64,000 nucleotides of DNA from assembly GCF_900166665.1 (NCBI RefSeq), contig NZ_LT800494.1, positions 2,105,144 through 2,169,143 on the forward strand. The letters run 5' to 3'. Of the stretch, positions 1 to 64,000 are shown one piece after another. The translations under genes were made by a program, and so were the position numbers. Position 1 is the stretch's first letter. Each line of letters begins with the position of its first letter. The DNA comes from Cytobacillus gottheilii (GTDB taxonomy: Bacteria > Bacillota > Bacilli > Bacillales > Cytobacillaceae). The notes beneath the pieces are model-generated. The model did not search any database. It saw only the letters and a program-made list of their open reading frames with translations, and was not told where the DNA came from.

Positions 1-2
1 AT

Positions 3-596
3 GGTGGAGCATCAAGACTACAAGGCAAGCTTCAGGAGCCAAGTATGATTGAAAAATCAGCCAAAAACCTTCAAGAAAAAAAATGGATCGCTAAACATGC
101 AGCAGAGTTAGTTGAAGAAGGAGATTCGATTTATTTGGATGCTGGTTCTACGGTGGCTGAAATAATCCCCTTTCTCCCCGTTCATAATATTGTTGTAGTG
201 ACAAATGGATTGACGCACGTAAACCTATTATTAGAACGAAATATAACCACTTATATAATTGGTGGTTATGCTAAACCGAAAACAAATGCAGTTATTGGCC
301 GAGGAGCACTTGAAAGCTTGAAGCAATATCGTTTTGATAAATGCTTTATGGGCGTTAATGGGATTCATCCAGAATTTGGCTTTACTACACCCGATCAGGA
401 AGAGGCATTAATTAAACAACATGCTATTGGGTTATCTCGAGAAGCCTATGTGCTGGCCGATGATTCTAAGTTGTTTGAAATAGGGTTCGCTAAAATAGGA
501 GATTTACACGAAGCTGTAATTATTACAAATGAAAACGACGAAGAAAGTTTAAGCGAAATAAAGAGTAAAACCATGGTAAAGGTTGTGACAGCATGA
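3..596 (+). CDS. fruR: DeoR-family fructose operon repressor, 5' truncated
   Basis: C-terminal part of a DeoR-type transcriptional regulator; the reading frame is open to the left edge, so the N-terminal helix-turn-helix lies outside the window. The visible part begins with the linker residues GGASRLQGKLQEPS and continues into the sugar-phosphate-binding DeoRC domain (DAGSTVAEI, VVTNGLTHVN, GRGALESL, FMGVNGI, ADDSKLFEIGF). Its stop overlaps the fruK start by 4 bases (ATGA), so it is translationally coupled to fruK and fruA. In Bacillus subtilis the same fruR-fruK-fruA order is a fructose-induced operon in which FruR senses fructose 1-phosphate. That role is inferred here from domain and context. 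An internal ATG at 45 is not the true start. Confidence 0.9.
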   Translation, partial: GGASRLQGKLQEPSMIEKSAKNLQEKKWIAKHAAELVEEGDSIYLDAGSTVAEIIPFLPVHNIVVVTNGLTHVNLLLERNITTYIIGGYAKPKTNAVIGRGALESLKQYRFDKCFMGVNGIHPEFGFTTPDQEEALIKQHAIGLSREAYVLADDSKLFEIGFAKIGDLHEAVIITNENDEESLSEIKSKTMVKVVTA

Positions 597-1516
597 TATA
601 TACGTTAACGCTAAACCCTTCTGTAGACTATATTACAACTCTTAATCAATTTAATGTAGGTCATCTGAATCGAGTTGAAGAGGGAACGAAGCTGCCAGGC
701 GGCAAAGGGATCAACGTTTCCCGTCTTTTAAAAAGAATGGGAGTTTCAAGTGTTGCTCTTGGCTATGTCGGTGGATTTACTGGCAATTATATCGAGGCAT
801 ATTTACAGGATGAACAAATAAATACAGAATTTGTACACGTTAACGATGATACAAGGATTAACGTAAAGATTAAGGCTGCTGAAGAAACAGAATTGAACGG
901 AAAGGGTCCAAATATAACAGCAGAAGAAATGGAACAGTTAAAAAGCAGAATTTCTAGTTTAACGGAAAAGGATTTACTTGTAATAGCAGGGAGCATACCA
1001 GCTAGCATGCCTGCTTCGATTTATGAAGAAATTGTGAAAATACTAGCAGATAACGGCACTGCTTTTGTGGTTGATGCAGAAGGTGAGTTATTACGAAAGG
1101 TGCTTCCATACCGTCCATTCCTTATTAAGCCAAACCATCACGAACTTGGTCAGCTTTTTGAGACGGTCGTTACTTCTGCTGAAGAAGCTATTCATTATGG
1201 AAAGCAGCTGCAGGAGATGGGTGCTCAGCATGTGATCGTTTCAATGGCGGGAGACGGTGCCATTTTAATTAGTAAAGATAAAATCTATATCTCCAATGTT
1301 CCAAAAGGAGAGGTGCAGAGCTCAGTTGGTGCTGGCGATTCAATGGTAGCTGGCTTTTTGGCTCAATATGAAAAGACACAAGACATGGAAAAAGCCTTCC
1401 AGTATAGTGTTGCAAGCGGCAGTGCAACTGCATTTTCTATTGGGCTTGCGACCGAGGATAAAATTCAGCAGCTCTTAGGAGAAGTGAATATAAGAAAAGG
1501 AAATGGAGCGAACTAA
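593..1516 (+). CDS. fruK: 1-phosphofructokinase
   Basis: PfkB/ribokinase-family kinase of 307 residues, the usual family length. It phosphorylates the fructose 1-phosphate made by the fructose PTS to fructose 1,6-bisphosphate in the cytoplasm. The two PfkB signatures are visible: LPGGKGINVSRLL near residues 34-46, and SSVGAGDSMVAGFL near 243-256, where GAGDS holds the anion hole and catalytic aspartate. The ATG overlaps the fruR stop, and the 3' end runs just into the fruA ribosome-binding region, so fruR-fruK-fruA form one operon. The neighbours make a fructose-specific assignment more likely than tagatose 6-phosphate kinase. Confidence 0.95.
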   Translation: MIYTLTLNPSVDYITTLNQFNVGHLNRVEEGTKLPGGKGINVSRLLKRMGVSSVALGYVGGFTGNYIEAYLQDEQINTEFVHVNDDTRINVKIKAAEETELNGKGPNITAEEMEQLKSRISSLTEKDLLVIAGSIPASMPASIYEEIVKILADNGTAFVVDAEGELLRKVLPYRPFLIKPNHHELGQLFETVVTSAEEAIHYGKQLQEMGAQHVIVSMAGDGAILISKDKIYISNVPKGEVQSSVGAGDSMVAGFLAQYEKTQDMEKAFQYSVASGSATAFSIGLATEDKIQQLLGEVNIRKGNGAN

Positions 1517-1517
1517 G

Positions 1518-3386
1518 ATGAAAATTACAGAATTGCTGACAAAGGAGACCATTTTGCTTTCGATTAATGGCAGCGAAAAAGCTGAAGCAATTGAAGCATT
1601 AGTCAATAAATTAGATTCAGCAGGCAAATTAAATGACCGAGATGAATTTAAGAAAGCTATTCATAAAAGAGAAGAGCAAAGTACAACAGGAATTGGAGAG
1701 GGAATTGCGATTCCGCATGCTAAAACCTCTGCAGTTAAAACTCCTGCCATTGCTTTCGGTAAGTCTGAAAATGGTGTTGATTATCAATCATTGGACGGAC
1801 AGCCAGCGTTTCTTTTCTTTATGATTGCTGCTCCTGAGGGTGCAAACAATACACATTTAGAAGCATTGTCACGTCTATCTTCCATTCTGATGAATGACGA
1901 AGCACGACAAAAACTGCAAAATGTTAAAGTAGAGCAAGATGTCATTGATATTATCAATTCATATGACCAGGAAGATGAAGAAGAACCTGCCCAAGAAGCG
2001 ATTAATGAAACCGAACAATATATTGTTGCTGTTACTGCTTGTCCAACTGGAATTGCACACACTTATATGGCGGCAGATTCTCTTAAAGCAAAAGCTGCTG
2101 AAATGGGTGTACAGATTAAAGTTGAAACAAACGGTTCTGGCGGAGCGAAGAACGTTTTAACGGCTGAAGAAATTGAGAAAGCAACTGCAGTTATTGTTGC
2201 AGCTGACACAAAAGTAGAAATGGCTCGTTTTGGAGGCAAGCATGTCCTGCAAACGCCAGTTGCTGATGGAATTCGCAAGCCTAAGGAGTTAATTGAAAAG
2301 GCATTAAATCAGGATGTGCCTGTTTATAGTGCGGATAGTCATTCAAAGTCAGGTGAAGGGCAAAAAGAACAAAAAGCGGGGATTTACAAGCATTTAATGA
2401 ATGGTGTATCAAACATGCTGCCATTTGTTGTCGGTGGAGGTATTTTGATTGCGATTTCCTTTATGTTTGGTTATAATGCTTCAAATCCTGATGACCCATC
2501 ATATCACCCTATTGCTGAAGCATTAAATACAATCGGCGGTGGCAGTGCATTTGGTCTTATTATTCCCATTTTGGCAGCCTTCATTGCAATGAGCATTGCT
2601 GATCGTCCAGGTTTTGCAGCTGGTGCTGTTGGCGGTATGCTTGCTGCAACTGGAGGAGCAGGTTTCCTTGGCGGTATTATTGCCGGGTTCTTGGCTGGAT
2701 ATTTAGTTGTAGGCTTGAAAAAGGTTCTTTCAGGATTGCCTGCAGCATTAGAGGGAATTAAAACAATTTTATTATATCCTTTACTTGGTATTGGATTAAC
2801 TGGATTCATTATGCTTTATGTGGTTAATAAACCAATAGCTGCTCTAGATGATGCCATTACAGGCTGGTTAACAGGTTTAGGAACAGGAAATGCTGTTTTG
2901 CTTGGTGCAGTTTTAGGATTAATGATGGCTTTTGATATGGGAGGGCCAGTCAATAAATCCGCATATGTATTTGGAACAGGTCTTCTTGCAAGTGATGTGT
3001 TTGGACCAATGGCAGCTGTAATGGCAGCAGGAATGGTTCCGCCGTTAGCAATTGCTTTAGCAACTACTTTCTTTAAAAACAAATTTACGAAACAAGAGAG
3101 AGAAGCAGGAAAAGTCAACTACATTATGGGTGCTTCCTTCATTACTGAAGGTGCCATTCCATATGCAGCAGCCGATCCGCTCCGTGTAATTCCTTCTATG
3201 ATGGTTGGTTCAGCTATTGCCGGTGCTGTGTCGATGATGGCCAATATTGGTCTAAGAGCACCGCATGGCGGAGTATTTGTTATTCCATTGGTTGAAGGTC
3301 CATGGTTTGTTTACCTGATTGGAATTGTAGCTGGAGCAATTGTATCTGCTCTATTAATAGGACTTCTGAAAAAACCAGTAAAATAA
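1518..3386 (+). CDS. fruA: PTS fructose transporter, EIIABC
   Basis: Single-chain fructose permease of the phosphotransferase system (622 residues). Domains in order: EIIA with the phosphorylated histidine in GIAIPHAKT (about residue 67), EIIB with the phosphocysteine in VTACPTGIAHTYMAA (about residue 175), then a membrane EIIC from about residue 290 with many hydrophobic segments. It imports fructose and delivers fructose 1-phosphate to FruK. I chose the ATG at 1518 over the in-frame ATG at 1503, because the GGAG at 1505-1508 is then a ribosome-binding site at normal distance and the product begins MKITELLTKE like its relatives. It is the last gene of the operon and is followed by a strong hairpin terminator. 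Confidence 0.95.
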   Translation: MKITELLTKETILLSINGSEKAEAIEALVNKLDSAGKLNDRDEFKKAIHKREEQSTTGIGEGIAIPHAKTSAVKTPAIAFGKSENGVDYQSLDGQPAFLFFMIAAPEGANNTHLEALSRLSSILMNDEARQKLQNVKVEQDVIDIINSYDQEDEEEPAQEAINETEQYIVAVTACPTGIAHTYMAADSLKAKAAEMGVQIKVETNGSGGAKNVLTAEEIEKATAVIVAADTKVEMARFGGKHVLQTPVADGIRKPKELIEKALNQDVPVYSADSHSKSGEGQKEQKAGIYKHLMNGVSNMLPFVVGGGILIAISFMFGYNASNPDDPSYHPIAEALNTIGGGSAFGLIIPILAAFIAMSIADRPGFAAGAVGGMLAATGGAGFLGGIIAGFLAGYLVVGLKKVLSGLPAALEGIKTILLYPLLGIGLTGFIMLYVVNKPIAALDDAITGWLTGLGTGNAVLLGAVLGLMMAFDMGGPVNKSAYVFGTGLLASDVFGPMAAVMAAGMVPPLAIALATTFFKNKFTKQEREAGKVNYIMGASFITEGAIPYAAADPLRVIPSMMVGSAIAGAVSMMANIGLRAPHGGVFVIPLVEGPWFVYLIGIVAGAIVSALLIGLLKKPVK

Positions 3387-3410
3387 TGTAAAGTTCATTT
3401 TAGATACCGA

Positions 3411-3450
3411 AAAGGCGCTTCCGGCTTTATAAAAGCTGGAGGCGCCTTTT
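3411..3450 (+). terminator. Rho-independent terminator of the fru operon
   Basis: A GC-rich hairpin with outer arms AAAGGCGC and GCGCCTTT, followed by T residues, begins 24 bases after the fruA stop. Confidence 0.85.
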
Positions 3451-3519
3451 ATATAGATATAGGAATGAGGACTCAATTTCAATATTTAGAACATGCGTTC
3501 GATTTTTAGGACGAGTTTA

Positions 3520-3528
3520 TGGTATAAT
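3520..3528 (+). promoter_or_regulatory. Extended -10 promoter of the holin-like peptide gene
   Basis: TGGTATAAT: a consensus TATAAT (3523-3528) preceded by the TG extension. No clear -35 is visible. A start near 3535 would leave a leader of about 55 bases before the peptide start. Confidence 0.6.
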
Positions 3529-3589
3529 GAAATAGCAGTAGAAAGTTTCTATATAGGGTGGTCGGCTAACCCCGTTCCGAGAGGGGGTG

Positions 3590-3679
3590 ATGCCTTTGAC
3601 AGTATATGAAGGAATGATGATTATGATTTCCTTTGCAAGCTTGATCATTGCTGTCTTAAGTTTTAAAGATAAAAAATAG
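3590..3679 (+). CDS. Putative holin-like toxin peptide (type I TA, Hol-Tox family)
   Basis: A 29-residue open reading frame starting MPLTVYEGMM, with one hydrophobic segment (MIMISFASLIIAVLSF) and a basic tail (KDKK). This layout matches the short 'putative holin-like toxin' peptides of Firmicutes, which insert in the membrane. The start follows GAGGGGGTG, a strong ribosome-binding site that can pair with upstream CCCC (3571-3574 region) in a small hairpin, as in type I toxins whose translation is masked. A hairpin just after the stop has its T-run on the minus strand, as expected for the end of a converging antisense RNA. The family call is by recognition of the peptide. Toxicity and the antisense RNA are inference. 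Confidence 0.7.
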   Translation: MPLTVYEGMMIMISFASLIIAVLSFKDKK

Positions 3680-3714
3680 ACCTCCCTTGAGCTGAAAATG
3701 AAGGGTGAGGTCTA
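3677..3714 (-). terminator. Hairpin reading as a minus-strand terminator behind the toxin stop
   Basis: Arms AGACCTC and GAGGTCT, with CCTT/AAGG continuing inside, start at the toxin stop codon. On the minus strand the hairpin is followed by TATTTTTTATC, while on the plus strand no T-run follows. It would therefore end a short antisense RNA. I could not identify the antisense promoter with confidence. Confidence 0.5.
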
Positions 3715-3758
3715 CGTGATTTGGGCCGATCCCCGATGGAAACGGACTATTGTAAATG

Positions 3759-3794
3759 GCTGTGAATGCTGCAACATTCACAGCTGTTTTTATT
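3759..3794 (+). terminator. Terminator of the toxin mRNA
   Basis: Perfect 10-bp stem GCTGTGAATG / CATTCACAGC with a 6-base loop, followed by TGTTTTTATT. It would end a sense transcript of about 260 bases that carries a long untranslated 3' part. Confidence 0.75.
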
Positions 3795-3879
3795 AAGCAT
3801 TACAGTTTTCTTAGTTAAAGGATATCATATCACTCATACAAAGTCACGGCAATTTATTAGGAATTCAGCAGTTCTTGGA

Positions 3880-5169
3880 TTAGGCAGCTTCCTTCTCTGG
3901 TTTGATCGCCATTAATGTTGCCAAAGCTGCCAGAACGGAAAGTGCGCATAGCAAGTAGAATAACCAGTTTTCACCATACTTTAGCAGCAATGCAATGGCA
4001 GGAGGTCCCCCTGCAACTCCTATAAAACGCATCGAACTGTACACGGACGAAATCGTACCTCTTTCCTCTTTTTCAATTCCCTCTGTAATTAGAGCATCGA
4101 GACACGGAAGAGCAACTCCAATTCCAATTCCACAAAGCAAAAACATGCAAATCATATAGATTAGATTTTCAGAAAAACTAAGCAGAACAACTGATGCTGC
4201 AGATAAAGAACAGCCTATGAAAATAATCCACTTCATCAAAATCTTATTCTCTTTGATCTTTTTTCCAGTAATAAAGGATGCTAAACATAATGCGCCAAGA
4301 GGAACAGCGAGCAGAAACCCTTTTTTCAGATTTTTAATATCATACGTATTTTCCAGAACATCAGATAAATAAAAGAGAACACCAAACAGAACGAACATTA
4401 AAATTGCACCAATTAGAAAAATGGCGTATAACCATTTGCCGTTATCCTTAAAAATTTGCTTGATCTTTTTGAAAAACTTTCTTAAAGGCAAGGGTTTTTC
4501 TTTTTTCTTAGGTGTTTTTACTAGAAAAAACATAAGTAGGATTGAAATCCCGCAAAACACTGGAAATGAAAAAAATGGAAGAAACCATATAAATCCAGCT
4601 AACAATGCTCCCAGAATGGGGCTTAGTACTTTGCCAAACGTGTTTGCTGTTTCAATAATTCCTAAAGAGCTGCTGATTTCATCATCATTTTTGTACATAT
4701 CGCCGACAAGCGGCATTACAATAGGCGCAGCTCCTGCTGCACCTACCCCTTGCAGTGCTCTTCCTAAAAGGATAATCATATAAGGATCATTCATTTTCCA
4801 TGATGCCCAGCCCGATATAATGCCTCCAATTCCAGCTATAAAAAGGCTGGGAATAATAACTCTTTTTCTGCCAATGTGATCAGATAATAAGCCTGCAAGT
4901 GGAATTAAAAAAATTGCTACGATTGAATAAACTGTTATAATCATACTAACTTGGAAAGAGGAAATATTTAATTTTTTTTCCATCTCAGGTAAAACGGGTA
5001 TGAGCATAGAATTCCCAAGTGTCATAACTAACGGAATAGATGAAATGGATAAGATAGCCCATTTTTGATTATTCTTATCTTCTTGCTGGTTGTTCCCTTT
5101 TTTCTTCTTTGCAACAATCTGTTCAATATTGTCCATGGTTGGGCTAACCTGCTTTCTGTTTAAGGTCAT
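3880..5169 (-). CDS. MFS multidrug-type efflux transporter
   Basis: Integral membrane protein of 429 residues with major-facilitator features. The antiporter-type motif A is seen as GLLSDHIGRKRVI (between TM2 and TM3), and there is a GRALQGVGAAGAAPIV segment in TM4 typical of drug:H+ antiporters. A hydrophilic N-terminal stretch of about 45 lysine/asparagine-rich residues precedes TM1. It resembles Bacillus drug or siderophore exporters of the YmfD/TetA type, but no substrate can be assigned from the sequence. An alternative start at the internal ATG (MDNIEQ, near 5136) is possible because the upstream ribosome-binding site is weak. It is divergent from the MOSC gene. Confidence 0.85.
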   Translation of the reverse strand: MTLNRKQVSPTMDNIEQIVAKKKKGNNQQEDKNNQKWAILSISSIPLVMTLGNSMLIPVLPEMEKKLNISSFQVSMIITVYSIVAIFLIPLAGLLSDHIGRKRVIIPSLFIAGIGGIISGWASWKMNDPYMIILLGRALQGVGAAGAAPIVMPLVGDMYKNDDEISSSLGIIETANTFGKVLSPILGALLAGFIWFLPFFSFPVFCGISILLMFFLVKTPKKKEKPLPLRKFFKKIKQIFKDNGKWLYAIFLIGAILMFVLFGVLFYLSDVLENTYDIKNLKKGFLLAVPLGALCLASFITGKKIKENKILMKWIIFIGCSLSAASVVLLSFSENLIYMICMFLLCGIGIGVALPCLDALITEGIEKEERGTISSVYSSMRFIGVAGGPPAIALLLKYGENWLFYLLCALSVLAALATLMAIKPEKEAA

Positions 5170-5212
5170 TAAGCTTAATATGGACGATTTATGACAAAAA
5201 TAATTGCTGTAT

Positions 5213-5236
5213 TGACATAATTATTTGGTAATCTAT
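5213..5236 (+). promoter_or_regulatory. Sigma-A-like promoter of the MOSC gene
   Basis: TTGACA at 5213-5218 and a TATAGG-like -10 about 16 bases later, in the divergent gap between the MFS and MOSC genes. Confidence 0.5.
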
Positions 5237-5266
5237 AGGAATAAAGAATAGATGGGGTGTTTTATT

Positions 5267-5908
5267 TTGAAAGGAAAAATTATTACATTAAGTATCGGAA
5301 AACCTAAAGTTTATCAATGGAAAAGAAAGCCTGAACCATCAGGAATTGCAAAGGCAAATGTCCATGAAGTCCACTTAAATAAACAAAGCTTTGAAGGTGA
5401 TGGGGTTGCTAATGAGAAGTTTCACGGCGGACCAGATCGTGCTGTTTGCGCATACCCTTTTGAACATTACGAATATTGGGAAAAAGTCTTTCAAAGGCCG
5501 TTTGCTCCACCGTCTTTTGGAGAAAATATTTGTGTGAAGGATATGATGGAAAAAGATGTATACATAGGTGACATTTTTCAAACAGGAAATGTTATCATAC
5601 AAATCACGCAAGGAAGAATTCCATGTTCGACACTTTCAAAATTCAATGAAACCGATGCATTACTTTCAAAAACATTTGAAACAGGTTATACAGGCTACTT
5701 TTTTAAAGTCCTTGAAGAGGGTAAGGTTTATTCAGAGAGTTCTTTAGATTTGATCGAGAGAAGGCAGGAAAGTATTTCAGTTTTAGATGCGAACTTAATT
5801 ATGTTTCGCCGTAATGATGCTCAAAAAATAAAGGAGCTGCTCGCATTGAAAGATTTGGCCGATGAGTGGAAGAGAAAGCTCGAAAAGTACTTAGCGGCTG
5901 TGAAATAA
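5267..5908 (+). CDS. MOSC domain-containing protein (YiiM/YflK-like)
   Basis: A 213-residue MOSC-domain protein. MOSC proteins are related to the C-terminal domain of molybdenum-cofactor sulfurase and are linked to Moco-dependent detoxification of N-hydroxylated compounds. Diagnostic segments are GDGVANEKFHGGPDRAVCAY, FGENI, and QTGNVIIQITQGRIPCSTL with the conserved cysteine near residue 120. The start is taken as TTG at 5267, because GGGGTG (5254-5259) sits at ribosome-binding distance and the product then begins MKGKIITLSIGKPK. The ATG at 5252 lies inside that site. The gene stands alone, with the trp leader following on the same strand. Confidence 0.85.
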   Translation: MKGKIITLSIGKPKVYQWKRKPEPSGIAKANVHEVHLNKQSFEGDGVANEKFHGGPDRAVCAYPFEHYEYWEKVFQRPFAPPSFGENICVKDMMEKDVYIGDIFQTGNVIIQITQGRIPCSTLSKFNETDALLSKTFETGYTGYFFKVLEEGKVYSESSLDLIERRQESISVLDANLIMFRRNDAQKIKELLALKDLADEWKRKLEKYLAAVK

Positions 5909-5937
5909 TTTATTTTTTTCTTTTTTTAAAAATATTG

Positions 5938-5966
5938 TTGACATTTTTGCAATTGCCAAATATGAT
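5938..5966 (+). promoter_or_regulatory. Consensus sigma-A promoter of the trp leader
   Basis: TTGACA (5938-5943), a 17-base spacer, then TATGAT (5961-5966). Expected start is near 5973. This is close to ideal sigma-A, so control must lie downstream in the leader RNA. Confidence 0.85.
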
Positions 5967-5972
5967 AATAAA

Positions 5973-6260
5973 CAAATATGAAACGGCAATGACGAAGAGT
6001 AGTAACTTCTGTAGATACTTTAGAGAGCTGGTGGTTGGTGCAAACCAGTGTAGCTGCAGCTGCGAATGGACTTCAGAGCTTCCAAACCGAACGGGCAATA
6101 GTCCTTATTAGGCTTTGGCGAAGCGTCTCATCGTTACAAGAGACAGGTATTTGGAATGCTTTTAGCATTTAGATATCTGTTTAAGTGAGCTGATTTTTTT
6201 CAGCTAATGAAGGTGGCACCACGGGTTTCTCGTCCTTTTTTGACGGGGAGCCCTTTTTGT
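5973..6260 (+). promoter_or_regulatory. First T-box leader, tRNA-Trp specific
   Basis: Canonical T-box elements in order: the AGTA-type motif in GAAGAGTAGTA (about 5995); the distal stem-I segment GAGAGCTGGTGGTTGGTGCAA (about 6024); the specifier loop GAATGGAC with codon UGG at 6067-6069; the T-box sequence AAGGTGGCACCACG (6210-6223), which pairs with the tRNA acceptor end and forms the antiterminator; and a competing terminator hairpin (6223-6250) followed by CCCTTTTTGT. By the established mechanism, uncharged tRNA-Trp stabilises the antiterminator and permits readthrough. Confidence 0.93.
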
Positions 6261-6274
6261 ATTTCAATAAAAAT

Positions 6275-6556
6275 GTTAAATCGATGATCAAGAGTAGTAC
6301 ATTGAACAGAAGCACTACAGAGAGCCGGGAATGGTGGAATCCGGTGTGATTCTTCAATGGAATGGACTTGTGAGAGGTCTTCTGAATGGCAGTAGGATGA
6401 CACGGAATCCCCCGTTATCAGGAAAAGGTACTTCTGTTATATAGTTGTACTGATCAGAGGGAGTTGTTTAAAAAACTCCGAACTGAGGTGGCACCACGAT
6501 CGAAAGATTCGTCCTCTATGCGCAATGTCATGCATTGTGCATAGAGGACTTTTTTT
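6275..6556 (+). promoter_or_regulatory. Second T-box leader, tRNA-Trp specific
   Basis: A second complete T-box directly after the first, with no visible promoter between them. Elements: AAGAGTAGTAC (about 6290); AGAGAGCCGGGAATGGTGGAA; specifier GAATGGAC with UGG at 6363-6365; T-box sequence GAGGTGGCACCACG (6485-6498); and a long terminator hairpin GTCCTCTATG ... CATAGAGGAC (6511-6549) with a seven-T tract. The terminator is longer than that of the first unit. Readthrough to trpE must pass both terminators. Confidence 0.93.
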
Positions 6557-6606
6557 ATATCTGCACATTTTGAAAATTGCCTTAAATAATGGATGGAGGA
6601 ACTAAA

Positions 6607-7998
6607 ATGATTGATTCAAAAAAGAAACTAGTAGTTCAACAGCTTTCAGGTGACACCCTAACGCCTATTTCCATTTATATGAAGTTAAAGGGCAGTCATA
6701 AATTTATTTTTGAAAGCTCATTGAAGCATGAAAACTCAGGACGCTATTCCATTATAGGAGCAAATCCTGTCGTGGAACTTAAAGGCAGGGAAGATCAATG
6801 TGAACTAATCATTTCAGGAGACTTAATAAAAAAGAAACAAAAACCTTTAGAAGCTTTGAAAGAATTGCTTCCAATTACCGACGAACGATCAGATCTGCCG
6901 TTTTGCGGTGGTGCTGTTGGTTTCGCTGGATATGACGCTGTTCGTCAATATGAGAACTTAGGCCAAAGTGGAATAGATGAGCTTGAACTGCCTGATGTCC
7001 ACTTCCTGCTATACGAAGAAGTTGTTGTATTTGATCATCTTGAGCAAAAGGTATATCTTGCTGGCTATCCTATCATCAATAATCAAGAAAAAGTAAGTAA
7101 GAGCCTGACAGTGTTACAAGATGAGATTCTATCGGAAGGAGCTGTTTCAGCATACAAAGAGACGAAGTTATCTTCATTTTCTCCTTCAATGACAAAGACT
7201 GAATACGAAAAAATAGTGAAAAAAGCAAAGAAATACATTGAGGAAGGAGATATCTTTCAAGTCGTCCTTTCACAAAGATTTACAGCTGATTTCAAAGGAG
7301 ATCCATTCTCTTTTTATAGAGACCTCCGAATCAGTAATCCTTCACCATATTTATATTATCTTGATTACGGACCATACTCTGTTGCCGGCGCATCACCTGA
7401 AAGCTTAGTAAAGGTAAGCGGCAATAAAGTGTTAACAAATCCAATAGCCGGCACAAGACCGCGCGGCAAAACTGAAGAAGAAGATATGCATCTTGAAAAA
7501 GATTTGCTTACCGATGAAAAAGAGCTTGCTGAACATATGATGCTGCTGGATCTAGGCCGGAATGATATTGGAAGAGTTGCTCAATTTGGCTCAGTAAAAA
7601 TTGATAAAAATATGCAAATAGAACGTTTCAAACATGTCATGCATATTGTCTCTGAAGTTTCCGGGACATTGAAGGAAGACACTACCGCATTTGACGCTTT
7701 AATTGCCTGTTTGCCGGCAGGAACTGTTTCAGGAGCACCAAAAGTAAGAGCAATGGAAATTATTAATGAGCTAGAAACGCTTAAAAGAGGCCTGTATTCA
7801 GGGGCGGTCGGTTATTTTTCAATTACAGGGAATATGGATTTTGCTCTGGCAATCAGAACGGTTGTTTTACAAAATGATAAAGCTTATATACAGGCAGGGG
7901 CTGGAATTGTACATGACTCTATACCTGAAAATGAATATAAAGAAACGATTCATAAACTAAAAGCATTTATGGAGGACGACCATGATTTTAATAATTGA
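6607..7998 (+). CDS. trpE: Anthranilate synthase component I
   Basis: Chorismate-using large subunit (463 residues) that makes anthranilate with ammonia delivered by TrpG. Recognisable chorismate-binding segments include [52 protein letters not shown] and [10 protein letters not shown] near the C-terminus. The N-terminal domain carries the feedback region ([19 protein letters not shown]). The ATG at 6607 is chosen because GGAGG at 6595-6599 is an ideal ribosome-binding site for it; the in-frame ATG at 6589 precedes that site. The gene follows the second T-box terminator and overlaps trpG by 17 bases. The adjacent full trp set excludes the p-aminobenzoate paralogue PabB. Confidence 0.97.
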
Positions 7999-8593
7999 TA
8001 ATTACGATTCGTTTACGTACAACCTGTATCAATATTTTGGTGAGTTAGGAGAAGAGCTTCTAGTTGTGAGAAATGATGAAATTAGCATTGACGAAATTCG
8101 AAAGTTACATCCTGATGGAATTATTTTATCTCCAGGTCCAGGTCATCCAAAACAGGCAGGGATTTGTGTAGAACTTATTCGAGAATTCTTTGCCAGCATT
8201 CCGATATTAGGCGTATGCCTAGGACATCAGGCGATCGGAGTAGCCTTTGGTGCAGAGATTGGAAAAGCGGAAAAAATTATGCATGGAAAAATGTCAAAAT
8301 TGAAGCATCAAAGCTCATCGCTTTTTGAATCTATTACTCAGAATATTGATGTAATGAGATATCATTCACTTATCATTAAAAAAGACGATTTTCCAGATTG
8401 TTTAGAGGTATTAGGCTATTCTCTGGATGATCAGGAAATTATGGGAGTCAAACATAGACAGTATCCTGTATTTGGCCTTCAATTTCACCCGGAATCTGTA
8501 GGTACTCCAGTTGGAAAACAGCTTCTAGAAAACTTTTTAAACCAGATTGAAAGGAGAAAGAAAAATGAAAATCATTCTGCAGCAACTAGCTGA
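7982..8593 (+). CDS. trpG: Anthranilate synthase component II (glutamine amidotransferase)
   Basis: Class I glutamine amidotransferase of 203 residues that supplies ammonia to TrpE. The catalytic triad is visible: cysteine in LGVCLGHQAIG (about residue 80) and histidine plus glutamate in QFHPESVGT near the C-terminus, with the early motif SPGPGHP. It overlaps trpE at the 5' end and runs 29 bases into trpD, so all three are translationally coupled. In B. subtilis the trp operon lacks trpG and shares PabA from the folate cluster; here a copy sits in the trp operon, as in other Firmicutes. Confidence 0.94.
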   Translation: MILIIDNYDSFTYNLYQYFGELGEELLVVRNDEISIDEIRKLHPDGIILSPGPGHPKQAGICVELIREFFASIPILGVCLGHQAIGVAFGAEIGKAEKIMHGKMSKLKHQSSSLFESITQNIDVMRYHSLIIKKDDFPDCLEVLGYSLDDQEIMGVKHRQYPVFGLQFHPESVGTPVGKQLLENFLNQIERRKKNENHSAATS

Positions 8594-9590
8594 ACAACAG
8601 TCATTATCAGAAGAAAGTGTCATTGAAGCGATGGATTCGATCTTTGAGAAAGAAGCAACAGAAAGTGAAATTGCAGCCTTTCTTATGGCATTAAAAATAA
8701 AAGGAGAAACCGCAGAAGAACTGAGTGGATTAGTCAAGGCAATGCGGAAAAGGACTTTGCCTTTCACCAAGCAGCTTCCCAATGTTCTTGATAATTGTGG
8801 CACTGGAGGAGATGGATCGAAAAGCTTTAACATAAGCACAACCTCTGCATTTGTCATTGCAGGAGCAGGAATTCCAGTTGCGAAGCATGGAAATCGCAGT
8901 ATTTCCAGTAAAACTGGCAGTGCAGATGTGCTGGAGCAGCTTGGCATTTCTCTCGATTACTCTCCTGAACTGGCAGAAGAATTACTGGAACAAATAGGTA
9001 TATGTTTTATGTTTGCACCACATGTCCATCCATATATGAAAAAAATTATGAAGGTGCGCAGCGATTTGCGGATTCCAACCATTTTTAACTTAATAGGTCC
9101 TTTAACAAACCCAGTTCCGCTCGAAAATCAATTAATTGGCATCTATCGGGAAGATTACCTAATAACTTTTGCTGAAGTATTAAAATCGCTGGGCAGAAAA
9201 AGAGCCATCGTTCTTCATGGGGCAGGAAATATGGATGAAGCATCTTTACAGGGAGAAAACAAACTGGTCATTCTTGCGGACAATTCAATTGCTGAAATGA
9301 CTTTACATCCAGAAGAAGTTGGGCTCCCGGTTTATGCTGCTGATAAAATTATCGGCGGTAATGCAGTTGAAAATGCCGGAATATTGAAAAAAGTGCTGAA
9401 TGGAGAGCACGATGCCTATCGCGATACTGTTCTGCTTAATGCAGGTTTAGGGATCTTCACTGGTGGAGCAGCTTCATCCATTCAAGAAGGAATTCAGCTG
9501 GCCAAAGAATCTATTGATTCTGGAGAAGCTTTTAAGAAGCTTCTGCTTTTAAAAGAAGCAAGCAAAAAGTATAAGCAGGAGGTAATGTAG
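8565..9590 (+). CDS. trpD: Anthranilate phosphoribosyltransferase
   Basis: Transfers phosphoribose from PRPP to anthranilate (341 residues). The PRPP/anthranilate loop GTGGDGSKSFNISTTSA, the segment KHGNRSISSKTGSADVLE and RTIFNLIGPLTNP-like FNLIGPLTNPV are visible. The ATG at 8565 follows AAAGGAG at 8550-8556 and is preferred over the in-frame TTG at 8547. The gene begins inside trpG and ends two bases before trpC. Confidence 0.97.
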   Translation: MKIILQQLAEQQSLSEESVIEAMDSIFEKEATESEIAAFLMALKIKGETAEELSGLVKAMRKRTLPFTKQLPNVLDNCGTGGDGSKSFNISTTSAFVIAGAGIPVAKHGNRSISSKTGSADVLEQLGISLDYSPELAEELLEQIGICFMFAPHVHPYMKKIMKVRSDLRIPTIFNLIGPLTNPVPLENQLIGIYREDYLITFAEVLKSLGRKRAIVLHGAGNMDEASLQGENKLVILADNSIAEMTLHPEEVGLPVYAADKIIGGNAVENAGILKKVLNGEHDAYRDTVLLNAGLGIFTGGAASSIQEGIQLAKESIDSGEAFKKLLLLKEASKKYKQEVM

Positions 9591-9591
9591 G

Positions 9592-10377
9592 ATGCCGAAT
9601 ATATTAGACAAAATACTTGTTGAGAAAAAGCGGGAAATTGTCAGGCTGAAAAGCGAAGCACTGCGCCCGATCGGCAGTAAAAAGCGTTCATTGCTTTATC
9701 ATCTGCAAAACACAGCTGAACTGGCTGTTATCGCTGAGTTTAAAAGGGCTTCTCCATCAAAAGGAGATATCAATAGACACGCAGATCCAGTGACACAGGC
9801 TTTATCTTATACGAAATACGGTGCTGCTGCCGTATCTGTCCTAACCGATCAGACTTTTTTTAAAGGGAATTACAATGATCTAACACTTGTAAAAGAAGCA
9901 ATCGATATCCCTGTACTATGTAAAGATTTTATCATCGATGAAACACAGATCATTAAAGCAGAACACGCAGGAGCAGATATCATTTTACTCATTGCTGCAG
10001 CATTAGATAAAACGCGGCTGCAGCAATTGCATCAATTCGCACAGGATCTTGGGTTCGATGTCTTGGTTGAGGTTCATAACACGGTTGAAGCAAAACGAGC
10101 GATGGACATTGGTGCACAGTTAATTGGAATAAATAATCGAGACCTAAAGACTTTTCAAGTTGATGTGGCCAAAACAGAAGAGCTGGCACCATTTATTAAA
10201 GATGCTGGTGCCTATGTGATAAGTGAAAGCGGCCTGAAAACAACTCAGGATATTATGAGGGTCCGGAATGCAGGTGCAAGCGGGATCTTAGTAGGGGAAG
10301 CATTCATGGCAGCAGATGTAGTGAGTGAAATGTTTGACACAATAAAGCATTCAGAAAAGGAGCTGAAGGCAGAATGA
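9592..10377 (+). CDS. trpC: Indole-3-glycerol-phosphate synthase
   Basis: TIM-barrel enzyme of 261 residues that closes the indole ring of carboxyphenylamino-deoxyribulose phosphate. Signatures are AEFKRASPSKGDI (catalytic lysine and phosphate site), VLCKDFIIDETQI, LIGINNRDLKTFQVD and VISESGLKT. GGAGG lies upstream of the ATG at 9592. It is a separate protein from TrpF here, as in B. subtilis and unlike the fused E. coli enzyme. It overlaps trpF by 4 bases. Confidence 0.97.
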   Translation: MPNILDKILVEKKREIVRLKSEALRPIGSKKRSLLYHLQNTAELAVIAEFKRASPSKGDINRHADPVTQALSYTKYGAAAVSVLTDQTFFKGNYNDLTLVKEAIDIPVLCKDFIIDETQIIKAEHAGADIILLIAAALDKTRLQQLHQFAQDLGFDVLVEVHNTVEAKRAMDIGAQLIGINNRDLKTFQVDVAKTEELAPFIKDAGAYVISESGLKTTQDIMRVRNAGASGILVGEAFMAADVVSEMFDTIKHSEKELKAE

Positions 10378-10997
10378 AGGTGAAAATATGCGGAATTACC
10401 GATTTGAATTCAGCAGAAGCGGCAATAAAAGCCGGAGCGGATGCACTTGGTTTTGTTTTTGCTGAGAGTAAAAGACAAATGACTGCAGAACAGGCAGCAG
10501 CCATCATTAAACATCTGCCTGATTCTATCCTCAAGGTCGGTGTCTTTGTTAATGAGGATCGAGAGAAGATAACAGCGGTCATTGAAAAAACAGGAATTAA
10601 TGTGATACAGCTTCATGGAGATGAATCTCCTGAAGATTGCCTGCACTATGAAGTCCCTGTCATAAAAGCAATTGGCATTAGTTCGAGTAATGATTTAAAA
10701 AAGGTTTCTCAATATGATTGCGAATACTATTTGCTGGACAGTCCAAAAGGCAAATACCGGGGCGGCAATGGCACTTCTTTTAATTGGGAAGAGACGAAGA
10801 CCTTTAATAAAGAAGGGAAAAAGATCATCCTTGCTGGAGGATTGAATGCAGAAAACGTTGCAGAAGGCATTAAAATGGTTGATCCCTATATGGTTGATGT
10901 AAGCAGCGGGGTGGAAACGAACGGTGTAAAAGATATTGATAAAATGAATGAATTTTTGCAGAGCGCAAAACGAATGAAGGAGGAAATTAAAAAATGA
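10374..10997 (+). CDS. trpF: Phosphoribosylanthranilate isomerase
   Basis: Small TIM-barrel isomerase (207 residues) that converts phosphoribosylanthranilate to the deoxyribulose form by Amadori rearrangement. Visible features: N-terminal [12 protein letters not shown] with the catalytic cysteine, FVFAESKRQ, the catalytic aspartate in [14 protein letters not shown], and the phosphate-binding [10 protein letters not shown] and [13 protein letters not shown]. Its ATG overlaps the trpC stop and its stop overlaps the trpB start, so translation is coupled along the operon. Confidence 0.96.
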
Positions 10998-12196
10998 CTT
11001 ATACAATGCCAGACAAACGCGGCCACTTTGGAACTTATGGCGGCAGATATGTGCCTGAAACACTCATGCAGGCCGTTTTGCAATTAGAAGAAGAATACAG
11101 GAATGCGTTAAAAGATGAGAGCTTTTCAGAAGAGCTGAACAAACTTCTAAAAAACTATGTAGGCAGGGAAACCCCTCTTTATTATGCAGAAAATTTAACA
11201 AAGTATGCAGAAGGAGCTCAAATTTATTTAAAACGGGAGGATCTTAATCACACAGGTGCTCACAAAATAAATAATTCTCTCGGGCAAGCGTTGCTCACCG
11301 TCAGAATGGGCAAAAAGAAAGTTGTGGCTGAAACGGGAGCAGGCCAGCATGGGGTAGCGACGGCTACTGCCTGTGCCCTTCTGAATCTAGAATGCATTAT
11401 TTTTATGGGAGAAGAAGATATTCGCAGACAGCAGCTGAATGTTTTTCGTATGGAATTGCTGGGAGCTAAAGTGGTAAGTGTAACAGCAGGAAGTGCAACG
11501 TTAAAAGATGCTGTAAATGAAGCATTGCGTTACTGGGTAACCAATGTGGAAGATACTCATTATATACTTGGTTCAGTAATGGGACCGCATCCGTTTCCAG
11601 AAATGGTTCGGCATTTTCAAAGTGTAATCGGCAAGGAAACAAAGGCGCAATTTCTTGAACTGACTGGAAAATTGCCTGATGCAGCTGTTGCGTGCATTGG
11701 CGGCGGCAGTAATGCGATGGGCATGTTTTATCCTTTTATTGAAGACGAAGAAGTGGCATTGATTGGGGTAGAAGCAGCTGGCAGCGGCGTTGAAACTGGA
11801 AAACATGCAGCTTCACTAACAAAAGGAAATCCAGGCGTTCTGCATGGTTCATATATGTATCTGCTGCAAGATCAAAACGGACAAATTGAAGAAGCTTTTT
11901 CAATTTCTGCTGGCTTGGATTATCCAGGAGTTGGTCCAGAGCACAGCTACTTAAAGGATATAGGAAGAGTAAGGTACACATCCATTACAGATACAGAAGC
12001 TTTATCCGCTCTGCAGTTATTATGCAGAACAGAAGGAATTATTCCAGCACTTGAAAGCGCACATGCGATTTCCTATGGTGTTAAACTTGCAAGAGAATTG
12101 GGATCAGAAAAAGCTATAGTCATCTGTTTATCAGGCAGAGGAGATAAAGATGTGGCGTCTGTGCAAGAAAGGCTTGGGGGAGATAAAAATGAATAG
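10994..12196 (+). CDS. trpB: Tryptophan synthase beta subunit
   Basis: PLP-dependent beta chain (400 residues) that condenses indole and serine to tryptophan. The PLP lysine lies in [13 protein letters not shown], the phosphate-binding loop in [10 protein letters not shown], and the N-terminus [15 protein letters not shown] is typical of the TrpB1 form that works in the alpha2-beta2 complex. The start follows AAGGAGG and overlaps trpF by 4 bases; the 3' end overlaps trpA by 8 bases. Confidence 0.98.
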
Positions 12197-12974
12197 GATT
12201 GAGAAAGTATTTAAAAAACTTGCAGCTAATGGGGAAAAAGGGTTTGTACCGTATATTATGGCAGGAGACGGCGGTCTTGACGTACTAGGAGAAAGAATCA
12301 CATTTTTAGAGAGAGCTGGTGCAACGGCGATCGAAATTGGCATTCCATTTTCAGATCCTGTAGCTGATGGGCCGCTCATTCAAGAGGCAGGAATCCGAGC
12401 TCTAAAAGCTAATATCTCGTTAAGAGATGTTATTACAGCTATTCGCAGCATTCGCCCTGTAATTACTGTTCCTATTATCTTTATGACCTATCTAAATCCT
12501 ATTTTAGCTTATGGTATAGATCAGTGTCTCGAGGATTGCCGAAAAGCAGGTGTAGATGGATTCATTATCCCGGATCTGCCATTTGAAGAAGAAGAACTTC
12601 TCTCCGAAAAGGCAGAAAGAGAAGGAATTGAACTGATTCGTTTAGTGACACTAACAAGTCCATTGGAACGTATACAGGAAATTTCTAAGAGAGGCAAGGG
12701 ATTCTTATATGCTGTTACCGTTAACGGAATTACGGGAACTCGTTCAGAATTTCATTCACAGCTCGGCAGCTACTTGAAAAGTATAAAGGAAGTATCAACG
12801 ATCCCGGTATTAGCTGGCTTTGGTATTTCAACCCCTGCACAAGTAGAAGCCATCAGTTCATTATGTGATGGAGTGATTGTTGGCAGTAAAATTGTCCAGT
12901 CATTTGAACAAAATGAGCTTCAGGAAATTGAAACATTGATTAGGTCTGTAAAGCAGGTAAATATATCAGGATAA
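12189..12974 (+). CDS. trpA: Tryptophan synthase alpha subunit
   Basis: TIM-barrel alpha chain (261 residues) that releases indole from indole-3-glycerol phosphate and channels it to TrpB. The catalytic glutamate is in [16 protein letters not shown], the catalytic aspartate in [13 protein letters not shown], and the phosphate loop in LAGFGIST and GVIVGSKIV. The start is the ATG at 12189, preceded by GGGGGAG at 12176-12182; an in-frame ATG at 12150 lies deep inside trpB. It is the last trp gene. I see no clear rho-independent hairpin before cdaS. Confidence 0.97.
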
Positions 12975-13111
12975 AAAGAATATTTAGACTGCTAAAGGAA
13001 AGTTCAGAAGGTCGTAACGGCATTATTCATTATAGATGCAAACAATTGAGGATAAGAAAGGTAATTAGGGTAATTTTATAATAGAAGATACAATCACGGA
13101 GGTGTCCTGCT

Positions 13112-13711
13112 GTGATTTACGGCCCTGAACAATATAAAAATGATGTTGATCGCTATATCGTGAGCATTAAAGCTCAGCTGCAAAAATTATCTGGTACGTG
13201 GAATGTACAAAGCTGCTGTATATTGGAAGATTTTGAACTGCTCCAAAAACAAGTAATGGAAGCACACAACCTTGCTTCCACTTACTATTTACAATCATAC
13301 CTCTTGCCATATACAGATGAAGCTGCGACATTAAGCCTGGCTGCTCAACATTTATCAGAGCGGAGGCACGGCGGCTTGATTGTTATTGAAAGGAAGGAAG
13401 ATGTGACAGCCTTTATGCATAACGGCATTGAAGTTGGAGCAAAAGTAAGCTACACCATGCTGGAAACCATTTTTTATGATGGCAATCCACTGCATGATGG
13501 TGCTGTTCACATTCGAAAAGATGAAATTCTCTCTGCCGGTAACATATTGCCCGTTGCCAAATCAGAGCAGCAGGGAAAGAAGATTGGTACAAGGCATCGA
13601 GCAGCTATTGGCATTTCCGAAGTAACCGACGCGATTGCAATTGTCGTATCAGAAGAAACCGGTCGAATATCCTTTGCCTTACAAGGCAAACTTTATACAG
13701 TGCGCAACTAG
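13112..13711 (+). CDS. cdaS: Sporulation-type diadenylate cyclase
   Basis: A 199-residue DisA_N-domain protein that would make the second messenger c-di-AMP from two ATP. The two diadenylate cyclase signatures are present: LHDGAVHI (DGA, about residue 129) and GTRHRAAIG (RHR). About 60 N-terminal residues are predicted helical; this helical head is characteristic of B. subtilis CdaS (YojJ), whose helices restrain activity, and differs from CdaA (membrane) and DisA (DNA-binding C-terminus). The GTG start at 13112 follows CACGGAGGTG. In B. subtilis cdaS is expressed in the forespore. I found no convincing sigma-G site upstream here. Confidence 0.88.
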   Translation: MIYGPEQYKNDVDRYIVSIKAQLQKLSGTWNVQSCCILEDFELLQKQVMEAHNLASTYYLQSYLLPYTDEAATLSLAAQHLSERRHGGLIVIERKEDVTAFMHNGIEVGAKVSYTMLETIFYDGNPLHDGAVHIRKDEILSAGNILPVAKSEQQGKKIGTRHRAAIGISEVTDAIAIVVSEETGRISFALQGKLYTVRN

Positions 13712-13747
13712 TTATGTTTTGAATTTGGATGAATGTAGTATGTATAA

Positions 13748-14063
13748 AGGCTGGGGCATAAGTATTTAACACACCCACAGAACCGAATGGTTAGGAAGCC
13801 GTCTTTCTAATCATTCGTTTTTTTATTTATGATTATAAAAATATTTTATTAACATGAGTGAAATGGAGCGGAGGACACTCGACTCCAGTGGGCAATAGAG
13901 GAAAGGGTGAGACCCCGCAGAAGCTTTGCTTCGAGGAGGCTCAGCTTCCTCCCCACGGAAAGCGAGGGTCCGCAGTGCAATGGAACGGGCTTGTATGAAC
14001 ACGAAAACCTTAAAAATGGAAATTCGTTTTTTAGAAAGAGTATTACCGTTTTGTCCCAGCCTC
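13748..14063 (+). repeat. Large palindromic intergenic repeat, copy A (forward)
   Basis: About 316 bp. Left end GGCTGGGGCATAAG and right end TTTTGTCCCAGCC form terminal inverted repeats. Inside are a terminator-like hairpin (13784-13817 plus T-run) and a GC-rich palindromic core (about 13855-13995) that starts TGAGTGAAATGGAGCGGAGG and ends GCAATGGAACGGGC. It lies between cdaS and the catalase gene. The same unit recurs at six other places in this window. Confidence 0.9.
13784..13824 (+). terminator. Terminator hairpin within repeat copy A, behind cdaS
   Basis: CGAATGGTTAG pairs with CTAATCATTCG through one G-U wobble, followed by seven T residues. Confidence 0.75.
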
Positions 14064-14170
14064 ATTGCTGTTTAGAGGAATTCCTAAACAAAACATAAAA
14101 AAGGAAATCTATTACATAAATTTTCATCTTACTGGAAATCCTGTTATTAGTTACTAAAGGAGGTAATAAC

Positions 14171-15763
14171 ATGGATCATCAAAACGCTGAGAATCTAAAT
14201 GAAGAAACAGCCGAAACATTAACGAACAGACAAGGCCATCCGATCACAAACAACCAAAATATCCGTACAGTCGGAAACCGGGGACCAGCCACGCTTGAAA
14301 ATTACGACTTTATTGAAAAGATCAGCCACTTTGACCGTGAACGTGTGCCTGAACGGGTCGTTCATGCCCGTGGTGCTGGTGCACATGGCTATTTTGAAGC
14401 TTATGGCACATGTGGAAACGAGCATGTATCGAAATATACACGCGCCAAGCTCTTTCAGGAAAAAGGCAAGAAAACGCCTGTCTTCGTGCGTTTTTCATCC
14501 GTTATACATGGCGGTCATTCGCCCGAGACATTGCGTGATCCACGCGGATTTGCTGTTAAATTTTATACAGAGGATGGAAATTGGGATCTGGTAGGGAATA
14601 ATTTGAAGATTTTCTTTATCCGAGATGCGGTAAAATTTCCTGATATGATTCATGCCTTTAAACCAGATCCGATTACGAATATCCAAGATAGTGAACGCTT
14701 CTTTGACTTTTGCTCTAATTCACCAGAAACCTTTCATATGGTAACCTTTGTCTATTCACCATGGGGAATTCCTGCAAACTATCGCATGATGCAGGGTTCT
14801 GGGGTTAATACATATAAATGGGTCAATGCAGAAGGTAAAGCTGTGCTGGTGAAATACCACTGGGAACCTAAGCAGGGCATTAAAAATTTGACTCAAAAAG
14901 AAGCAGAGAAAATACAGGCGAAGAATTTCAATCATGCTACACAAGATTTATATGATGCGATTGAAAAGGAAGATTATCCTGAATGGGAGCTGCTTGTTCA
15001 AATCATGAGTGATGATGATCATCCTGAACTGGATTTTGATCCGCTTGACGATACAAAGCTTTGGCCGGAGGAGCAATTTCCGTGGATGCCAGTCGGGAAA
15101 ATGGTTTTAAACAAAAATCCAGAGGATTATTTTACTGAGGTAGAACAAGTTGCATTCGGTACCGGTGTATTAGTTGATGGACTTGATTTTTCCGATGATA
15201 AAATGCTTCAGGGCCGAACATTCTCATACTCAGATACACAGCGATACCGTGTTGGGGCCAATTATTTGCAGCTGCCCATCAATGCACCGAAGAAACGAGT
15301 GGCAACGAACCAGCGCGGCGGGCAAATGCAGTATAAAGTTGATTTAGCACCAGGTCAGAATCCGCATATTAATTATGAGCCTTCTACACTAGGCGGTTTG
15401 AAGGAAGCTGAACAGGCCGGCAAGGAATATACACCGAAAGTGGAAGGAAACCTTGTAAGAGAATCGATCGATAGACAGAGCAATACGAAGCAAGCAGGCC
15501 ATACGTACAGAAGCTTTGAACAATGGGAAAAAGATGAGCTAATTTCAAACCTTGTCAATGATTTATCTGACTGTGATCCCCGTATACAGGAAAAAATGAT
15601 ACAGCTGGCTGAAGAAGCTGATGAGGAATATGGCCGCCGGCTGCGCGAAGGGATTGCCAGTAAACCGAAGGATGGCACTACACATAAGCCTTTAGGGAAT
15701 ATTGACGGAGATCAAGCACCAAATCAAGCCATTCGTGAAGGTCATGAGGCCGATCCTTATTAG
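14171..15763 (+). CDS. katX: Haem catalase (KatX-type)
   Basis: Monofunctional haem catalase of 530 residues that disproportionates hydrogen peroxide. Visible features: catalytic histidine in [15 protein letters not shown], the active-site asparagine segment [14 protein letters not shown], and the proximal tyrosine motif [14 protein letters not shown]. The N-terminus ([14 protein letters not shown]) and the hydrophilic C-terminal tail resemble the Bacillus spore catalase KatX more than the vegetative KatA, hence the symbol. The ATG follows AAAGGAGG at 14156-14163. Regulation by sigma-F or PerR could not be shown from the upstream sequence. Confidence 0.85.
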
Positions 15764-15780
15764 AACATATGATTATTGAA

Positions 15781-15812
15781 AAGCTGAGGGAAATTCCCTT
15801 GGCTTTTTTTGG
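15781..15812 (+). terminator. Terminator of the catalase gene
   Basis: Hairpin with AAGC/GCTT and AGGGAA/TTCCCT arms, followed by TTTTTTT. Confidence 0.85.
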
Positions 15813-15899
15813 TTTTCAGGTGTACAATTAGGAAAAGTATGGCATTTATTGGGTGATTTTATAAATATAAATACAGATCAGTTAAAGAGGGGGATTCTA

Positions 15900-18008
15900 T
15901 TGGCTGAACCAAAAAGAGAAAAGAAGAGTCAGGTGCCATTCCGAATAAATTTGTTATTCTTTGCTGTATTTTTTCTGTTTTCCATCTTAATCGTCCGTTT
16001 GGGAATTGTACAAATCGTGAATGGAGAATCATATAAACGCGAGGTGGAAAGTACGGAGGATGTTACGGTTTCAGATCCTGTACCACGCGGCAGAATGCTC
16101 GATCGCCACTTTAATATTATCGTTGATAATGTTCCAAAAAGTGCGATCACCTATACAAATTCGAATGAAAAACAAGAGGATATGCTTGAAGTGGCAGAAA
16201 ATTTGGCACTTTTGATAGACCAGCCCACCAATAAAATAAGAGAAAGAGAAAAGAAAGATTTCTGGATTATGAGAAATCCGGATCTTGCTAAAGAGAAAAT
16301 TGCAGAGGAAGAATGGGAGAAATACGAAAACAAAACTTTATCTGATAAAGAATTATATCAGCTGCAAATTAATAGAATCACAGAGGAAGATTTAAATACG
16401 CTATCAATGGAAGATTTAGAGGTACTTGCGATTTTTAGAGAGTTTACGAGCGGATATGCTTTTACACAGCAGATTGTCAAAAATGAGGATGTTCAAAATG
16501 AGGAGTATGCTGCAGTAAGTGAAAACCTCGCTTATTTGCCTGGTATAGATACGACAACTGATTGGGACCGAACGTATAAGTTTGGCAATACCTTAAAGTC
16601 TATATTAGGCGGAATCACGGATTCAACAGAAGGGCTGCCGAAAGAACGGCTAGACTACTATTTAGCGAGAGATTATAGCCTTAATGACCGTGTAGGCAAA
16701 AGCTATTTAGAATTGCAATACGAAGAAGTGCTGCATGGACAGAAGGCGAAAGAAAAGGTCATTACAAAAGGCGGAAAGCTTGTTGGCACTGAAACGATTA
16801 CAGAAGGTGCAAGAGGAAATGATTTAGTGCTTTCTTTTGATATGGAACTGCAGCAAAAAGTCGAAAAAATACTTGAGGAAGAAATGATGAATGCAAAGAA
16901 AAGCGGAAGAACCCGGCTGCTTGACCGCGCATTTGTTGTTTTAATGGATCCATATACTGGCGAAGTGCTGACCATGGCAGGCAAGCAGCTGGTGAGAAAT
17001 AAAGAAACAGGAAAACAGGAGATGCAGGATTACGCGCTAGGAACCATTTCTTCAGCATATGGAGTAGGATCTGCGGTGAAAGGTGCAACAGTCTTAACAG
17101 GATTTAAGACAGGTGCCATTAATCCCAATACCGTGTTTTATGATGCGCCAGTAAAGGTCAGAAATACACCTTTGAAAAGTTCTTGGTTTAATGGCAGTTT
17201 TCAAGGCAATATGAATGTATTGCGGGCATTAAGGAAATCTTCCAACGTATATATGTTTAAGACTGCGATGGCCATTGGGGAAGGGAACTACGTCTATGAC
17301 CAGCCACTGATTTTCAAAAATAAACGTGCTTTTGAAGATATGCGTGATGGTTTTAGTGAATTTGGTTTAGGTGTTCGAACAGGAATTGATTTGCCAAATG
17401 AAATTCCTGGTTATATCGGACAAGATACATTGCCGGGAAAACTTCTTGACCTTGCAATTGGCCAGTTTGATACCTATACTCCAATGCAGCTGGCTCAATA
17501 TGTATCTACGATCGCAAATGGCGGCTATCGAATCCAGCCTAGGGTCGTTAGAGAAATAAGAGAATCTTCAATTGATGGTGAATCATTAGGCCCAATTATT
17601 CAAGAAATGCAGCCGAATGTATTGAATAAATTAGATATGTCCGACCGCGAATTAGGTATCGTGCATGAAGGATTCAGGCAAGTAATGAATAATCCGGACG
17701 GTACAGCCTATAGGGCCTTTGCTGATGCACCCTATCAGCCTGCTGGAAAAACAGGAACGGCTGAGGCTTTTTATGATGGACCAGACCGAAAAAAAGGGGA
17801 TCCGATGATACCGGTTATGAATTTAAGTCTTGTTGCTTATGCACCATATAATAATCCTGAAATCGCTATGTCGGTTGTCGTGCCATGGGCATACGAAGGC
17901 CAAACAGGGCATACAGCCAACTATGATATCGGACGCAGAGTCTTAGATACGTACTTTGCTTTAAAAAATGACCAGAAAGAACCAGCTGAAGATCAAGAAG
18001 AGGATTAA
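15900..18008 (+). CDS. Class B penicillin-binding protein (PbpA/PbpH-like transpeptidase)
   Basis: Membrane-anchored peptidoglycan transpeptidase of 703 residues. One N-terminal transmembrane segment (LLFFAVFFLFSILIVRLGIV) is followed by a dimerisation domain beginning at VPRGRMLDRHFNIIV and the transpeptidase domain. Active-site motifs: SxxK as SAVK with the nucleophile at about Ser391, SxN as SSN in RKSSNVYMF, and KTG in PAGKTGTAE. Architecture and length match B. subtilis PbpA/PbpH, which work with the elongation machinery in lateral wall synthesis; I cannot separate the two. The TTG at 15900 is chosen because AGAGGGGG at 15886-15893 is its ribosome-binding site; an upstream in-frame TTG at 15849 has none. 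Confidence 0.88.
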   Translation: MAEPKREKKSQVPFRINLLFFAVFFLFSILIVRLGIVQIVNGESYKREVESTEDVTVSDPVPRGRMLDRHFNIIVDNVPKSAITYTNSNEKQEDMLEVAENLALLIDQPTNKIREREKKDFWIMRNPDLAKEKIAEEEWEKYENKTLSDKELYQLQINRITEEDLNTLSMEDLEVLAIFREFTSGYAFTQQIVKNEDVQNEEYAAVSENLAYLPGIDTTTDWDRTYKFGNTLKSILGGITDSTEGLPKERLDYYLARDYSLNDRVGKSYLELQYEEVLHGQKAKEKVITKGGKLVGTETITEGARGNDLVLSFDMELQQKVEKILEEEMMNAKKSGRTRLLDRAFVVLMDPYTGEVLTMAGKQLVRNKETGKQEMQDYALGTISSAYGVGSAVKGATVLTGFKTGAINPNTVFYDAPVKVRNTPLKSSWFNGSFQGNMNVLRALRKSSNVYMFKTAMAIGEGNYVYDQPLIFKNKRAFEDMRDGFSEFGLGVRTGIDLPNEIPGYIGQDTLPGKLLDLAIGQFDTYTPMQLAQYVSTIANGGYRIQPRVVREIRESSIDGESLGPIIQEMQPNVLNKLDMSDRELGIVHEGFRQVMNNPDGTAYRAFADAPYQPAGKTGTAEAFYDGPDRKKGDPMIPVMNLSLVAYAPYNNPEIAMSVVVPWAYEGQTGHTANYDIGRRVLDTYFALKNDQKEPAEDQEED

Positions 18009-18012
18009 TAAC

Positions 18013-18305
18013 GAAGCTGGGACATAAGTATATAACACGACCATAGAACCGAATGATTAGGATGTGACTTTTTCAAATCATCCGCTTTTTATTTGTTTTA
18101 AAAATTTCAATTTCTAAACATGAGTGAAATGGAGCGAAGGACCCTTGACTCCTTTGGGCAATAGAGGAATGGGCGAGACCCCGCAGGAGCGGCACGCGAG
18201 GAGGAGGCTCAGCTTCCTCCCCGCGGAAAGCGAGGGTCTGTAGAGCAATGGAACGGGTTTGTGTAAACACGCAAACCTTGAATATGAACGTTTTGTCACA
18301 GCTTC
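18013..18305 (+). repeat. Large palindromic intergenic repeat, copy B (forward)
   Basis: About 293 bp directly after the penicillin-binding protein gene. Left end GAAGCTGGGACATAAG and right end TTTTGTCACAGCTTC are inverted repeats. Both ends carry the variant GAAGCTG where copy A has GGCTG at both ends, a matched change. The core at 18120-18255 keeps CCGCGGAAAGCGAGGGTC and AATGGAACGGG. Confidence 0.9.
18049..18091 (+). terminator. Terminator hairpin within repeat copy B
   Basis: CGAATGATT pairs with AATCATCCG (one mismatch), followed by CTTTTT. It probably ends the penicillin-binding protein transcript. Confidence 0.6.
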
Positions 18306-18308
18306 TTT

Positions 18309-18506
18309 TTATTCCTGATGCTTCTTCTGGAGGATATGCCTTCCTTTCATACTGAATTTACTCCATATCTCTTTCAACTTTATGAGAACGCTCTCTGTTG
18401 ATCGTTCTGATTTTAATAGCTTACGATAAAAGAAGAAATGGATCGCTTCCTCCAAAAGAATGAGAAACAGAAAGAGACTTCCTATCAGCACTAGCCAAAA
18501 TGTCAT
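18309..18506 (-). CDS. Small single-pass membrane protein, unknown
   Basis: A 65-residue protein that I do not recognise. The first 27 residues (FWLVLIGSLFLFLILLEEAI core) form one hydrophobic segment, followed by a basic cytoplasmic-type tail rich in Lys, Arg and Ser. An excellent ribosome-binding site (AAGGAGGT, minus strand, about 18515-18522) precedes the ATG, which makes it a likely real gene rather than a chance frame. Its 3' end lies immediately beside repeat copy B. Confidence 0.65.
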   Translation of the reverse strand: MTFWLVLIGSLFLFLILLEEAIHFFFYRKLLKSERSTESVLIKLKEIWSKFSMKGRHILQKKHQE

Positions 18507-18663
18507 CTCAATACCTCCTTATCCTTCATCCTATTGAAATCTTGGTGATATTATGCAGGATCTTATTTCTATTTTCCCTATCCCAAACTTTCATAAACAG
18601 TCCAGGTTTAGGTATTTAATAGAAGGGAATAAAATAAAAAAGATTCTGATGAGGAGGGCCGGT

Positions 18664-18996
18664 ATGACACATTTAATGAAAACCTATTATATCGATATTG
18701 AAAATAAAGTCATCCACCAAACACCTGAAGCAGCTGAATGGCATTTTAAAATTTTTGCTCCAGAAGAAGAGGCTGCAAAAATCAGTGATGAATTACGGAA
18801 GAACTATAATGCGGATTTAAAGACATATGTAAGATCACATATCCCATTTTTGGAATACCATCATGACCCGCAAAATGATGAATATGATGAAGCAATAGAG
18901 AAAGTGTACGAGATGATTTACCGGTACGGTGATGAAGAAGCGAAGGAACATATTGAGCGGATGGGGATACTATCTGAAAAGGAAAAACAGTCCTAA
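18664..18996 (+). CDS. Conserved hypothetical cytoplasmic protein
   Basis: A 110-residue acidic protein with no signal peptide or membrane segment, starting MTHLMKTYYIDI. The sequence is rich in Glu, Tyr and His and predicted mostly helical in its second half (AIEKVYEMIYRYGDEEAKEH). I do not recognise a characterised family. The ATG at 18664 is favoured by GAGGAGG at 18651-18657; a longer frame opening at 18553 has no ribosome-binding site. A hairpin terminator starts at its stop. Confidence 0.75.
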   Translation: MTHLMKTYYIDIENKVIHQTPEAAEWHFKIFAPEEEAAKISDELRKNYNADLKTYVRSHIPFLEYHHDPQNDEYDEAIEKVYEMIYRYGDEEAKEHIERMGILSEKEKQS

Positions 18997-19209
18997 CAGG
19001 GCTGTTTTTTTTATGAATAAAAAAGAACCATCATGATGATCATCTAATGAATGGTTCTTGTGTTTTATACGGTATAAAGTTTCGTCTTTTGTTTTTGTTC
19101 TTCTCGTTCTCATATCTGCGGAAGCAAATGGACTGCGGCTTTCTTCAGGATTTCTTCTTCCTTCACGAATTAGCTTTTCTCGTTTCTTTTTAGCAGATGA
19201 TTTAGCCAT
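18970..19209 (-). CDS. Small basic protein, YqkK-like
   Basis: 79 residues. The N-terminal half (MAKSSAKKKREKLIREGRRN, then SPFASADMRTRRTKTK) is strongly basic and resembles the short Bacillus YqkK family of unknown function. The C-terminal third looks different: it is encoded across a hairpin (GAACCAT/ATGGTTC at about 19023-19060) that has a T-run on the minus strand, and then across the terminator of the convergent gene. The protein may therefore be longer than its relatives, or the mRNA may end before the stop. A ribosome-binding site (AGGAGTGA, minus strand) precedes the ATG. Confidence 0.6.
   Translation of the reverse strand: MAKSSAKKKREKLIREGRRNPEESRSPFASADMRTRRTKTKDETLYRIKHKNHSLDDHHDGSFLFIKKTALLGLFFLFR
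18984..19012 (+). terminator. Terminator of the hypothetical gene
   Basis: AACAGTCC / GGGCTGTT hairpin with a T-run of eight, overlapping the stop codon region. Confidence 0.75.
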
Positions 19210-19304
19210 TGCGTATCACTCCTTTAATTGGTTAGTCATATTTTACCATAAAATAGCGCTGTTTGCAGGGATTGATCATAAAAAAGGATTCACTAAATAA
19301 AAAT

Positions 19305-19340
19305 AAGGGTTTTTCCCTGCAGAGATAGGGAAGTTCCCCG
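19305..19340 (+). promoter_or_regulatory. Two GGG-N5-CCC dyads, candidate response-regulator sites
   Basis: AGGGTTTTTCCCT (GGG at 19307, CCC at 19315) and AGGGAAGTTCCCC (GGG at 19328, CCC at 19336). Centres are 21 bp apart, two helical turns, and lie about 44 and 65 bp before the expected start point. Staphylococcal NreC sites are described as similar GGG/CCC dyads. Assignment to the NreC-like regulator of this locus is inference. Confidence 0.5.
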
Positions 19341-19364
19341 ATATGGCATTCTTCTAATCTCCTA

Positions 19365-19370
19365 TACAAT
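19365..19370 (+). promoter_or_regulatory. -10 element of the nitrate reductase operon
   Basis: TACAAT with no good -35 at the expected position, which fits an activator-dependent promoter. It lies 49 bases before the first start codon. Confidence 0.5.
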
Positions 19371-19413
19371 GAAATCATAAAATATGTGAAGGTTGTAACA
19401 AGGAGGAGTAAAC

Positions 19414-20490
19414 ATGGAAACAGCCAAAACTGAGAAAGCTGTTACTTCAATTAATCAGGCATTTGCTTCAAGATTCGCGAAATCAATGTTTCTATCCGTT
19501 ATAGGGCTTGCAGTCCTATCATTTATCGGAACGAGAATGTTTACGCATGTCGATTTAAATTTATACGGTTATATGGTTGGAACGATCATATTTTTAGGGG
19601 GCTTCTTCTATCGCTTTATTGCTTGGGGAGAACGCCCGCCAACTAAAATTATCATTAAAAAGGGAATAAAGCTGCTTTTCAGAAAATCAACGCCTAAAAC
19701 ATCAGTAGAACAGCTGGCAACATATCGTTTTATTTGGAATAGGGGAATTTACCGATGGACACAGCACGTCATGATGGGCTGGGGAGTAATTTTGTCTTGT
19801 CTCGTAACTTTTCCGCTAGTGTTCGGCTGGATGTACTTCACGATGGATGAGAATGGGATGTACAACATCATCCTAATGGGCATTCAAATTTTGACAGTGC
19901 CAGCTGATGGATTGATCGCTAACTTTTCTTATAATGCTTTAAACATCTCAGCAACCATGGTAATTATAGGTGTTTGCATGGCGCTTTACCGTCGTCTAAA
20001 AAATATGCAGGCACGAGCAGAGCAAAAATTTCTATACGACTTTCTTCCATTATATATGCTGCTCTTTATCAGCATAACGGGATTAGCTCTTACATTCAGC
20101 AATGTATTCCTGCATGGATTTGGACATCCGGTTATGTCACTCATTCATCAATGGTCGGTCATTATTACATTAATATATCTGCCTTTTGGTAAGCTTGCAC
20201 ATATTCCATTTAGACCATTAAGTGTTTTTGCGAGGAACTATCGAGAGCATTATATGGAAGCTGCACCAAAGCAATGCAAGGTTTGCGGCAATGAGTTCGT
20301 TTCAACAGAACAATCAAATGACGTTATCAATGTTCTTCAGACAAATCAAATTCAATTTCAGACAGAGGATGGGCACCACCTTGCAGAGCTTTGTCTTCCA
20401 TGCAGAAGGAAATACCGGATGGCACAGTTTTCAGGGTTTCCTACTCATGAGGTAAAGGTTAAGGAGGCAAACCAAAATGCAAAGGGATAA
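19414..20490 (+). CDS. NarI/HdrE-like membrane cytochrome b subunit with C-terminal CxxC pairs
   Basis: A 358-residue membrane protein with roughly five to six transmembrane segments (about 22-42, 50-72, 117-142, 150-190, 205-230, 240-260). Histidines placed in or next to membrane segments (His118, His234, His238, His245) are candidate haem b ligands, as in the NarI gamma subunit and related HdrE/DsrM quinol-oxidising cytochromes. A soluble tail carries CKVC (288-291) and CLPC (327-330), a likely zinc or iron-sulfur site not present in NarI. It opens an operon with the molybdenum enzyme, so I infer it passes electrons from quinol to the enzyme. Start supported by AAGGAGGAG at 19400-19408. Haem binding is not proven. 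Confidence 0.6.
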   Translation: METAKTEKAVTSINQAFASRFAKSMFLSVIGLAVLSFIGTRMFTHVDLNLYGYMVGTIIFLGGFFYRFIAWGERPPTKIIIKKGIKLLFRKSTPKTSVEQLATYRFIWNRGIYRWTQHVMMGWGVILSCLVTFPLVFGWMYFTMDENGMYNIILMGIQILTVPADGLIANFSYNALNISATMVIIGVCMALYRRLKNMQARAEQKFLYDFLPLYMLLFISITGLALTFSNVFLHGFGHPVMSLIHQWSVIITLIYLPFGKLAHIPFRPLSVFARNYREHYMEAAPKQCKVCGNEFVSTEQSNDVINVLQTNQIQFQTEDGHHLAELCLPCRRKYRMAQFSGFPTHEVKVKEANQNAKG

Positions 20491-22642
20491 GTTTTTTAAA
20501 GAAATCGAAAATGTGAATCACCCGAATGAAAAATTAATTAAAACACATTGCAGTTATTGTGGAATGCAGTGCGGCATGAATCTGCGGGTTAATACATCTA
20601 CAAACAAAATCATTGGGGTTGAGCCGAGATATGACTGGCCGGTTACAGTAGGAAAAATGTGTCCAAAAGGGGTTACAGCTTACCAGCAGACGAATCATGA
20701 TGATCGCCTATTAAAACCTCTGATTCGTGACGATGCATCATTAAAAGGTACAACAAAAGGTTTTAGGGAAGCAAGCTGGGATGAGGCATACGACCTGATC
20801 GCTAAAAAATTTACAGAGCTTCAAGAGAATTACGGGAAAGACAGTTTATCCGTTTTTAGCGGAGTATCAATGACAAATGAAAAATGTTATCTGACAGGGA
20901 AATTTGCACGTGTTGCACTAGGAACAAAATATATCGATTATAATGGCCGTTTCTGTATGTCAAGTGCTGCCGGCGGTTTCCTAAGATCACTGGGGGTTGA
21001 CCGCGGATCTACCTTGCCTTGGACAGATATTCATGAAACAGATTGCTTATTCATCGCTGGCAGTAATACAGCAGAATGTCATCCGACCTCTATCTTCCGC
21101 TTATGGAATGTACAGGAGCGAGGCGGTTATATCATTGTTGTGGACCCAAGGGAAACACCTATTGCCAGAAGAGCAGATGTACACTTAGACATCCGACCTG
21201 GTACAGATTTAGCCTTAGCAAATGGAATATTACACTTATTAATTGAAAATGGATATACTGATGAACAATTTGTGAACAATCACACAAATGGTTTTGAAGA
21301 AACAAGAGAGCTTGTTAAAGAATTTACTCCGGAATATACAAGTGAAATTACAGGTGTTGATCCGGAAAAAATTATTAGAGCAGCTGAAATCTACGGTAAA
21401 GCTCCTAACGCGGTAGTGATGTTTGCAAGAGGAATTGAACAGCAGCATAAAGGTGTTGACAATGTATCCGCATATACAAACATGGCACTTGTAACAGGGA
21501 AGATCGGCAGACCTAAATCAGGTGTAGCAACATTTACTGGACAGGGAAATGGACAGGGTGGCCGTGAGCATGGTCAAAAATCAGACCTGCTGCCGGGTTA
21601 CCGTAAAATCACAAATCCAGAACATGTTAGAGAAGTTTGCCAATTCTGGGGAATCACAGAAGATGAAATGCCAAAGGCTGGTGTTTCTGCATACGAACTC
21701 TTTGAATTGATGGCTAAAAAGGAAATCCGCGGCTTATATCTGCTGTGTTCCAATCCAGCTGTATCCGCTCCTAATTTAAACTTTGTCAGAGAAACACTGA
21801 AAAATTTAGATTTCATGGTATGTGCAGATTTCTACCTATCCGAATCAGCTGAATTTGCTGATGTAGTCTTGCCATCAGTGACATGGTCAGAAGATGAAGG
21901 CACAACAACCAACCTGGAAGGACGAATCATCAAAATTAATAAAGCACAAGAACCTGTTGGAGAATCAAAGCCAGATTGGCAAATGCAGGTTGAGCTGGCA
22001 GAACGTCTAGGAAGAGGTAAGTACTTCTCCCATCTGAAAACGGCCAGAGATGTTGCGGATGAATTCAGAGCAGCTTCAAAAGGCGGCTATGCCGACTACT
22101 ACGGAGCAACCTGGGAAAAAATCGAAAAACAAGATGGAGTCTTCTGGCCATGTAAAGATGAAGACGATGAAGGAACTCCACATATGTTCCTTGATAAGAA
22201 ATTCTATCATGCAGACGGAAAAGCTAAGATTTGTGCATTGCCATATCGCAAGTCAGCTGAAGAGCCAGATGAAACCTATCCATTGCGAATGACCAATGGC
22301 AGGGTAGTCTACCACTATCTATCTGGTAATCAAACGAGAAGAATTCCGTTTCTGCGTGACATGTGCCCGGAACCTTTTATAGAGGTTCATCCGCAAACAG
22401 CAGAAAAATATAAGATCTCCCATGAAGAAGAGGTACGTCTTTACACAAGAAGAGGAGAAGCTTTTTACAAGGTTAAGATAACGGAGGCAATTCGTCCTGA
22501 TACGGTCTTTGTGCCTTACCATTTCGGCCATGAAAAATCTATCAATCTGCTAACGATTGCTGCACTGGATCCTATGAGCAGAATGCCTGAATTTAAAGTT
22601 TGTGCAGCCCAAATCGAAAAGCTTGATCGAGAGAAGGTGTAA
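20477..22642 (+). CDS. Molybdopterin nitrate reductase catalytic subunit, NasC-like
   Basis: A 721-residue Mo-bis-MGD oxidoreductase. The N-terminal [4Fe-4S] site is CSYCGMQC ... C (Cys25, 28, 32, 62). The probable molybdenum ligand is Cys160 in YNGRFCMSSAAGG, as in Nap/Nas enzymes and unlike the aspartate of NarG. Long segments (KYIDYNGR, GQGNGQGGREHGQK, LLCSNPAVSAPN, TVFVPYHFGHE) match my recollection of B. subtilis NasC, the assimilatory nitrate reductase subunit. No Tat signal is present, so it is cytoplasmic. It overlaps the membrane subunit gene by 14 bases and is followed by ferredoxin and Rieske genes rather than a NasB-type diaphorase, which suggests a respiratory or quinol-linked role. 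Formate dehydrogenase is the main alternative, made less likely by NarK next door. Confidence 0.8.
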   Translation: MQRDKFFKEIENVNHPNEKLIKTHCSYCGMQCGMNLRVNTSTNKIIGVEPRYDWPVTVGKMCPKGVTAYQQTNHDDRLLKPLIRDDASLKGTTKGFREASWDEAYDLIAKKFTELQENYGKDSLSVFSGVSMTNEKCYLTGKFARVALGTKYIDYNGRFCMSSAAGGFLRSLGVDRGSTLPWTDIHETDCLFIAGSNTAECHPTSIFRLWNVQERGGYIIVVDPRETPIARRADVHLDIRPGTDLALANGILHLLIENGYTDEQFVNNHTNGFEETRELVKEFTPEYTSEITGVDPEKIIRAAEIYGKAPNAVVMFARGIEQQHKGVDNVSAYTNMALVTGKIGRPKSGVATFTGQGNGQGGREHGQKSDLLPGYRKITNPEHVREVCQFWGITEDEMPKAGVSAYELFELMAKKEIRGLYLLCSNPAVSAPNLNFVRETLKNLDFMVCADFYLSESAEFADVVLPSVTWSEDEGTTTNLEGRIIKINKAQEPVGESKPDWQMQVELAERLGRGKYFSHLKTARDVADEFRAASKGGYADYYGATWEKIEKQDGVFWPCKDEDDEGTPHMFLDKKFYHADGKAKICALPYRKSAEEPDETYPLRMTNGRVVYHYLSGNQTRRIPFLRDMCPEPFIEVHPQTAEKYKISHEEEVRLYTRRGEAFYKVKITEAIRPDTVFVPYHFGHEKSINLLTIAALDPMSRMPEFKVCAAQIEKLDREKV

Positions 22643-22647
22643 CAGCA

Positions 22648-23208
22648 ATGAAAAAGAGACTTTATATAGAGCTTGAAAATTGTATAGGCTGTAGATCTTG
22701 TTTAGCAGCCTGTACACAGTGCGGAGGTCATGAAGAAAGAAACAGAAACTACGTTTATGATGTGAATCCGCTGGTGAGCAGACAGACGATGCCCTTAATG
22801 TGTCTGCATTGTGTGAATCCTGCTTGTGCCCGCAGCTGTCCGGCACAAGCCATTCAAATTCACGAAACAGGAGCGGTGCTTTCAGCGCTGGTTGAAAAAT
22901 GCATCGGCTGTCAAAACTGTACGATTGCCTGTCCATATGGTATTCCAAAATTTGACGAAGAGCAAAACCTGATGTACAAATGTGATCTTTGTATCGACCG
23001 TACGAAAGATGGAATACCGCCAATGTGTGCGAGCGTCTGTCCTTCTAACACACTGCAATGGCTAACTGAAGAAGAAATCGAGCAAAAACAAAAGCAATAC
23101 AACATGTCTAACGGAAAATGGGTAACAAGTCAGCCATATTTAGAAGGCGAAACAAATGTAAAAGTAAATCTTCCTGGTATTCTCCAGGGCATTACAAAGC
23201 TTTATTAG
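22648..23208 (+). CDS. Four-cluster 4Fe-4S ferredoxin electron-transfer subunit
   Basis: A 186-residue protein with four cysteine groups of the NrfC/DmsB/HycB type: CIGCRSCLAAC near residue 14, CLHCVNPACARSCP near 51, CIGCQNCTIACP near 86, and CDLC ... CASVCP near 112-132. It therefore should hold four [4Fe-4S] clusters and wire electrons from a membrane subunit to the catalytic subunit. No signal peptide is present, which agrees with a cytoplasmic enzyme. The ATG follows GAAGGTG and lies 5 bases after the catalytic gene. In NarGHI the equivalent NarH is much larger, so this is a different architecture. Confidence 0.88.
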   Translation: MKKRLYIELENCIGCRSCLAACTQCGGHEERNRNYVYDVNPLVSRQTMPLMCLHCVNPACARSCPAQAIQIHETGAVLSALVEKCIGCQNCTIACPYGIPKFDEEQNLMYKCDLCIDRTKDGIPPMCASVCPSNTLQWLTEEEIEQKQKQYNMSNGKWVTSQPYLEGETNVKVNLPGILQGITKLY

Positions 23209-23221
23209 GAGGTGGACGGTA

Positions 23222-23746
23222 ATGAAAGAACGTAATAATAAGATTCCTTTTCCAGAAGATAACTATACTCATAACATTCATCGAGAAAATGAGAGAAAGC
23301 TGGATCGCCGCGGGTTTATGAAAACCCTAGTAGGTGCAGCAGGAGTATTTGCTGTATCTTCCCTGCCATGGGGAGCAGTTGCAGCAAAAGAGCTGATGGG
23401 ATTAGGTGAAAAAGAGTATCCTCATAAAAAAATTGCGGACCTTGAAAACCTGCCTATAGGTGATGCTGTAGAGTTTAAATTTCCAGGGGAACATGATGAC
23501 GCTATTTTAATCAGACTTGGAGAAGAGAAATTTGTTGCTTATCAAAATGCATGTACACATTTACGATGTCCAGTATTTTGGGTGAAAGAGCAGGGAGAAA
23601 TGGTTTGTCCTTGTCATCATGGCAAATTTGATGTGGAAACAGGTGCACCGACAGCAGGCCCGCCTAGACGTCCGCTTCCTGAAATTCAAGTAGAAGTAAA
23701 TCAAGGTGCTGTATACGCAGTAAGGGTGAAGAGATATGAAGCGTAG
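23222..23746 (+). CDS. Rieske 2Fe-2S protein with Tat signal anchor
   Basis: A 174-residue Rieske protein. A twin-arginine motif (DRRGFMK, Arg29-Arg30) precedes a hydrophobic stretch (about 36-55), as in exported, membrane-anchored Rieske proteins such as QcrA. The cluster-binding boxes are CTHLRC (Cys111, His113, Cys116) and CPCHHG (Cys129, Cys131, His132), the form with the extra disulfide cysteines found in bc-complex Rieske proteins. GGAGGTGG precedes the ATG. It sits inside the nitrate reductase operon. A Rieske subunit on the outer membrane face next to a cytoplasmic reductase implies electron transfer from quinol at the outer side; this is inference. Confidence 0.88.
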   Translation: MKERNNKIPFPEDNYTHNIHRENERKLDRRGFMKTLVGAAGVFAVSSLPWGAVAAKELMGLGEKEYPHKKIADLENLPIGDAVEFKFPGEHDDAILIRLGEEKFVAYQNACTHLRCPVFWVKEQGEMVCPCHHGKFDVETGAPTAGPPRRPLPEIQVEVNQGAVYAVRVKRYEA

Positions 23747-23921
23747 TTATATCGGTGTCCTTCTCCTCAGTGCTGTTTTATTTCTGAACATCATCTTCAC
23801 ACAATATATGGTGCATCAATATTTCTATGAAAATTATGTAAACACATTGATCTTTTGCGGCTTAAATATCGTCATGTTCCCAATAGCTTTCCTTCTCTAT
23901 AAAAAAACAAAAAAGGCGTGA
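23736..23921 (+). CDS. Small two-segment membrane protein in nitrate reductase operon
   Basis: A 61-residue, very hydrophobic protein with two probable transmembrane helices (about 6-24 and 36-55) and a KKTKK tail. I do not recognise it. Its ATG overlaps the Rieske gene by 11 bases and its stop is 5 bases before the next start, with AGGGTGAAG as ribosome-binding site, so it is part of the operon. It could be an assembly or stabilising subunit of the membrane complex. Confidence 0.7.
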   Translation: MKRSYIGVLLLSAVLFLNIIFTQYMVHQYFYENYVNTLIFCGLNIVMFPIAFLLYKKTKKA

Positions 23922-23926
23922 GTGCT

Positions 23927-24238
23927 ATGAATAGTGAAACATATATCGATTTTTGTTTTATAAGAGAAGGCAGTGGAAGGTTCAAAGAGGAAATTGATCA
24001 GCTGCTACGAGAACTGTTCGCTAAAATTCGGCTGAACTGGTACTTAGACGTAAAACAAAAAGATGGCCTTGAGATCGTCGTTGCGGAAATTAAAGGGATG
24101 AGCAAATGGCAGTCCGAAGATGAGCTGGTACAGTTCATAGAGACAAATGCAAAAGAAGACTTCTGGACGTATCTGCAAGGATATAAAGCTTTTATCTATC
24201 CTCAAAGTAAGGGAGGGAAAAGCTGTGGAGTCCGATAA
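23927..24238 (+). CDS. Unknown soluble protein in nitrate reductase operon (1)
   Basis: A 103-residue protein, mixed charge, no signal peptide or membrane segment, with aromatic-rich patches (KIRLNWYLDV, DFWTYLQGYKAFIYP). I do not recognise a family. The ATG at 23927 is chosen over the GTG at 23918 because the latter lacks space for its ribosome-binding site. It overlaps the next gene by 14 bases. By position it may take the place of the maturation chaperone (NarJ/NapD type) that molybdenum reductases need, but no known chaperone motif is visible. Confidence 0.65.
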   Translation: MNSETYIDFCFIREGSGRFKEEIDQLLRELFAKIRLNWYLDVKQKDGLEIVVAEIKGMSKWQSEDELVQFIETNAKEDFWTYLQGYKAFIYPQSKGGKSCGVR

Positions 24239-24506
24239 AAAGAATAGCTTAAGCATGTTCATACATGAAGATGTAGAAATAGCCATTATCGATACAGATG
24301 GAGAGGATCAGGCACCCCTCTTAACAAAAAGAATTGAACGGATAGAAAATTGTCCTGATCACACTCATTTTAGAATGTATGTAAACCACCTTCAGTTTTT
24401 GGCCATTCCCATGGAAGCACGATTTGAATGGAAGAATGATCGACTGATCGCTACTGATGAAAACAGTCAGCTGCAATACTGCATTCGAAAAATAACGAAT
24501 AACTGA
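24225..24506 (+). CDS. Unknown soluble protein in nitrate reductase operon (2)
   Basis: A 93-residue protein read from GTG at 24225, which has a strong GGGAGGG site at 24210-24216. It is predicted mainly beta-strand (VEIAIIDTDGED, FRMYVNHLQFLAIP, ARFEWKNDRLIATDE). No membrane segment, signal or metal motif is visible and I do not recognise it. It ends the tightly packed run; the next gene, narK, begins after a 210-base gap, so it may be the last gene of the reductase operon. Confidence 0.65.
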   Translation: MESDKKNSLSMFIHEDVEIAIIDTDGEDQAPLLTKRIERIENCPDHTHFRMYVNHLQFLAIPMEARFEWKNDRLIATDENSQLQYCIRKITNN

Positions 24507-24716
24507 GTGATCGGAAATCTCGCTGCTGGCAACTGATTAAAGTAAGTAAAGCCAATAAGCGTAAAAGGGTATCTGTACATGCTTTAATGATGACTTTTTA
24601 ATAGAAGGCAATTTTAAAACTGTGACAGATCGTTTTTAAAGAATTGAATCCGTAATCTTTAACACACAGCAATGCCGAGTCTAATGAAAAGTATTGTAAC
24701 AGGAAGGTGAAAAGAA

Positions 24717-26027
24717 ATGAAAACGAAAAGAATAAACGACTGGATGCCTGAAAATGAACAGTTTTGGCAAACACAAGGAAAAAAACATGCTAAGCGAAAC
24801 TTATGGATTTCAGTTCCTTCTTTAATGATGGCTTTTATTGTATGGCAAATTTGGTCTGTTGTCGCTGTACAATTAAATGAAATAGGCTTCTCATTTACAG
24901 ATGAGCAATTATTTACTTTAGCAGCAGTACCAGGACTTGTAGGAGCAACATTACGATTCTTTTACACATTTGCTGTGGGAACATTTGGCGGAAGAAACTG
25001 GACCATTATCTCTACAGCAGTCTTAGCTATTCCAGCGATCGGTATTGGTATGGCGGTTCAAAATCCTGAAACTCCATATTCAGTGATGCTATTACTGGCT
25101 GCATTATGCGGGCTTGGCGGAGGAAATTTCTCCTCTTCATCAGCAAATATAAGCTTTTTCTATCCTAAAAAGGAAAAAGGTACTGCCTTAGGAATCAATG
25201 GCGGTTTAGGAAACATGGGTGTATCAGTTGTTCAATTTGCTACACCGCTTGTGATCGCCAGTGGAGCATTTGCATTCTTCGGAGATAGCCAAACCTTAGC
25301 AAGCGGTGAAAAGGTATGGCTGCAAAATGCAGCATTTATCTGGGTCATTCCGATTGCAATTTTAACCATTGCTGCTTATTTTGGAATGGATAATCTACCG
25401 AATACGAAACAATCTGTTGGAGATCAATTTGTTGTATTAAAACGGAAGCATACTTGGATTATGACCATTCTTTATGTTGCAACTTTCGGTTCATTTATTG
25501 GGTATTCTGCTGCATTCCCATTATTATTAAAATCACAATTCCCCGAACACATGGGCTTGGCATTCCTTGGTGCATTTTTAGCTGCAGCTGCACGTCCGGT
25601 TGGGGGCTGGCTGTCAGATAAATTTGGAGGAGCATCCGTTACAGCATGGGTATTCGTTGTCATGAGTGCTGGTGCAGGCGGAGTGATCTACTTTACTAAA
25701 CAAGCTTCGTTTGCTGGGTTTTTAACAGCTTTTCTAATATTGTTTATCGCTGCTGGAATTGGTTCTGGTTCAACCTTCCAGATGATACCTGGCATCTTCC
25801 CTGTGAAAGAAGCTGCTCCGGTATTAGGTATAACAGCTGCTTTTGCGGCATACGGCTCTTATTTTATCCCGCAATTATTCGGCTGGTCCACTAAGTCAAC
25901 TGGAACACCTGTCAATGCATTATATATTTTCATAGTGATATATGTCATATCATTTTTACTGAATTTCTTCTATTATCAGCGTAAAGCTAAGTTGAATACA
26001 ACCTATCCTTTAAAGAAAGCTAACTAG
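24717..26027 (+). CDS. narK: Nitrate/nitrite transporter, NarK type (MFS)
   Basis: A 436-residue major-facilitator protein with about twelve membrane segments. The nitrate signature is visible twice: GLGGGNFSSSSANISFFYP followed by GTALGINGGLGNMG in TM5, and the later IGSGSTFQMIPGIFP segment. An arginine in GATLRFFYTF is at the position expected to contact nitrate. It would import nitrate, exchange it for nitrite, or both. The ATG follows GGAAGGTGA. It lies between the reductase genes and the Nre-like regulators, in line with respiratory or ammonifying nitrate use. A complete FNR-type dyad was not found in the 210 bases upstream. Confidence 0.9.
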   Translation: MKTKRINDWMPENEQFWQTQGKKHAKRNLWISVPSLMMAFIVWQIWSVVAVQLNEIGFSFTDEQLFTLAAVPGLVGATLRFFYTFAVGTFGGRNWTIISTAVLAIPAIGIGMAVQNPETPYSVMLLLAALCGLGGGNFSSSSANISFFYPKKEKGTALGINGGLGNMGVSVVQFATPLVIASGAFAFFGDSQTLASGEKVWLQNAAFIWVIPIAILTIAAYFGMDNLPNTKQSVGDQFVVLKRKHTWIMTILYVATFGSFIGYSAAFPLLLKSQFPEHMGLAFLGAFLAAAARPVGGWLSDKFGGASVTAWVFVVMSAGAGGVIYFTKQASFAGFLTAFLILFIAAGIGSGSTFQMIPGIFPVKEAAPVLGITAAFAAYGSYFIPQLFGWSTKSTGTPVNALYIFIVIYVISFLLNFFYYQRKAKLNTTYPLKKAN

Positions 26028-26043
26028 ATTTATAACCTGAATT

Positions 26044-26073
26044 GGCCTGCCTCGCACTTTCTGCGGGCAGGCC
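26044..26073 (+). terminator. Hairpin after narK
   Basis: GGCCTGCC / GGCAGGCC stem starting 17 bases after the stop. The following T-run is weak, so termination strength is uncertain. Confidence 0.6.
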
Positions 26074-26140
26074 TTATGTCCATTTTAGCTGGACTTTAAG
26101 GACTGACTTGGTGACGCTGCTTGATCTTTGTATTATTGAG

Positions 26141-26165
26141 TTTGCCAGCCGGCAAATTTTATTTT
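26141..26165 (+). terminator. Second hairpin before the regulatory genes
   Basis: TTTGCC-AGCC-GGCAAA followed by TTTTATTTT, a compact terminator-like hairpin 60 bases before the first kinase gene. Confidence 0.5.
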
Positions 26166-26227
26166 CTATGATAACCCTATAAACATACTGGTTAAATATT
26201 TTATACTTATTGAAGGGAGTGTATTAA

Positions 26228-26866
26228 TTGGAAAAGGAGCATGTTATCAGTCATTATATTATTGCTTCACAAGAAGACGAAATTAAAAGGATATCAATTG
26301 AATTACACGAAGGTGTGGGGCAGACACTATATAGTGTGTTGACAGGGCTGGACTACTTAGAAGGCAATATGCAGGAACCTGGAATGAAAAGTTATTCTGC
26401 AGAAATACGTGAGCAGTTAAGCAAAACGATACAGGAAATTCGGCTGTTATCTCTGGAATTACATCCCCCTGCACTGACCTCTTCAGGTATTACAGCAGCT
26501 CTTAAAAGTTATCTGAAACTATATACTTCAACCTATGGAGTTATTACAAAATTATCATCTGCGGGCGATGAACGAATATTACTTGAAAAACAAAACATTA
26601 TGTTATACCGTGTTTGTCAAGAAGCATTAGGAAACATTGCCAAATATGCCGACTCAAGTCTAGTTCATATAGAATTAAATTGGGAAGCTGAAAATTTAAT
26701 GATCGAAATAAAAGATTTCGGCAGGGGCTTTGATATTCATACAGGTTTAGCCAAAAGGTCAGGATTAGCAGCCATGTGTGAAAGAATGGAGTTAATTGGA
26801 GGAACGTGTTTAATATCATCAGCTGATGGAGATGGAACCTGTGTAAAGCTTTCATTACCATACTAG
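26228..26866 (+). CDS. Sensor-less histidine kinase of the NreB/DegS (HisKA_3) type
   Basis: A 212-residue kinase with almost no sensor region. The phosphoacceptor box IELHEGVGQTL (His27) is followed by the HisKA_3 dimerisation helices (RLLSLELHPPAL) and an ATPase domain (CQEALGNIAKYA N-box, DFGRGFD, GLAAMCERMELIGG). It lacks PAS, GAF and membrane segments, so any signal must come from another protein. The TTG start at 26228 follows AAGGGAGTG. It precedes the response-regulator gene by 47 bases. A second, PAS-containing kinase of the same family lies downstream, so this may be a truncated paralogue or a dedicated partner of the GAF protein. Confidence 0.8.
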   Translation: MEKEHVISHYIIASQEDEIKRISIELHEGVGQTLYSVLTGLDYLEGNMQEPGMKSYSAEIREQLSKTIQEIRLLSLELHPPALTSSGITAALKSYLKLYTSTYGVITKLSSAGDERILLEKQNIMLYRVCQEALGNIAKYADSSLVHIELNWEAENLMIEIKDFGRGFDIHTGLAKRSGLAAMCERMELIGGTCLISSADGDGTCVKLSLPY

Positions 26867-26913
26867 ATAGAGATAGCATGTAAAACGGGGAAATGGACAA
26901 AGGGGGAAAAGTA

Positions 26914-27567
26914 ATGATTAAAATCTTGCTGTGCGATGATCATGCGGTAGTGAGAATGGGATTAAAGATGCTATTGAATAATCACCCTGAACTCGAGGTT
27001 ATAGGGGAAGCATCTGAAGGAGATGAAGCGATTGAAAAATCACTGGAGCTTGAACCGGACGTAGTGGTTATGGATTTAAGTATGCCACATGGAAAAGATG
27101 GATTAAGCGCCACAATTGAGTTGAAAAAGAAAAAGCCCGAAATTGCGATATTAATCTTAACGATGCATGATGATGAAGAGTATTTATTTAAAGCCATTCA
27201 GGCAGGTGCGTCTGGCTGTTTATTGAAAAGTTCTCCACATGATGAACTGATTTCAGCCATCTACAGTGTTGCTTCAGGTGAAGCGTACCTGCATCCTTCT
27301 GCAACGAAACGATTGATGGAGGAATATTTAAATACAGTAAAAAGCGGAGATACTGATCATTTTGAACTGCTCTCCGATCGGGAAAAGGAAGTTTTAACGT
27401 TAATAGCCAAAGGTTTCTCTAATAAAGAGATTGCAGAACAGCTTTTTATCAGTGTTAAAACAGTTGAAACACACAAGAGCAATGTAATGGAAAAACTAAA
27501 AATGAAAACGAGGCCAGAGCTTGTACAATTCGCATTAAAAAAAGGGCTGCTGGGCTATGGAATATAG
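26914..27567 (+). CDS. nreC: Response regulator, NarL/NreC family
   Basis: A 217-residue two-domain regulator. The receiver has the acidic pair in LLCDDHAVV (Asp8-Asp9), the phosphorylation site Asp54 in VVVMDLSMPHG and the lysine in CLLKSSP. The C-terminal LuxR-type helix-turn-helix is clear (LSDREKEVLTLIAKG, SNKEIAEQLFISVKTVETH). ATG 26914 is preferred over 26893 because AAAGGGGG lies between them. Neighbouring HisKA_3 kinases, a GAF nitrate-sensor homologue and the reductase genes point to an NreC-like activator of nitrate respiration. Confidence 0.85.
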   Translation: MIKILLCDDHAVVRMGLKMLLNNHPELEVIGEASEGDEAIEKSLELEPDVVVMDLSMPHGKDGLSATIELKKKKPEIAILILTMHDDEEYLFKAIQAGASGCLLKSSPHDELISAIYSVASGEAYLHPSATKRLMEEYLNTVKSGDTDHFELLSDREKEVLTLIAKGFSNKEIAEQLFISVKTVETHKSNVMEKLKMKTRPELVQFALKKGLLGYGI

Positions 27568-27582
27568 GGTGGTGACCAAGAT

Positions 27583-28017
27583 ATGGATGACCAGAGGATT
27601 CTTCATGTGTTAGAGGAACTGCTAAGTAATGTACCGTGTGAATTTGCGGCAATCGCTATTCAGATTCCAAAGGGAACAGATGTTAAATGGAAGCATGCCG
27701 CCGGTAACTTGAACGACAAATATAAAAGAATTACCCTGAGATATGGAAAAGGGATCGCTGGAAGAGTCATTTCTACTGGGACCCCCATTCACCTTGATCG
27801 TTTTCCAGAAAATATTATCGGCAGAGACTTAGAGTATCCGATTATGCTTGCTGAGAAGCTAATCAGCGCCTATGCAGTTCCAATTCCACTAAACGGAAGT
27901 GCAAAAGGCGTGCTGCTAATCGGACGCCGTGTTAGACAGCCATTTCAGCTTAAGGAACAAAAGGCTGTAAGAGATTACACTAGTAAGCTGGAAAAGATGG
28001 TATTCATTCATGATTAG
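27583..28017 (+). CDS. nreA: GAF-domain protein, NreA-like nitrate sensor
   Basis: A 144-residue single GAF domain with no other part. Segments [29 protein letters not shown] and [11 protein letters not shown] match the layout of staphylococcal NreA, which binds nitrate and restrains the kinase NreB when nitrate is absent. It lies 15 bases after the response regulator and 11 bases before the PAS kinase, giving the order kinase-nreC-nreA-kinase instead of nreABC. Nitrate binding is inferred from family and context. Confidence 0.72.
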
Positions 28018-28028
28018 GAGAGTTTCAG

Positions 28029-29105
28029 ATGAAGAATACAAATAACCCTCAACATAAAAAAGAAGATTTGCAAGATAGCAGGCATACTGCTGGTGATACA
28101 TTAAGAGATGAGGCGTCCTATCATAAAGAGCTGAGTGACATGAAATTTGCTTTAGATGCGTCTTCTATCGTAGCGATAACCGATCGAAAAGGTAAAATTA
28201 CATATGTTAATGATGAATTTTGCAGAATTTCTAAATATAACAGAACTGAACTGATAGGTGCCGATCATCGGATTATTAATTCTGGTTATCATCCCAAATC
28301 ATTTTTTAAGCAATTATGGGATACGATTAATCAAGGTGAGGTTTGGAAAGGAGAAATAAAGAATAGATCAAAAGATGGGAGCAGTTACTGGGTTGATACA
28401 ACGATTGTGCCGTTCCTTGATGGGAATAGAAAACCATATCAGTTCTTAGCAATCAGACATGAAATCACAAATCGTAAAAAAGCAGAGCAAGAGATTCAAA
28501 AGATGATGACAAGAATGATTAATCTGCAGGAAAATGAACGGAAAATCATTTCACGGGATCTCCATGATGGGGTCGGGCAAAATTTATATAGCCATATGAT
28601 TACAATCAATCGCCTTCAATCTGAAGTGAACCACCCTCTACTTGAACAGCTTTACACGGAAACAGCAGAAATTATTGAAGAGCTTAGAGATATTTCAAGA
28701 GAGCTGCGGCCATCTGTGTTGGATGATTTAGGTTTATTGCCTGCCATTCGTTCTTATCTGCATCGATTTTCGCAATACCATCAAATCGACGTGCAATTTA
28801 CCAGTAATTTAAATGAACGGCTTAGCACCGAAAAGGAATTAACTATATATAGAATCATCCAGGAAGCATTAACGAATATTCGCAAATATGCTCAAACGAA
28901 TGAAGCTTTTTTGACCATCCGTGAATTAGATCATGAACTTAGAGTGGTTATTGAGGATTTTGGCACTGGGTTTGAATACGATGAAATTCAGAAAGGGATC
29001 GGCCTTTTTAGTATGGAAGAGAGAGCAAGAGTAGAAGGAGGCTCTTTGGATATCCATTCTGAAAAAGGCCGTGGAACAAGGGTAGTTTTGGTTATGCCTA
29101 TATAA
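28029..29105 (+). CDS. PAS-domain histidine kinase, NreB-like (HisKA_3)
   Basis: A cytoplasmic sensor kinase of 358 residues: PAS domain at about 38-150 ([32 protein letters not shown]), phosphoacceptor [11 protein letters not shown] (His179), HisKA_3 helices ([17 protein letters not shown]) and ATPase domain ([18 protein letters not shown]). Staphylococcal NreB holds an oxygen-labile [4Fe-4S] cluster on four PAS cysteines. Here the PAS domain has only one cysteine (Cys65), so oxygen sensing through such a cluster is not supported, and another ligand must be considered. It is the last gene of the cluster and is followed by a bidirectional terminator. Confidence 0.85.
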
Positions 29106-29117
29106 ATAAAAAACAGC

Positions 29118-29150
29118 AAAAACTCTGCCATACAGCTGGCAAGAGTTTTT
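29118..29150. terminator. Bidirectional terminator between kinase and chrA genes
   Basis: AAAAACTCTGCC / GGCAAGAGTTTTT: A-run on one side and T-run on the other, between two convergent genes. Confidence 0.85.
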
Positions 29151-29203
29151 GCATCTAAAGTTAACTGTAGATGTCTGTTGATTTAGGGCGTGACATGAAA
29201 GTT

Positions 29204-30382
29204 CTAAAGCATATGCAGGAGTGCACCGCCTAGAGCACCTGTGACAACGACAATCCAAGGTGGAAGTTTCCAATAATTCAGCATAAAAAATAAAATGGCT
29301 GCTAATGAAAAATCGGCTGCAGAATGAATGGTGCTTGTCCAAATTGGATCATATAAAGCAGCGATTAAAATTCCTACAACTGCTGCATTTATCCCATACA
29401 ATGCAGCTCTCATATTCTTGTTTTTGCTGATCTGCTGCCAAAAAGGCAATGTTCCAGCAATGAGTAAAAATGCAGGTAAAAAGATAGCTGCAGTAGCAAG
29501 TAATCCCCCCTGCCAGCCATTAATGATCGTTCCAAGGTAAGCTGCGAAGGTAAAAAGCGGACCAGGAACAGCTTGAGCTGCACCATAACCAGCAAGGAAT
29601 GCTTCTTCTGAGAGAAACCCGCTAGGAACAAATTCCATCTCTAAGAGTGGAAGCACGACATGTCCCCCTCCAAAAACAAGGGCACCTGAACGATAAAATC
29701 GATCAAATACGGTGATCCATTCTGCCGAGAAGATTTGTTCAATAATTGGCAATAAAAACAATATAGCAAAGAACATGACGAGCGAGAACAAAGCGAATTT
29801 TTTAGAAACAGGTACATGGAGATTTGTTTCTTTATGGTCGGCCACATTTTTATAAACGAGGAAGCCGATGATTCCCGCTAAAATGATAATCAAAATTTGT
29901 GTTATTGTTGTTTGCCATAAAACAGCTATGACAACAGCGAGCAGGGTAATCGTTTTTCTTGGGAAATCTGGTGCAAGATTTTTTGCCATCCCCAATACAG
30001 CTTGAGCAACAACTGCAACTGCAACAATTTTCAATCCTTGAATCCATCCTAAATCAAACTGATTGAAGCTTTGCAGTGTCAGTGCGAATAAAATAAGGGC
30101 CAAAACAGAGGGAAAGGTAAACCCGATAAACGAGACAATTCCTCCAAGCCATCCGGCTCGTACCATCCCGATTCCTATGCCAACTTGGCTGCTTGCAGGA
30201 CCAGGTATAAACTGACATAATGCTACAAGCTGTGCATAACTGTCTTCATCCATCCATTTTCGTTTCATTACATATTCATCTCTAAAATAACCTAGGTGTG
30301 CAATTGGCCCTCCGAATGAAGTTAGCCCTAATCGGGTAGAAACAAGTAAAATCTCCCATAAGCTTGCCAGTTTGTTTTTCAA
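29204..30382 (-). CDS. chrA: Chromate transporter, two-domain ChrA
   Basis: A 392-residue membrane protein of the CHR family with two homologous halves. The N-terminal half carries the signature SFGGPIAHLGYFRDEYV and QFIPGPASSQVG; the second half repeats it as FGGGHVVLPLLE and AVPGPLFTFAAYLG. CHR proteins export chromate and may move other oxyanions. The start is TTG at 30382, preceded by GGAGTGGAG; an ATG nearby is in another frame. It is co-directional with the PadR gene 13 bases upstream, probably one operon. Confidence 0.9.
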   Translation of the reverse strand: MKNKLASLWEILLVSTRLGLTSFGGPIAHLGYFRDEYVMKRKWMDEDSYAQLVALCQFIPGPASSQVGIGIGMVRAGWLGGIVSFIGFTFPSVLALILFALTLQSFNQFDLGWIQGLKIVAVAVVAQAVLGMAKNLAPDFPRKTITLLAVVIAVLWQTTITQILIIILAGIIGFLVYKNVADHKETNLHVPVSKKFALFSLVMFFAILFLLPIIEQIFSAEWITVFDRFYRSGALVFGGGHVVLPLLEMEFVPSGFLSEEAFLAGYGAAQAVPGPLFTFAAYLGTIINGWQGGLLATAAIFLPAFLLIAGTLPFWQQISKNKNMRAALYGINAAVVGILIAALYDPIWTSTIHSAADFSLAAILFFMLNYWKLPPWIVVVTGALGGALLHML

Positions 30383-30395
30383 TCATCTCCACTCC

Positions 30396-30707
30396 TTAAG
30401 AATCTTTTATTTCTTTGAATAGTTCAAAAGCTTTCTTCCTGGCTTCCAGTAAGATCTCTTTTCCTTTTTCCGTTGTGCGATAATACTTTCTAATCTTTCC
30501 CTCCACTTTTTGCTTTTCCTGCTGAAGCAAACCATCATTTGTCATGGAGTGCAAGATGGGATAAAGTGTTCCCGCGCTCATTGAATATCCGTGTTCCTTC
30601 AATTCATCTAACATCCATAAACCATATATGGGCTCCTCGTCAGCATGGTGCAAAATGTGAATATGAATAAAGCCCAGAAATAACTTTCTGAGTACACGAT
30701 CTTCCAA
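30396..30707 (-). CDS. PadR-family transcriptional regulator
   Basis: A 103-residue winged-helix protein of the short PadR type: helix segments FIHIHILHHADEEPIYGLWML, then SMSAGTLYPILHSM (recognition helix), wing KIRKYYRTTEKGKE, and a C-terminal dimerisation helix. PadR regulators paired with chrA control chromate resistance in several Firmicutes. The TTG at 30707 is selected because AAAGGAAG precedes it by eight bases. A GATA-N9-TATC inverted repeat at 30752-30768 in the upstream region is a possible operator. Confidence 0.8.
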   Translation of the reverse strand: MEDRVLRKLFLGFIHIHILHHADEEPIYGLWMLDELKEHGYSMSAGTLYPILHSMTNDGLLQQEKQKVEGKIRKYYRTTEKGKEILLEARKKAFELFKEIKDS

Positions 30708-30892
30708 TAGAACCACTTCCTTTCTGTTATCGAAAAGCAATATTGGAAACCGATAATAGTAGTGTATCTAGATTTTTTACTGAAATCAAGTAAAAACAGG
30801 TTAGGTAATAATATAAAAGAAAGCAAAAGAATTAAATCATTTGCTTGGAGATGTTCCTAATTAATAAAAATAACTTTTAAAAAACAGCAAAA

Positions 30893-30914
30893 AAAACACC
30901 GATATCCAGTGTTT
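30893..30914 (-). terminator. Possible terminator of the small-protein operon
   Basis: AACAC / GTGTT stem; on the minus strand it is followed by eight T residues. Confidence 0.45.
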
Positions 30915-30980
30915 TATATATGGTATATTGAAACACACCTGAAAAATAATGCTTCCTCGTAATGTAATTAAACGATCAGC

Positions 30981-31118
30981 TTAGCTGTTTTGTACTCTTC
31001 GGATTAACTCATATGCTTTGTCTCCAGTCATTTCAGCTAAGTTTTCCCATATTTTATCCCGCAAAATATCTAGTTCAATGATTTTTCTGGCCAGTTCGAC
31101 TGCTTTATGGCTTTCCAT
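30981..31118 (-). CDS. Small 45-residue protein, unknown
   Basis: Product MESHKAVELARKII... of 45 residues, charged and predicted helical, ending RRVQNS. An excellent ribosome-binding site (GAGGAGGA, minus strand, 31126-31133) precedes the ATG at 31118. It is co-directional with, and 26 bases after, the FbpA-like gene. I do not recognise a characterised family, but good translation signals and pairing with the upstream small gene argue that it is real. Confidence 0.6.
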   Translation of the reverse strand: MESHKAVELARKIIELDILRDKIWENLAEMTGDKAYELIRRVQNS

Positions 31119-31144
31119 TCTTCTAGTCCTCCTCGTTATTTTTA

Positions 31145-31297
31145 TTATTTAACGCCCATATGTTTCTTTGATAAAAGTTCAAGTTCAGTGAGTGTTAAAT
31201 TTTGCAGTTGCTCTAATTCCTTGGATACGCCTGCTTTTACGAGCAGCTGGATTAAATAGTTGCGTTTTTTTTCAACCGCTTTTCGTAAGTATTGCAT
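31145..31297 (-). CDS. Small basic protein, FbpA-like
   Basis: A 50-residue protein, MQYLRKAVEKKRNYLIQLLV..., with a LTLTELELLSKK segment. It resembles the Fur-regulated basic protein A family (FbpA) of B. subtilis, thought to act with the small RNA FsrA in iron sparing. GGAGGAGA (minus strand) precedes the ATG at 31297. I could not find a convincing Fur box; instead two matching TGTCAGTTTA/TAAACTGACA arms flank the likely promoter. The family call is by recollection of pattern and is tentative in detail. Confidence 0.65.
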   Translation of the reverse strand: MQYLRKAVEKKRNYLIQLLVKAGVSKELEQLQNLTLTELELLSKKHMGVK

Positions 31298-31326
31298 AAA
31301 TATTCTCCTCCAGTTCGGCTTATTTC

Positions 31327-31382
31327 TGTCAGTTTAAATGATTCCTATATAACTTTCATCGATTATGTAAGATAAACTGACA
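31327..31382 (-). promoter_or_regulatory. Widely spaced perfect inverted repeat flanking the small-gene promoter
   Basis: TGTCAGTTTA (31327-31336) and TAAACTGACA (31373-31382) are exact 10-bp inverted copies 36 bases apart. Between them, on the minus strand, is a TTATCT-18-TATATA promoter-like pair. The arrangement suggests two operator half-sites or a dimer pair around the promoter. Confidence 0.4.
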
Positions 31383-31395
31383 TGATTTTTAATAA

Positions 31396-31412
31396 TGTTA
31401 TATTTTGTAACA
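31396..31412 (+). promoter_or_regulatory. TnrA-binding site upstream of tnrA
   Basis: TGTTATATTTTGTAACA matches the consensus TGTNANAWWWTNTNACA at every fixed position. Its centre lies about 49 bases before the expected start, the usual place for TnrA-activated promoters. It indicates autoregulation. Confidence 0.85.
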
Positions 31413-31440
31413 TATATAGTGAAAAAATCTAACAAACATG

Positions 31441-31446
31441 TATAAT
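31441..31446 (+). promoter_or_regulatory. -10 element of tnrA
   Basis: Consensus TATAAT, with no -35 match at the expected distance, in keeping with activation from the TnrA site. Confidence 0.7.
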
Positions 31447-31481
31447 AGAATTAAAACCTTTTCATTTGGGGTGGTCTCTGT

Positions 31482-31814
31482 ATGGAAAATGAAGCATCTT
31501 ATAAAAATAGAAAGGTCATTTCAATCGGAACAGTAAGTGAGCTAACGGGATTAAGCGAAAGGCAAATACGTTATTACGAAGAACGCAAACTGATTTTTCC
31601 TGAAAGATCAGATCGAGGAAATCGTAAATATTCCTTTATGGATGTTGAAAGATTAATTGAAATTGCAAACAAAAGAGAAGAAGGCGTAAGAACAGATGAG
31701 ATACTTCAGGAATTAAAGAAAAAGAAAAAAGAAGATCCAGTGACGAGAAATAAAATGATTCAAGGTCAGATCAATGCCCGTTTCAACCGTTCCAGCCCTT
31801 ATCCAAAGAAATGA
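31482..31814 (+). CDS. tnrA: Global nitrogen regulator TnrA (MerR family)
   Basis: A 110-residue MerR-type regulator. The winged-helix DNA-binding domain is [23 protein letters not shown]...[11 protein letters not shown], near-identical in pattern to B. subtilis TnrA/GlnR. The short C-terminus ([18 protein letters not shown]) corresponds to the TnrA tail that binds feedback-inhibited glutamine synthetase. It lacks the longer GlnR tail and no glnA follows, so TnrA is the better call. A perfect TnrA box lies upstream. TnrA activates nitrate and ammonium acquisition genes during nitrogen limitation. Confidence 0.92.
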
Positions 31815-31846
31815 AAGGAAGTGTTATTCAATATTTAAAAATAAAA

Positions 31847-31870
31847 GCTCGCGTGTATGCGAGTTTTTTT
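31847..31870 (+). terminator. Terminator of tnrA
   Basis: CTCGC-GTGTAT-GCGAG hairpin followed by seven T residues. Confidence 0.85.
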
Positions 31871-32012
31871 ATGCTTCCAATTTCAAATGTTTTCATTTGT
31901 AAACGTTCTCAATAATGGAAATATTGTATGATGTAATAAGGACTTTATAAAAGGGCATATTTGGATTAAGATGAATGAGCAAGAATGTGTGACATGGAAG
32001 GAGGCGAAGAGA

Positions 32013-32771
32013 ATGGAGCATAAGTTTCCTACCAGCTTGGAGGTAATTGATATATGCTTACTGGCAGGGAAAATCATGCTTCAATGTGGAGCAGAAACAT
32101 ATAGGGTTGAAGATACGATGTCAAGAATGGCGGCAACCTTTGGTATTCCTCATTCTCATAGTTATGTGACGCCAACAGGTATTATTTTTTCAGTTGACGG
32201 CACAGAACCAGCTAAGCTGATCCGTATTTCTGAACGAACAACGGATTTATATAAGGTTACATTAGTAAATGGAGTTTCACGGAAGGCGGCCAGCGGGGAA
32301 TTAACGAGCCAGCAGGCATACATACGGCTGAAAGAAATTGAAGAGGCTGATTTTACCTTTCCTATTTACCAGCAAATTATTGCGGCTGCCATTGCGAGCG
32401 GTTGTTTTATGTTGATGTTTTTAGGGCAGTGGAGTGACTTCATTCCCGCTGTAATATGCGGTGGAATCGGTTTTACTTCATTTGTCTATCTGCATCGGGT
32501 TGTCCAAATAAAGTTTTTTTCTGAATTTCTTGCTTCATTAATTATTGGTCTTACTGCCTTTTTGTTTATAGAAAGCGGTATTGGTGCACAGCTGGATAAA
32601 ATAATTATTGGTTCCGTTATGCCGCTCGTGCCAGGGCTGCTCATAACCAACGCAGTCCGTGACTTGATGGCGGGGCATCTTGTATCAGGATTATCTAAAG
32701 GAGCAGAAGCTTTTTTAACGGCTTTTGCCATTGGAACGGGAATTGCTGTCATTTTTGCATTTTATTCATAA
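32013..32771 (+). CDS. Threonine/serine exporter-type protein, YjjP-like half
   Basis: A 252-residue membrane protein equal to the N-terminal (larger) part of ThrE. A cytoplasmic amidase-like region (GAETYRVEDTMSRM, HSYVTPTGIIFSVDG) precedes five hydrophobic segments, with GSVMPLVPGLLITNAVRD between helices. ThrE-type proteins export threonine, serine or dicarboxylates; the substrate is not determined here. The ATG at 32013 follows GAAGGAGG. The partner subunit gene follows after 15 bases. Confidence 0.85.
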   Translation: MEHKFPTSLEVIDICLLAGKIMLQCGAETYRVEDTMSRMAATFGIPHSHSYVTPTGIIFSVDGTEPAKLIRISERTTDLYKVTLVNGVSRKAASGELTSQQAYIRLKEIEEADFTFPIYQQIIAAAIASGCFMLMFLGQWSDFIPAVICGGIGFTSFVYLHRVVQIKFFSEFLASLIIGLTAFLFIESGIGAQLDKIIIGSVMPLVPGLLITNAVRDLMAGHLVSGLSKGAEAFLTAFAIGTGIAVIFAFYS

Positions 32772-32786
32772 AGGAGGCGGGGACAG

Positions 32787-33227
32787 ATGTTTACACATTT
32801 AATTACTAGTTTTATTGCCTCCGCAGCATTTGGTATCTTGTTTAATGCACCAAAGAAATCTTTGCTTCAGTGTGGGTTTGTTGGGATGGTTGGCTGGATG
32901 ATTTACATAATTCTTGTTGATCGCTATTTTGATGCCGTTGTTTCCTCTTTAATTGCTGCTTTTTCCATTGCAGTGCTGAGTCAAATGTTTGCGAGGTATT
33001 ACCGAACCCCCATTATCATTTTTAGTGTGTCAGGAATCATACCGCTCGTCCCGGGAGGACTTGCTTATGATGCAATGAGAAACTTTGTGGAAAATGATTA
33101 TAATACGGCTATTCAGCTTGCAGCTAAAGCATTTATGATTTCTGGATCGATCGCTGTTGGGCTTGTTGTATCAGAGGTTCTTAATCAGCTGATTCGGAAA
33201 ATACCATTAAGAAAGGTAAAAAGTTAG
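32787..33227 (+). CDS. Threonine/serine exporter-type protein, YjjB-like half
   Basis: A 146-residue membrane protein with about four or five hydrophobic segments, equal to the C-terminal domain of ThrE (ThrE_2). The conserved SGIIPLVPGGLAYDAMRN mirrors the MPLVPGLLITNAVRD loop in its partner, as expected for inverted or repeated halves of one transporter. GGAGGCGG precedes the ATG. It is cotranscribed with the YjjP-like gene. Confidence 0.85.
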   Translation: MFTHLITSFIASAAFGILFNAPKKSLLQCGFVGMVGWMIYIILVDRYFDAVVSSLIAAFSIAVLSQMFARYYRTPIIIFSVSGIIPLVPGGLAYDAMRNFVENDYNTAIQLAAKAFMISGSIAVGLVVSEVLNQLIRKIPLRKVKS

Positions 33228-33302
33228 TTAAAGGCTTGTAACAGCCTGTTGTTGAGCATATAATCCAAGTAGCGTAAAAATCTGAAAGAATAGGAGAACA
33301 GG

Positions 33303-35021
33303 ATGATCCGTCGTTTTTTTACTTATTATAAACCTCATAAGAAATTATTTATCATTGATTTTTCGAGTGCGGTAATCGTAGCGCTCCTGGAACTGGGCTT
33401 TCCTCTCGCGGTGCAATGGTTTATCGATGACCTGCTGCCAGATGAGAATTGGGCCATGATTGTATCTGTTAGTGCGGGATTGCTTGCCTTTTATGTAACA
33501 AGCACATTTCTCCAATATATTGTCAACTATTGGGGGCATATGCTTGGCATTAATATAGAAACGGATATGCGCCAGCAGCTGTTTAATCACGTTCAGCGCC
33601 AATCGTTTCGATTTTTTGATAATACAAAGACAGGTCATATTATGAGCAGGGTTACAAATGATTTAATGGATATTGGCGAACTTGCCCATCATGGACCTGA
33701 AGATTTGTTTATTGCCGTCATGACTTTCTTTGGTGCCTTCGGGATCATGCTGACGATAAATGTTAAGCTTGCCATTGTTTCTATTATTATAATGCCATTC
33801 CTAATTTGGCTGATTGCTTATTGTAATGTCCGCATGAATAAGGCCTGGAAAAAGATGTACGGTGAGATCGCCAATGTAAATGCGCGAGTTGAAGATAGTG
33901 TATCCGGCGTACGGGTTGTTCAATCTTTTACAAACGAAAAATTTGAGATTGCTAGATTTATGAAGGATAACCAGACGTTTCGTAAAGCAAAACTAGGAGC
34001 TTATAAAATTATGAGCTACAGCTCCTCCGGCATTTATATGATGACCCGTTTAATCACTTTGCTCGTTTTAGTTTATGGTGCGTGGTTAAGCTTTACAGGA
34101 GAGCTGACACATGGGCAGCTTGTCAGCTTTATCTTATATGTAAATGTATTATTAAAGCCGATTGATAAGATTAGTGCGCTTATGGAACTTTATCCAAAAG
34201 GCATGGCTGGATTTAAACGATTTACAGAATTAATTGATACGGAACCTGAGGTGGAAGATCGGAAGGACGCGATTGAAGTATCAACCTTAAGGGGAGATAT
34301 CCGGTTTGAGGATGTCAGCTTTAGCTATGATGAACATAAATCCGTTCTTAAGGATATCGACCTAACGATAAGAGCAGGAGAAACTGTAGCGTTTGTTGGA
34401 CCATCGGGTGCTGGGAAGACAACAATCTGTTCCTTAATTCCACGTTTTTATGATGTGTCGAACGGCAGTATTAAAATCGATGGTATGGATCTGCGAGACA
34501 TGACAAAGCAGTCACTTCGCGCGCAGATCGGGATTGTGCAGCAGGATGTTTTCTTATTTACTGGAACAATAAAGGAAAATATCGGATATGGGAATCTCGA
34601 CGCTTCTGATGAAGAAATATATGAAGCTGCAAGAAAGGCACATTTAGAGGATTTTATTGCTGCACTTCCATTTGGATATGAAACACAAATTGGCGAGCGT
34701 GGCTTGAAGCTTTCCGGAGGACAAAAGCAGCGGTTAGCCATTGCCCGCATGTTCTTAAAAAATCCGCCTATTTTAATTTTAGATGAAGCAACATCTGCGC
34801 TTGATACAGAAACAGAGCGAATCATTCAAGCGGCATTAACTGAGCTTGCTAAAAATCGTACTACATTGGTTATTGCACACAGACTGGCAACCATTCGCAA
34901 TGCGGATCGGATAGTTGTTGTCACAGAAGAAGGGATTGCAGAAGAAGGCAGTCACGATGAGCTAATTGAAAAAGGCGGCATTTTTGCTAATCTGCACAAA
35001 GTTCAATTCCAAAAAGCGTAG
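33303..35021 (+). CDS. ABC exporter, fused membrane and ATPase domains
   Basis: A 572-residue half-transporter of the lipid/drug exporter type. The membrane domain has six segments within about residues 10-300, followed by a nucleotide-binding domain: Walker A GPSGAGKTT, Q-loop IGIVQQDVFLF, signature LSGGQKQR, Walker B ILILDEATSALD, and H-loop IAHRLATI. It should work as a homodimer because no partner gene is adjacent. Substrate unknown; multidrug, lipid or peptide export are all possible. Confidence 0.9.
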   Translation: MIRRFFTYYKPHKKLFIIDFSSAVIVALLELGFPLAVQWFIDDLLPDENWAMIVSVSAGLLAFYVTSTFLQYIVNYWGHMLGINIETDMRQQLFNHVQRQSFRFFDNTKTGHIMSRVTNDLMDIGELAHHGPEDLFIAVMTFFGAFGIMLTINVKLAIVSIIIMPFLIWLIAYCNVRMNKAWKKMYGEIANVNARVEDSVSGVRVVQSFTNEKFEIARFMKDNQTFRKAKLGAYKIMSYSSSGIYMMTRLITLLVLVYGAWLSFTGELTHGQLVSFILYVNVLLKPIDKISALMELYPKGMAGFKRFTELIDTEPEVEDRKDAIEVSTLRGDIRFEDVSFSYDEHKSVLKDIDLTIRAGETVAFVGPSGAGKTTICSLIPRFYDVSNGSIKIDGMDLRDMTKQSLRAQIGIVQQDVFLFTGTIKENIGYGNLDASDEEIYEAARKAHLEDFIAALPFGYETQIGERGLKLSGGQKQRLAIARMFLKNPPILILDEATSALDTETERIIQAALTELAKNRTTLVIAHRLATIRNADRIVVVTEEGIAEEGSHDELIEKGGIFANLHKVQFQKA

Positions 35022-35024
35022 GAT

Positions 35025-35057
35025 AAAGCAGTGAATCACATCGATTCACTGCTTTTT
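35025..35057 (+). terminator. Terminator of the ABC exporter gene
   Basis: Perfect 13-bp stem AAAGCAGTGAATC / GATTCACTGCTTT followed by T residues. Confidence 0.9.
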
Positions 35058-35219
35058 ATGTTAGTAGAGTTCATGACTTAGGGATAACTTGCACTTTCAG
35101 GGAAATTAGGACTGCTTCTAATTGTTTTTTTTACGAAAAAGGGTACACATAGTGTTTATTATCCTGTAAAATCATTGATAATTCATGAGTTCCATTGTGA
35201 TGGAGAAGGAGGACGATAA

Positions 35220-36095
35220 ATGAAAATGAGAGTATCAGCTGTGCAATATCATTTGCATAGTATCAAGTCTTTTGAGGAATTTGCTGCCCAGTGTACACAT
35301 TATGTGAAAACAGCTCAGGAGTTTGGTGCAGAGTTTGTTCTCTTCCCTGAATTCTTTACTACACAGCTGCTTTCCATAGGAAGTGAAGCGGGAGGAAGCT
35401 TAACAATAAATGAACTTCCAGGCTTTACAGAACAATATAAAAATCTGTTTATAAGCCTTGCGATCAACAATAACCTTCATATTATAGGAGGTACACATGT
35501 TATTTCCCGAAACGGAAAGCTTTACAATGTTGCCCACTTATTCTATCCCGATGGAAGAGTAGAAGAACAAGCAAAACTTCATATTACTCCAACCGAGGTA
35601 GATGAATGGAATATGTCTGCAGGCGATCATTTTCAAGTGTTTGATACGGATAAAGGCAGAATTGCAATTTTAACTTGCTATGATATAGAGTTTCCAGAGA
35701 TTGTCCGGATCGCAAAAGCAAAAGGTGCTGATGTCATTTTCTGTCCTTCATGCACTGATGACCGGCATGGATTCCATCGCGTCCGTTATACTTCACATGC
35801 CAGAGCTATTGAGAATCAAGTTTATGTAGTGGTTACTGGAACGATTGGTTCACTGCCAACTGTAGACTTTATGAGAGCAAACTTTGGTCAGGCGGCCATT
35901 ATTACTCCAAACGATATACCATTCCCTCCTAAAGGGATTATGGCAGAGGGCGAGTTAAATGATGATATGATTATTACAGCCGACCTAGATCTAAACCTAC
36001 TTTATGAAGTTAGAGAAAGAGGCTCGGTAACAACTTGGCGAGACCGCCGAACTGATTTATATATAGACTGGGAAAAAGAGAATATTGATGGATAA
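35220..36095 (+). CDS. Carbon-nitrogen hydrolase (nitrilase superfamily)
   Basis: A 291-residue cytoplasmic hydrolase with the nitrilase triad: glutamate in VLFPEFFTT, lysine in EQAKLHITPTE, and cysteine in ILTCYDIEFPE. Such enzymes hydrolyse amides or nitriles; substrate not assigned. The ATG follows AAGGAGGA. It overlaps the following acetyltransferase gene by 8 bases. In B. subtilis YhcX these two activities are, as I recall, one fused protein with the acetyltransferase first; here they are separate and in reverse order. Confidence 0.87.
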   Translation: MKMRVSAVQYHLHSIKSFEEFAAQCTHYVKTAQEFGAEFVLFPEFFTTQLLSIGSEAGGSLTINELPGFTEQYKNLFISLAINNNLHIIGGTHVISRNGKLYNVAHLFYPDGRVEEQAKLHITPTEVDEWNMSAGDHFQVFDTDKGRIAILTCYDIEFPEIVRIAKAKGADVIFCPSCTDDRHGFHRVRYTSHARAIENQVYVVVTGTIGSLPTVDFMRANFGQAAIITPNDIPFPPKGIMAEGELNDDMIITADLDLNLLYEVRERGSVTTWRDRRTDLYIDWEKENIDG

Positions 36096-36765
36096 ACAGA
36101 TCCAATATTATAGCGACTTTTATATAAACGCCAACGGGAAAAATGCTCCTGCAGTCATAAGGAATTATGATAAAAACGATTTTGAACAGTTAATTCAAAT
36201 CCAAGCCGAATGCTTTCCCCCTCCATTTCCATCAGATTTATGGTGGAATGAAGAGCAGCTTATGAGCCACATACAACACTTTCCTGCGGGGGCATTATGC
36301 ATTGAAGTAGACGGTGAGCTCGCTGGATCTTTAACTGGATTAATGATTAAGTTTGATCCGAATCATCCTGAACACACGTGGGAAGAGGTAACGGATAATG
36401 GATATATTCGCACACATGATTCTCAAGGTGATACGCTGTATATTGTTGACATTAGCGTTAAACCTAAATTTCGGAAGCTTGGCTTAGGAAAGTTGCTGAT
36501 GGAGGCGATGTATCATGTTGTCATCCAATTAAATCTGAAGCGTCTTCTTGGCGGAGGAAGAATGCCAGGTTATCATCGTTTAGCAGATACCTTATCTCCT
36601 GAAGAATATATAGAAGAGGTAGTGAGCGGAAACGTAAAAGATCCTGTGATTTCTTTTCTGCTCCGCTGTGGCAGAAAACCTATAACTATATGCAAAAACT
36701 ATTTAGAAGATAACGAATCATTGAATTATGGTGTATTGATGGAATGGAAAAACCCATTTATTTAG
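36088..36765 (+). CDS. GNAT-family acetyltransferase
   Basis: A 225-residue GNAT protein. The acetyl-CoA motif A is IVDISVKPKFRKLGLGKLLMEAM (Q/RxxGxG/A seen as RKLGLGK). The region preceding it carries DFEQLIQIQAECFPPPFP. It starts inside the nitrilase gene, so the two are translationally coupled and probably act on the same metabolite. The ribosome-binding site is weak (AAAAGAG), fitting dependence on upstream translation. Confidence 0.85.
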   Translation: MDKQIQYYSDFYINANGKNAPAVIRNYDKNDFEQLIQIQAECFPPPFPSDLWWNEEQLMSHIQHFPAGALCIEVDGELAGSLTGLMIKFDPNHPEHTWEEVTDNGYIRTHDSQGDTLYIVDISVKPKFRKLGLGKLLMEAMYHVVIQLNLKRLLGGGRMPGYHRLADTLSPEEYIEEVVSGNVKDPVISFLLRCGRKPITICKNYLEDNESLNYGVLMEWKNPFI

Positions 36766-36776
36766 GGGATTATGTT

Positions 36777-36805
36777 GCTGCCAACCTAAACTGGCAGCTT
36801 TTTTT
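36777..36805 (+). terminator. Terminator of the nitrilase-acetyltransferase pair
   Basis: GCTGCC / GGCAGC stem with a seven-T tract. Confidence 0.85.
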
Positions 36806-36983
36806 ATGTTACCTATAAATTTATTTTTCTTACTTGGAAAATTCTATTACAATAAAAAAAATATGTGGAAATTTGACATTTAATATAATAAAATGACAAT
36901 ATGTCTAAATTACCATGACAATCTCGTAACATTTTAGTCCATTCAATTTAAGCAAAGCGGAAACAGAGAAAGAAGGTTTTAAA

Positions 36984-37883
36984 GTGGGCAAAATAAATGA
37001 GGATAGCTTCATTGAAACCGTCCACATGAAGGGTCTGCAAATATCTCTAATTGCTTCTGGAGATGGGACAGAGGTTATCTATCATAAAATGCAACCAGGA
37101 ACTCGCTGGGGACTTGAACCAGCTGAAGGATGGAGTGCACTCGAATATATTCATTTATTATCAGGTAAGCTCTCTTATAAAAAGGCAAATTCAGTTTTAA
37201 TACTTCAAACTGGTGATGTCTTTTATCGTTCGCCCGTAGATCAACATTATGTTTTTGAATCTGAAGGAATCACAGAATTTATATATATCACTTCTCAACC
37301 AGTTTTTCATCACTATAGTTTAATTTCAAAAGAGTTAGAAGAACTTGCCATATCTATAGAAGAAAAAGATGGCTACACTGTTGATCATTGTACTAGGATA
37401 AGTAGGTTTTCTATGAAACTGGGTGAGTTGCTTGAGCTTAATACAAAAGAGATGTTTAGGCTTAGTTTAGCTTCTTTTTTTCATGATATTGGAAAGGTAA
37501 AGGTTCCTTTAAATATTCTGCAAAAACCCGGAAAGTTAACTAGTGAAGAATGGGAATTAATGAAGAAACATACTACATTTGGAAGAGAAATATTAGAGGA
37601 AACGGGACTCCCAACTCTAGTTGATGTAGGCAAAATTGTTGAGCAGCATCATGAAAGATATGATGGACAGGGTTATCCTTTTGGTTTAAAAGATAATGAT
37701 ATTTCCATACAGGCTGCCATAATTTCTGTAGTAGATTCTTTTGATGCCATGACTACAGATCGAGTCTATAGAGGCCGTATGACTAAAGAGGAAGCAATTG
37801 AAGAATTAATTCGCTGTAGGGGAACTATGTACAATCCGTACATTGTTGATATTTTTATCAAAAATAAAGAACTATTCATCTAG
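36984..37883 (+). CDS. Cupin-HD-GYP fusion, putative c-di-GMP phosphodiesterase
   Basis: A 299-residue protein: an N-terminal cupin-like beta-barrel (about 20-110; MQPGTRWGLEPAEGW, LLSGKLSYKK, LQTGDVFYRSP) joined to an HD-GYP domain (about 125-299). The metal and GYP motifs are FFHDIGKVKVP, KKHTTFGREIL, QHHERYDGQGYPFGL and VVDSFDAMTTDR. HD-GYP proteins hydrolyse cyclic di-GMP, although some act on other substrates. The cupin likely senses a ligand and tunes the enzyme. GTG start at 36984 with AGAAGG upstream. It precedes a small secreted-protein gene by 11 bases. Confidence 0.85.
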   Translation: MGKINEDSFIETVHMKGLQISLIASGDGTEVIYHKMQPGTRWGLEPAEGWSALEYIHLLSGKLSYKKANSVLILQTGDVFYRSPVDQHYVFESEGITEFIYITSQPVFHHYSLISKELEELAISIEEKDGYTVDHCTRISRFSMKLGELLELNTKEMFRLSLASFFHDIGKVKVPLNILQKPGKLTSEEWELMKKHTTFGREILEETGLPTLVDVGKIVEQHHERYDGQGYPFGLKDNDISIQAAIISVVDSFDAMTTDRVYRGRMTKEEAIEELIRCRGTMYNPYIVDIFIKNKELFI

Positions 37884-37894
37884 GGAGGAAGAAA

Positions 37895-38215
37895 ATGAAA
37901 AAAATCAGTTTAGTTTTATGTGCACTTTTGGTCAGTTTAGTATTTACTATTAAACCAGCTGAAGCTGCGTATTTACCAGAGTATGATCAGTATGTAGAAG
38001 TATCTTATGAGCAAGCTAGATTTCTAGCAGACCTTGTTGGAATGAAGGATATTCCTCTTGGAAAAGAAACAGCTGATTTATCTTTTGAGGTACAAGAAAA
38101 ATTGATTGCAAAAATCGAAAAGTTAATTGGCGCAGAAATTGATCATTACTATATTTGGCTAACGGTAGACGGTGTACCAGTTTTTGGTATTGATCCACCT
38201 CATCCATTATTTTAA
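37895..38215 (+). CDS. Small secreted protein, unknown
   Basis: A 106-residue protein with a clear signal peptide (MKKISLVLCALLVSLVFT core, probable cleavage after AEA near residue 24). The mature part of about 80 residues is acidic with a C-terminal IDPPHPLF. I do not recognise a family. GGGAGGAAG precedes the ATG, and the gene is 11 bases after the HD-GYP gene, so the two are likely coexpressed. Confidence 0.75.
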   Translation: MKKISLVLCALLVSLVFTIKPAEAAYLPEYDQYVEVSYEQARFLADLVGMKDIPLGKETADLSFEVQEKLIAKIEKLIGAEIDHYYIWLTVDGVPVFGIDPPHPLF

Positions 38216-38251
38216 TTAAGAAAAAGCAGGAACATTTTGTTTCAGCAAAAG

Positions 38252-38304
38252 AAAAACCCGGACGATAAGCAATTATTTACATCTGCTTATTATCCGGGTT
38301 TTTT
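38252..38304. terminator. Bidirectional terminator
   Basis: Long stem AAAACCCGGA..ATAAGCA / TGCTTAT..TCCGGGTTTT, with A-run and T-run sides, between convergent genes. Confidence 0.85.
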
Positions 38305-38328
38305 ATGGCTTTTAAATGCCTAATATCC

Positions 38329-38886
38329 TTAACTTCCCTCAACTAAATCCTTCACATAACCATCCGCATATTCTCGGTATTCATGAAACTTACCGTCTTG
38401 ATCAATATAATAAATGGCAATGTCATTTACGCTTTGTTCATCATGCTGGAAACCGATATAGACTATATATTTAAGATCATCCGCCTTTAAAGCATCGACA
38501 TCTACTGCATCAAAATCATGTGTGAACTCATAGTCTTCATTATTCTTAAAATCGTAGCGCCATAATAGGTTATTATCCATTGCTCCTCTTAATACTTCAG
38601 TTGGTTCACCAAATATACTTGCTAATTCATCCTTTGTTCTTTTAGGATCGGCCATTTCTTTCAATGTATCAATATCTGGATGTGAAACCTTTCCGGCAGC
38701 TGAAGAAGTTGCTGACAATACTTTTGTATTTATGGCAGATACATTTGTACGATCAGTTAAACTTTCTAAATGATTTTTAACATTTTCATCATGTGTAAAG
38801 GATAAGACATGTGCTTCTGATAATTGTATGGGGGAGAAAAATAAACTGCCTGTAAGTATGCAAATAGATAATACCCTTTTCTTCAT
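38329..38886 (-). CDS. Secreted protein with BamE/SmpA-like motif, unknown
   Basis: A 185-residue protein with a signal peptide (KKRVLSICILTGSLFF, cleavage likely after SEA). The segment ELASIFGEPTEVLRGAMDNN followed by WRYDF resembles the short BamE/SmpA-like fold motif (G-x-P ... W-x-Y), seen in many secreted Bacillus proteins of unknown role. The ATG at 38886 is chosen because GGAGGGG lies upstream; an in-frame TTG at 38904 precedes that site. It stands alone, convergent to the HD-GYP operon. Confidence 0.75.
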   Translation of the reverse strand: MKKRVLSICILTGSLFFSPIQLSEAHVLSFTHDENVKNHLESLTDRTNVSAINTKVLSATSSAAGKVSHPDIDTLKEMADPKRTKDELASIFGEPTEVLRGAMDNNLLWRYDFKNNEDYEFTHDFDAVDVDALKADDLKYIVYIGFQHDEQSVNDIAIYYIDQDGKFHEYREYADGYVKDLVEGS

Positions 38887-39307
38887 TTTAAATAGCCCCT
38901 CCAATAATTCTTTTACATAATAGACGGTTGGAGATGGAAAAAAGTTTCACTTTTATTACAAAAAGATTACAAATGTTTCGTTTTGATATATTTCGACATG
39001 TAAGAAAGATGCCGGAGTTTAGGTGGTTTTAGCTGCTATTCATTATTCGACTAGTTTTGTATAGATTGCTAATGGATGAATAAGACCAATTATTTAAAAA
39101 GGTAGCAGAAGGTCTGTAATCCAAACTCGTATTCTGTCGTAATTAGTAATATATTTGTAATATTATTATTACACGTCTGTCAAATAGTGATGATATAATG
39201 CCCATTGTATAGAAAATCGTCATGGTTAAATTGTCATAAAAAATAAAATTTTGTCTTTATATACATAGAAAAGAAAACCGTCATTTACATAGGGAAAGCA
39301 GGGGAAT
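38887..39307. other. Gene-free region upstream of cwlO
   Basis: AT-rich 421 bases between divergent genes. It holds a perfect palindrome TGTAATA-TTAT-TATTACA at 39156-39173 and a TATAAT -10 at 39194-39199 with no good -35. I looked for paired WalR sites and did not find a convincing TGTWAH-N5-TGTWAH repeat. Nothing else is recognised. Confidence 0.5.
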
Positions 39308-40519
39308 ATGTTGAAGAAAAAGCTAGTTGTCTTAAATACTACTATTATGCTCGGATTAGGTTCATTAGCACTGCCGTCAGTGCAGGCAGAAACAGTTGAT
39401 AGCATTCAGAAACAGCGTTCTACACTACAGTCCAATCTTTCAGCAGCTGAAAAGGAACTCGCTTCTGTTCTGACAGAACTTGCTAAGTTAAATGAGCAAG
39501 TAACAAGAGTAGATCAAGCTGTAGCTGATAACAATGAGATGATGCTAAAGACAGAAGCGGACATAAAAGCTGCACAAGAGCAAGTCACAATACTTGAAGC
39601 TGAAATTGCAGTTATTCAAGAGCGTATTGACAAACGAAGTGAAATTCTTAAAGAAAGAGCTCTTGCTTTCCAGGAAAGCGGCGGAAGTAATATCGGATAC
39701 ATAGAAGTATTACTAGGGTCTACTAGTTTCGGTGATTTCATTGACCGAGTTGGTGCAGTAAGCAAAATTGTTGAAGCTGATCAAAGCATTATTGCAGAAC
39801 ATGATGCAGATAAACAGGAAATTGCTGATAAAAAAGTAATTGTGGATGAAAAGTTAGCAGATCTTAATGGGATGAAAGCTGAACTAGAAGGAATGCGTGC
39901 ACAATTAGAAGAACAGAGTAAGCAGAATGAAGAGTTGAAAAATCAGCTTGAAGAGAAAAAGAAATCTGCAGAAGCTAAGAAAGCAGAATTAAATACAGAA
40001 GATCAAAAACTTGCAGAAATGCAAAGACAGATTGAAGAAAGTATGGCGCCTTCTTCTTCTTCTAACTCTTCTAACACTGCTGTTAGCAAAAATGTATCTT
40101 ATTCCAGCGGATCTTCGTCTGTAAAACCAAGCGGAGACATTAGTACGGTTATTAATGCTGGATATAAATATATTGGGAATTCAGTATATGTATTTGGTGG
40201 CGGAAGAAACGCATATGATGTAGCAAACGGCCGTTTTGACTGCTCTGGATTTGTTTCATGGGCTTTTGCACAAGCAGGAATTAGCGTAGGAGCAAGTACT
40301 GATTCACTTAAGAACACAGGTACTCGTGTACCCACAAGCCAAATGCAGCCTGGTGATCTAGTATTCTTTAATACTTACAAAACGGACGGACATGTAGGGA
40401 TTTATCTGGGTGGCGGCAAATTCATTGGTTCTCAAAGCAGCACAGGTGTTGCGATTGCAAACATGAATAGTGGCTATTGGGCAAACACATTCAACGGTCG
40501 TGTTATGCGAGTACGATAA
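39308..40519 (+). CDS. cwlO: Peptidoglycan DL-endopeptidase, CwlO type
   Basis: A 403-residue secreted cell-wall hydrolase. A signal peptide (cleavage near VQA, residue 27) is followed by long coiled coils (about 30-115 and 155-250), a serine-rich linker and a C-terminal NlpC/P60 domain (about 285-403). The catalytic cysteine is in RFDCSGFVSWAF and the histidine in DGHVGIYLGGG. This coiled-coil plus NlpC/P60 layout is that of CwlO, the endopeptidase activated by FtsEX that opens the wall for elongation. YocH-like hydrolases have LysM repeats instead, absent here. Confidence 0.85.
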   Translation: MLKKKLVVLNTTIMLGLGSLALPSVQAETVDSIQKQRSTLQSNLSAAEKELASVLTELAKLNEQVTRVDQAVADNNEMMLKTEADIKAAQEQVTILEAEIAVIQERIDKRSEILKERALAFQESGGSNIGYIEVLLGSTSFGDFIDRVGAVSKIVEADQSIIAEHDADKQEIADKKVIVDEKLADLNGMKAELEGMRAQLEEQSKQNEELKNQLEEKKKSAEAKKAELNTEDQKLAEMQRQIEESMAPSSSSNSSNTAVSKNVSYSSGSSSVKPSGDISTVINAGYKYIGNSVYVFGGGRNAYDVANGRFDCSGFVSWAFAQAGISVGASTDSLKNTGTRVPTSQMQPGDLVFFNTYKTDGHVGIYLGGGKFIGSQSSTGVAIANMNSGYWANTFNGRVMRVR

Positions 40520-40527
40520 GTGAAATG

Positions 40528-40560
40528 AAAACCTGATTACATATAAGTAGTCGGGTTTTT
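40528..40560 (+). terminator. First terminator after cwlO
   Basis: AAACCTGATTAC pairs with GTAGTCGGGTTT using two G-U wobbles, followed by TTTTT. Confidence 0.75.
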
Positions 40561-40642
40561 CTATTACTAAAATACCCGTTTCATAGATATCTAATCCTAT
40601 TTTCGGTGAAAAAGTGGATAACAGTATTTTGACCTATAGGAA

Positions 40643-40698
40643 ACCTGATTCATAGCAGATATTTTCATTTATATCTGACGAATGGATCAGGTCTTTTT
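40643..40698 (+). terminator. Second terminator after cwlO
   Basis: Longer stem with ACCTGAT / ATCAGGT at its base and AGATAT-type arms inside, followed by CTTTTTTG. It shares the AACCTGATT arm with the preceding terminator, so it may be a diverged duplicate. Confidence 0.6.
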
Positions 40699-40851
40699 TG
40701 TGCTTAGAAAACAGTCATGCTGAATGGATCAGTGTAACTAATCCTAGTTCATCGCCTTGCAGGCTTGCTAATGTGCGAATTTTTTAAATAGTAGCTGTAC
40801 AGACAACACACAGAAAAATTTTGAAAAATTCTCTTTCCATTAGCAGGATAT

Positions 40852-40909
40852 TATAATATAATCAATCTGTATTAACTGTATTATGTTTCGTAGTACACTA
40901 CATACAGTT
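40852..40909 (+). promoter_or_regulatory. Promoter and operator-like repeats before the GntR gene
   Basis: TATAAT at 40852-40857, then an inverted repeat AACTGTAT (40874-40881) / ATACAGTT (40902-40909) enclosing GTAGT-AC-ACTAC (40890-40901). The position just downstream of the -10 is typical of a repressor site, probably for the GntR protein encoded next. Confidence 0.5.
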
Positions 40910-40921
40910 GGGAGGGTACAT

Positions 40922-41311
40922 ATGTTTGAGCTTGATGTGAGAAGCCGTAAACCAATATATGAACAATTAGTTGAGCGGCTGAAGGAGCTGATTATATCTG
41001 AGATATTAAAAACTGACGAGCAGCTTCCTTCCGTACGCACACTCGCTCAGCAGTTAACCATCAATCCTAACACCATTCAAAAAGCTTATCGAGAGCTGGA
41101 GACACAAGGTTATATTTACTCTATAAAAGGAAGAGGCAGCTTTGTCAGCCCTCCAAGCTTACATATACAATCTGAAAAGCTGGAAAAAGTAAAGAATGAC
41201 TTAAATAAACTTATGTCTGAGGCACTTTATTTAGGAATGAGTGCTGTTGATTTAATAAACATGATTCACAATATCGAAATCGCGTCCAAAGGGGGGCTCG
41301 AAGATGATTAA
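40922..41311 (+). CDS. GntR-family regulator, YtrA subfamily
   Basis: A 129-residue regulator with an N-terminal winged helix (RKPIYEQLVERLKELI, LPSVRTLAQQLTINPNTIQKAY, SIKGRGSFV) and only a short helical C-terminus. This small effector part defines the YtrA subfamily, usually encoded with ABC transporters. The ATG at 40922 follows GGGAGGG. It overlaps the ABC ATPase gene by 8 bases. It probably represses its own operon through the repeats upstream. Confidence 0.88.
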   Translation: MFELDVRSRKPIYEQLVERLKELIISEILKTDEQLPSVRTLAQQLTINPNTIQKAYRELETQGYIYSIKGRGSFVSPPSLHIQSEKLEKVKNDLNKLMSEALYLGMSAVDLINMIHNIEIASKGGLEDD

Positions 41312-42203
41312 AATAAGTAATGTCCGGAAAGAATTTCAAGAAATTGAAGCAATTGAAAATGTAAGCATTCATGTCAATAAAGGATCAATCTACGGGCTTC
41401 TCGGTTCGAACGGTGCAGGTAAAACAACTCTATTAAAAATGATCGCAGGCATATATGAACAAAACGAAGGTACCATATTAATAGATGGAAGAGCCGTGTT
41501 TGAAAATCCTTCTTTAAAACAGGAAATGATTATCATACAGGACACACCATTTTTTATACCGCAATATACATTAAAACAAATGGGGAAGGTTTATCGCTCT
41601 TTTTATCCAAACTGGTCTCAAGAAAAATTCATGCAGCTTGCGGCAGACTTTCAGTTGGACATTACAAAAAAGATCCATAAGTTTTCAAAGGGAATTCAGC
41701 GCCAAGCTGCATTTGTATTGGCTTTATCTGCTCAGCCGAGTGTCTTGATCTTAGATGAGCCAATGGATGGGCTTGATCCAGTGATGAGGAAAAAAGTAAA
41801 AAGTCTTATTTTTGAAGATGTTGCGGACAGAGAATTAAGTGTATTGATCTCATCTCACAATCTAAAGGAAGTTGAAGATATATGTGATCATGTTGGGATT
41901 CTGCACAAAGGAAAAATGATTTTGGAAAGAGATTTGGATGATCTAAAATCAGATACTCATAAAATTCAATTGGCTTTCAAAGAAAATATACCAAATCAAT
42001 TAATCTCGTCTCTAAATATCGTTCATCAGGAAAAGCGCGGAAGCATTCTCATTTGTATTGTAAAAGGGATAGAAAATGAGCTTGTACATGCAGTTCAAGC
42101 GTACCATCCAGTTATTTTTGATATTTTGCCATTGACACTGGAAGAAATATTTCTTTATGAAATGGAGGATGCTGGTTATGCAGTACAAAACATCCTTGAT
42201 TAA
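41304..42203 (+). CDS. ABC transporter ATP-binding protein
   Basis: A 299-residue nucleotide-binding protein: Walker A GSNGAGKTT, signature in degenerate form FSKGIQRQ, Walker B VLILDEPMDGLD, and H-loop ISSHNLKEV. A C-terminal extension of about 90 residues follows, as in YtrB-type ATPases. It partners the large permease encoded next, with which it overlaps by 26 bases. In related Bacillus operons such transporters respond to wall-active antibiotics or export peptides; the substrate is unknown. Confidence 0.88.
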   Translation: MIKISNVRKEFQEIEAIENVSIHVNKGSIYGLLGSNGAGKTTLLKMIAGIYEQNEGTILIDGRAVFENPSLKQEMIIIQDTPFFIPQYTLKQMGKVYRSFYPNWSQEKFMQLAADFQLDITKKIHKFSKGIQRQAAFVLALSAQPSVLILDEPMDGLDPVMRKKVKSLIFEDVADRELSVLISSHNLKEVEDICDHVGILHKGKMILERDLDDLKSDTHKIQLAFKENIPNQLISSLNIVHQEKRGSILICIVKGIENELVHAVQAYHPVIFDILPLTLEEIFLYEMEDAGYAVQNILD

Positions 42204-44136
42204 TAAAGAACTTCAAAAACTGATATTTAGAAGTGTTGGTTGGATTTCCATTCTGCAGTTTGCGGGATTGTTTTTTGCTCTTCCGCTGCAATTATTGGCG
42301 CTAACAGAAGAGGAACGCCAATATCTTTTTATAGACAATTTATTTTCTTTGCAATTAGGTGTACAAATTGTTTTTACAATGGGAATTCCTGTGCTTATGG
42401 CCATCTTTTTATTCCGATTTCTGCATGTCCGGCAGTATAGTGATTATATACACAGTTTGCCAATTACGAGGAAATCACTTTTTCATCAATATACGTTAAC
42501 TGGTATTTTGTACTTAACATTGCCGTTAGTGCTAATAACATTGATCATTTTAGTGATATATCAACCATTTAGACTGGATGAGCTATTCTCCTTTACGGAT
42601 GTTATGACTTGGTTTTTGATTATGCTTTTATTTCATATTTTGTTTTTTTTAATGGGTGTCTTTATTGGAACCATTTCTGGTATATCGGCTGTACAGGGAG
42701 CATTAACATATATTGGGCTATTATTGCCTTTGGGCATGCTTATGTTAATAACGATAAATCTATCTTATTTCCTTACTGGTTTTTCGGCAGATTATATATT
42801 AGATACCAAGCTGGAAAGCTTTTCACCTCTTGTTCTTTTTTCGCAGATAAGCTATATAGAAGTTAATCCATTTGAGTTAATTCTATATTGTTTAGCAGCA
42901 GTTTGTTTATATGTTTTAGCATTATATTCTTATAAACATAGACCTATTGAAGCTGTTTCTCATGCATTGGTTTTTCCTTTTTTAAAACCAGTTTTCAAAT
43001 ACGGCGTAACCTTTTGCATGATGCTGCTAAGCGGCTTATATTTTGGTGAAATACAGGAAATGACCTCATGGTTGGTAGCTGGATATATACTAGGAGCTAT
43101 TGTCGGATATTTAATTGCAGAGATGGTGCTTCAGAAATCCTGGCGAATTACTTTTCATGTCAAAGGTCTTGCAATCTTTACGATCATCATGGTGGCTGCA
43201 GCTATTTTATTTAAGCTGGACCTTACTCAATTTGAGAAAAAGATCCCTCAAATAGAAGAAATACAAGGTGTCCACTTAAGTGAGAGCTACTTTTTTTATC
43301 AAGATTCCATTGCAAATGAAATCCCAGTTTTCTTAAAGCAAGCAGATAATATATCAGCTGTTCGGGAGCTCCATGAAAGCATTTTAGAGAAAAATGAATA
43401 TACCGGTATTGGGAATGAACCTACAGTATTTATGACCTATTTATTGAAAAGTGGAGAAAAGGTTGTTCGGAGCTATCAAGTTGATTTAGAGCAATATGAA
43501 GCCTATTTTAAGAAAATAGAAGAATCGCAGGAGTATAAAACGACGACAAATACGATTTTTCATGTAGATCCTGAACATATAAGTGAGCTTATAATAACTG
43601 CAAATGGAACACTGTCAAAAAGAACAATTATTGATGATAAAAAAGAAATGCAAGAAGCGATCGCAGCACTTAAAAGGGATATTGAATCGGCAAGTTATGA
43701 AAATATGACTTCAAATAAAGAACCTCTTGCTTATCTTGAAGTGCAGATGAAAAATAGTGACAATGCCATTTATATGTCATGGCAGAGTTATGATCAGCAT
43801 TTTCATGACTGGCTGCAAAAGCAAGGCTTGCTCGAACAGTCCAGAATTATGGTCAGTGATATTCAATATGTTTATGTTCTGAAAAAAGAAATGATTTCAG
43901 ATGAATTGAGATACAGCTATAGTTATCAAGAGATTTTTGAAGAAATGAGTCAGCATGACCATGTACTAAAGTTGAAAAATAAAGAGGATATTGAAACACT
44001 TTTAGACAATGCTTCTTATTCCCCTCAAAATGACTATATCATTTGTTATGTATATTCTGAAGGTGAGTATGATGTCAAAGAATTATCAGGCAAGGATGCA
44101 CCAGCAAGCGTTGTTCATTACTTCGAAAACAAATGA
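42178..44136 (+). CDS. ABC transporter permease with large soluble C-terminal region
   Basis: A 652-residue membrane protein. About nine to ten hydrophobic segments fill the first 350 residues. The remaining roughly 300 residues are hydrophilic and probably form an extracytoplasmic or cytoplasmic domain (possibly the DUF6449 type, unverified). The ATG at 42178 is preferred, since GGAGG at 42163-42167 lies before it. The gene overlaps the ATPase gene, and the ECF sigma gene follows 28 bases after its stop. The long C-terminal domain is unusual for an ABC-2 type permease and may serve in sensing. Confidence 0.8.
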   Translation: MQYKTSLINKELQKLIFRSVGWISILQFAGLFFALPLQLLALTEEERQYLFIDNLFSLQLGVQIVFTMGIPVLMAIFLFRFLHVRQYSDYIHSLPITRKSLFHQYTLTGILYLTLPLVLITLIILVIYQPFRLDELFSFTDVMTWFLIMLLFHILFFLMGVFIGTISGISAVQGALTYIGLLLPLGMLMLITINLSYFLTGFSADYILDTKLESFSPLVLFSQISYIEVNPFELILYCLAAVCLYVLALYSYKHRPIEAVSHALVFPFLKPVFKYGVTFCMMLLSGLYFGEIQEMTSWLVAGYILGAIVGYLIAEMVLQKSWRITFHVKGLAIFTIIMVAAAILFKLDLTQFEKKIPQIEEIQGVHLSESYFFYQDSIANEIPVFLKQADNISAVRELHESILEKNEYTGIGNEPTVFMTYLLKSGEKVVRSYQVDLEQYEAYFKKIEESQEYKTTTNTIFHVDPEHISELIITANGTLSKRTIIDDKKEMQEAIAALKRDIESASYENMTSNKEPLAYLEVQMKNSDNAIYMSWQSYDQHFHDWLQKQGLLEQSRIMVSDIQYVYVLKKEMISDELRYSYSYQEIFEEMSQHDHVLKLKNKEDIETLLDNASYSPQNDYIICYVYSEGEYDVKELSGKDAPASVVHYFENK

Positions 44137-44164
44137 AAGTGAAAGATAGAGGGGAGGCAGCAGA

Positions 44165-44686
44165 ATGTCAAAGCAGCTTGAAATGAGGGAAATTTGTGAA
44201 ATGCATCAAAAGAGAATGTTTCAAATTGCCTACGGTGTCACTAGAGACTATTATCTTGCTCAGGATGTTGTTCAGGAGGCGCTAATTAAAGCTTATCATC
44301 ATTTGGAGTCTGTTGCCGACCGCAGCAAGCTTGGTGCATGGCTCGCTTCTATAACGACGAGAACGGCCATTGACTTTTTGCGGAAAGAAAAGAAGACACG
44401 AGAAAAAGTTGACGGGTATACAGAATTAGATAAAGTATATGCAGTCATGACGCAGAATGTTGAAAAAGAAGCTGAAGCCAACGAATTACAAGCAAAAATT
44501 TATCAGTATCTTAATACACTCTCACCTGAGCAAAAGCAATTGTTTCTTCTGAAAATTAAAGATGGACTAAAAGAAAGAGAAATAGCAGAGATATTAGAAA
44601 TGAACCCGAATACAGTTAAAACAAAGCTTTATCGGATGCGTAAACAATTAAAGGAATTGATCGCTGAACAGGATACAGCTTCATAA
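44165..44686 (+). CDS. ECF-type RNA polymerase sigma factor
   Basis: A 173-residue sigma-70-family protein with only regions 2 and 4. Region 2 is seen as LAQDVVQEALIKAYHHL and LGAWLASITTRTAIDFLR; region 4 as LSPEQKQLFLLKIKDGLKEREIAEIL and NTVKTKLYRMRKQL. It is the fourth gene of the GntR-ABC operon (28-base gap, GGGAGG site). No anti-sigma gene follows: the next feature is a terminator. Control could instead come from the GntR regulator or from the permease. Confidence 0.9.
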   Translation: MSKQLEMREICEMHQKRMFQIAYGVTRDYYLAQDVVQEALIKAYHHLESVADRSKLGAWLASITTRTAIDFLRKEKKTREKVDGYTELDKVYAVMTQNVEKEAEANELQAKIYQYLNTLSPEQKQLFLLKIKDGLKEREIAEILEMNPNTVKTKLYRMRKQLKELIAEQDTAS

Positions 44687-44722
44687 ACATTCATAAGAAA
44701 ATCAATAGTGATTTTGACTACT

Positions 44723-44762
44723 AACGCAGGAAATCCCACAAGAGGATATTCCTGCGTTTTTG
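44723..44762 (+). terminator. Terminator of the GntR-ABC-sigma operon
   Basis: AACGCAGGAAATCC / GGATATTCCTGCGTT stem followed by TTTT. Confidence 0.85.
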
Positions 44763-44794
44763 CTATGAATAAGATTAAAAGATAACGATAAATT

Positions 44795-45031
44795 TTACCA
44801 GAAAAACGGAAGGAATGCGATTGCAGCAATTGCTCCAAGAGCCAGTCCAGATCCGAAACCACCCCAGCCCCAGCCGTAGCCGAAGCCGCCATAATTACGG
44901 CCGCCTAAAGGTCTAAGGAATACTCGATTGGGAGAAACTCGGTCAATTATGCCGCGATGAACGGCACCATCACTCATTCTGATTTGCACAGGTCTTCCAA
45001 TTCCTCTTCTGCATGTGTCATAATGACCCAT
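44795..45031 (-). CDS. Small Gly/Trp-rich protein with Sm-like N-terminus
   Basis: A 78-residue protein. Residues 12-42 (RPVQIRMSDGAVHRGIIDRV then FLRPL) have the strand pattern of a minimal Sm-like or small-barrel fold. Residues 43-62 are rich in Gly, Tyr, Trp and Phe (NYGGFGYGWGWGG), and the C-terminus is hydrophobic (LALGAIAAIAFLPFFW), a possible membrane anchor. GGAGGTG (minus strand) precedes the ATG. I do not recognise a named gene; a spore-surface role is possible but unproven. Confidence 0.7.
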   Translation of the reverse strand: MGHYDTCRRGIGRPVQIRMSDGAVHRGIIDRVSPNRVFLRPLGGRNYGGFGYGWGWGGFGSGLALGAIAAIAFLPFFW

Positions 45032-45210
45032 AAATACACCTCCACGCTCATTTTTCCATTACAAGATTAGGTTATGTCCAAACTGAAAAAATGGTTAGGT
45101 TGTTGACAGGGTGCAAGAGCGGAAGTTTTTTTAGGCTTTAAACTTATAGTCAAAAACCTTCTGTATTCATACAATACAGCAGATTACTAACTAAGAAGGG
45201 AAGTGGACAG

Positions 45211-45933
45211 GTGACCTACTCGTATCATGATATGCTAGCCGCTTTTAAGGTTGGTCATGCCCATCCAGGAGGCAGGAGGCTTACTGAAAAACTATTAAAT
45301 AGCTTGCCGATTTCAACATCTGCAAAAGTGCTTGACGCTGGCTGTGGGATTGGAGAAACCACAGTGTATTTGGCTAGCAAATATCATTGCCAAGTATTTG
45401 CATTAGAACATAATAAACAAATGGCGGAACTAGCACAGCAAAGCTTTCATCTTCATTCGGTTTCAATTGAGCTTGAACGGGGAAATGTGGAGAATATGCC
45501 ATATGATTGTGAAGTCTTTGACTTTATCTTGGCAGAATCTGTTACGGCCTTTACAAATGTGAAGCAAACCTTATCAGAATATGCACGCGTATTAAAATCT
45601 GATGGTGTGTTATTGCTAAACGAAATGACAGTCGAAGACGAACTATTAGATATAGAAACAGAAGAACTAACACAGTTTTACGGGATGAACAGCTTATTAA
45701 CCGAAAGTGATTGGAAAGAAGCTTTTATAGAGGCCGGTTTCAATACAGTAGAAATGATAGAGGGGAAGACCATTTTGCAGGAGCTCGAAACGTACATTCC
45801 CGCAGAGGAAGACATGAGTCCTCCTAATATCACTTTAAATGAAGAATTGGAGAGGATAATGGCGATCCATCAAGAGCTTACCCTGCAGTTTGCCGATGTG
45901 TTAGGTTATCGCGTTTTTAAGGTGACTAAATAA
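45211..45933 (+). CDS. Class I SAM-dependent methyltransferase
   Basis: A 240-residue methyltransferase with Rossmann motif I VLDAGCGIGETTVYL, acidic loop VFALEHNKQM, and motif for post-I DFILAESVTAF. The N-terminal AHPGGRRLTEKLL segment is typical of a Bacillaceae family of unknown substrate. GTG start at 45211 with GAAGGGAAGTGG upstream. It is a single gene, so no substrate can be deduced. Confidence 0.85.
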   Translation: MTYSYHDMLAAFKVGHAHPGGRRLTEKLLNSLPISTSAKVLDAGCGIGETTVYLASKYHCQVFALEHNKQMAELAQQSFHLHSVSIELERGNVENMPYDCEVFDFILAESVTAFTNVKQTLSEYARVLKSDGVLLLNEMTVEDELLDIETEELTQFYGMNSLLTESDWKEAFIEAGFNTVEMIEGKTILQELETYIPAEEDMSPPNITLNEELERIMAIHQELTLQFADVLGYRVFKVTK

Positions 45934-46024
45934 ATGAATTGCTTTAAGAGGTAATAGTGCATGAAAAGAAACTTGGATCATATATATAGAATTGATATGT
46001 AAGGCATAGGGAAATGGAGAAAAA

Positions 46025-46627
46025 TTAAATACTCCAAATTTTTCTCCATAATATTCCGAACCAATCATGTTCATCTTCCTGTTCAACACGGTAATGATGT
46101 TCAGAAAGGTTTATAAAATCTGACATTTTCCCTTGGAAAACGAGCTGAAACGGGTTACTATTTTGTAAATCATGGGGGGTTACAAAACATGCTGGTTTTT
46201 GAAGATCGACCACATTCCCCTCTGAGAGAACGGTTGACACAAACTGTGAACAGAAAAAAGCATGAGTTCTGTTAATTTTTTTATGGAAGGGCAAGGCGAA
46301 AACTCCTAACAAATTATAACGATATCGATGCTTTTCCAACTCGATAGTAGTGATAAATTCCTGCATTTTTTGGTATTGATCCTCAGTAACATGGCATGAA
46401 TAAATCGCACATGATGCGTTTTGCAATAATCCTTTATAGACACTTTCCTTAACGAATCCCCCGATAAAAGGGTTTCTTTGTCTTTTTCTCCCAAAACTGT
46501 AGACTTGCAAAAATTGTGGGTCAAAGGAAAGAGAAGCATGATTATACGGTTTTCGTGTATACATTTTTATTAATCTAGTAAATAAAGTTCCAGTATCTGT
46601 TAAAATCAAATAGATTTTACGTTCCAT
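46025..46627 (-). CDS. Permuted NlpC/P60-like (YiiX-type) hydrolase
   Basis: A 200-residue cytoplasmic-looking protein with no signal peptide. The papain-like core is circularly permuted: the histidine comes first in KPYNHASLSFD (about residue 30) and the cysteine later in HAFFCSQFVS (about 125). Such YiiX/Lrat-like proteins are thiol hydrolases or acyltransferases of mostly unknown function. AAGGAGAT (minus strand) precedes the ATG. Confidence 0.78.
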   Translation of the reverse strand: MERKIYLILTDTGTLFTRLIKMYTRKPYNHASLSFDPQFLQVYSFGRKRQRNPFIGGFVKESVYKGLLQNASCAIYSCHVTEDQYQKMQEFITTIELEKHRYRYNLLGVFALPFHKKINRTHAFFCSQFVSTVLSEGNVVDLQKPACFVTPHDLQNSNPFQLVFQGKMSDFINLSEHHYRVEQEDEHDWFGILWRKIWSI

Positions 46628-47220
46628 GAGAATATCTCCTTTATAGGCAGTTAATCTTCTGTCTTTTTTCCAGCTTGCTACTAATATAGATAAAATGATT
46701 ATGTAAAAAGATGATTAATCGTATAAAAACGAATATAATATTCTTACCTGATACGAACAGTCTAACAGTCATACAATTTGTATAAAAGGAACCGGAGATT
46801 TAAACTCAACTAAGACTAGAGACTTATTTGATATAGAAGTACTATTGTATGTAAGACGATTGAAGTACATGATTTGTTTCATTTTTTTTAAAATTTTACA
46901 AAAAATTAATTTAGATAACTGCTGCCTGGCAAGGCAGTAAGACGAATAATCAGGTATGGTTGCATGTATATATTCTGAATAGGTATATATAAACATTTAA
47001 TCTATCCTTTATGAGAATAAGAAGGGTAAATGTACCTGGATCTGTTTTACCTATTTGTATTCAATGAACATTTTCAAAGAAAGAACGATGTCAGTAAAAT
47101 TATTACGATAAAAATGGTATAATAATTGCAGGAAAAAGTTGCTGAGTGAAAAAGAAATTTTTTGTAAATAATATAGGGTATTGCATTTATATGTACTTGA
47201 AGGGAGTTCGTTGATACAGA
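46628..47220. other. 593-base AT-rich region without a recognised gene
   Basis: Between the YiiX-like gene and pssA. It contains a short hairpin CTGCCT-GGCA-AGGCAG (46922-46937) without a T-run, and a TATAAT at 47118-47123 that is the likely pssA -10. No frame with a ribosome-binding site and recognisable product was found. Confidence 0.4.
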
Positions 47221-47913
47221 GTGAGATTTATTAAAATGATCCCGAATATGATGACACTCGGGAATTTATATTGCGGATTTTTATCGATCGGATTTGCAGC
47301 ATATGGACAATACAACAATGCCGCGATTTTAATTATTATTGGAATGATGCTTGATAGTATGGATGGTCGTGCTGCCCGTATGTTAAAAGCAGATAGTACT
47401 TTAGGCAAAGAGCTGGACTCTCTTGCAGATATCGTGACATTTGGGGTAGCACCTTCATTTTTAGTTTATTATACATATTTCTCTCAATTTGGAATGCTTG
47501 GCATGGCGATTTCAGGGTTATTCCCTTTATTTGGTGCATTCAGGCTTGCCCGATTCAATATTAGTACGAGTAAAGCAAGTATGCACTACTTTATTGGTGT
47601 GCCAATCACAGCAGCTGGCGGGATTCTTGCCATCCTTACCTTGTTTGGCCATCACCTTCCTAATATTGTAACAACAGTTGTTTTCACAGCACTTTGCTTT
47701 TTGATGGTTAGCCGTATCCGTATTCCAAGCTTTAAAGAAATTCCGCTACCGAAGTATGGAACAATTGTTACGATTTTTCTTGGATGCTTGCTGTTTGTTT
47801 TATATAAAGGGACCTATAATACGTATCCATATTTAATTTACATAGCAACTCCACTTTATATTGCTTATATAGCATATATGTTTAAAAAAGGAAAAGAGAA
47901 AAAAGAAGAGTAA
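47221..47913 (+). CDS. pssA: CDP-diacylglycerol-serine O-phosphatidyltransferase
   Basis: A 230-residue integral membrane enzyme that makes phosphatidylserine, precursor of phosphatidylethanolamine. The CDP-alcohol phosphotransferase signature is complete: DSMDGRAARMLKADSTLGKE followed by LDSLAD. About six to eight hydrophobic segments. The start is GTG at 47221, immediately after an in-frame stop; GGGAG lies rather far upstream, so ATG 47236 is an alternative. The psd gene is not adjacent in the visible sequence. Confidence 0.9.
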   Translation: MRFIKMIPNMMTLGNLYCGFLSIGFAAYGQYNNAAILIIIGMMLDSMDGRAARMLKADSTLGKELDSLADIVTFGVAPSFLVYYTYFSQFGMLGMAISGLFPLFGAFRLARFNISTSKASMHYFIGVPITAAGGILAILTLFGHHLPNIVTTVVFTALCFLMVSRIRIPSFKEIPLPKYGTIVTIFLGCLLFVLYKGTYNTYPYLIYIATPLYIAYIAYMFKKGKEKKEE

Positions 47914-47915
47914 TG

Positions 47916-47951
47916 AAAGTGCCTTGCATGACGTGTATGCAAGGCACTTTT
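47916..47951. terminator. Bidirectional terminator after pssA
   Basis: AAAGTGCCTTGCAT / ATGCAAGGCACTTT, a perfect 14-bp stem between convergent genes. Confidence 0.9.
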
Positions 47952-47963
47952 ATAAGTGGTTAT

Positions 47964-48332
47964 TTACTTATAAAATACTTTTTCAATGTTGTACTTAGCC
48001 TCTAAAGAATTGATAATATAGGTTTCGTAAATTTCACGCTCCATTGCATCATCAACAATGATAATGGCAATCTTATAGACATCATCACGATACTTTTTAA
48101 TAGGAGAAACATTATCCTCAAAATGCTTTTTTACACGCTGTCTTAATTTGCGTGCCTTTCCTACAAACATTAACTTTTCATGAGCATCCAAAAATAAAAT
48201 AAGGCCGCCTTTATCTCTTGGAATTTTATGATAATCAACAAATCCGTAGTCGTTGCTGATAACAGACGATGATTGATCAGGCTGCTTTTTTGTAATTACT
48301 AGATTCGGTTCTGGAATTTCAATTTTTATCAT
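47964..48332 (-). CDS. GIY-YIG domain protein, YurQ-like
   Basis: A 122-residue protein containing a GIY-YIG type fold similar to the N-terminal nuclease domain of UvrC: GLILFLDAHEKLMFVGKARK, RQRVKKHF, DDAMEREIYETYII. The canonical GIY and YIG tripeptides are altered (GLI, FVG), so catalytic activity is uncertain. It resembles the small B. subtilis YurQ. The start at 48332 follows AGGAAG; an in-frame GTG at 48341 is less well placed. Confidence 0.7.
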   Translation of the reverse strand: MIKIEIPEPNLVITKKQPDQSSSVISNDYGFVDYHKIPRDKGGLILFLDAHEKLMFVGKARKLRQRVKKHFEDNVSPIKKYRDDVYKIAIIIVDDAMEREIYETYIINSLEAKYNIEKVFYK

Positions 48333-48391
48333 ATTTATCACTTCCTATTCTGCTGTAAATAGTACCATAAAACGAAAAGAAATAAAAATCT

Positions 48392-48437
48392 CAGAAAAAA
48401 TAATCTACTTGCATATTAGAGTACAATGCAAGTAGAT
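48392..48437 (-). terminator. Terminator of the molybdopterin oxidoreductase gene
   Basis: ATCTACTTGCAT / ATGCAAGTAGAT stem; on the minus strand it is followed by TATTTTTTC. Confidence 0.85.
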
Positions 48438-48448
48438 ATGAATTTTAA

Positions 48449-50491
48449 TCAACTAATTTTACTTACATTTACACGTCCAGAGAAAAAGGTTGCTCCGTCT
48501 CCTATATCGGAGAGACGGTCAGGCGTTAATGCATTGACGAGCTGAATTTTGCCATCTTGATCTGACCATAATCCTTGTGTAACAGCAACACCTGGAAGAA
48601 CATTATCTCCAACTGCGGCTCTAAGTTCACATATTCCCCTGTCATTCCAAACTTTGACCATTTCTCCATCATCAATAAAAAGTCTGCTGGCATCGGCACT
48701 ATTTAAGTGAACTTTTGGCTCTTTTTCAAGCTTTTGATGTTTATCATTGTTTGAGAATGTACTGTTCAAAAAATTATGATTTGGTCCTGGAATAAACATG
48801 AACTCATAATCACCATCAGGCTGAATAGGAACAAAAATCGGCAATGGGTCATACCCGTCTTGAATCATCGTTTCTGAATAAAGCTCAATTTTGCCGCTGG
48901 CTGTCGGCAGGTTCTCTAATAACGAATGGCTCATGTCAGCCTTCATATATTGATTTTCTTTTAAAACGCCTAATGTTATATGGCTGGTGTAAGGGTTTTG
49001 TTCATTATCTAGAGAAGCTTGAATCAGTTCTTCGTCCGTCACTGTAAAAGCCTCATCTGAGATTCCCATTTCGGCAGCCAGCAGCCTGAAAACCTCAGTA
49101 TTTGATTTTGCTTCACCAAACGGTTCAATAACCGGCTGCTGCAGCTGGACATAGTGATGCCAATAGGATGCATAGAAATCAGTGTTCTCATAAGACGAAG
49201 TTGCGGGCAAAACAATATCTGCCATCTTCGCTGTTTCCGTTAAAAACAGATCATGAACAACTAAAAATAAATCATCACGGAGCAGGCCTTGTCGCACCTT
49301 ATTTGCACTTGGTGCCACAACAGCAGGATTGCTGTTATATACAAACATGGATCGCACAGGATCTTCGGTTTGAAGCAGGGCATCACCGATTTGGTTCATA
49401 TTAATGACACGGGTTTCTTTGTTTGCCAGTAAGTCCGGTCGCTGTAGCTGATCTTCATTGTGAGCCAGGAACCCGGAATTAGATTTGATGGCTCCTCCGC
49501 CCTTTTTTGCCCAATGTCCGGTGACAGCAGGCAGACAGGAAATGGCTCTAGTCGCCATTCCTCCATTATCATGATGCTGAAGACCGTTTCCAATTCGTAT
49601 AAAAGCGGAAGGAGAAGTAGCATACATAGTGGCCAGCTCATGTAGATCTTCTACTGATACCCCGGTAATCGCAGCTGTTTGTTCGGGAGTAAATGATTTT
49701 ACATGCTCTCTCAGCTCTTTATGACCAACTGTATGTTCCTGCATAAAGGCTTCGTCAACTAGATTATTGTTGAAGAGAATATGCATTAAACCAAGTGCAA
49801 GCATGCCGTCGGTACCTGGCTTGATAGGAATAAACCAATCCGCAAGCCTGCCAGTCTGGTTTTTATGCACATCGATGACAACTATTTTAGCTCCATTTTT
49901 TCTCGCTTTCTGAGCAAGCATAACCTGGTGCATATTCGTGCTGACTGCATTTATTCCCCAGAAGATGATGAGTTTAGAGTGAATGGTATCCTCGGGATCT
50001 ACGCCGATATTTCCCCCCATCGTATACGAATACCCTTTTGTACCGGCAGATTGGCAGATTTTTCGGTCAAGCTGAGAAGCGCCTAATTTATTGAAAAATC
50101 GCCGATCCATTCCTTCTGATGTAATGAGACCCATATTTCCATAAAAGCTATACGGCAAAATACTTTCAGTACCATGTTCCTGGATTAGCTTTTTCCAGCG
50201 GGATGTTATTTCTGCGATCGCTTCTTCCCATGAAATACGCACAAATTTGCCTTCACCTTTATCTCCAATTCGCTTAAGCGGATATTGCAAGCGATTTTCA
50301 TCGTATAACCTGCTTGTCATATGTCTTACTTTATTGCAGATGCTTCCCTGTGTTACAGGGTGATTAGGGTCTCCTTCGATTTTAGTGATTTTTCCGTCTT
50401 CCTTATGAATAAGAAGCCCGCACTGATCAGGGCAATCAAGAGAGCAAACAGATGGAAAGACTCCGTTTTTTTGATCTATATAAGATGTCAT
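48449..50491 (-). CDS. Molybdopterin oxidoreductase, YoaE/YyaE-like
   Basis: A 680-residue Mo-bis-MGD protein. The N-terminal iron-sulfur motif is CSLDCPDQC ... C (Cys16, 20, 24 and ICNK). The predicted metal ligand region is LDRKICQSAGTKG. Other family marks are FWGINAVSTNMHQ, PIKPGTDGMLALG and the C-terminal cofactor-binding PGPNHNFLNSTFSN. It resembles the B. subtilis YoaE/YyaE enzymes annotated as formate dehydrogenase-like but of unproven substrate. No electron-transfer subunit is adjacent. It is not part of the nitrate cluster 20 kb away. Confidence 0.85.
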   Translation of the reverse strand: MTSYIDQKNGVFPSVCSLDCPDQCGLLIHKEDGKITKIEGDPNHPVTQGSICNKVRHMTSRLYDENRLQYPLKRIGDKGEGKFVRISWEEAIAEITSRWKKLIQEHGTESILPYSFYGNMGLITSEGMDRRFFNKLGASQLDRKICQSAGTKGYSYTMGGNIGVDPEDTIHSKLIIFWGINAVSTNMHQVMLAQKARKNGAKIVVIDVHKNQTGRLADWFIPIKPGTDGMLALGLMHILFNNNLVDEAFMQEHTVGHKELREHVKSFTPEQTAAITGVSVEDLHELATMYATSPSAFIRIGNGLQHHDNGGMATRAISCLPAVTGHWAKKGGGAIKSNSGFLAHNEDQLQRPDLLANKETRVINMNQIGDALLQTEDPVRSMFVYNSNPAVVAPSANKVRQGLLRDDLFLVVHDLFLTETAKMADIVLPATSSYENTDFYASYWHHYVQLQQPVIEPFGEAKSNTEVFRLLAAEMGISDEAFTVTDEELIQASLDNEQNPYTSHITLGVLKENQYMKADMSHSLLENLPTASGKIELYSETMIQDGYDPLPIFVPIQPDGDYEFMFIPGPNHNFLNSTFSNNDKHQKLEKEPKVHLNSADASRLFIDDGEMVKVWNDRGICELRAAVGDNVLPGVAVTQGLWSDQDGKIQLVNALTPDRLSDIGDGATFFSGRVNVSKIS

Positions 50492-50809
50492 AAAAATAAA
50501 CTCCTTTATTGAATGGCAGACTGTTAGTTGAAAATGATAAAAGGATCAGAAGGATAAGTAAATGTAAAAAACGATAAAGATTCAGTAAAAAACAGTCTAT
50601 CGTAACTTTATAATTTATAAATTATTACTATCATAAGATAGTTTATTTCAACCCGCAATAAGAACGTATTGGCTATTGATGTTTTTCTTTAAGGATAAGG
50701 TATAAATCTGTGTAAAAACGTTTCTGCTGCTATTGCCAAAAAAGAATATAATATAAGATAATAAAGGGTGTTTCGGATTCCTAAATAAGCAACAAGTAAG
50801 GAGTATACT
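50492..50809. other. Divergent intergenic region
   Basis: 318 AT-rich bases between the oxidoreductase and MATE genes. It contains an ACTATC-ATAA-GATAGT inverted repeat near 50628-50643 and TATAAT-like elements near 50750 before the MATE gene. No gene or known RNA element recognised. Confidence 0.4.
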
Positions 50810-52177
50810 ATGCATCAAACGAATACAACTTTAGAAAAAATAAAGCAAATCACCATTCTTTTACTTCCAATCTTAATTACTCAGCTTGGAATGTTCTCGA
50901 TGGTATTTTTTAATACGATCATGTCAGGGAAGTATCATTCAAGTGATCTTGCAGGAGTTGCGATCGGCACGTCTATCTGGAATCCAATCTTTACAGGTTT
51001 AAGCGGAATATTAATTGCTGTCAGCCCGCTTGCTGCACAAAAATTCGGTGAGAAAAAAACAGAAGATGTTGCCTCTATTGTTAAGAATGGGATACATTTA
51101 GCCATTGTGATTGCTATCATCGTCCTGTCAGCTGGATATTTATTTTTAGATGAGTTATTGCTTTTTATGAGTTTAGAGCAGCATGTTCATCATACTGCCT
51201 ATCATTACTTAATTGGTCTTAGTTTTGGCATCCTTCCACTATTTCTCTTTAATGTATTGCGTTCCTTTATATATGCCTTAGGGAAAACAAGAATCATTAT
51301 GGTGATTTTATTAATGGCACTTCCAATCAACTTAGTACTAAACTATGTGCTAATTTTTGGCGCATTTGGGTTTCCGGAACTCGGAGGAGCGGGAGGAGGG
51401 TATGCAACTGCGGTTACTTATTGGTGTATCCTTGCTATGACTTTGCTTGTCATAATCAAACAAGAACCGTTTTCTCGGTTTAAGATAATGAACAATTTGC
51501 GCGGTTTTGATCCAAAAGGAAGTGCAGAAATTTTAAAAATAGGTGTGCCGATGGGATTATCGACTTTTTTCGAAACAAGTATGTTTGCCGCTGTAACGAT
51601 CTTAATCAGTAAATTCAGTATTACTACTATAGCATCCTATCAAACTGCCTTAAATATTGTCTCCTTTTTATATATGATTCCAATTAGTGTATCAATGGCG
51701 CTGACAGTGTTAGTAGGCTTTGAAGTGGGAGCCAAACGCTATAATGATGCAAGAATTTACAGCTGGCTGGGCATAAGCATGGCCATGCTCGTTGCTCTTT
51801 TTACGGGATTATTGGTTGTACTGTTCAGGGAACAGGTGGCAGGGTTTTATTCGAATGAACCAGCAGTTATTTCATTAACTGGAAGCTTTTTAATTTATGC
51901 GCTGTTTTTCCAGGTTTCAGATGCTCTGCAGGTTACCGCACTGGCTGCTTTACGAGGGTACAAAGATGTAAATATAGCATTTGTAATCACCTTGATTGCT
52001 TATTGGGGTGTTTGTCTTCCTCTTGGTTATTTTTTATCCCACTATACAGAGATGGGGGCAACAGGTTATTGGATTGGCCTAACTGCGGGGCTATTGGCTG
52101 CAGGAATTGCTCTGATGGGAAGGTTGCTGCTGATTCAAAAGCGCCTTAAGATGGGGATCAGACAAAGCCATGCCTAG
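50810..52177 (+). CDS. MATE-family multidrug efflux protein (NorM-like)
   Basis: A 455-residue transporter with about twelve hydrophobic segments in two halves. Typical MATE features are the N-terminal LPILITQLGMFSMVFFNTIMSG, repeated loops GVAIGTSIWNP and GLSTFFETSMFAA, and the mid-protein LNYVLIFGAFGFPELGGAG. MATE proteins export cationic drugs or metabolites in exchange for Na+ or H+. AAGGAG precedes the ATG. It is a single gene and the substrate is unknown. Confidence 0.9.
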   Translation: MHQTNTTLEKIKQITILLLPILITQLGMFSMVFFNTIMSGKYHSSDLAGVAIGTSIWNPIFTGLSGILIAVSPLAAQKFGEKKTEDVASIVKNGIHLAIVIAIIVLSAGYLFLDELLLFMSLEQHVHHTAYHYLIGLSFGILPLFLFNVLRSFIYALGKTRIIMVILLMALPINLVLNYVLIFGAFGFPELGGAGGGYATAVTYWCILAMTLLVIIKQEPFSRFKIMNNLRGFDPKGSAEILKIGVPMGLSTFFETSMFAAVTILISKFSITTIASYQTALNIVSFLYMIPISVSMALTVLVGFEVGAKRYNDARIYSWLGISMAMLVALFTGLLVVLFREQVAGFYSNEPAVISLTGSFLIYALFFQVSDALQVTALAALRGYKDVNIAFVITLIAYWGVCLPLGYFLSHYTEMGATGYWIGLTAGLLAAGIALMGRLLLIQKRLKMGIRQSHA

Positions 52178-52349
52178 ATAGAATGCTGTGATATCTTAAC
52201 GTAACAGGTAGTATTGATAGAAATAGCAAACAACGATCTTGGCTGAACTAAGTAAGAGTACTTCCGTGCAGCTTTATATATGAAGTTGCAATAAAAGAAG
52301 CTGAGAAGATATTTATCCTAACATTAAAGCCAAACGAGGGATTAATATT

Positions 52350-52456
52350 TATTTGAAATGAAGCGGAGGACACTCGGCTCATAGTGAAATAGAGGAAAGG
52401 GGGAGACCCCTCGGAATGCGAGTGTCCGCAGCGCAATGTAAAGGACTTGTTGCAGC
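52350..52456 (+). repeat. Minimal copy E of the palindromic repeat (core only)
   Basis: About 105 bp holding only the core: TGAAGCGGAGGACACTCG on the left and CGAGTGTCCGCAGCGCAATG on the right. The inner arm (the CTTCGAGGAGGCTCAGC region of full copies) and both outer ends are missing. GGACACTCG pairs perfectly with CGAGTGTCC, where other copies have GGACCCTCG with CGAGGGTCC. Confidence 0.75.
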
Positions 52457-52509
52457 TAAAGGAATGCTATTATATTCGTTTTTACAATAGTGATTAAAGT
52501 TTTGACTAA

Positions 52510-52725
52510 TTATATTTCGCCAGATTGTCCCCATTCTTCATATAAACCAGTTCCGTTGCAGCCATGGCAATTTAGAGATTCACTATTATACAAATACATG
52601 CTTGCTGGAAAAATAAGAAATCCTCGGCCATTGCAATCAGGGCATTTATTTTCTTCTTTCATTTTAGACATGTGATCTTCATATTTTGCGTTTTTCCAAT
52701 TTTGAAAGGAACCAAACAATCCCAT
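52510..52725 (-). CDS. Small zinc-ribbon (DnaJ CR-type) protein
   Basis: A 71-residue protein with two DnaJ-like CxxCxGxG repeats: CPDCNGRG (residues 28-35) and CHGCNGTG (53-60), expected to bind one zinc. The N-terminus MGLFGSFQNWKNAKYEDHM is amphipathic. GAGGTGAA (minus strand) precedes the ATG. Similar small proteins occur in Bacillaceae without known function; an accessory chaperone role is only a guess. Confidence 0.75.
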   Translation of the reverse strand: MGLFGSFQNWKNAKYEDHMSKMKEENKCPDCNGRGFLIFPASMYLYNSESLNCHGCNGTGLYEEWGQSGEI

Positions 52726-52933
52726 TGCTATTCACCTCGCATTTTTCCTTATTTTGTATAAGAAACTTTTATTTTATACATTATATTAAAGGTCAGGCGA
52801 ATTGGTTTATGCTCATAAGGAGAGAAACAAAATTTTTATTATGCAATTTCAAAAAAACAGGAGTATAATAACCCATTAATAGCTATAAAAAGCTAGAGTG
52901 TAGACAAATTAACTTAAAAAAGGAGTCTTTGTA

Positions 52934-53692
52934 ATGGAGATTTTGCAGCAGTTATTGGACACATATGCCTCGTTTTTTGATTGGAACATGTGGGGAGAAG
53001 TTTTAAGTGACCCTGTTTCATGGGGGTACATTGGCACACTGGTTGTACTTGAAGGCCTTTTATCTGCAGATAACGCTCTTGTCCTGGCTGTAATGGTTCG
53101 GCCGCTGCCTAAAGATCAGCAAAAGAAAGCATTAACATATGGACTTATCGGTGCATATTTTTTTCGTTTTTTATTTATCGGGTTAGGGATGCTGCTTATT
53201 AAGTTCTGGTGGATTAAAGCGCTTGGTGCAGCATATTTAGCGTGGATTGTTGTGAAACACTTTTGGCTGGGAGAAAATGAAGAGGAAGTTACAGAGAAAA
53301 AGAACAAAGGCTGGCTGACCAAAACCTTTGGCGTTTTTTGGGCTACCGTCATTTCGGTAGAATTATTAGATTTAGCTTTTTCTGTTGATAGTATTTTAGC
53401 TGCCTTTGCTGTTTCTGAAGAGGTTTGGATATTATTGATCGGCGGTATGCTTGGCATTTTAATGATGAGAACAGTTGCAAAAGGATTTTTGTACTTAATT
53501 GAAAGAGTCCCTGAACTTGAAAATACTGCATTTATTCTTATTGGAATTATAGCAGCCAAAATGCTTCTGAGCGTTTTCGGAATTGAAATTAGTCATATGG
53601 TATTCTTTTCAATCATTATATTAGCCTTCTTATGTACATTTGTTGTTCATTTCTTAAATAATAGACATAATCATCATGATAAAACGATTTAA
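52934..53692 (+). CDS. TerC-family membrane protein (YceF/YkoY-like)
   Basis: A 252-residue membrane protein with about seven segments. The TerC hallmarks are visible twice: EGLLSADNALVLAVMV and ELLDLAFSVDSILAAFAV, whose aspartates are thought to bind metal. B. subtilis homologues YceF (MeeF) and YkoY (MeeY) take part in manganese loading of secreted enzymes. I looked for a yybP-ykoY manganese riboswitch in the upstream 200 bases and saw none. AAAAAGGAG precedes the ATG. Confidence 0.87.
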   Translation: MEILQQLLDTYASFFDWNMWGEVLSDPVSWGYIGTLVVLEGLLSADNALVLAVMVRPLPKDQQKKALTYGLIGAYFFRFLFIGLGMLLIKFWWIKALGAAYLAWIVVKHFWLGENEEEVTEKKNKGWLTKTFGVFWATVISVELLDLAFSVDSILAAFAVSEEVWILLIGGMLGILMMRTVAKGFLYLIERVPELENTAFILIGIIAAKMLLSVFGIEISHMVFFSIIILAFLCTFVVHFLNNRHNHHDKTI

Positions 53693-53743
53693 ATATAGAT
53701 AGTTATATCACTTATAAGATAGTAAAGGCATCCTGTGATGGTA

Positions 53744-54055
53744 GATGAGACAAAATTAAATTAACATTTCTAAAACACGAATATTCAATATTATGGTTTG
53801 GATATTTAAACATGCCCGTTACATTGCGCTGCGGACCCTCGCTTTCCGTGGGGAGGAAGCTGAGCCTCCTCGGAGCAAAGCTCCTGCGGGGTCTCACCTT
53901 TTCCTCTATTGCCCACAGGAGTCGAGGGTCCTCCGCTCCATTTCACTCATTAAAGAGATATAATTTAAAATAACAAATAATAATAAGCCGAATGATTAGA
54001 AAGAACATTTTCTGATCATTCGGTTTTTTTAGTCTTGTTAAATATTTATGCCTAT
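53744..54055 (-). repeat. Large palindromic intergenic repeat, copy F (reverse)
   Basis: About 310 bp in opposite orientation to the other copies. The core reads GACCCTCGCTTTCCGTGGGG to GTCGAGGGTCCTCCGCTCCA on the plus strand. The CCGAATGATTAG hairpin lies at the right, with remnants of the left-end sequence GTTAAATATTTATGCC beyond it, and GATGAGACAAAAT at the other end is a diverged right terminus. It follows the TerC gene. Confidence 0.88.
53988..54030 (+). terminator. Terminator-like hairpin within repeat copy F
   Basis: CCGAATGATTAG / CTGATCATTCGG with one G-U type mismatch, followed by seven T residues on the plus strand. Confidence 0.65.
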
Positions 54056-54167
54056 TCTCTCCTTTTGTTTCAATGACCATCAATTTTCCATCTGTCAATA
54101 AAATAAAATTGATCTTACACATAAAGCCTTAATGTTAAGCACAAAAGCATTCAGAAGAAGTTAATTG

Positions 54168-54181
54168 GAAAAGCGTTTACA
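54168..54181 (+). promoter_or_regulatory. Candidate catabolite-responsive element (cre)
   Basis: GAAAAGCGTTTACA agrees with TGWAANCGNTNWCA at all but the first two positions. It lies about 85 bases before the DUF485 gene of the acetate symporter operon, a type of operon commonly under CcpA control. Confidence 0.5.
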
Positions 54182-54265
54182 AAATAGGAAGTCTGTACTA
54201 TTGTAAACATCTGTCAAAGTTTTTAGAATAATTATATATTTCAGAATAAGGGAGTGAAGAGATAA

Positions 54266-54616
54266 ATGGAAAATACGGCTAAAGAGCTGAAAAAGACAGA
54301 AGAGACTATTAACTATGAACAAATCGCAAACAGTACAGAGTTTAAGCAGCTTATTCAGCAAAAGAAAAGGTTTCTCGCACCATTAACTATTTTCTTTTTA
54401 GTTTTTTATTTCACTTTGCCTATCTTAACATCCTATACGACTATACTGAATCAGCCAGCGATCGGCTCAATTACATGGACATGGGTTTACGCTTTTGCGC
54501 AATTTATAATGACTTGGGTTTTATGTATGATTTATGTAAGAAAAGCAGCTAAATTTGATCAGGATGCAGATGCAATTGTTGATCAGTATACCGATAGGGG
54601 AGATCAAACAGAATGA
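54266..54616 (+). CDS. DUF485 membrane protein of the acetate symporter operon
   Basis: A 116-residue protein with two transmembrane helices (about 43-62 and 77-98) and charged ends; this is the DUF485 family (E. coli YjcH, B. subtilis YwcB). It is regularly encoded just before ActP-type symporters and is presumed to assist them. It overlaps the symporter gene by 4 bases (ATGA), so translation is coupled. AAGGGAGTGAAG precedes the ATG. Confidence 0.88.
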   Translation: MENTAKELKKTEETINYEQIANSTEFKQLIQQKKRFLAPLTIFFLVFYFTLPILTSYTTILNQPAIGSITWTWVYAFAQFIMTWVLCMIYVRKAAKFDQDADAIVDQYTDRGDQTE

Positions 54617-56139
54617 GTACTATTGGATTGAGCTTATTTGTTTTTATCGTTGCTGTGACATTAGTGATTACTTATTGGGCTGCCAAAAGGACAAATACAA
54701 CAAGTGAGTTTTATACTGCAGGAGGCGGTCTGACAGGCTGGCAAAACGGACTCGCTATAGCCGGTGATTATTTATCAGCGGCCTCGTTTCTGGGAATTGC
54801 AGGTGCTATTGCTTTGTTTGGGTTTGACGGTTTCTTTTATTCCATTGGTTATTTGGTTGCTTATCTAGTTGTGTTATATATTGTTGCAGAACCGTTGAGG
54901 AATTTAGGGAAATATACAATTGCGGACATGATTAATGCGCGTTTTGATCAAAAAAAGGTTAGAGGCGTTGCAGCATTAAGTACGATTACAATCGTCATTT
55001 TTTATATGATCGCACAACTGGTCGGCGCAGGTGCACTTATTCAATTACTGTTAGGCATAGATTATTGGATTGCTGTTTTATTAGTTGGTGTGATGATGAC
55101 AACATATGTGCTTTTCGGCGGAATGACAGCGACAAGCTGGGTCCAGATCATTAAAGCAGTTTTATTAATGCTTGGTACCGTGATTATTTCAGTTCTTGTA
55201 TTAGCAGAATTTAATTTCAATATTTTCTCTATGTTTGATCAAATGAAAACGTTAACAGAACATGGAGAGAGTTATCTGAATCCTGGAGTTAAATATACGA
55301 ATTCCTTAGACACAATCTCAATGATGGCAGCGCTTGTATTAGGTACGGCGGGCTTGCCTCATATCTTGATGAGATTTTTTACCGTAAAAGATGCAAGAAC
55401 AGCAAGAAGCTCTGTTGTTACGGCTACTTGGGTAATTGGAATCTTCTATATTTTAACCATTTTCTTGGGTTTTGGAGCTGCTGCATTCGTAGGTTCAACA
55501 GATATCATTGCAGCCAATTCAGCCGGAAATATGGCGGCACCACTGCTGGCACAGGCTCTTGGCGGTGATTTGCTTATGAGTTTTGTAGCAGCAGTTGCAT
55601 TTGCGACCATTTTAGCCGTTGTTGCAGGTCTTGTTCTTTCAGGTGCTTCGGCTTTTGCACATGATATTTACGGGCAAATTATTAAAAAGGGCAAGATCAC
55701 GGAGAAGGAGCAAATGGTTGCTGCCAGGTATGCGTCTGTAGCAGTGTCGGTTTTATCTATTTTGCTGGCTCTATTTGCACAAAAAATGAATGTTGCCTTT
55801 CTTGTTTCGTTGGCCTTCTGTGTCGCTGCAAGCGCTAATCTGCCAGTCATCATCTTTACGATCTATTGGAAGCGATTTAATACTGCAGGTGCTATGACGG
55901 GAGTTCTCACAGGGTTAATCACTGCGTTAGTACTTGTTGCCATTAGTCCAAGTGTTTTAAGTCCGGAAGCTGGCGCTGCGATCCTTACAGGAGATCCTAT
56001 ATTCCCATTAACAAATCCTGCGATTGTCTCCATACCAGCAGGCTTTATAGGAGCATATATTGGCACGATCGTTTCAAATAAAAGAGATGAAAAGAAATAC
56101 GCGGAAGTGATGGTTAAAGCGAATACGGGCATAAAGTAA
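54613..56139 (+). CDS. actP: Sodium/solute symporter, ActP-like (acetate)
   Basis: A 508-residue member of the sodium:solute symporter family with about thirteen hydrophobic segments. Family marks are SEFYTAGGGLTGWQNGLA, GDYLSAASFLG, and the later AFATILAVVAGLVLSGASAFAHD. Pairing with a DUF485 gene points to acetate or short-chain acid uptake (ActP/YwcA). The substrate is inferred from this gene pair. The downstream repeat copy C supplies the terminator. Confidence 0.85.
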   Translation: MSTIGLSLFVFIVAVTLVITYWAAKRTNTTSEFYTAGGGLTGWQNGLAIAGDYLSAASFLGIAGAIALFGFDGFFYSIGYLVAYLVVLYIVAEPLRNLGKYTIADMINARFDQKKVRGVAALSTITIVIFYMIAQLVGAGALIQLLLGIDYWIAVLLVGVMMTTYVLFGGMTATSWVQIIKAVLLMLGTVIISVLVLAEFNFNIFSMFDQMKTLTEHGESYLNPGVKYTNSLDTISMMAALVLGTAGLPHILMRFFTVKDARTARSSVVTATWVIGIFYILTIFLGFGAAAFVGSTDIIAANSAGNMAAPLLAQALGGDLLMSFVAAVAFATILAVVAGLVLSGASAFAHDIYGQIIKKGKITEKEQMVAARYASVAVSVLSILLALFAQKMNVAFLVSLAFCVAASANLPVIIFTIYWKRFNTAGAMTGVLTGLITALVLVAISPSVLSPEAGAAILTGDPIFPLTNPAIVSIPAGFIGAYIGTIVSNKRDEKKYAEVMVKANTGIK

Positions 56140-56148
56140 AGGAAAAAA

Positions 56149-56464
56149 GAGGCTGGGACATAAGTATTTAACACAACCACAGAACCGAATGATTAGGGAG
56201 TGAATATTTCTAATCATTCGGTTTTTTATTTGTTTAACATTTAACATTACTAAACATGAGTGAAATGGAGCGGAGGACCCTCGACTCCTATGGGCAATAG
56301 AGGAAAAGGTGAGACCCCGCAGAAGCTTTAGCTTCGAGGAGGCTCAGCTTCCTCCCCATGGAAAGCGAGGGTCTGGAGCGCAATGGAACGGGCTTGTGTA
56401 AACACGTAAACCTTAAAATGAACATTCGTGTTTTACAAATAGGAATTTTGTTTTGTCTAACCTC
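56149..56464 (+). repeat. Large palindromic intergenic repeat, copy C (forward)
   Basis: About 316 bp starting 10 bases after the symporter stop. Left end GAGGCTGGGACATAAG; right end TTTTGTCTAACCTC, diverged by a few bases. The core has GGACCCTCG on the left and CGAGGGTC on the right, with the inner arm AAGCTTTAGCTTCGAGGAGG. Confidence 0.9.
56185..56227 (+). terminator. Terminator hairpin within repeat copy C, behind actP
   Basis: Perfect 12-bp stem CCGAATGATTAG / CTAATCATTCGG followed by six T residues. Confidence 0.85.
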
Positions 56465-56506
56465 TTTTTAAATTGGAGATTTATTTCTAAAATTAGTCAA
56501 TCTCTA

Positions 56507-56536
56507 TTGACTTACAGTAAATAGGTATGATAAATA
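56507..56536 (+). promoter_or_regulatory. Sigma-A promoter of htpG
   Basis: TTGACT at 56507-56512 and a TAAATA-like -10 about 18 bases later, immediately before the CIRCE element. Confidence 0.6.
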
Positions 56537-56543
56537 ATTTATG

Positions 56544-56570
56544 TTAGCACTCTTGGTTTTAGAGTGCTAA
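56544..56570 (+). promoter_or_regulatory. CIRCE element (HrcA operator) upstream of htpG
   Basis: TTAGCACTC, nine bases, GAGTGCTAA: a perfect match to the CIRCE consensus. It lies between the promoter and the htpG ribosome-binding site, the usual position for HrcA repression of groESL and dnaK operons. Confidence 0.95.
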
Positions 56571-56596
56571 CATAGAAGTAGAAAGGGGAGATTACA

Positions 56597-58474
56597 ATGG
56601 AAAAAAAGCAATTCCAAGCCGAATCAAAACGCCTTTTGGAAATGATGGTTAACTCTATTTATTCTCAAAAGGAAGTGTTTCTGCGAGAATTGATCTCAAA
56701 TGCAAGTGATGCGATTGATAAGATTTATTATAAAGCTCTAACAGATGATCAGTTAACGTTTAGTAAAGACAGTTATTACATAAAAATAACCCCAAATAAA
56801 GAAAATCGTACTTTAACAATCCGTGACACTGGAATTGGGATGACAAAAGAAGAATTGGAAAATAACTTAGGAGTAATCGCAAAAAGCGGCTCCCTGGCCT
56901 TTAAATCAGAAAATGAGATTAAGGATGGCTATGATATCATCGGCCAATTTGGTGTAGGGTTTTATGCAGCGTTCATGGTCGCTGATACTGTCACGGTCAT
57001 CACCAAATCTCTGCATAGTGACCAGGCATTTAAGTGGACTTCAGATGGAGCGGATGGTTATACAATTGAGCCTTGGACAAAAGACGATGTAGGAACGGAG
57101 GTTATCTTATCAATAAAAGATAACTCAGAGGAAGAAAACTATGATGACTATTTAGAAACATATCGTCTTCAATCCATTATTAAAAAGTATTCAGACTTTA
57201 TTCGTTATCCTATCAAAATGGAGACAACGAAAAGCAGCCTAAAAGAAGGCACTGAAGATGAGTATGTAGATGAAACAGTTGAAGAAACGATTAACAGCAT
57301 GGTTCCAATCTGGAAAAAGAATAAAAGTGAGTTAACAGAAGAGGATTATGAATCTTTTTATCATGAGAAGAGATATGGCTTTGATCAGCCGTTAAAGTCC
57401 ATTCATATTAATGTAGATGGAACGATCAGATATAATGCGATTTTGTATATCCCTGAGACTGTTCCTTTTGACTATTATTCAAAAGAATTCGAAAAAGGAC
57501 TTGAGTTATATTCCAGCGGTGTTTTAATCATGGATAAGTGTTCAGATCTGCTTCCGGATCATTTTGGATTCGTGAAAGGGCTGGTCGATTCTGAGGATCT
57601 TTCTTTAAATATCTCCCGTGAGATGCTGCAGCAGGATCGTCAATTAAAGCTGATTGCAAAAAATATCAGCAAAAAAATCAAAAGTGAACTGCAAAGCTTA
57701 TTAAAGAATGACCGTGAAAAATATGAAAAGTTTTATCAGGCATTTGGCCGACAGCTTAAATTTGGCGTATACAATGATTTTGGCGCCAATAAGGAAGCAT
57801 TGCAGGATCTGTTAATGTTCTATTCTTCTAAAGAAAAGAAACTCGTCACGTTGGATGAATATATATCCAGAATGCCTGAGGATCAAAAATACATCTATTA
57901 TGCTACAGGAGCTACGAATGAGCGCATCAGCAGACTTCCGCAAACAGAGCTTGTAGCCGACAAAGGCTATGAAATTCTGTATTTCACAGATGATGTAGAT
58001 GAATTTGCCATTAAAATGCTGATGAGCTACAAAGAAAAAGAATTTAAGTCTGTATCCAGCGCAGATCTTGGCATAGAAGATGACCAGCAGGATGATCAGG
58101 AAGAAAATAATGAGCAATATGCAGACCTTTTCAGCAGCATGAAAGAACTGCTGGAAGGAAAGGTGAAAGATGTTCGTCTTTCAAAACGGTTAAGAACCCA
58201 TCCAGTTTGTCTAACTGCTGATGGAGAAGTAACAATTGAAATGGAAAAGGTTCTCAGCATGATGCCGGATAACCAAAATGTACAAGCTGAGAAGGTATTG
58301 GAAATCAATCCGCATCATGAAGTAATGACTGCTCTTCAGCAGGCATTCAACCAAGATCAAGAAAAACTGGCATTGTATACAAACCTTCTTTATCATCAGG
58401 CATTGCTGATTGAAGGCTTGCCGATCGAAGACCCTGTGGAATTCACCAACAATATCTGTAAGGTTATGGTATAA
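56597..58474 (+). CDS. htpG: Molecular chaperone HtpG (Hsp90)
   Basis: A 625-residue Hsp90 homologue acting as a dimeric ATP-driven chaperone. N-terminal GHKL ATPase motifs are visible: [31 protein letters not shown], and [14 protein letters not shown]. The middle domain has the catalytic-loop region ([17 protein letters not shown]) with the catalytic arginine, and the C-terminal dimerisation domain is complete. GAAAGGGGAG precedes the ATG. Its upstream CIRCE element indicates HrcA control, unlike B. subtilis, where htpG is a separate heat-shock class. Confidence 0.97.
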
Positions 58475-58532
58475 ATCATTTTCTAATGGATTGATAAGGA
58501 TTCATACTTTTTTTGATTAAATAATTTTGAAG

Positions 58533-58560
58533 TGGCTCAGACATAAAGATGTAACACGAC
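58533..58560 (+). repeat. Left-end fragment of the palindromic repeat
   Basis: GTGGCTCAGACATAAAGATGTAACACGACCATA-like segment: it matches the first 33 bases or so of copy B and then stops where full copy D begins. It looks like an older copy interrupted or replaced by copy D. Confidence 0.55.
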
Positions 58561-58565
58561 CATAT

Positions 58566-58845
58566 GAGGCTGGGACATAGGTATTTAACAAACGCATAGA
58601 ACCGAATGGTTAGGAAGTCATCTTTCTAATCATTCGGTTTTTTTATTTATGATTATAAAATATATCTTATTAAAATGAGTGAAATGGAGCGGAAGAGACT
58701 CGAATCCTGTGGGCAATAGAGGAAAGGGTGAGACCCCGCAGAAGCTTTGCTTCGAGGAGACTCAAGCAACTGATCCCACGAAAAAACAGGGTTCGCAGGG
58801 CAGGCGGAACGGACTTGTTTAAATATTCATTTTATTGTTGTTGTA
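58566..58845 (+). repeat. Large palindromic intergenic repeat, copy D (forward, degenerate right half)
   Basis: Left end GAGGCTGGGACATAGG, a perfect CCGAATGGTTAG/CTAATCATTCGG hairpin, and the core left arm are intact. The right half has decayed (ACTCAAGCAACTGATCCCACG, GGGTTCGCAGGGC), and the GTCCCAGCC right end is absent. Confidence 0.8.
58602..58644 (+). terminator. Terminator hairpin within repeat copy D, behind htpG
   Basis: CCGAATGGTTAG / CTAATCATTCGG with one G-U wobble, followed by seven T residues. Confidence 0.75.
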
Positions 58846-59094
58846 AACTAATGTAAAATACTTACTAATGAATGCTTAAAACCTTGTCATTAGCATCTTA
58901 GGAAATCTGTTATATAAGACTTTTTACACTCACAGATCACTTAAACGTCAATCAAAAATGCGTCAATAGTTTGAATTAACAAAATAATCGATAGAATTAT
59001 TGTGAAGATCATAAAAATGACGCTAAAATATAAAAAGAAGAATAACGGCAATTCAACTCTTATGAGACAGCTTTGTAAAGGGGAGTAAGTGAAG

Positions 59095-59577
59095 ATGGAT
59101 TTACTTATACGCAGCATGACGGAGGGATATGCCAAAGCAATATTAGACTGGAAATATGAGAAACCTTATGATTTTTATAATATTGAACCAGAGGAAGGAC
59201 AGCTTCAAGAACTGTTAGATGGTACGTATTTTGCCGTTGTAAACAGTGTTGATGAATTATGCGGCTTTTTTTGTGTCGGCAATGCAGCAAGAATACCTGC
59301 AGGACATCAGGCAAGTGTGTATGAAGCTAACTGTGTGGATGTTGGTTTTGGAATGAAACCAGAACTTACCGGCCTAGGCAATGGCAGCTATTTTTGCATG
59401 CTAATTTTAGAATTTGTAGAACGGGCCAATCCATGTTTGCCACTAAGATTAAGCGTTGCACATTTTAATAAAAGAGCAATCAAATTGTATAAAAAACTTG
59501 GCTTTGAAATGGAGAAATTCTTCAGTACTGAAAACGGCTTATTTGTTACAATGATAAAACCTAATACAAATGGATGA
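59095..59577 (+). CDS. GNAT-family acetyltransferase
   Basis: A 160-residue acetyltransferase. The acetyl-CoA region is VGFGMKPELTGLGNGSYF (G-x-G-x-G type LTGLGNG), followed by the C-terminal RAIKLYKKLGFE typical of GNAT enzymes. The ATG at 59095 suits AAAGGGGAG at 59077-59085; the in-frame GTG at 59089 is too close to it. Substrate unknown. It resembles small Bacillus acetyltransferases of the RimJ/RimL-like group. Confidence 0.82.
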   Translation: MDLLIRSMTEGYAKAILDWKYEKPYDFYNIEPEEGQLQELLDGTYFAVVNSVDELCGFFCVGNAARIPAGHQASVYEANCVDVGFGMKPELTGLGNGSYFCMLILEFVERANPCLPLRLSVAHFNKRAIKLYKKLGFEMEKFFSTENGLFVTMIKPNTNG

Positions 59578-59647
59578 GCCAGCGTACATTGATTGACATA
59601 GGGCTCTATCATATAAGAATGAAAACTGATGAAACGTTAAGGATACG

Positions 59648-59733
59648 AAGCTGTGGCATAGGTATACAACATAACGGGAAATCCGAATGATCGAAAGTAT
59701 TTCTAATCATTCGAATTTCCCGTTTTTTTTATT
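59648..59733 (+). repeat. Left-end fragment G of the palindromic repeat with extended terminator
   Basis: Starts GAAGCTGTGGCATAGGTATACAAC and continues into a long hairpin AACGGGAAATCCGAATGAT / ATCATTCGAATTTCCCGTT followed by eight T residues. Only the terminator part of the repeat is present; the core is missing. It serves as terminator of the acetyltransferase gene. Confidence 0.7.
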
Positions 59734-59854
59734 ATCATCTTTAAACAAGAATGAAATCAAGGGGAGGCGATTTGTCTGGAATGTGCTAATGAGGGAAAGT
59801 GTATTCTCTTTTATATGTTTTCCAATTCTTTTAAAGGAATTAGGAAAATTCACA

Positions 59855-59888
59855 AATAAAAAGTGGCGTCCATATTAGACACCACTTT
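59855..59888 (-). terminator. Terminator of the MFS gene
   Basis: AAAGTGGCGTC / GACACCACTTT stem with one mismatch; on the minus strand it is followed by TTTTTATT. Confidence 0.75.
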
Positions 59889-59894
59889 AAAAGG

Positions 59895-61082
59895 TCAAGC
59901 TTTCTTTCTTATGATTAAGCTCATATACAACAGAATGGAAATAAGAACAGATGCAGCAGATACAATATAGATACTGCTATACCCTAGCATGTGAGCCACT
60001 TGGCCGAATGTAATCGCTCCGATCCCAACTCCTAAATCAAAGGAAGAAAAAAATGTAGCATTTGCCATGCCTCTGCGGTTAGCAGGAGCTTCCTTTACTG
60101 ACCATGCTTGAAGTGCTGGCTGGACGGTGCCAAAGCCTAAACCATACAAAACAGCGGCAGCATAAAGAACGAAACTATTCGGCAGCCAAGCAAGTAAGCA
60201 CATAGCAGCCATAATCAGCAGTGCCCCTGGAATAAAGACGGCCCGATGTCCTTTTTGGTCATATAATCTGCCTGCAAAGGTTCTGCTGATGAGCAATGCT
60301 ACTGCATACAGAAGGAAATACCATTCTATTCCTGAAATATTGCTTTGAGCTGCATAAATGGGTAAAAATGATGCGATTCCTCCGAATGTAACTGTAATAA
60401 AAAATAATAGCAATGAAGGCTGAAGCGCGCTCTTTTCATATACATCCCATTTTTTCTTTGCTTGAAGGGTCTGTTTTTCTACTTTCTTATATTTAATATT
60501 ACCTGCGAGGAGTAACGAGGTTAATCCAAGTGCACCGCATATTAAAAATAGCTGCTGAAACGTTAAAACACCAACGAGTGCCAGACCTAACGTCGGACCA
60601 AAAGCAAGAGCGATATTCCCTGAAAGCCCATAATATCCCATACCCTCGCCGCGGCGCTTTGCGGGTATGATATCTGTAGCGATTGTGCCGGACGCAGTAG
60701 TGGAAAAGCCCCATCCAATTCCCTGGATAATCCTGATGGCGAGCAAAAGTGCCAGACTGGTTGCAAATCCAAATGATCCAACAGATAAAACAAAGATTGC
60801 TAGACCAATTAAATAGACGTATCTTCTTCCTTTAGACTCTAAAGCATGGCCTGCATAAGGTCTAAGCAATAAAGCAGAGAAGGTAAATATGCCTACGACA
60901 ATTCCAATGAGCTGATCATTTCCGCCAAGTTCTTCAACAAAGAGGGGAAGTGTTGGCAATGTCATTTGAAAACCGAGGAATACAAAGAAATTAGCCAGAC
61001 AAATGAAAACAAAGTCCTTTGTCCAGATTTTCTCGGGCTTTCCTTGCGTCTTGGCATCATCTGCTTGTTTTGATTGCCCCAT
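59895..61082 (-). CDS. MFS transporter (YwoG/YfkF-like)
   Basis: A 395-residue major-facilitator protein with twelve predicted segments after a hydrophilic start (MGQSKQADDAKTQGKPEK). Motif A appears as RPYAGHALESKGRRYVY and the TM4 region as RIIQGIGWGFSTTASG. The second half repeats the loop as SRTFAGRLYDQKGHR. It resembles B. subtilis YwoG/YfkF-type efflux proteins; substrate unknown. AGGAGGAG (minus strand) precedes the ATG. Confidence 0.85.
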   Translation of the reverse strand: MGQSKQADDAKTQGKPEKIWTKDFVFICLANFFVFLGFQMTLPTLPLFVEELGGNDQLIGIVVGIFTFSALLLRPYAGHALESKGRRYVYLIGLAIFVLSVGSFGFATSLALLLAIRIIQGIGWGFSTTASGTIATDIIPAKRRGEGMGYYGLSGNIALAFGPTLGLALVGVLTFQQLFLICGALGLTSLLLAGNIKYKKVEKQTLQAKKKWDVYEKSALQPSLLLFFITVTFGGIASFLPIYAAQSNISGIEWYFLLYAVALLISRTFAGRLYDQKGHRAVFIPGALLIMAAMCLLAWLPNSFVLYAAAVLYGLGFGTVQPALQAWSVKEAPANRRGMANATFFSSFDLGVGIGAITFGQVAHMLGYSSIYIVSAASVLISILLYMSLIIRKKA

Positions 61083-61318
61083 TTATACTCCTCCTTTTAA
61101 CCGATAAATGTTCACTTATTTAGTTTTCCTAAATACAACACTCACTATTGTACAGGAAAAAGATAGAAAAGCATATCTTAAAGACCTAACAGTGTCTGTT
61201 CATATCAAATGTTTAAATAGTGGCATGCTGTGGTAAATTAGAAATATAGGAAGAAAAAAGAATTGAAAAATCAGAAAACTTTTGCTATAATTGAAAAAAG
61301 TCAAGGGGTTGATTTCAA

Positions 61319-61525
61319 ATGGAAAGACACACGCTATATTCACCGCATCAGTCTGAGGAAAATATGGTCTCACACCTAGCGGAAAAGGTGTTAAATGAAG
61401 CATTACTAACGTATAAAATTCAAAAGCTTCGCAATGAAATTGATAAGACCCTAGAAAATCGCGACCAAGCGTTATTCATGAAATTGACAAAAGAGTTAAA
61501 TGACCTAACAGAACAATTAAATTAA
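61319..61525 (+). CDS. IDEAL domain-containing small protein
   Basis: A 68-residue protein made almost only of an IDEAL domain: EALLTYKIQKLRNEIDKTLE, then NRDQALFMKLTKELNDL. The short IDEAL domain is found in Bacillales, for example at the C-terminus of ComK-linked and UPF0302 proteins, and is thought to mediate protein contacts. AAGGGG precedes the ATG. Function unknown. Confidence 0.85.
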   Translation: MERHTLYSPHQSEENMVSHLAEKVLNEALLTYKIQKLRNEIDKTLENRDQALFMKLTKELNDLTEQLN

Positions 61526-61532
61526 TGAACTC

Positions 61533-61562
61533 AAACAGTCCTTCACTTAAAGGGCTGTTTTT
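61533..61562 (+). terminator. Terminator of the IDEAL gene
   Basis: AAACAGTCC / GGGCTGTTT hairpin followed by TTTT. Confidence 0.75.
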
Positions 61563-61609
61563 CTGTTCGGCCATTATAAAAAAATACATAAGTAAAGAAA
61601 GGATTTACG

Positions 61610-62635
61610 ATGAAATCAAAAAAAATCGGAAGCTATAAAAACGGCCTGAAAAACTGTATTACGGATGTAGAAGGTGTTAAGGTTGGTCATGTGACAATTG
61701 ATGAACCATTGGACCATACAGATGAATATGCCTGTACAGGGGTGACCGCCATTTTACCTCATAGCGGCAATCTCTTTAAAGAAAAAGTGATTGCAGCAAG
61801 CTATGTTATAAATGGGTTTGGGAAAACGACGGGACTTGTGCAGCTTGATGAGCTAGGTACAATAGAATCTCCAATTATGCTGACCAATACGTTTGCTGTC
61901 CCAGCCGTAACTCAAGGAACGCTGCAATATATGCTTCAGCACAATGAGGAAATTGGAGATACAACAGGAACAATTAATATTATTGTAGGGGAATGCAACG
62001 ACAGCTATTTAAATTCTATAAGAACATTCCCTGTAAAGCCGGAAGATGCCATATCAGCAATTGAAAAGGCAGCAGATCATTGTGAAGAAGGAGCAGTTGG
62101 AGCTGGAAAAGGAATGGTCTGTTTTGGCTATAAAGGGGGGATTGGGACAGCATCCAGACAAATACCGTATGTGGATAATCAAGAATTTGTCATTGGCTGC
62201 CTTGTGCTAAGTAATTTTGGCAACCCAGCTGATTTTAATTATAAAAAATACATAAATGATATTGATCCTGATTCAATAAATAAACCAGAAGATGGTTCAA
62301 TCATAATGGTTATAGCTACAGACGTCCCTTTAAGTGATAGACAACTTAAACGGCTGGCCAAAAGAAGTGCGGTTGGTTTAAGCAGAACAGGCAGTCATAT
62401 AAGCCATGGCAGCGGTGATATTGTCATAGCCTTCTCAACGGCCAATAAAGTGCCTCATTACTCTGATGCGTCTTTTACTGAACAAGGCAGCATTATACGT
62501 GAAGAGCAAAAAATCATGGATGACATTTTCTCCTCTACTGCAGATGCAGTAGAAGAAGCAATTATTTCTTCATTAGTAAATGCAAAAACGACCTTAGGTA
62601 GAAAAGAAAGAGTCGTTAAATCAGTAATTGGATAA
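61610..62635 (+). CDS. P1-family aminopeptidase (DmpA-like)
   Basis: A 341-residue Ntn-hydrolase-like peptidase of MEROPS family S58. The precursor self-cleaves before a serine that becomes the nucleophile: the expected site is Gly-Ser in PEDGSIIMVIATDVPLSD (about residue 226). Other family marks are ITDVEGVKVGHVTI at the N-terminus, FGKTTGLVQLDELG, and GAVGAGKGMVCFGYKGGIG. DmpA enzymes remove D- or L-amino acids from peptide N-termini. AAAGAAAGGA precedes the ATG. No linked peptide genes are visible. Confidence 0.88.
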   Translation: MKSKKIGSYKNGLKNCITDVEGVKVGHVTIDEPLDHTDEYACTGVTAILPHSGNLFKEKVIAASYVINGFGKTTGLVQLDELGTIESPIMLTNTFAVPAVTQGTLQYMLQHNEEIGDTTGTINIIVGECNDSYLNSIRTFPVKPEDAISAIEKAADHCEEGAVGAGKGMVCFGYKGGIGTASRQIPYVDNQEFVIGCLVLSNFGNPADFNYKKYINDIDPDSINKPEDGSIIMVIATDVPLSDRQLKRLAKRSAVGLSRTGSHISHGSGDIVIAFSTANKVPHYSDASFTEQGSIIREEQKIMDDIFSSTADAVEEAIISSLVNAKTTLGRKERVVKSVIG

Positions 62636-62650
62636 GAAAATCATTTCATG

Positions 62651-62685
62651 CCGGAAAATCTGCTAATTTTTCCGGTATTTTTTAT
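62651..62685 (+). terminator. Terminator of the DmpA-like gene
   Basis: CCGGAAAA / TTTTCCGG stem followed by TATTTTTTATG. Confidence 0.85.
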
Positions 62686-62703
62686 GTTTTTTTCCTCATA
62701 CTA
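62674..62703 (+). promoter_or_regulatory. Candidate sigma-G promoter of the germination gene
   Basis: CATACTA at 62697-62703 is a full match to the sigma-G -10. GGTATT at 62674-62679, 17 bases upstream, is a partial match to the -35. The -35 overlaps the descending arm of the upstream terminator. Confidence 0.5.
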
Positions 62704-62757
62704 ACAAGTATAAATATTGGCATTACTGCTAACATTCTCTTTCTGGAGTGTGGAAAA

Positions 62758-64000
62758 ATGTTCTGGTCAAGAAAAAAGAATCAAGCTTCAGCAGAGGAAA
62801 AAAAAACAATAGAAACGATTCAGACGGTATTTCATCAATTAAGTGCATCAGATGATTTTAAACAATCTTTTGTTACAAACAAAAATAGAATATTTTGCAT
62901 CGGGTATTATGAAACACTTACCGATTCAAATGTGCTGCATAGCGATATTCTGCCTAACGTGCAAAAAGCAATGAACATTGAAGAGTTTACGTCACTCCTG
63001 CCATTTGAGGATCTGACGATATCCAAAGACGTAACGATCATTCAGGACGCTTTACTGAAAGGATCTGTCTGTATTTTTGAAAGTAAAAGTACACATCAGT
63101 TCTGTTTAATAAAGGCAAAGTCAGCGAAAGAGAGACAGGTAGCACCGCCTGAGGTAGAGTTTAGTGTTGTTGGTCCTAAGGAAGCATTTGTAGAAAGCTA
63201 TGAAACGAATATTCATTTAATTCGTAAAAGATTACCTGTTTCAGATCTAATTGTGAAAGAGAGGACGGTAGGAAGACTCTCAAAAACAAAAGTAGGCGTA
63301 TTATATATTGAAGGCATCGCAAATAAAGAAAATTATAACACTGTTCTTCAGCGGATAGAGGACTTGAATATTGACCAAATTGTTGATAGTTCATATTTGA
63401 CTCAGCTGATTCAAGATAATCAAAATTCACCGTTTCCTCAGTTTATTGATACTGAGCGTCCAGATCGGATTGCCAGTGTGTTAGGAGAAGGAAAAGTTGC
63501 CATTATTGTGGATGGAGCGCCACATGCACTGATCGGCCCTACAACTATATTTGAATTTTTCTCAGCATTTGAGGATTACTATTTAAATTGGCTCGTTGCA
63601 TCGTTTTTTAGATTAGTCCGCTTTTTTGCTGTTTTATTTTCTATTTTGGTCACACCGCTGTATGTAGCGGTATTAACTTATCACTACGAACTGATACCCA
63701 AAGACATGGTTAGCACGCTTGTGACATCACGGACAGCTATACCGCTTCCGCCCATACTTGAAGCACTTATACTAGAGCTGGCGATTGAATTGCTTCGTGA
63801 AGCAGGAGCAAGACTGCCGACAAAGGTTGGACAAACAATCGGTATCGTTGGCGGGATTGTTATTGGTACTGCCTCAGTTGAAGCGGGTTTAACAAGTAAC
63901 GTACTATTAATTATCGTGGCTTTGGCTGCTTTGGCTTCTTTTACTACACCAGTTTATCAAATGGGCAATACGATCCGTCTAATCAGATTCCCTTTTTTGC
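62758..64000 (+). CDS. GerA-family spore germinant receptor subunit A, 3' truncated
   Basis: Open reading frame running off the right edge (414 codons seen). The N-terminal soluble region (about residues 20-280) has the GerA pattern: KSKDVTI-like ISKDVTIIQDALLKG, SFVTNKNRIF, VSDLIVKERTVGRLSKTKV, VLYIEGIANKENY, LGEGKVAIIVDGAPHALIGP. Transmembrane helices begin near residue 284 (WLVASFFRLVRFFAVLF), followed by the conserved LEALILELAIELLREAGARLP and IGIVGGIVIGTASVEAGL. A-subunits of GerA receptors sit in the spore inner membrane and help detect nutrients. The ATG at 62758 follows TGGAGTG. The B and C subunit genes should lie just beyond the window. Confidence 0.92.
   Translation, partial: MFWSRKKNQASAEEKKTIETIQTVFHQLSASDDFKQSFVTNKNRIFCIGYYETLTDSNVLHSDILPNVQKAMNIEEFTSLLPFEDLTISKDVTIIQDALLKGSVCIFESKSTHQFCLIKAKSAKERQVAPPEVEFSVVGPKEAFVESYETNIHLIRKRLPVSDLIVKERTVGRLSKTKVGVLYIEGIANKENYNTVLQRIEDLNIDQIVDSSYLTQLIQDNQNSPFPQFIDTERPDRIASVLGEGKVAIIVDGAPHALIGPTTIFEFFSAFEDYYLNWLVASFFRLVRFFAVLFSILVTPLYVAVLTYHYELIPKDMVSTLVTSRTAIPLPPILEALILELAIELLREAGARLPTKVGQTIGIVGGIVIGTASVEAGLTSNVLLIIVALAALASFTTPVYQMGNTIRLIRFPFL

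Follow-up and report, generated by a model that had tools for sequence, protein, structure and literature searches.

A conserved four-gene module of Bacillaceae with a NasC-type catalytic subunit, predicted to encode a quinol-linked nitrate reductase

A conserved gene module

Four genes on the forward strand of Cytobacillus gottheilii, in the 64,000-nucleotide stretch of DNA analysed here (the window), encode a membrane cytochrome b, a NasC-type molybdenum subunit, a four-cluster ferredoxin and a Rieske protein with a twin-arginine (Tat) signal. They lie within positions 19414-23746, with intergenic gaps of -14, +5 and +13 nucleotides, and their order is the same in all 142 loci examined (a partly non-independent set, in which some genomes are present twice), which excludes a chance arrangement. 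The module probably encodes a respiratory Nas-type nitrate reductase that faces the cytoplasm, takes its electrons from menaquinol and operates in the manner of NarGHI, a prediction from sequence that is held with moderate confidence. The preliminary description of the window had likewise proposed a quinol-linked, cytoplasmic and possibly respiratory Nas-type reductase, and this predicted function is the one that best fits the tests.

The four genes are as the preliminary description gave them, but the arrangement is not rare: it is a standing module of many Bacillaceae and is present beyond them too. Its hosts are Bacilli, and it also occurs on plasmids of Deinococcus; a search for spread beyond the class, in a sample of 398 genomes of the phylum, yielded the module in two, both from the window's own family.

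The catalytic subunit

The Mo-bis-MGD catalytic subunit (20477..22642, + strand) was assigned to the NasC lineage by profile matches, tree and pocket motifs. It scores 867.9 bits against the NasC model NF047855, below the cut-off of 1100, and 648.9 bits against the formate dehydrogenase alpha model TIGR01591, just below the cut-off of 666; its scores against NarG (TIGR01580, 65.2 bits, cut-off 1084) and two NapA models (332.6 bits, cut-off 904; 315.9 bits, cut-off 930.55) place it in neither of those lineages. In the tree, the 34 rows for the module's catalytic subunit make up a single clade (100/96), the sister of which consists of eight NasC rows (96/94), in a joint group of 42 rows (100/99); nine formate dehydrogenases form their own clade (100/100) apart from the module and NasC rows, and NapA is also separate. 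The NasC rows are the nearest catalytic relatives, with 44-47% identity, and the catalytic relatives of established function are assimilatory. Of the seven NasC rows from the host's family, six are encoded on the same strand as NirB and no more than 2.2 kb from it.

Module subunits have the pocket motifs GR[FYL]CM and TGQxNGQGGREHG, as in NasC, with a Cys-Met pair that is not of the formate dehydrogenase type, and the subunit does not group with FdhF. Membership of the NasC lineage is thus indicated by the sister clade and the pocket motifs, although the score is below the curated NasC cut-off; the earlier placement with NasC rather than with formate dehydrogenases is borne out. The molybdenum ligand is likely Cys160, followed by Met161, and C25, C28, C32 and C62 are predicted to bind a [4Fe-4S] cluster. 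Inspection by eye found no signal peptide on this subunit.

The partner subunits

The cytochrome b (19414..20490, + strand; Pfam, NCBIfam and profile alignment) resembles NarI and QmoC weakly. It scores 21.9 bits against Pfam Nitrate_red_gam, just below the cut-off of 22.9, its top NCBIfam match is QmoC (34.6 bits, cut-off 300), and its profile matches NarI (1q16_C) with an E of only 0.07. Six transmembrane helices were read, and a C-terminal CxxC...CxxC domain is predicted to be cytoplasmic. H118, H245, H263 and the cysteines C288/C291/C327/C330 are conserved without exception in the 140 full-length rows; H118 and H263 sit at positively charged, predicted cytoplasmic ends. As in NarGHI, a His pair spaced 18 apart is found: H245 and H263 align with NarI H187 and H205, within a weak 4-bit piece of alignment. 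The helix V His pair of NarI is retained in that alignment and the helix II pair is not, with one His present and S or A at position 128. H45 is present in 134 of 140 rows, and H245 has no clear partner. Since only three His are invariant and the partner of H245 is unclear, two haems are not assured. A HycF-like C-terminus was considered and rejected (11.7 bits, E 0.83, not significant).

The ferredoxin (22648..23208, + strand, 186 aa), recognized by NCBIfam and Pfam profiles and conserved cysteines, scores 96 bits against DmsB (cut-off 214) and 48 bits against the narH model (cut-off 524), and so is not of the NarH type although sixteen cluster cysteines are present. Seventeen cysteines, these sixteen and Cys25, are invariant in 142/142 sequences. 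We know of no NasC partner that resembles such a protein.

The Rieske [2Fe-2S] protein (23222..23746, + strand), identified by Pfam, NCBIfam and conserved ligands, has a twin-arginine signal-anchor, with the motif DRRGFMK in the window; by eye, it alone among the core proteins has a Tat signal. The motif RRx[FL]xK occurs in 133 of 139 rows, and of the other six, five retain RR and one has a short start. The score against Pfam Rieske is 43.6 bits (over the cut-off of 20.3), and that against the top family match, the arsenite oxidase small subunit TIGR02694, is 54.1 bits (cut-off 95.65). C111, H113, C116, C129, C131 and H132 are invariant in 139/139 rows; the extra Cys pair is a feature of exported, disulfide-type Rieske proteins.

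Comparison with known systems

The module is like NarGHI in combining a molybdenum subunit with a four-cluster ferredoxin and a cytochrome b, and it would share cytoplasmic catalysis and a quinol donor. It differs in that its catalytic subunit is of the NasC lineage with a likely Cys ligand, whereas the NarG lineage has Asp; its ferredoxin is not of NarH size; and it has an additional Rieske subunit; no narJ was seen in the gene cluster of the window. NasC and NasBC of Bacillus are the nearest catalytic relatives and share the pocket motifs, but the module's partners are a ferredoxin and a membrane cytochrome b: a search of the 142 loci at E<=1e-10 detected no NirB relative, and Pfam and NCBIfam matches revealed no NasB-like flavin/pyridine-nucleotide subunit among the window genes in 18553-29105. 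Haloarchaeal Nar operons also have Rieske (narB) and cytochrome b (narC) genes beside a nitrate reductase (narGH), but the eight-ORF operon described in the available part of one study encodes a NarG-type, Tat-exported, outward-facing enzyme (PMC2483277).

Part of the module was noted before. Heylen and Keltjens (2012) reported in Bacillus bataviensis a cluster (BABA_16872-16882) of nasC (729 aa) with iron-sulfur and Rieske genes, common to Bacillus sp. 1NLA3E, termed the iron-sulfur protein a hybrid iron sulfur protein, and interpreted the cluster as alternative assimilation (PMC3475470). Judged from the published description it is probably the same module, although the sections available mention no cytochrome b. 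The earlier statement that no enzyme of such composition had been characterised stands insofar as a literature search of incomplete coverage found no biochemical description of this complex, and needs the qualification that some of its genes were published as assimilatory. The Nap with Rieske/cytochrome b of Caldithrix (PMC5317091) and the narG of Neobacillus (PMC13199352) have no bearing on the complex in the parts available, nor do those of PMC6896113 and PMC7604516.

Neighbouring genes and control sites

On the + strand after the core are two small genes, then narK, then regulators. The preliminary description placed narK and Nre-like regulators next to the module; they are present and are frequent neighbours, but they lie outside the invariant core, and the regulators score below cut-offs. 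The small proteins o106 (23918..24238, + strand, downstream in 109/142 loci) and o119 (24147..24506, + strand, 112/142) matched no Pfam or NCBIfam family. The predicted fold of o106 (pLDDT 90.9) is ferredoxin-like, beta-alpha-beta-beta-alpha-beta, and a search of the PDB gave, as top matches at TM-scores of roughly 0.3-0.5, IsdG-like, designed and other ferredoxin-fold proteins; these matches being weak, no function is claimed, and o106 may be regarded as a candidate assembly factor. A NapD-like role was rejected, the fold being a common type. The beta-rich o119 (pLDDT 80.0, low-confidence N-terminus) probably starts downstream of the listed ATG, and a structure search returned no fold match at E<=0.001.

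The NarK-family nitrate/nitrite transporter (24717..26027, + strand; TIGR00886, 317.1 bits, cut-off 311.7) has a relative downstream in 84/142 loci. Next on the + strand are a histidine kinase of the NarX/UhpB kind with no evident sensor domain (26228..26866, relative in 98/142 loci; MctS 117.8, UhpB 108.6 and NarX 59.5 bits, all below cut-off) and a NarL-kind response regulator (26893..27567, 97/142; MctR 185.8 and NarL 150.9 bits, both below cut-off), a pair that appears to be of the NarX/NarL type only broadly. They are followed, also on the + strand, by an NreA-like GAF protein that is a candidate nitrate sensor (27583..28017, 97/142; NF038250, 90.6 bits, cut-off 175) and a PAS histidine kinase (28029..29105, Pfam, 107/142). 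Of 139 regions upstream of the module, 19 contain an exact FNR-like site, TGTGA-N6-TCACA (mean of 0.0 in shuffled sequences), and the other 120 do not; in the window, FNR control was rejected, as a match of the quality of its single near-site (19385-19400) is expected by chance. Rex-like sites upstream numbered 0/139 exact, none at one mismatch and nine at two, against 0.8 in shuffles. Scans for promoters (23 against 31.3 in shuffles) and terminators (8 against 7.5) were uninformative.

No NarG scored over the cut-off in the host genome (best 47.7 bits, cut-off 1084), which has one NasC-like gene and a NirB located away from the module. The main form of the module is present in 121 genomes of the family, 75 of which gave no NarG match at a threshold of E<=1e-200, and this form shows no association with NarG in the family (Fisher p 0.35).

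Proposed mechanism and alternatives

The four core proteins may form one membrane complex that follows the plan of NarGHI on a NasC-type catalytic subunit. Close to the outer side of the membrane, the cytochrome b would oxidize menaquinol, and electrons would cross through its haem or haems to the four clusters of the ferredoxin, the [4Fe-4S] cluster of the catalytic subunit and a cytoplasmic molybdenum centre, where nitrate imported by NarK would be reduced to nitrite. With electrons crossing inward to cytoplasmic nitrate reduction, turnover is proposed to add to the proton-motive force. The complex would serve nitrate respiration in anaerobic or low-oxygen conditions, and could also feed assimilation where NirB exists. 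On the outside of the membrane, the exported Rieske protein may act as a one-electron centre located in or close to the quinol site. How a Tat-exported Rieske protein would fit into the electron path of a NarGHI-like enzyme is not obvious.

A quinol-linked enzyme could instead be purely assimilatory, supplying nitrite under ammonium shortage to NirBD or a different nitrite reductase, with no respiration. This is rather unlikely, although the nearest characterised relatives are assimilatory NasC, Heylen and Keltjens read the B. bataviensis copy that way (PMC3475470), NirB is present in the host and in 88 of the 121 main-form genomes (a weak association, Fisher p 0.028, kinship ignored), and most loci have no dissimilatory gene adjoining the module (an nrfA relative in 1/142 loci, a nosD relative in 1/142). 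The other 33 genomes have no NirB match, and 21 of them have no NarG match either; 19 of these 21 have an NrfA-like (10) or a NirK-like gene (10, at least 140 bits), none of them above curated cut-offs. NirB relatives are missing from the module loci, and a membrane quinol route would be an odd choice for assimilation. Single copies of the module precede nrfHA-like genes (L084, module-moeA-nrfH-nrfA) or nos genes (L082, module-moeA-nosZ-nosD), the nrfA, nrfH and moeA labels resting on sub-cut-off scores, or adjoin ric (L216, ric-modA-permease-module-CRP/FNR-narK-moaA) or both ric and pyruvate formate-lyase, downstream (L176). The genome of Bacillus sp. DNRA2, matched to the strain by name only, contains the module and yields no NarG match at E<=1e-100, and the strain is described as converting nitrate to nitrite and then ammonium as lactate cultures turn anoxic (PMC10653820).

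Two further readings concern orientation and substrate. AioB carries AioA across the membrane as a hitchhiker, and the Tat signal of the Rieske protein, the only one seen, might similarly export the folded molybdenum subunit and ferredoxin to make an outward-facing enzyme like haloarchaeal Nar, which also has Rieske and cytochrome b components (PMC2483277). The arsenite oxidase small subunit being the top family match of the Rieske protein is in keeping with this idea, but export would require the joint passage of three cofactor proteins, the four-Cys domain and the H118 and H263 ends of the cytochrome b are predicted to be cytoplasmic, and a NarK relative is a frequent neighbour; export is judged highly improbable. 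Still less credence is given to action on another oxyanion (selenate, chlorate, iodate) or oxidation of formate: the NasC score falls short of its cut-off and the formate dehydrogenase score just short of its own, but the pocket motifs and the tree both point to NasC, and a NarK above cut-off and an NreA-like gene are nearby. The cytoplasm-facing respiratory nitrate reductase is accordingly preferred.

A bolder extension of the preferred function, which we regard as doubtful, is that the module represents an additional class of bacterial respiratory quinol:nitrate reductases on a NasC scaffold, the chief nitrate-respiring enzyme in many narG-less soil Bacillaceae, and that it is branched through the exported Rieske protein, one electron per quinol passing inward through cytochrome b to nitrate and the other outward to denitrification or ammonification acceptors at the outer face.

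Implications

According to the sections available of a 2020 family survey, NasA/NasC function in assimilation only, and all members of the NasA/NasC-FdhF-NapA clade lack both a four-cluster ferredoxin and a membrane anchor (PMC7331816). The 142 loci contradict the latter statement, and the module casts doubt on the former; respiratory molybdoenzymes are modular in construction, and the module displays this in a lineage from which it was said to be absent. Surveys of nitrate-respiration genes commonly count narG and napA (e.g. PMC11388526), so organisms that carry it would go uncounted or be classed as assimilators. The module is a candidate nitrate-reduction gene set for ammonifiers that lack NarG, such as Bacillus sp. 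DNRA2.

Organization and conservation of the module

The genome that carries the window comprises 4.78 Mb. The module (19414-23746 of the window) is a run of four + strand genes spaced by -14, +5 and +13 nt. Their products are, in order, a membrane cytochrome b, a molybdenum subunit of the NasC type, a ferredoxin of 186 aa and a Rieske protein bearing a twin-arginine signal. On the 3′ side of the module are two small conserved genes (o106, 23918-24238, and o119, 24147-24506), narK, a two-component pair of the NarX/NarL kind, a gene for a GAF protein resembling NreA and a PAS kinase gene; NarK is the only downstream neighbour above a curated cut-off. The preliminary description had noted the four core genes in this genome, and comparison confirmed it: the order cytochrome b, molybdenum subunit, ferredoxin, Rieske protein on a single strand is kept in 142 of 142 loci, which are partly non-independent and were each found through the molybdenum or the cytochrome b gene. 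They consist of 40 family regions found as catalytic relatives, 80 loci of named genomes found by cytochrome b (the best 80 of at least 573 confirmed), 20 distant loci of the class, and two of the four plasmid loci found in Deinococcus. Downstream of the module, on the same strand and within 10 kb, o106 is present in 109 and o119 in 112 of the 142 loci, narK in 84, and a response regulator and an NreA-like gene in 97 each.

A catalytic relative (E ≤ 1e-100) was found in 177 of 193 family genomes, a figure that includes formate dehydrogenase-like matches, and the main form (79% identity or more) in 121. The cytochrome b (E ≤ 1e-20) was found in 39 of 398 genomes and 15 of 146 genera of an even sample of the class, and in only two of 398 genomes of a phylum sample, both from the family of the window. 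Only four plasmid records matched at E ≤ 1e-10, all from Deinococcus. One genome (G136) has two copies of the module: L082, which precedes moeA and nos genes, and L083, which has the small genes and the set of regulators alongside it and a split cytochrome b gene. A record titled Pseudomonas sp. ISL-84 (L099) contains a Cytobacillus-type module; its organism name is probably wrong.

Lineage of the catalytic subunit

In a tree of 62 catalytic subunits (eight of 70 candidates were dropped), those of the module, including Deinococcus, form a single clade of 34 sequences (support 100/96), whose sister is a group of eight NasC sequences (96/94; joint clade 100/99). Nine formate dehydrogenases form a separate clade (100/100), and farther off are two more sequences labelled as formate dehydrogenases, NapA and two nitrate reductases of Proteobacteria; the formate dehydrogenase name is on record for three sequences, the remaining labels being our assignments. 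The Nas-type lineage first proposed from the sequence is thus upheld. The deeper order of the tree is unsure because the formate dehydrogenase/Nas branch joins long branches, as a program warning indicated, and one NasC sequence (L235) is itself long. Among the NasC sequences of the family of the window, six of seven come from genes that share a strand with NirB and lie at most 2.2 kb from it.

The pocket of the module subunit, GR[FYL]CM with TGQxNGQGGREHG, is the same as that of NasC, and the nine sequences of the separate formate dehydrogenase clade have RYCQ or RLCH with RG[HQ]NNVQG...D[MF]G. Cys160 and Met161 are invariant in all 138 full-length sequences. In loci L062 and L115, which represent the same Bacillus dakarensis genome, an in-frame gap of four residues near residue 28 takes out one cysteine of the [4Fe-4S] motif of the catalytic subunit. 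The window also encodes a second molybdopterin oxidoreductase by Pfam (48449-50491, - strand, 680 aa), a long branch outside the module clade.

Redox anatomy and predicted electron path

In the cytochrome b, H118, H245, H263, C288, C291, C327 and C330 do not vary across the 140 full-length sequences. Seven hydrophobic stretches were found, which we read as six membrane helices plus an outer loop at 151-169, the two termini of the protein lying inside; the charge distribution fits this topology. The profile aligns weakly with Escherichia coli NarI (E 0.06-0.07), and H245 and H263 fall on the NarI haem ligands H187 and H205 in an alignment whose helix V piece scores 4 bits. The second helix II ligand of NarI has no counterpart in the module, and H45 is conserved in just 134 of 140 sequences; therefore, the cytochrome b is likely to hold one haem, and a second is uncertain. 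The ferredoxin has 17 cysteines in all 142 loci, sufficient for four [4Fe-4S] clusters. The Rieske protein has its Cys-His pairs and an extra cysteine pair, characteristic of Rieske proteins that are exported, in 139 of 139 sequences; 133 of these carry RRx[FL]xK, and another five retain the RR pair.

Some loci encode additional proteins. In the 62% clade, the ferredoxin and Rieske genes are separated by an ORF of 243-250 aa in six of the eight loci fetched; in L090 (10244-10981), the only locus of this clade given a family test, this ORF encodes an iron-sulfur carrier ATPase of the Mrp/NUBPL type, a candidate maturation factor. In Deinococcus, a DUF6755 gene lies directly 3′ of the Rieske gene by record annotation (L096, 13603-13944, with a Pfam match; L097, 13491-13721), and its product may be a further small subunit.

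From this anatomy, quinol would be oxidized close to the outer face of the membrane, electrons would pass inward through haem and clusters to molybdenum, and nitrate would be reduced inside the cell. The module would share its working plan with NarGHI, but on a NasC scaffold. The Rieske protein would act on the outside, where it may accept an electron at the site of quinol oxidation, as happens in bc systems and perhaps haloarchaeal Nar, or serve otherwise. The known assimilatory NasC enzyme is of the same lineage, but its NirB link is absent from the module.

Respiration or assimilation

The genome of the window has a single NasC-like gene, no NarG above the cut-off, and NirB, a combination that fits respiration or assimilation alike. 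Among the 121 main-form family genomes, 46 have a NarG match (E ≤ 1e-200) and 75 have none; of the latter, 54 have NirB and 21 have neither, two of these (G016, G183) being less complete. NrfA-like genes occur in ten of the 21 and NirK-like genes (140 bits or more, leaving out three weak matches to copper proteins that scored below 90 bits) in ten, together accounting for 19 genomes, all of these genes scoring below curated cut-offs. Seven genomes were chosen among the 80 named loci: NarG was found at E ≤ 1e-100 in Neobacillus novalis and not in Bacillus sp. DNRA2, Peribacillus frigoritolerans FJAT-2396, P. butanolivorans, Cytobacillus oceanisediminis 2691, C. firmus NBRC 15306 and 'Sporosarcina globispora' DSM 4. 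Strain DNRA2, tied to its genome by name, reduces nitrate to nitrite and on to ammonium while lactate cultures become anoxic, and the passages on this conversion name no nitrate reductase as responsible (PMC10653820).

Dissimilatory neighbours are rare, with an nrfA relative and a nosD relative in one of 142 loci each. Genes 3′ of the module are moeA-, nrfH- and nrfA-like in L084; moeA, a nosZ spread over two frames and nosD in L082; and a gene for iron-sulfur repair plus pyruvate formate-lyase in L176. In L216, ric, modA and a permease gene flank the module at one end; at the other are a CRP/FNR regulator gene, narK and moaA. RIC, modA, moaA, NosD and pyruvate formate-lyase scored above cut-offs, and nrfA, nrfH and moeA below. 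An FNR-like palindrome lies upstream in 19 of 139 loci exactly and in 33 within one mismatch, compared with 0.0 and 2.0 in ten block shuffles, the loci not being independent; the window offers only a near-site, at chance level.

Heylen and Keltjens reported in 2012 that nasC of B. bataviensis is linked to an iron-sulfur and a Rieske gene, an arrangement common to species such as Bacillus sp. 1NLA3E, and they put forward an alternative system of assimilation; the passages on this nasC describe no cytochrome b, and the strain also has narGHJI (PMC3475470). The relevant part of a 2020 survey credits no member of the NasA/NasC-FdhF-NapA clade, to which the module subunit belongs, with the four-cluster ferredoxin or a membrane anchor and treats NasA/NasC as serving assimilation only (PMC7331816), a 2023 survey lists NasC as assimilatory (PMC10100899), and in a 2024 paper the dissimilatory nitrate reductases are Nap, Nar and Nxr (PMC10949509). 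The literature searched, which excluded most subscription journals, contained no biochemical description of the module's complex. The respiratory reading of a Nas-type enzyme, offered in the preliminary description as a possibility, is supported. The module is widespread and encodes an uncharacterised Nas-type complex that is probably respiratory.
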